Source of the DNA: an uncultured Actinomycetes bacterium
Lineage (GTDB): Bacteria > Actinomycetota > Actinomycetes > Nanopelagicales > Nanopelagicaceae
Reading direction: 5' to 3'
Assembly: GCA_903875815.1 (NCBI GenBank)
Contig: CAIQXR010000077.1
Span: forward strand, 1 to 6,222
Length of the DNA: 6,222 nucleotides
Position numbers and translations under genes: made by a program. The notes beneath the pieces are model-generated. The model was given only the letters and a program-made list of their open reading frames with translations, was not told where the DNA came from and made no database searches. Positions 1 to 6,222 of this stretch are shown here, piece after piece; position 1 is the first letter of the stretch, and each line of letters opens with the position of its first letter.

Positions 1-774
1 AACGTTTTCGCGAGAGAAGCGGCCATGAACCGAACAGTGACCGCGCCAGAGAATCATCGTTGCGTTAAGAATCTCGTGGTCGGTCAAGCCGCCGTTAGGC
101 TTCCATGGGTTCCACACCACGCACTTATCAAGGGGAATGCCCAGCAACTCGACAGCAGTGTTTCGCCCAAGGTGTTGGTCAGGAAGGAAGAGAACTTTCT
201 CAGCTCGCTCGAAAGCCCACGTAAGCGCCCGTTCAGCGTTGGATGAGGTGCAGACCGCTCCACCATTTTTACCAGTGAAGGATTTAATTGCTGCAGTCGA
301 ATTCATATAAGTAATCGGAAGAGTTTTACTCGCTACGCCTAATTCGCCCAACCGCTTCCAGCAATCTTCGACTTGATGAAGTGCGGCCATATCTGCCATC
401 GAACAACCCGCAGCCAGATCAGGCAGAATTACTTTTTGATTCACGCTCGTAAGAATGTCGGCGCTTTCGGCCATAAAGTGAACGCCGCAGAAGAAGATGA
501 ACTCTGCTTCGCGGTTATCGGCGGCAGCTTGCGCCAATTTGAAAGAGTCACCGGTGATATCGGCGAATTGGATGACTTCATCTCGCTGGTAGTGATGCCC
601 AAGAATCATGGCTCGAGAGCCCAGTGCCGCCTTTGCCGAGATCGCACGAGCCACCAGATCCGGGTCGCTCGCTGCTGGAAGTTCGCCATCGCAGGAGACG
701 CCACGCTCACTGGCAAGGTCGATGCCTGGTTGACCAGCGCCAACGAGAAGGAGTTTCTGGAGGGACATATCCAT
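1..774 (-). CDS. nadA: Quinolinate synthase NadA, partial (C-terminus beyond left window edge)
   Basis: NadA condenses iminoaspartate with dihydroxyacetone phosphate to make quinolinate for de novo NAD synthesis; it is a cytosolic [4Fe-4S] enzyme. The frame is open for 258 codons and runs off the window without a stop. Family motifs appear in order: GHHYQRDEV (about 59-67), GDSFKLA (75-81), FCGVHFMAE (95-103), AGCSMADMA (122-130), YMNSTAAIK (156-164), CTSSNA (175-180), PDQHLGRNT (198-206) and WRGHCSVHGRF (243-253). Cys124 and Cys247 match two of the three cluster ligands; the third should lie in the missing part. The WRGHCSVH form is that of the longer Bacillus/Streptomyces-type NadA (about 370-390 residues), so roughly a third is missing. 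An in-frame stop lies two codons before the ATG at 774, so the start is 774 or the ATG at 768; a TAGAAT six bases before 768 favours 768 if the mRNA is leaderless. It is divergent from the A-type carrier gene, a plausible source of its cluster. Family identity is secure. Confidence 0.96.
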   Translation of the reverse strand, partial: MDMSLQKLLLVGAGQPGIDLASERGVSCDGELPAASDPDLVARAISAKAALGSRAMILGHHYQRDEVIQFADITGDSFKLAQAAADNREAEFIFFCGVHFMAESADILTSVNQKVILPDLAAGCSMADMAALHQVEDCWKRLGELGVASKTLPITYMNSTAAIKSFTGKNGGAVCTSSNAERALTWAFERAEKVLFLPDQHLGRNTAVELLGIPLDKCVVWNPWKPNGGLTDHEILNATMILWRGHCSVHGRFSRENV

Positions 775-780
775 ATTCTA
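775..780 (-). promoter_or_regulatory. Candidate -10 element for nadA (leaderless start at 768)
   Basis: On the minus strand this reads TAGAAT, 5/6 to TATAAT, and is followed by six bases and then the ATG at 768. A transcript starting at that A would have no leader. No good Shine-Dalgarno sequence sits at normal distance: GAAGG lies 14 bases before the ATG at 774. No -35 box is recognisable. Only the spacing and hexamer are seen; promoter activity is inferred. Confidence 0.4.
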
Positions 781-785
781 TGGAG

Positions 786-791
786 TAACCT
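786..791 (+). promoter_or_regulatory. Candidate weak -10 element for erpA
   Basis: TAACCT fits the loose actinobacterial TANNNT and lies six bases before the ATG at 798, as expected for a leaderless transcript. It matches only 3/6 of TATAAT. Competing signals exist: TATTCT at 774-779, which would start RNA near 786, and a GGAG at 782-785 that is 12 bases from the ATG, rather far for a ribosome binding site. Confidence 0.25.
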
Positions 792-797
792 TCGGAT

Positions 798-1175
798 ATG
801 AGCACTGAGACAACCCAAGACATCACCATTACCTCTGCGGCATCAACTGCCACAGGAATCCTTCTTACCGATGTAGCTGCTGAGAAGGTATCAGCACTCC
901 TCAAGCAAGAGGGTCGCGATGATCTCAGCCTGCGCGTTGCCGTGCAGCCAGGTGGTTGCAGTGGTCTTCGCTACCAGCTCTATTTCGATGATCGCGCACT
1001 CGATGGCGACACCGTCACTGAATTTGGTGGCGTTAAAGTCGTCACCGACAAGATGAGCACCCCTTACCTCATGGGCGCATCCATTGATTTTGTCGACACA
1101 ATCGAGAAGCAGGGTTTCACCATTGATAACCCCAACGCGCAAGGCTCATGCGCCTGCGGCGATTCCTTCAACTAA
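798..1175 (+). CDS. erpA: ErpA-like A-type iron-sulfur cluster insertion protein
   Basis: A-type carriers (HesB/IscA/SufA/ErpA) hold a Fe-S cluster and pass it to apo-enzymes in the cytosol. The 125-residue product carries the three signature cysteines, Cys54 in PGGCSG and Cys118/Cys120 in GSCACGDSF, with the family block RVAVQPGGCSGLRYQL (46-61) and DFVDTIEKQGFTIDNPNA (97-114). These match what I recall of actinobacterial ErpA-like proteins such as Rv2204c. A Ser/Thr/Ala-rich segment of about 20 residues precedes the conserved fold; it may be a real extension, since no later in-frame Met occurs before the core domain. It is divergent from nadA, a [4Fe-4S] enzyme, and is followed by adoK 72 bases later. 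A weak AT-rich stem-loop covers its stop codon. Subfamily naming (ErpA rather than IscA/SufA) rests on lineage and context; the family is certain. Confidence 0.93.
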   Translation: MSTETTQDITITSAASTATGILLTDVAAEKVSALLKQEGRDDLSLRVAVQPGGCSGLRYQLYFDDRALDGDTVTEFGGVKVVTDKMSTPYLMGASIDFVDTIEKQGFTIDNPNAQGSCACGDSFN

Positions 1176-1197
1176 TTACTTTAATTAATTAGCTTTT
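1172..1197 (+). terminator. Weak AT-rich stem-loop after erpA, possible terminator
   Basis: CTAATTA (1172-1178) and TAATTAG (1186-1192) pair perfectly over 7 bp with a 7-base loop, followed by CTTTT. The stem has a single G-C pair and includes the erpA stop codon, so it would be a feeble intrinsic terminator. It may be no more than AT-rich intergenic sequence. Confidence 0.25.
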
Positions 1198-1234
1198 CAC
1201 CTCCTGTCGCGCATCTATATTTGCTCGGTTAGCG

Positions 1235-1240
1235 TTTAAT
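1235..1240 (+). promoter_or_regulatory. Candidate -10 element for adoK (leaderless)
   Basis: TTTAAT, 5/6 to TATAAT, ends seven bases before the adoK ATG at 1248. There is no Shine-Dalgarno sequence in the upstream stretch (GTTTAATACAGCCC), so a transcript beginning at or next to the start codon is the simplest reading. A second -10-like box, TATATT at 1216-1221, would instead give a leader of about 20 bases. The whole gap 1176-1247 holds nothing else recognisable. Confidence 0.4.
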
Positions 1241-1247
1241 ACAGCCC

Positions 1248-2237
1248 ATGAGAATTGCTGTTGCAGGTTCAGTCGGTCGCGATCACATCATGACTTTCCC
1301 AGGAAAGTTCACGGACTCCATCGTTGAAGGTTCCCGCGACACAGTTTCGCTCTCATTTCTGGTCGATAGCCTTGACATCTACCGAGGCGGAATCGGTGCC
1401 AATATCGCATTTGGAATGGGCGCCCTTGGCCTCAACCCTATTTTGGTTGCAGCGGTAGGCAAGGATTGGGCCGATTACGATGCCTGGCTTACTCGTCATG
1501 GTGTCGACACCTCGCATGTGAAAATCTCCACTGACCTTTACACCGGCACCTTTATGGTCACCACAGATCTAGATCTCAATCAGATGGCATCTTTCTTCCC
1601 AGGTGCGATGAGCGAAGCTCGGGAAATTGAATTAGCTCCGATCATTGCGAAGACTGGCACCTTTGATTTGATCACAATTTCACCTGATGATCCCACTGCA
1701 ATGCTTCGCCACACTGAGACCGCTCGCCAACTGGGCATTGCTTTCGGCGCGGATCCTTCCCAGCAAATGGCGCGGATGGAGGGTCCAGATATTCGTTCCC
1801 TTATTACTGGTGCGAAGTACCTATTCCTTAATGAGTATGAATTAGCTCTTGCCATGCAGAAGACTGAGTGGAGTGATTCCGAATTACTCGATCAAGTGGA
1901 GATTCGGATTGTGACCCTCGGTTCTAAAGGTGTGAGAATCGAAGGTCGTTCTATTGAAACTATTGAAGTCGGCGTTCCACAGGAGAAAGCGAAAGTCGAT
2001 CCGACAGGAGTAGGCGATGCGTTTCGCTCAGGCTTCTTAGCGGGAATTTCTTGGGGCTTTGGATATGAACGCTCCGCCCAGATCGGTTCTATGTTGGCAA
2101 CGTACTGTTTAGAGACAAAAGGAACGCAGGAATACCGCTTTACTAAAGATGATTTCTTGGCACGCTTCGCTGGCGCTTATGGCGCTTCGGCAGGAGATGA
2201 AATCGCCAAGTTCATCAACCCCAATCTTGTTGGCTAG
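1248..2237 (+). CDS. adoK: Adenosine kinase, PfkB/ribokinase family
   Basis: Predicted to phosphorylate adenosine to AMP with ATP in purine salvage. The 329-residue product aligns by eye along its length with mycobacterial AdoK (Rv2202c, 324 residues): VSLSFLVDSL (33-42), YRGGIGANIAFGMGALG (45-61), ASFFPGAMSEAR (114-125), ADPSQQ (168-173), YLFLNEYE (191-198), VTLGSKGV (222-229) and the PfkB C-terminal signature DPTGVGDAFRSGF (251-263). Asp257 in that motif is the expected catalytic base, and the GVGD glycines form the anion hole. The start at 1248 gives MRIAVAGSVGRDHI, matching the family N-terminus; no Shine-Dalgarno precedes it, but TTTAAT lies seven bases upstream. It follows erpA and converges on the TusA-like gene with a 4-base overlap. 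From memory, adoK lies close to ctaC in mycobacteria and streptomycetes. Another sugar or nucleoside substrate cannot be excluded from sequence alone. Confidence 0.9.
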   Translation: MRIAVAGSVGRDHIMTFPGKFTDSIVEGSRDTVSLSFLVDSLDIYRGGIGANIAFGMGALGLNPILVAAVGKDWADYDAWLTRHGVDTSHVKISTDLYTGTFMVTTDLDLNQMASFFPGAMSEAREIELAPIIAKTGTFDLITISPDDPTAMLRHTETARQLGIAFGADPSQQMARMEGPDIRSLITGAKYLFLNEYELALAMQKTEWSDSELLDQVEIRIVTLGSKGVRIEGRSIETIEVGVPQEKAKVDPTGVGDAFRSGFLAGISWGFGYERSAQIGSMLATYCLETKGTQEYRFTKDDFLARFAGAYGASAGDEIAKFINPNLVG

Positions 2238-2464
2238 CTAATTCTGCGCACTCGGTAGCGCTGGGGTGCTATTTCTTCTGCGAATTGATTTCGCATTCTC
2301 GCCCACGCAGCAAGGTCAGGCTTAGTTGCGGGGTCATCGCTGAGCAGGATCAACTCTTCGCCGATTTCCATATCTTTTAGTTTTTGAGCGGTTTTAATAA
2401 TCGGTATGGGACAACGCATGCCCCGACAATCAAGGGCGTCACTTTCGTTAAGCGGATTGATCAC
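2234..2464 (-). CDS. TusA-family sulfur carrier protein
   Basis: TusA/SirA-like proteins are small cytosolic carriers that accept a persulfide on a conserved cysteine, usually from a cysteine desulfurase. This 76-residue product has the family signature LDCRGMRCPIPII (11-23), with Cys18 in CPIP as the expected carrier residue, then a LILLSDDPATKPDLAAW segment (38-54) typical of the beta-alpha-beta fold. The start is GTG: its first three bases plus the next one form GTGA with the TGA of the upstream desulfurase-like gene, so translational coupling is likely, and no separate Shine-Dalgarno is evident. The stop lies inside a CTAG that also contains the adoK stop on the other strand. As I recall, many Actinobacteria encode this domain fused to the C-terminus of the neighbouring desulfurase; here they are separate polypeptides. 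Whether it acts in tRNA thiolation, cofactor synthesis or another route is unknown. Confidence 0.9.
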   Translation of the reverse strand: MINPLNESDALDCRGMRCPIPIIKTAQKLKDMEIGEELILLSDDPATKPDLAAWARMRNQFAEEIAPQRYRVRRIS

Positions 2465-3567
2465 GATCGTTGCGCGTTAACGCACTCTTTCAGTGCTAAG
2501 AGTAAGAGATCGACATCTTCTGGCAGGAGATTGTGTTTCAGAGTTAAGCGAATATTTCCTTGCGTCAATCGACCCATTGCGGCCAAGACATGGCTCGGTT
2601 CTAAATTGGTGGAGTTGCAGGCTGATCCGGAATCAACAGCCACACCTCGTGCCGCTAAATCATGAACCAATTTCTCGGCATCAACAAAGAGGAAACTGAA
2701 GGAGAGGAGATGATCGCTAGCATCGGCAGGGGAGGCGATATCAACATCACCAATCTCCTCTGTGATGTAGCCACGAATCCGTGCATTGGCTTGAGCAATT
2801 TTTAGTGCTTGACTCTTTTCGTCGGCTACCCAACTATCGATGGAGAGAGCGCTCAGAATAATTAAGGCCGGAGAGACTCCTTCAGGAGTAAGACGATTAT
2901 TGAGATGAGGGAGCGGATTTCGCCAAGCAGATCCCTCGCGTCTAGCAAAAACTGTCAGACCAGATGGCCCGCCCCAACTCCGTGAATCCCAGAGCGCAGT
3001 ACTCCAATTCGAAGGCAGGGGAATTCGGACGCCACTCGCCGTGGCATCGTAGAAAATTGGCACTGAATCAGTTTGGGGTGCTGGGTTTATGCCACCGGTT
3101 TCACCATTCATGAGTTGCCAGGCAATGACTTGGCGACCCCGATTGCTCGGCTCGTTAATCGTTGGAGACGCCGAAGCTATCTCGCTTGGCCATGAAATGT
3201 GGCCATCCAAGTCCACTTCGAGAATTTCGTTGACACCCCCGCGAGCCTGGTGATGCGCTGCCACTGCAAAGAGGTCCTGACGGTCGATCGCGCTATGGAT
3301 CAGTCGCGATTCAGGGGTAAGCAGCCCGGAAAGGGCGATATGAAAGCCGGAGGAGTGGTCGCCGAGAAAACCCAGTTCGGCGGGGCGAACTCCGAGATGG
3401 CCAGCAAGGGTTTCGGTGGCCTCATGGAGAAGGATTGATGCCGATCGAGAGTCATCACCCAGTTTTGCCGGATCAGGCCACGATTGCTCAAAAACGCTCG
3501 GCAGAGCCAGTTTTGCCCCCGGATGAAGAGGGGATTCGGACTGGAAATGTGAGGTGATGGAAACCAC
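2461..3567 (-). CDS. Cysteine desulfurase-like (class V aminotransferase fold) protein lacking the PLP lysine
   Basis: NifS/IscS-type desulfurases use PLP to move sulfur from cysteine onto a loop cysteine. The 368-residue product keeps the fold's landmarks: SPLHP (12-16), SWPDPAKL (29-36), MNGETG (153-158), FYDATASG (172-179), SWGGPSG (197-203), SGSACNS (313-319, Cys317) and LEPSHVLAAMG (322-332). The PLP lysine, expected just before the GGP motif (HKxGGP), is Ser197 (codon AGT, 2977-2979). No lysine occurs between residues 36 and 250. The histidine that normally stacks on PLP is Arg96, and the Gln of DATQS is Ala. The frame is intact, so this is not a decayed gene. The open frame extends upstream to 3810, but that part is antisense to ctaC. 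GTG at 3567 puts the family start in place; a TAGCCT lies seven bases upstream. It overlaps the TusA-like gene by GTGA, suggesting one operon. Classical desulfurase activity is doubtful. Confidence 0.85.
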   Translation of the reverse strand: MVSITSHFQSESPLHPGAKLALPSVFEQSWPDPAKLGDDSRSASILLHEATETLAGHLGVRPAELGFLGDHSSGFHIALSGLLTPESRLIHSAIDRQDLFAVAAHHQARGGVNEILEVDLDGHISWPSEIASASPTINEPSNRGRQVIAWQLMNGETGGINPAPQTDSVPIFYDATASGVRIPLPSNWSTALWDSRSWGGPSGLTVFARREGSAWRNPLPHLNNRLTPEGVSPALIILSALSIDSWVADEKSQALKIAQANARIRGYITEEIGDVDIASPADASDHLLSFSFLFVDAEKLVHDLAARGVAVDSGSACNSTNLEPSHVLAAMGRLTQGNIRLTLKHNLLPEDVDLLLLALKECVNAQRS

Positions 3568-3594
3568 CCGCCGAAGGCTACCCCTAGCGGGTGG
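3564..3594. promoter_or_regulatory. 8-bp inverted repeat between the desulfurase-like gene and ctaC
   Basis: CCACCCGC (3564-3571) and GCGGGTGG (3587-3594) are perfect reverse complements separated by 15 bases. They occupy much of the 58-base divergent gap, and the left arm contains the GTG start codon of the desulfurase-like gene. In its mRNA (if a leader exists) the arms would form a GC-rich hairpin, with an AGGGG in the loop and the start codon in the 3' arm. As DNA it could equally be a dimer operator serving both divergent genes. The repeat is seen; either role is inferred. Confidence 0.45.
3575..3580 (-). promoter_or_regulatory. Candidate -10 element for the desulfurase-like/TusA-like operon
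   Basis: On the minus strand TAGCCT (TANNNT) is followed by seven bases and the GTG start at 3567, which would give a leaderless transcript. It lies in the spacer of the 8-bp inverted repeat. An alternative, TTTAAT on the minus strand at 3636-3631, would start RNA near 3624 and give a leader of nearly 60 bases containing the hairpin. Confidence 0.3.
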
Positions 3595-3613
3595 GAGAAG
3601 CGAGCGCGCCCGA

Positions 3614-3619
3614 TATTCT
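3614..3619 (+). promoter_or_regulatory. Candidate -10 element for the ctaCDF operon (leaderless)
   Basis: TATTCT fits TANNNT (4/6 to TATAAT) and ends six bases before the ctaC ATG at 3626. The intervening bases (TCACCC) contain no Shine-Dalgarno. No -35 hexamer stands out in the G-rich region upstream. The position suits a transcript beginning at the start codon. Confidence 0.4.
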
Positions 3620-3625
3620 TCACCC

Positions 3626-4378
3626 ATGCAATTAAAGCGCGCTCTGAGCACTGCCGTTCTGGCAGCTGGTGGTCTAGCCACCTTGACCTCATGTTCTTCT
3701 TCCAAAGTTTCGGGAATGGGTTTTCCTAAAGGCGTCTCCAGTGTCAATGACACCTCGCTCCCACTCTGGCAAGGCGCATGGATTACAGCGGGCGTTGTCG
3801 GCGTCTTCACCGCAGTGCTTATTTTGTGGCCAGTTTTCCGCCATCGTAAAAAGAAGAATGGACCGGAATTTCCTAAGCAGACTCGTTATAACGTTCCGAC
3901 TGAAGTCGCTTACACACTTATTCCATTCCTCATCGTCGCCGTTCTTTTCTACTTCACCGCTCGGGATGAATCTCGTGTAACGAAAATATCTGCGCCTGGT
4001 GTTGTTTCGCACGTCATCGACGTCAATGCGATTCAATGGTCTTGGCAATTTACTTACCAAGATGCACCTGCGCATCCCACCATCACTGGCACACCTGCCC
4101 AGCGACCTACGCTTGTTCTTCCACAAGGGGAGCGAGTTCGCTTTAATCTCACCGCATCAGATGTTGATCACGGTTTCTGGATTCCAGCCTTCATGATTCA
4201 AATGCAGAATCTTCCAGGCGTTACCAATCACTTGGAATTCACTGCGAACAAGTTGGGCGAGTTCCCTGGTCGATGCAACATTCTCTGCGGCCGCGACCAC
4301 TCACTCATGCTCTTTACTGTAAAAGTGGTAACTCCAGCCGAGTACCAAAGTTATATCTCCTCACTTAAGGTGGCGTAA
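3626..4378 (+). CDS. ctaC: Cytochrome c oxidase subunit II (CtaC), CuA-binding lipoprotein
   Basis: Subunit II of the aa3 oxidase takes electrons from cytochrome c (in Actinobacteria a bc1-bound diheme c) through the CuA centre outside the membrane. Starting at 3626, the 250-residue product begins MQLKR, then a hydrophobic stretch and lipobox LTSC (20-23), so Cys23 should be lipidated. This, not the longer frame from 3554, fixes the start. Two membrane helices lie at about 51-71 and 93-111. The electron-entry motif QWSWQF is at 137-142. CuA ligands are all present: His182, Cys217, Cys221, His225 and Met228. Odd points: the residue between the CuA cysteines that is normally Glu (CxExC) is Ile219, and the protein is much shorter than mycobacterial CtaC (about 360 residues, from memory), with little between QWSWQFTY and the next beta strand. 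It is followed three bases later by ctaD. Confidence 0.96.
   Translation: MQLKRALSTAVLAAGGLATLTSCSSSKVSGMGFPKGVSSVNDTSLPLWQGAWITAGVVGVFTAVLILWPVFRHRKKKNGPEFPKQTRYNVPTEVAYTLIPFLIVAVLFYFTARDESRVTKISAPGVVSHVIDVNAIQWSWQFTYQDAPAHPTITGTPAQRPTLVLPQGERVRFNLTASDVDHGFWIPAFMIQMQNLPGVTNHLEFTANKLGEFPGRCNILCGRDHSLMLFTVKVVTPAEYQSYISSLKVA
4367..4373 (+). promoter_or_regulatory. Ribosome binding site of ctaD
   Basis: AAGGTGG inside the last codons of ctaC lies eight bases before the ctaD ATG at 4382. It is a good near-match to AGGAGG and supports this start. It contrasts with the first genes of the transcription units here, which lack such a site at normal distance. Confidence 0.7.
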
Positions 4379-4381
4379 TCG

Positions 4382-6055
4382 ATGACTACTTATGCAGAGC
4401 GCGTAGCGCCTACAACTCCAGCAGGTTCTCGTCCTTACAAGGAGAGCAAAGGCAGACTATTCGTTAAGTGGGTAACCTCAACTGATCACAAGACGATCGG
4501 TTACATGTATTTGATGACCTCATTTGCGTGGTTCTTGATCGCCGGAATTTTGGCGCTCTTGCTCCGCGCAGAACTTGCTCGTCCAGGCCTGCAGTTCCTC
4601 AGCAACGAGCAGTACAACCAGATCTTCACCATGCACGGAACGATCATGCTCTTGATGTTTGCTACGCCGCTCTTTGTTGGTTTCGCAAACGTCATCATGC
4701 CGCTGCAGATCGGTGCAGCAGACGTTGCCTTCCCTCGCTTGAACATGCTTTCATACTGGCTCTACCTCTTCGGCGGCCTTATGGCTTTCGGTGGATTCTT
4801 ATCTCCAGGTGGCGCTGCATCATTTGGTTGGACTGCCTACGCACCACTCGCTAATTCACAATACTCACCAGGAATCGGTGGCGATCTCTGGGTTATTGGT
4901 TTAGCAATTTCCGGTATCGGAACCATTCTTGGCGGCGTCAACTTCATCACCACGATCTTCACCATGCGCGCGCCTGGCATGACGATGTTCCGCATGTCGA
5001 TCTTTAGCTGGAACGTTCTCCTTACTTCGATTCTCGTTCTGCTCGCATTCCCGCCACTGGCAGCAGCTTTCCTTGGATTGGAATCAGATCGACTCTTCGG
5101 GTCGCACCTCTTTGATCCAGCCAATGGTGGCGCGATGCTTTGGCAACACCTCTTCTGGTTCTTTGGACACCCTGAGGTTTACATTCTTGCATTGCCGTTC
5201 TTCGGTATCGCAACCGAGATCCTTCCGGTCTTTAGCCGCAAGCCAGTCTTTGGTTACAAGGGTTTGATCGCCGCGACCATCGGCATTGCTGCGCTCTCTG
5301 TCTCTGTTTGGGCGCACCACATGTTCGCATCTGGTCAGGTTCTCTTGCCGTTCTTCTCCTTCATGACATTCCTTATTGGCGTGCCAACCGGCGTGAAGTT
5401 CTTTAACTGGATCGGAACAATGTGGCGTGGTCACGTTTCCTTCGAGACTCCGATGCTCTGGGTAATGGGCTTTTTGATCACCTTCCTCTTCGGCGGATTA
5501 ACGGGCATCATTCTCGCTAGCCCTCCGATGGACTTCGCGGTTTCTGCTTCATACTTTGTCGTCGCTCACTTCCACTACGTCCTCTTCGGAACTGTGGTCT
5601 TTGCAATGTTCGCCGGTTTCTATTTCTGGTGGCCGAAGATGACCGGACATATGCTCAATGAGCGCCTTGGAAAGATCCACTTCTGGACTCTCTTCTTCGG
5701 TTTCCACCTCACCTTCTTGATCCAGCACTGGTTGGGAATTAAGGGAATGCCACGTCGCTACGCCGATTATTTGGCAACCGATGGCTTTACAACGATGAAT
5801 ACGATTTCAACAATCGGTTCATTCCTCTTGGCGCTTTCGATGATTCCATTCTTCATTAACGTCTGGATTAGTCGTAAATCGCCTAAGGTCACCGTTGATG
5901 ATCCGTGGGGTTACGGAGCTTCTTTGGAGTGGGCGACATCGTGCCCTCCTCCTCGCCACAACTTCCTATCTATGCCACGCATTCGTTCCGAGCGTCCGGC
6001 ATTTGATCTCCACTACCCACATATGGCACACACAGATCTCGATGGGAGCCACTAA
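4382..6055 (+). CDS. ctaD: Cytochrome c oxidase subunit I (CtaD), heme-copper aa3 type
   Basis: Subunit I reduces O2 to water at the heme a3-CuB centre and pumps protons across the cytoplasmic membrane. The 557-residue product is full length for actinobacterial CtaD and 12 membrane helices are expected. By homology, heme a ligands are His85 (MHGT) and His398, the heme a3 ligand is His396 (AHFHYV), CuB ligands are His263, His312 and His313 (GHPEVY, WAHHMF), and Tyr267 is the cross-linked tyrosine. D-pathway Asp114 (GAADVAFPR) and Glu265, and K-pathway Lys339 (PTGVKFF), make it an A1-type pump. Arg458/Arg459 (GMPRRY) bind heme propionates. The C-terminus ([13 protein letters not shown], then [15 protein letters not shown]) is typically actinobacterial. 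Odd point: the segment before AHFHYV reads DFAVSASYF, so the usual Mg-site Asp is Ala389. It is co-transcribed with ctaC (3-base gap) and abuts ctaF. Confidence 0.98.
6044..6048 (+). promoter_or_regulatory. Ribosome binding site of ctaF
   Basis: GGGAG within the last codons of ctaD lies seven bases before the ATG at 6056. It supports that start, which directly follows the ctaD stop as TAAATG. Confidence 0.6.
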
Positions 6056-6222
6056 ATGAAGGCTGGCTGGCGTTTATTTGTAGGTCTCGCGGCCTTCTAT
6101 GCGTTGATGACTGTCATCTACTGGCAGGTCGGTGGCGAGCCATTGGGCATCGTCGCGATCGGTCTTAGCGGCGGCCTGGCAATCATGATCGGCTTCTACC
6201 TCTGGTTCACTCAGAAGAAGCT
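6056..6222 (+). CDS. ctaF: Cytochrome c oxidase subunit IV (CtaF), partial at right window edge
   Basis: CtaF is the small membrane subunit IV found in actinobacterial aa3 oxidases, part of the bcc-aa3 supercomplex. Fifty-five codons are visible before the window ends. The product begins MKAGWRLFVGLAAFYALMTVIYW, a first membrane helix at about 6-23, then a short VGGEPLG loop and a second helix at about 31-51 ending FYLWFTQKK. Length so far, helix spacing and position right after ctaD fit actinobacterial CtaF (about 130-140 residues), which has two more helices that would lie outside the window. A GGGAG ribosome binding site seven bases upstream supports the start, and the TAAATG junction implies coupling to ctaD. 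The sequence of this family diverges fast, so identity rests on position and topology as much as on residues. Confidence 0.88.
   Translation, partial: MKAGWRLFVGLAAFYALMTVIYWQVGGEPLGIVAIGLSGGLAIMIGFYLWFTQKK

Follow-up and report, generated by a model that had tools for sequence, protein, structure and literature searches.

A lysine-less desulfurase homologue at the ctaC locus

The window, by which we mean the whole 6,222-nucleotide stretch of DNA analysed here, carries a class I cysteine desulfurase homologue that overlaps a gene for a TusA-family sulfur carrier and diverges from ctaC, with genes for a PfkB-family kinase, an ErpA-type iron-sulfur insertion protein and NadA further along (Table 1). 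The desulfurase frame runs for 368 codons from its GTG with no internal stop, so that the extent and integrity given to it by the original prediction hold, as does its coupling to the TusA-family gene; the strand is minus. The frame is also open upstream, with another GTG at 3810, and the exact start is therefore unsure. Between 3567 and 3885 on the minus strand this open frame overlaps the start of ctaC on the opposite strand, and N-terminal extensions with a GxEY stretch also occur in several relatives (P0007, P0015 and P0040).

Table 1. Genes of the window and codons of interest in the desulfurase homologue.
Feature	Coordinates	Strand	Remark
NadA (quinolinate synthase)	1..774	-	truncated by window end
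ErpA-type iron-sulfur insertion protein	798..1175	+	flanking gene
PfkB-family kinase	1248..2237	+	conserved flanking gene
TusA-family sulfur carrier, 76 aa	2234..2464	-	4-base overlap with the stop of the desulfurase homologue
Lysine-less class I cysteine desulfurase homologue, 368 aa	2461..3567	-	GTG start at 3567 presumed
Arg340 codon	2548..2550	-	counterpart of carboxylate-binding Arg354 of IscS by alignment; kept
Cys317 codon	2617..2619	-	sulfur-loop cysteine (SGSAC)
Ser197 codon (AGT)	2977..2979	-	position of the PLP lysine (E. coli IscS Lys206)
Ala177 codon	3037..3039	-	position of IscS Gln183
Asp174 codon	3046..3048	-	IscS Asp180; kept
Asn154 to Glu156 codons	3100..3108	-	IscS Asn155 and Glu156; both kept
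Arg96 codon	3280..3282	-	position of the PLP-stacking His (IscS His104)
CtaC, cytochrome oxidase subunit II	3626..4378	+	divergent from the desulfurase homologue
CtaD, cytochrome oxidase subunit I	4382..6055	+	

The homologue conforms to the fold type I (class V aminotransferase) fold of IscS, and its best PDB match, both by sequence and by Foldseek, is Mycobacterium tuberculosis IscS (PDB 4isy), a lysine-bearing protein of a kind that related actinobacterial genomes keep separately with its lysine intact. It misses the NCBIfam equivalog cut-offs of NifS (71.3 against 530.75 bits) and IscS (41.7 against 643.2 bits). In its predicted structure, the cysteine loop (residues 315–321) and a second loop at residues 24–39 both have pLDDT values below 50.

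Residue by residue, the window bears out what had been read from it: Ser197 stands in place of the PLP lysine, the sulfur-loop cysteine Cys317 is retained, and Arg96, Ala177, Asp174 and Asn154 are all as described. Lysines occur only at positions 19, 35, 251, 256, 299, 344 and 360, and the stretch from 36 to 250 holds none, as had been stated. The phosphate-binding threonine stretch of relatives reads FLGDHSSGFH in the window protein and contains no threonine; the corresponding residue of IscS, Thr76, belongs to the phosphate cup, and the roles given here to the other IscS residues follow PMC9978102. The small partner is a clear TusA-family member (PF01206, 62.1 bits against a cut-off of 28.6) with the Cys-Pro motif CPIP, and none of the seven window proteins scanned is IscU-like.

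By locus and by sequence orthology, the homologue descends from the ctaC-linked actinobacterial desulfurase/TusA family, which NCBI names "cysteine desulfurase/sulfurtransferase TusA family protein", for example in Streptomyces. Lysine-bearing members of this family are neighbours of ctaC, and their TusA is either the next gene or part of the same reading frame; the window gene shares their locus and orientation. In 83 of 87 loci ctaC was found near the desulfurase gene; of the remaining four, one starts inside the gene at a contig end. These members keep the lysine and mostly also the histidine and the phosphate-cup threonine, whereas the window protein keeps none of the three. Homologues named Streptomyces had been described as retaining the lysine, and they do: it is present in 108 of 120 listed rows, and the 12 rows without it never carry a Streptomyces name.

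Lysine loss extends across an order and beyond it

From 893 matches the best 120 listed were considered, and 119 of these were aligned together with the window query. In this set, column 197 holds serine in 88 sequences, threonine in 17, alanine in 12, asparagine in two and isoleucine in one; lysine in 0 of 120 rules out chance, and Cys317 is present in all 119 readable rows. The window's own database entry, P0003, was excluded from this set and rejected as independent proof for the window; its three members are clustered at 90% identity.

We then read the locus in two genome draws, after removing duplicate rows (L047, L118, L121, L124, L127, L186 and L192). Within the window's order, 154 of 201 genomes had a match, about 102 of the 154 were read, and the resulting 114 rows, which take in the window, contigs of close relatives and some fragments, contain no lysine at any of 110 readable positions and the loop cysteine at 111 of 112. 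The sole row without a readable cysteine (L015) has undetermined bases across the cysteine loop, an assembly gap. Order membership here means that a genome appears in the order draw, the window being placed there through its 86% identity to L001. An even draw of 296 genomes from the class contained the gene in 177 (E up to 1e-35), all of which were read: the lysine is absent from 23 of 23 members of the window's order, and among 154 orthologues outside it the lysine is kept in 133 and absent in 21, with Cys317 present in 154 of 154.

The lysine-less rows include Isoptericola halotolerans (in the family of genome G255), Angustibacter luteus and Angustibacter sp. Root456. Around G254 and G255, where 39 and 54 genomes had a match, the 30 best-scoring loci of each family gave lysine in 0 of 60 rows and the cysteine in 60 of 60; ten of these 60 rows are also counted among the 21 lysine-less orthologues outside the order. 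A recent, lineage-specific loss, which the original prediction had raised as a possibility, is contradicted by the absence of the lysine from every readable row of the order and from several other groups.

Several further observations emerged from these rows. In L301 and L302 (family of G254), the lysine is lost and the aspartate at the PLP pyridine nitrogen has become histidine, with the loop cysteine kept. Two contigs titled as Bifidobacterium breve MAGs (L004 and L009) carry the locus and its neighbours, with 51–53% identity to the window protein, and these titles look misassigned. Seven stretches of viral contigs matched a pattern, and none encoded a relative.

The breadth of the loss also disposes of a sequencing error, which the original prediction had named as a way in which it could fail: we give virtually no credence to an error or a misaligned lysine column, since AGT is two changes away from either lysine codon and a single-base error is no explanation, every readable relative in the order lacks the lysine too, and the flanking Gly-Pro and Trp positions align in nearly all rows.

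Origin and number of losses

All order rows fall into one clade, with support of 99 in FastTree (from which L304 was omitted as too short), 100/100 in a second tree and 100/96 in the best-sampled tree. The best-sampled tree groups the order with lysine-less rows of the Isoptericola family, Angustibacter and two other rows (97/87); a similar grouping appears in the second tree at 87/88, and FastTree places the order elsewhere. The order's loss may thus predate the order itself. Parsimony requires six changes of lysine state on FastTree and the second tree and seven on the best-sampled tree, suggesting repeated loss, but a tree that unites every lysine-less row in one clade passes the AU test (p 0.282 and p 0.227), the trees contain long branches and the bootstraps had not settled, so a single loss may also fit.

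The loop cysteine is held while the lysine column drifts

To ask which positions are retained in the lysine-less proteins, we scored 337 columns over 185 rows, from which nine duplicate rows of the G254 family and one of the G255 family had been removed. The nine best-kept columns, at 98.9–100%, are V327, G158, E156, C317, G314, S325, N154, S315 and R340. D174 is kept in 96.7% of rows and loop residue A316 in 93.4%, and S313 varies to alanine within the order. Column 197, at 45%, equals the median column, which together with the rank of C317 indicates that the lysine position drifts freely and the loop cysteine does not.

The gene is under purifying selection, as had been supposed from its intact frame: dN/dS lies between 0.04 and 0.31 across 17 pairs, although dS exceeds 2 in five of them, the window pair included, where the ratios are rough. 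In an eighteenth pair the two sequences were the same, which leaves no ratio to calculate. Open frames and these ratios rule out a pseudogene, with caution for the five saturated pairs. The canonical IscS paralogue, present in 114 of 118 class genomes, retains its lysine, histidine and cysteine in 50 of 50 copies checked, a control composed of the 30 best-scoring of the 114 genomes plus 20 from the G254 family and so possibly favouring conserved copies. SufS-like copies matched strongly in seven of seven genomes, and the lysine is present in the three that were read.

TusA and the desulfurase homologue can each be missing

In fetched flanks, TusA accompanies 126 of the 133 copies with the lysine; for copies without it, the figure is 16 of 21 outside the order and eight of 23 inside it. 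In the 15 genomes of the order whose locus lacks TusA (L050, L051, L053, L057–L067 and L069), no TusA match occurs anywhere in the genome, and the lysine-less homologue is kept. TusA is thereby ruled out as an obligatory partner in these 15 genomes and cannot be the homologue's only reason for being, which weakens the earlier suggestion that the protein generally serves as a scaffold for TusA. Two lysine-bearing genomes, G103 and G011, also lacked TusA in whole-genome searches, so that loss of TusA is not tied to loss of the lysine.

The desulfurase homologue is itself dispensable in some members of the order. Among order genomes without a family match (20 listed of 47 were checked), ctaC was found in 20 of 20 and pfkB directly adjoins it in 19, the locus of the twentieth being interrupted by a contig end. 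These 19 loci (L416–L433 and L435) form a series of empty sites within one order, from which the desulfurase homologue and tusA are cleanly missing. A tblastn search with 13 order proteins and TusA at an E value of 0.1 found no remnant in the 20 no-match loci and matched five of five positive-control loci. Such clean absence indicates that the homologue is not essential.

This pattern is what would be expected if streamlining genomes were losing first the lysine, then TusA and finally the gene, leaving meanwhile a remnant protein with a minor structural or binding role unrelated to sulfur. Such stepwise erosion is the main evolutionary rival to a maintained function, and besides the empty sites it can draw on the coexistence of order loci with TusA (eight of 23) and without it (15 of 23), and on the fact that 11 of the 12 long end branches named in FastTree are lysine-less rows. 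Several results do not fit it. A role unrelated to sulfur leaves unexplained why Cys317 and the residues around it rank so high in conservation. The dN/dS ratios are also far under 1, and the lysine is absent from larger genomes too, such as G255 (4.0 Mb) and G165 (4.2 Mb). We consider erosion unlikely, if still the most serious of the alternatives.

Could the protein still be a PLP enzyme?

In the order, the lysine is not the only catalytic position to have changed; the PLP-stacking histidine, the glutamine and the phosphate-cup threonine are lost as well. Measured against the E. coli IscS and TusA complex (PDB 3lvj), the window protein lacks counterparts of Lys206, His104, Gln183 and Thr76. 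One study calls IscS residues His104, Asp180, Gln183, Lys206 and Cys328 indispensable for activity (PMC9978102), and the joint loss of lysine, His, Gln and Thr makes desulfuration very unlikely in that light. Sequence considerations thus suggest that the homologue probably does something other than textbook cysteine desulfuration.

A bound amino acid or PLP-cysteine adduct is the main chemical rival. In its fullest form, a preformed PLP-cysteine external aldimine would be held by Asp174, Asn154 and Arg340, and the protein would turn over slowly or act on another substrate, independently of any lysine. Conservation of the pocket Asn, Glu, Asp and Arg is consistent with this scenario. Outside the order, ten of the 20 lysine-less rows readable at column 96 still have histidine there; moreover, PLP and cysteine react without enzyme, and the K206A variant of IscS retains a very slow residual reaction, according to the same study (PMC9978102). 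However, the counterparts of His104, Gln183 and Thr76 are also replaced in the window's order, and the first two of these positions of IscS, along with Lys206, are among those reported as indispensable in that study. We regard a lysine-independent PLP enzyme as improbable, though less so than the two possibilities that concern the lysine itself.

One of these, sequencing or alignment error, is dealt with above; the other is that a lysine reaches the pocket from elsewhere. Lys35, the basic residue of a WxDP loop, occurs in 95 of the 105 rows of the order that can be read there; it sits in the low-confidence 24–39 loop, so poorly predicted that its reach is left open by the model. Relatives that have the catalytic lysine carry arginine at position 35, however, in all 129 readable cases, as do 17 of the 21 lysine-less relatives outside the order, which points to an old basic position and not to a rescue. 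We hold substitution by Lys35 to be highly improbable.

A candidate sulfur-loop protein

By analogy with Archaeoglobus fulgidus IscS, we propose, with about even confidence, that the homologue is a conserved and old pseudo-desulfurase acting through its cysteine loop. On this proposal, the lysine-less protein would no longer form an internal aldimine, and cysteine desulfuration would be absent at any useful rate. Cys317 could instead accept or hold persulfide sulfur, or offer a cysteine ligand to a nascent Fe-S cluster. The sulfur would be supplied by another protein of the cell, an IscS or a SufS, and TusA, where present, would be one acceptor without being required. A relay or scaffold role, as first put forward for the window protein, would be plausible. 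Synteny suggests a possible link to cytochrome oxidase.

Like the A. fulgidus-type IscS, as described in PMC7585200, the window protein lacks the lysine and has the loop cysteine. That archaeal protein is useful, in the same account, as a cysteine ligand for the cluster on IscU, a precedent indicating that a lysine-less protein of the desulfurase fold can still be useful (PMC7585200). The precedents, A. fulgidus IscS (PDB 4eb5, 4eb7 and 4hvk; D199K mutant 4r5f) and Methanosarcina acetivorans IscS1, are archaeal; the A. fulgidus protein has Asp at the lysine site and IscU as its partner. The window family, in contrast, is actinobacterial, lies at an oxidase locus, carries Ser, Thr, Ala, Asp and other residues at the site and shares about 20% identity with A. 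fulgidus IscS. The window gene has TusA as its neighbour, and its relatives have TusA or no carrier.

Some observations sit less comfortably with a pseudo-desulfurase. That the pocket keeps its Asn, Glu, Asp and Arg could point to a bound substrate or a PLP-substrate adduct instead of a pure relay, and IscS K206A still performs a very slow reaction (PMC9978102). Some genomes of the order show a clean absence of the gene, and TusA, which would be the natural partner, is in many cases not there. In the loop motif itself, C317 is less variable than S313 and A316, and the predicted structure has low confidence in the cysteine loop and in the 24–39 loop.

More broadly, and slightly more tentatively than for the proposed activity, we suggest that the ctaC-linked desulfurase has repeatedly turned into a PLP-free sulfur-loop protein in Actinomycetes, the lysine being released from selection several times while the loop cysteine and the residues for the substrate carboxylate are held constant wherever the gene persists. 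The literature that we searched, in which subscription journals were mostly outside coverage, contained no description of a lysine-less ctaC-linked family. Lysine-less IscS has been reported from two archaea (PMC7585200), whereas in the actinobacteria studied here the condition is shared by a whole lineage. The lysine-bearing orthologues at the same locus make a cysteine-loop-only function of the desulfurase fold testable, and "cysteine desulfurase" annotations in such genomes may not denote such enzymes. If the suggestion is true, these proteins would constitute a class of pseudo-desulfurases in its own right, whose members would handle sulfur or Fe-S clusters but not desulfurate cysteine. 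It would span an order of freshwater bacteria and extend to genera in culture, Isoptericola and Angustibacter among them.
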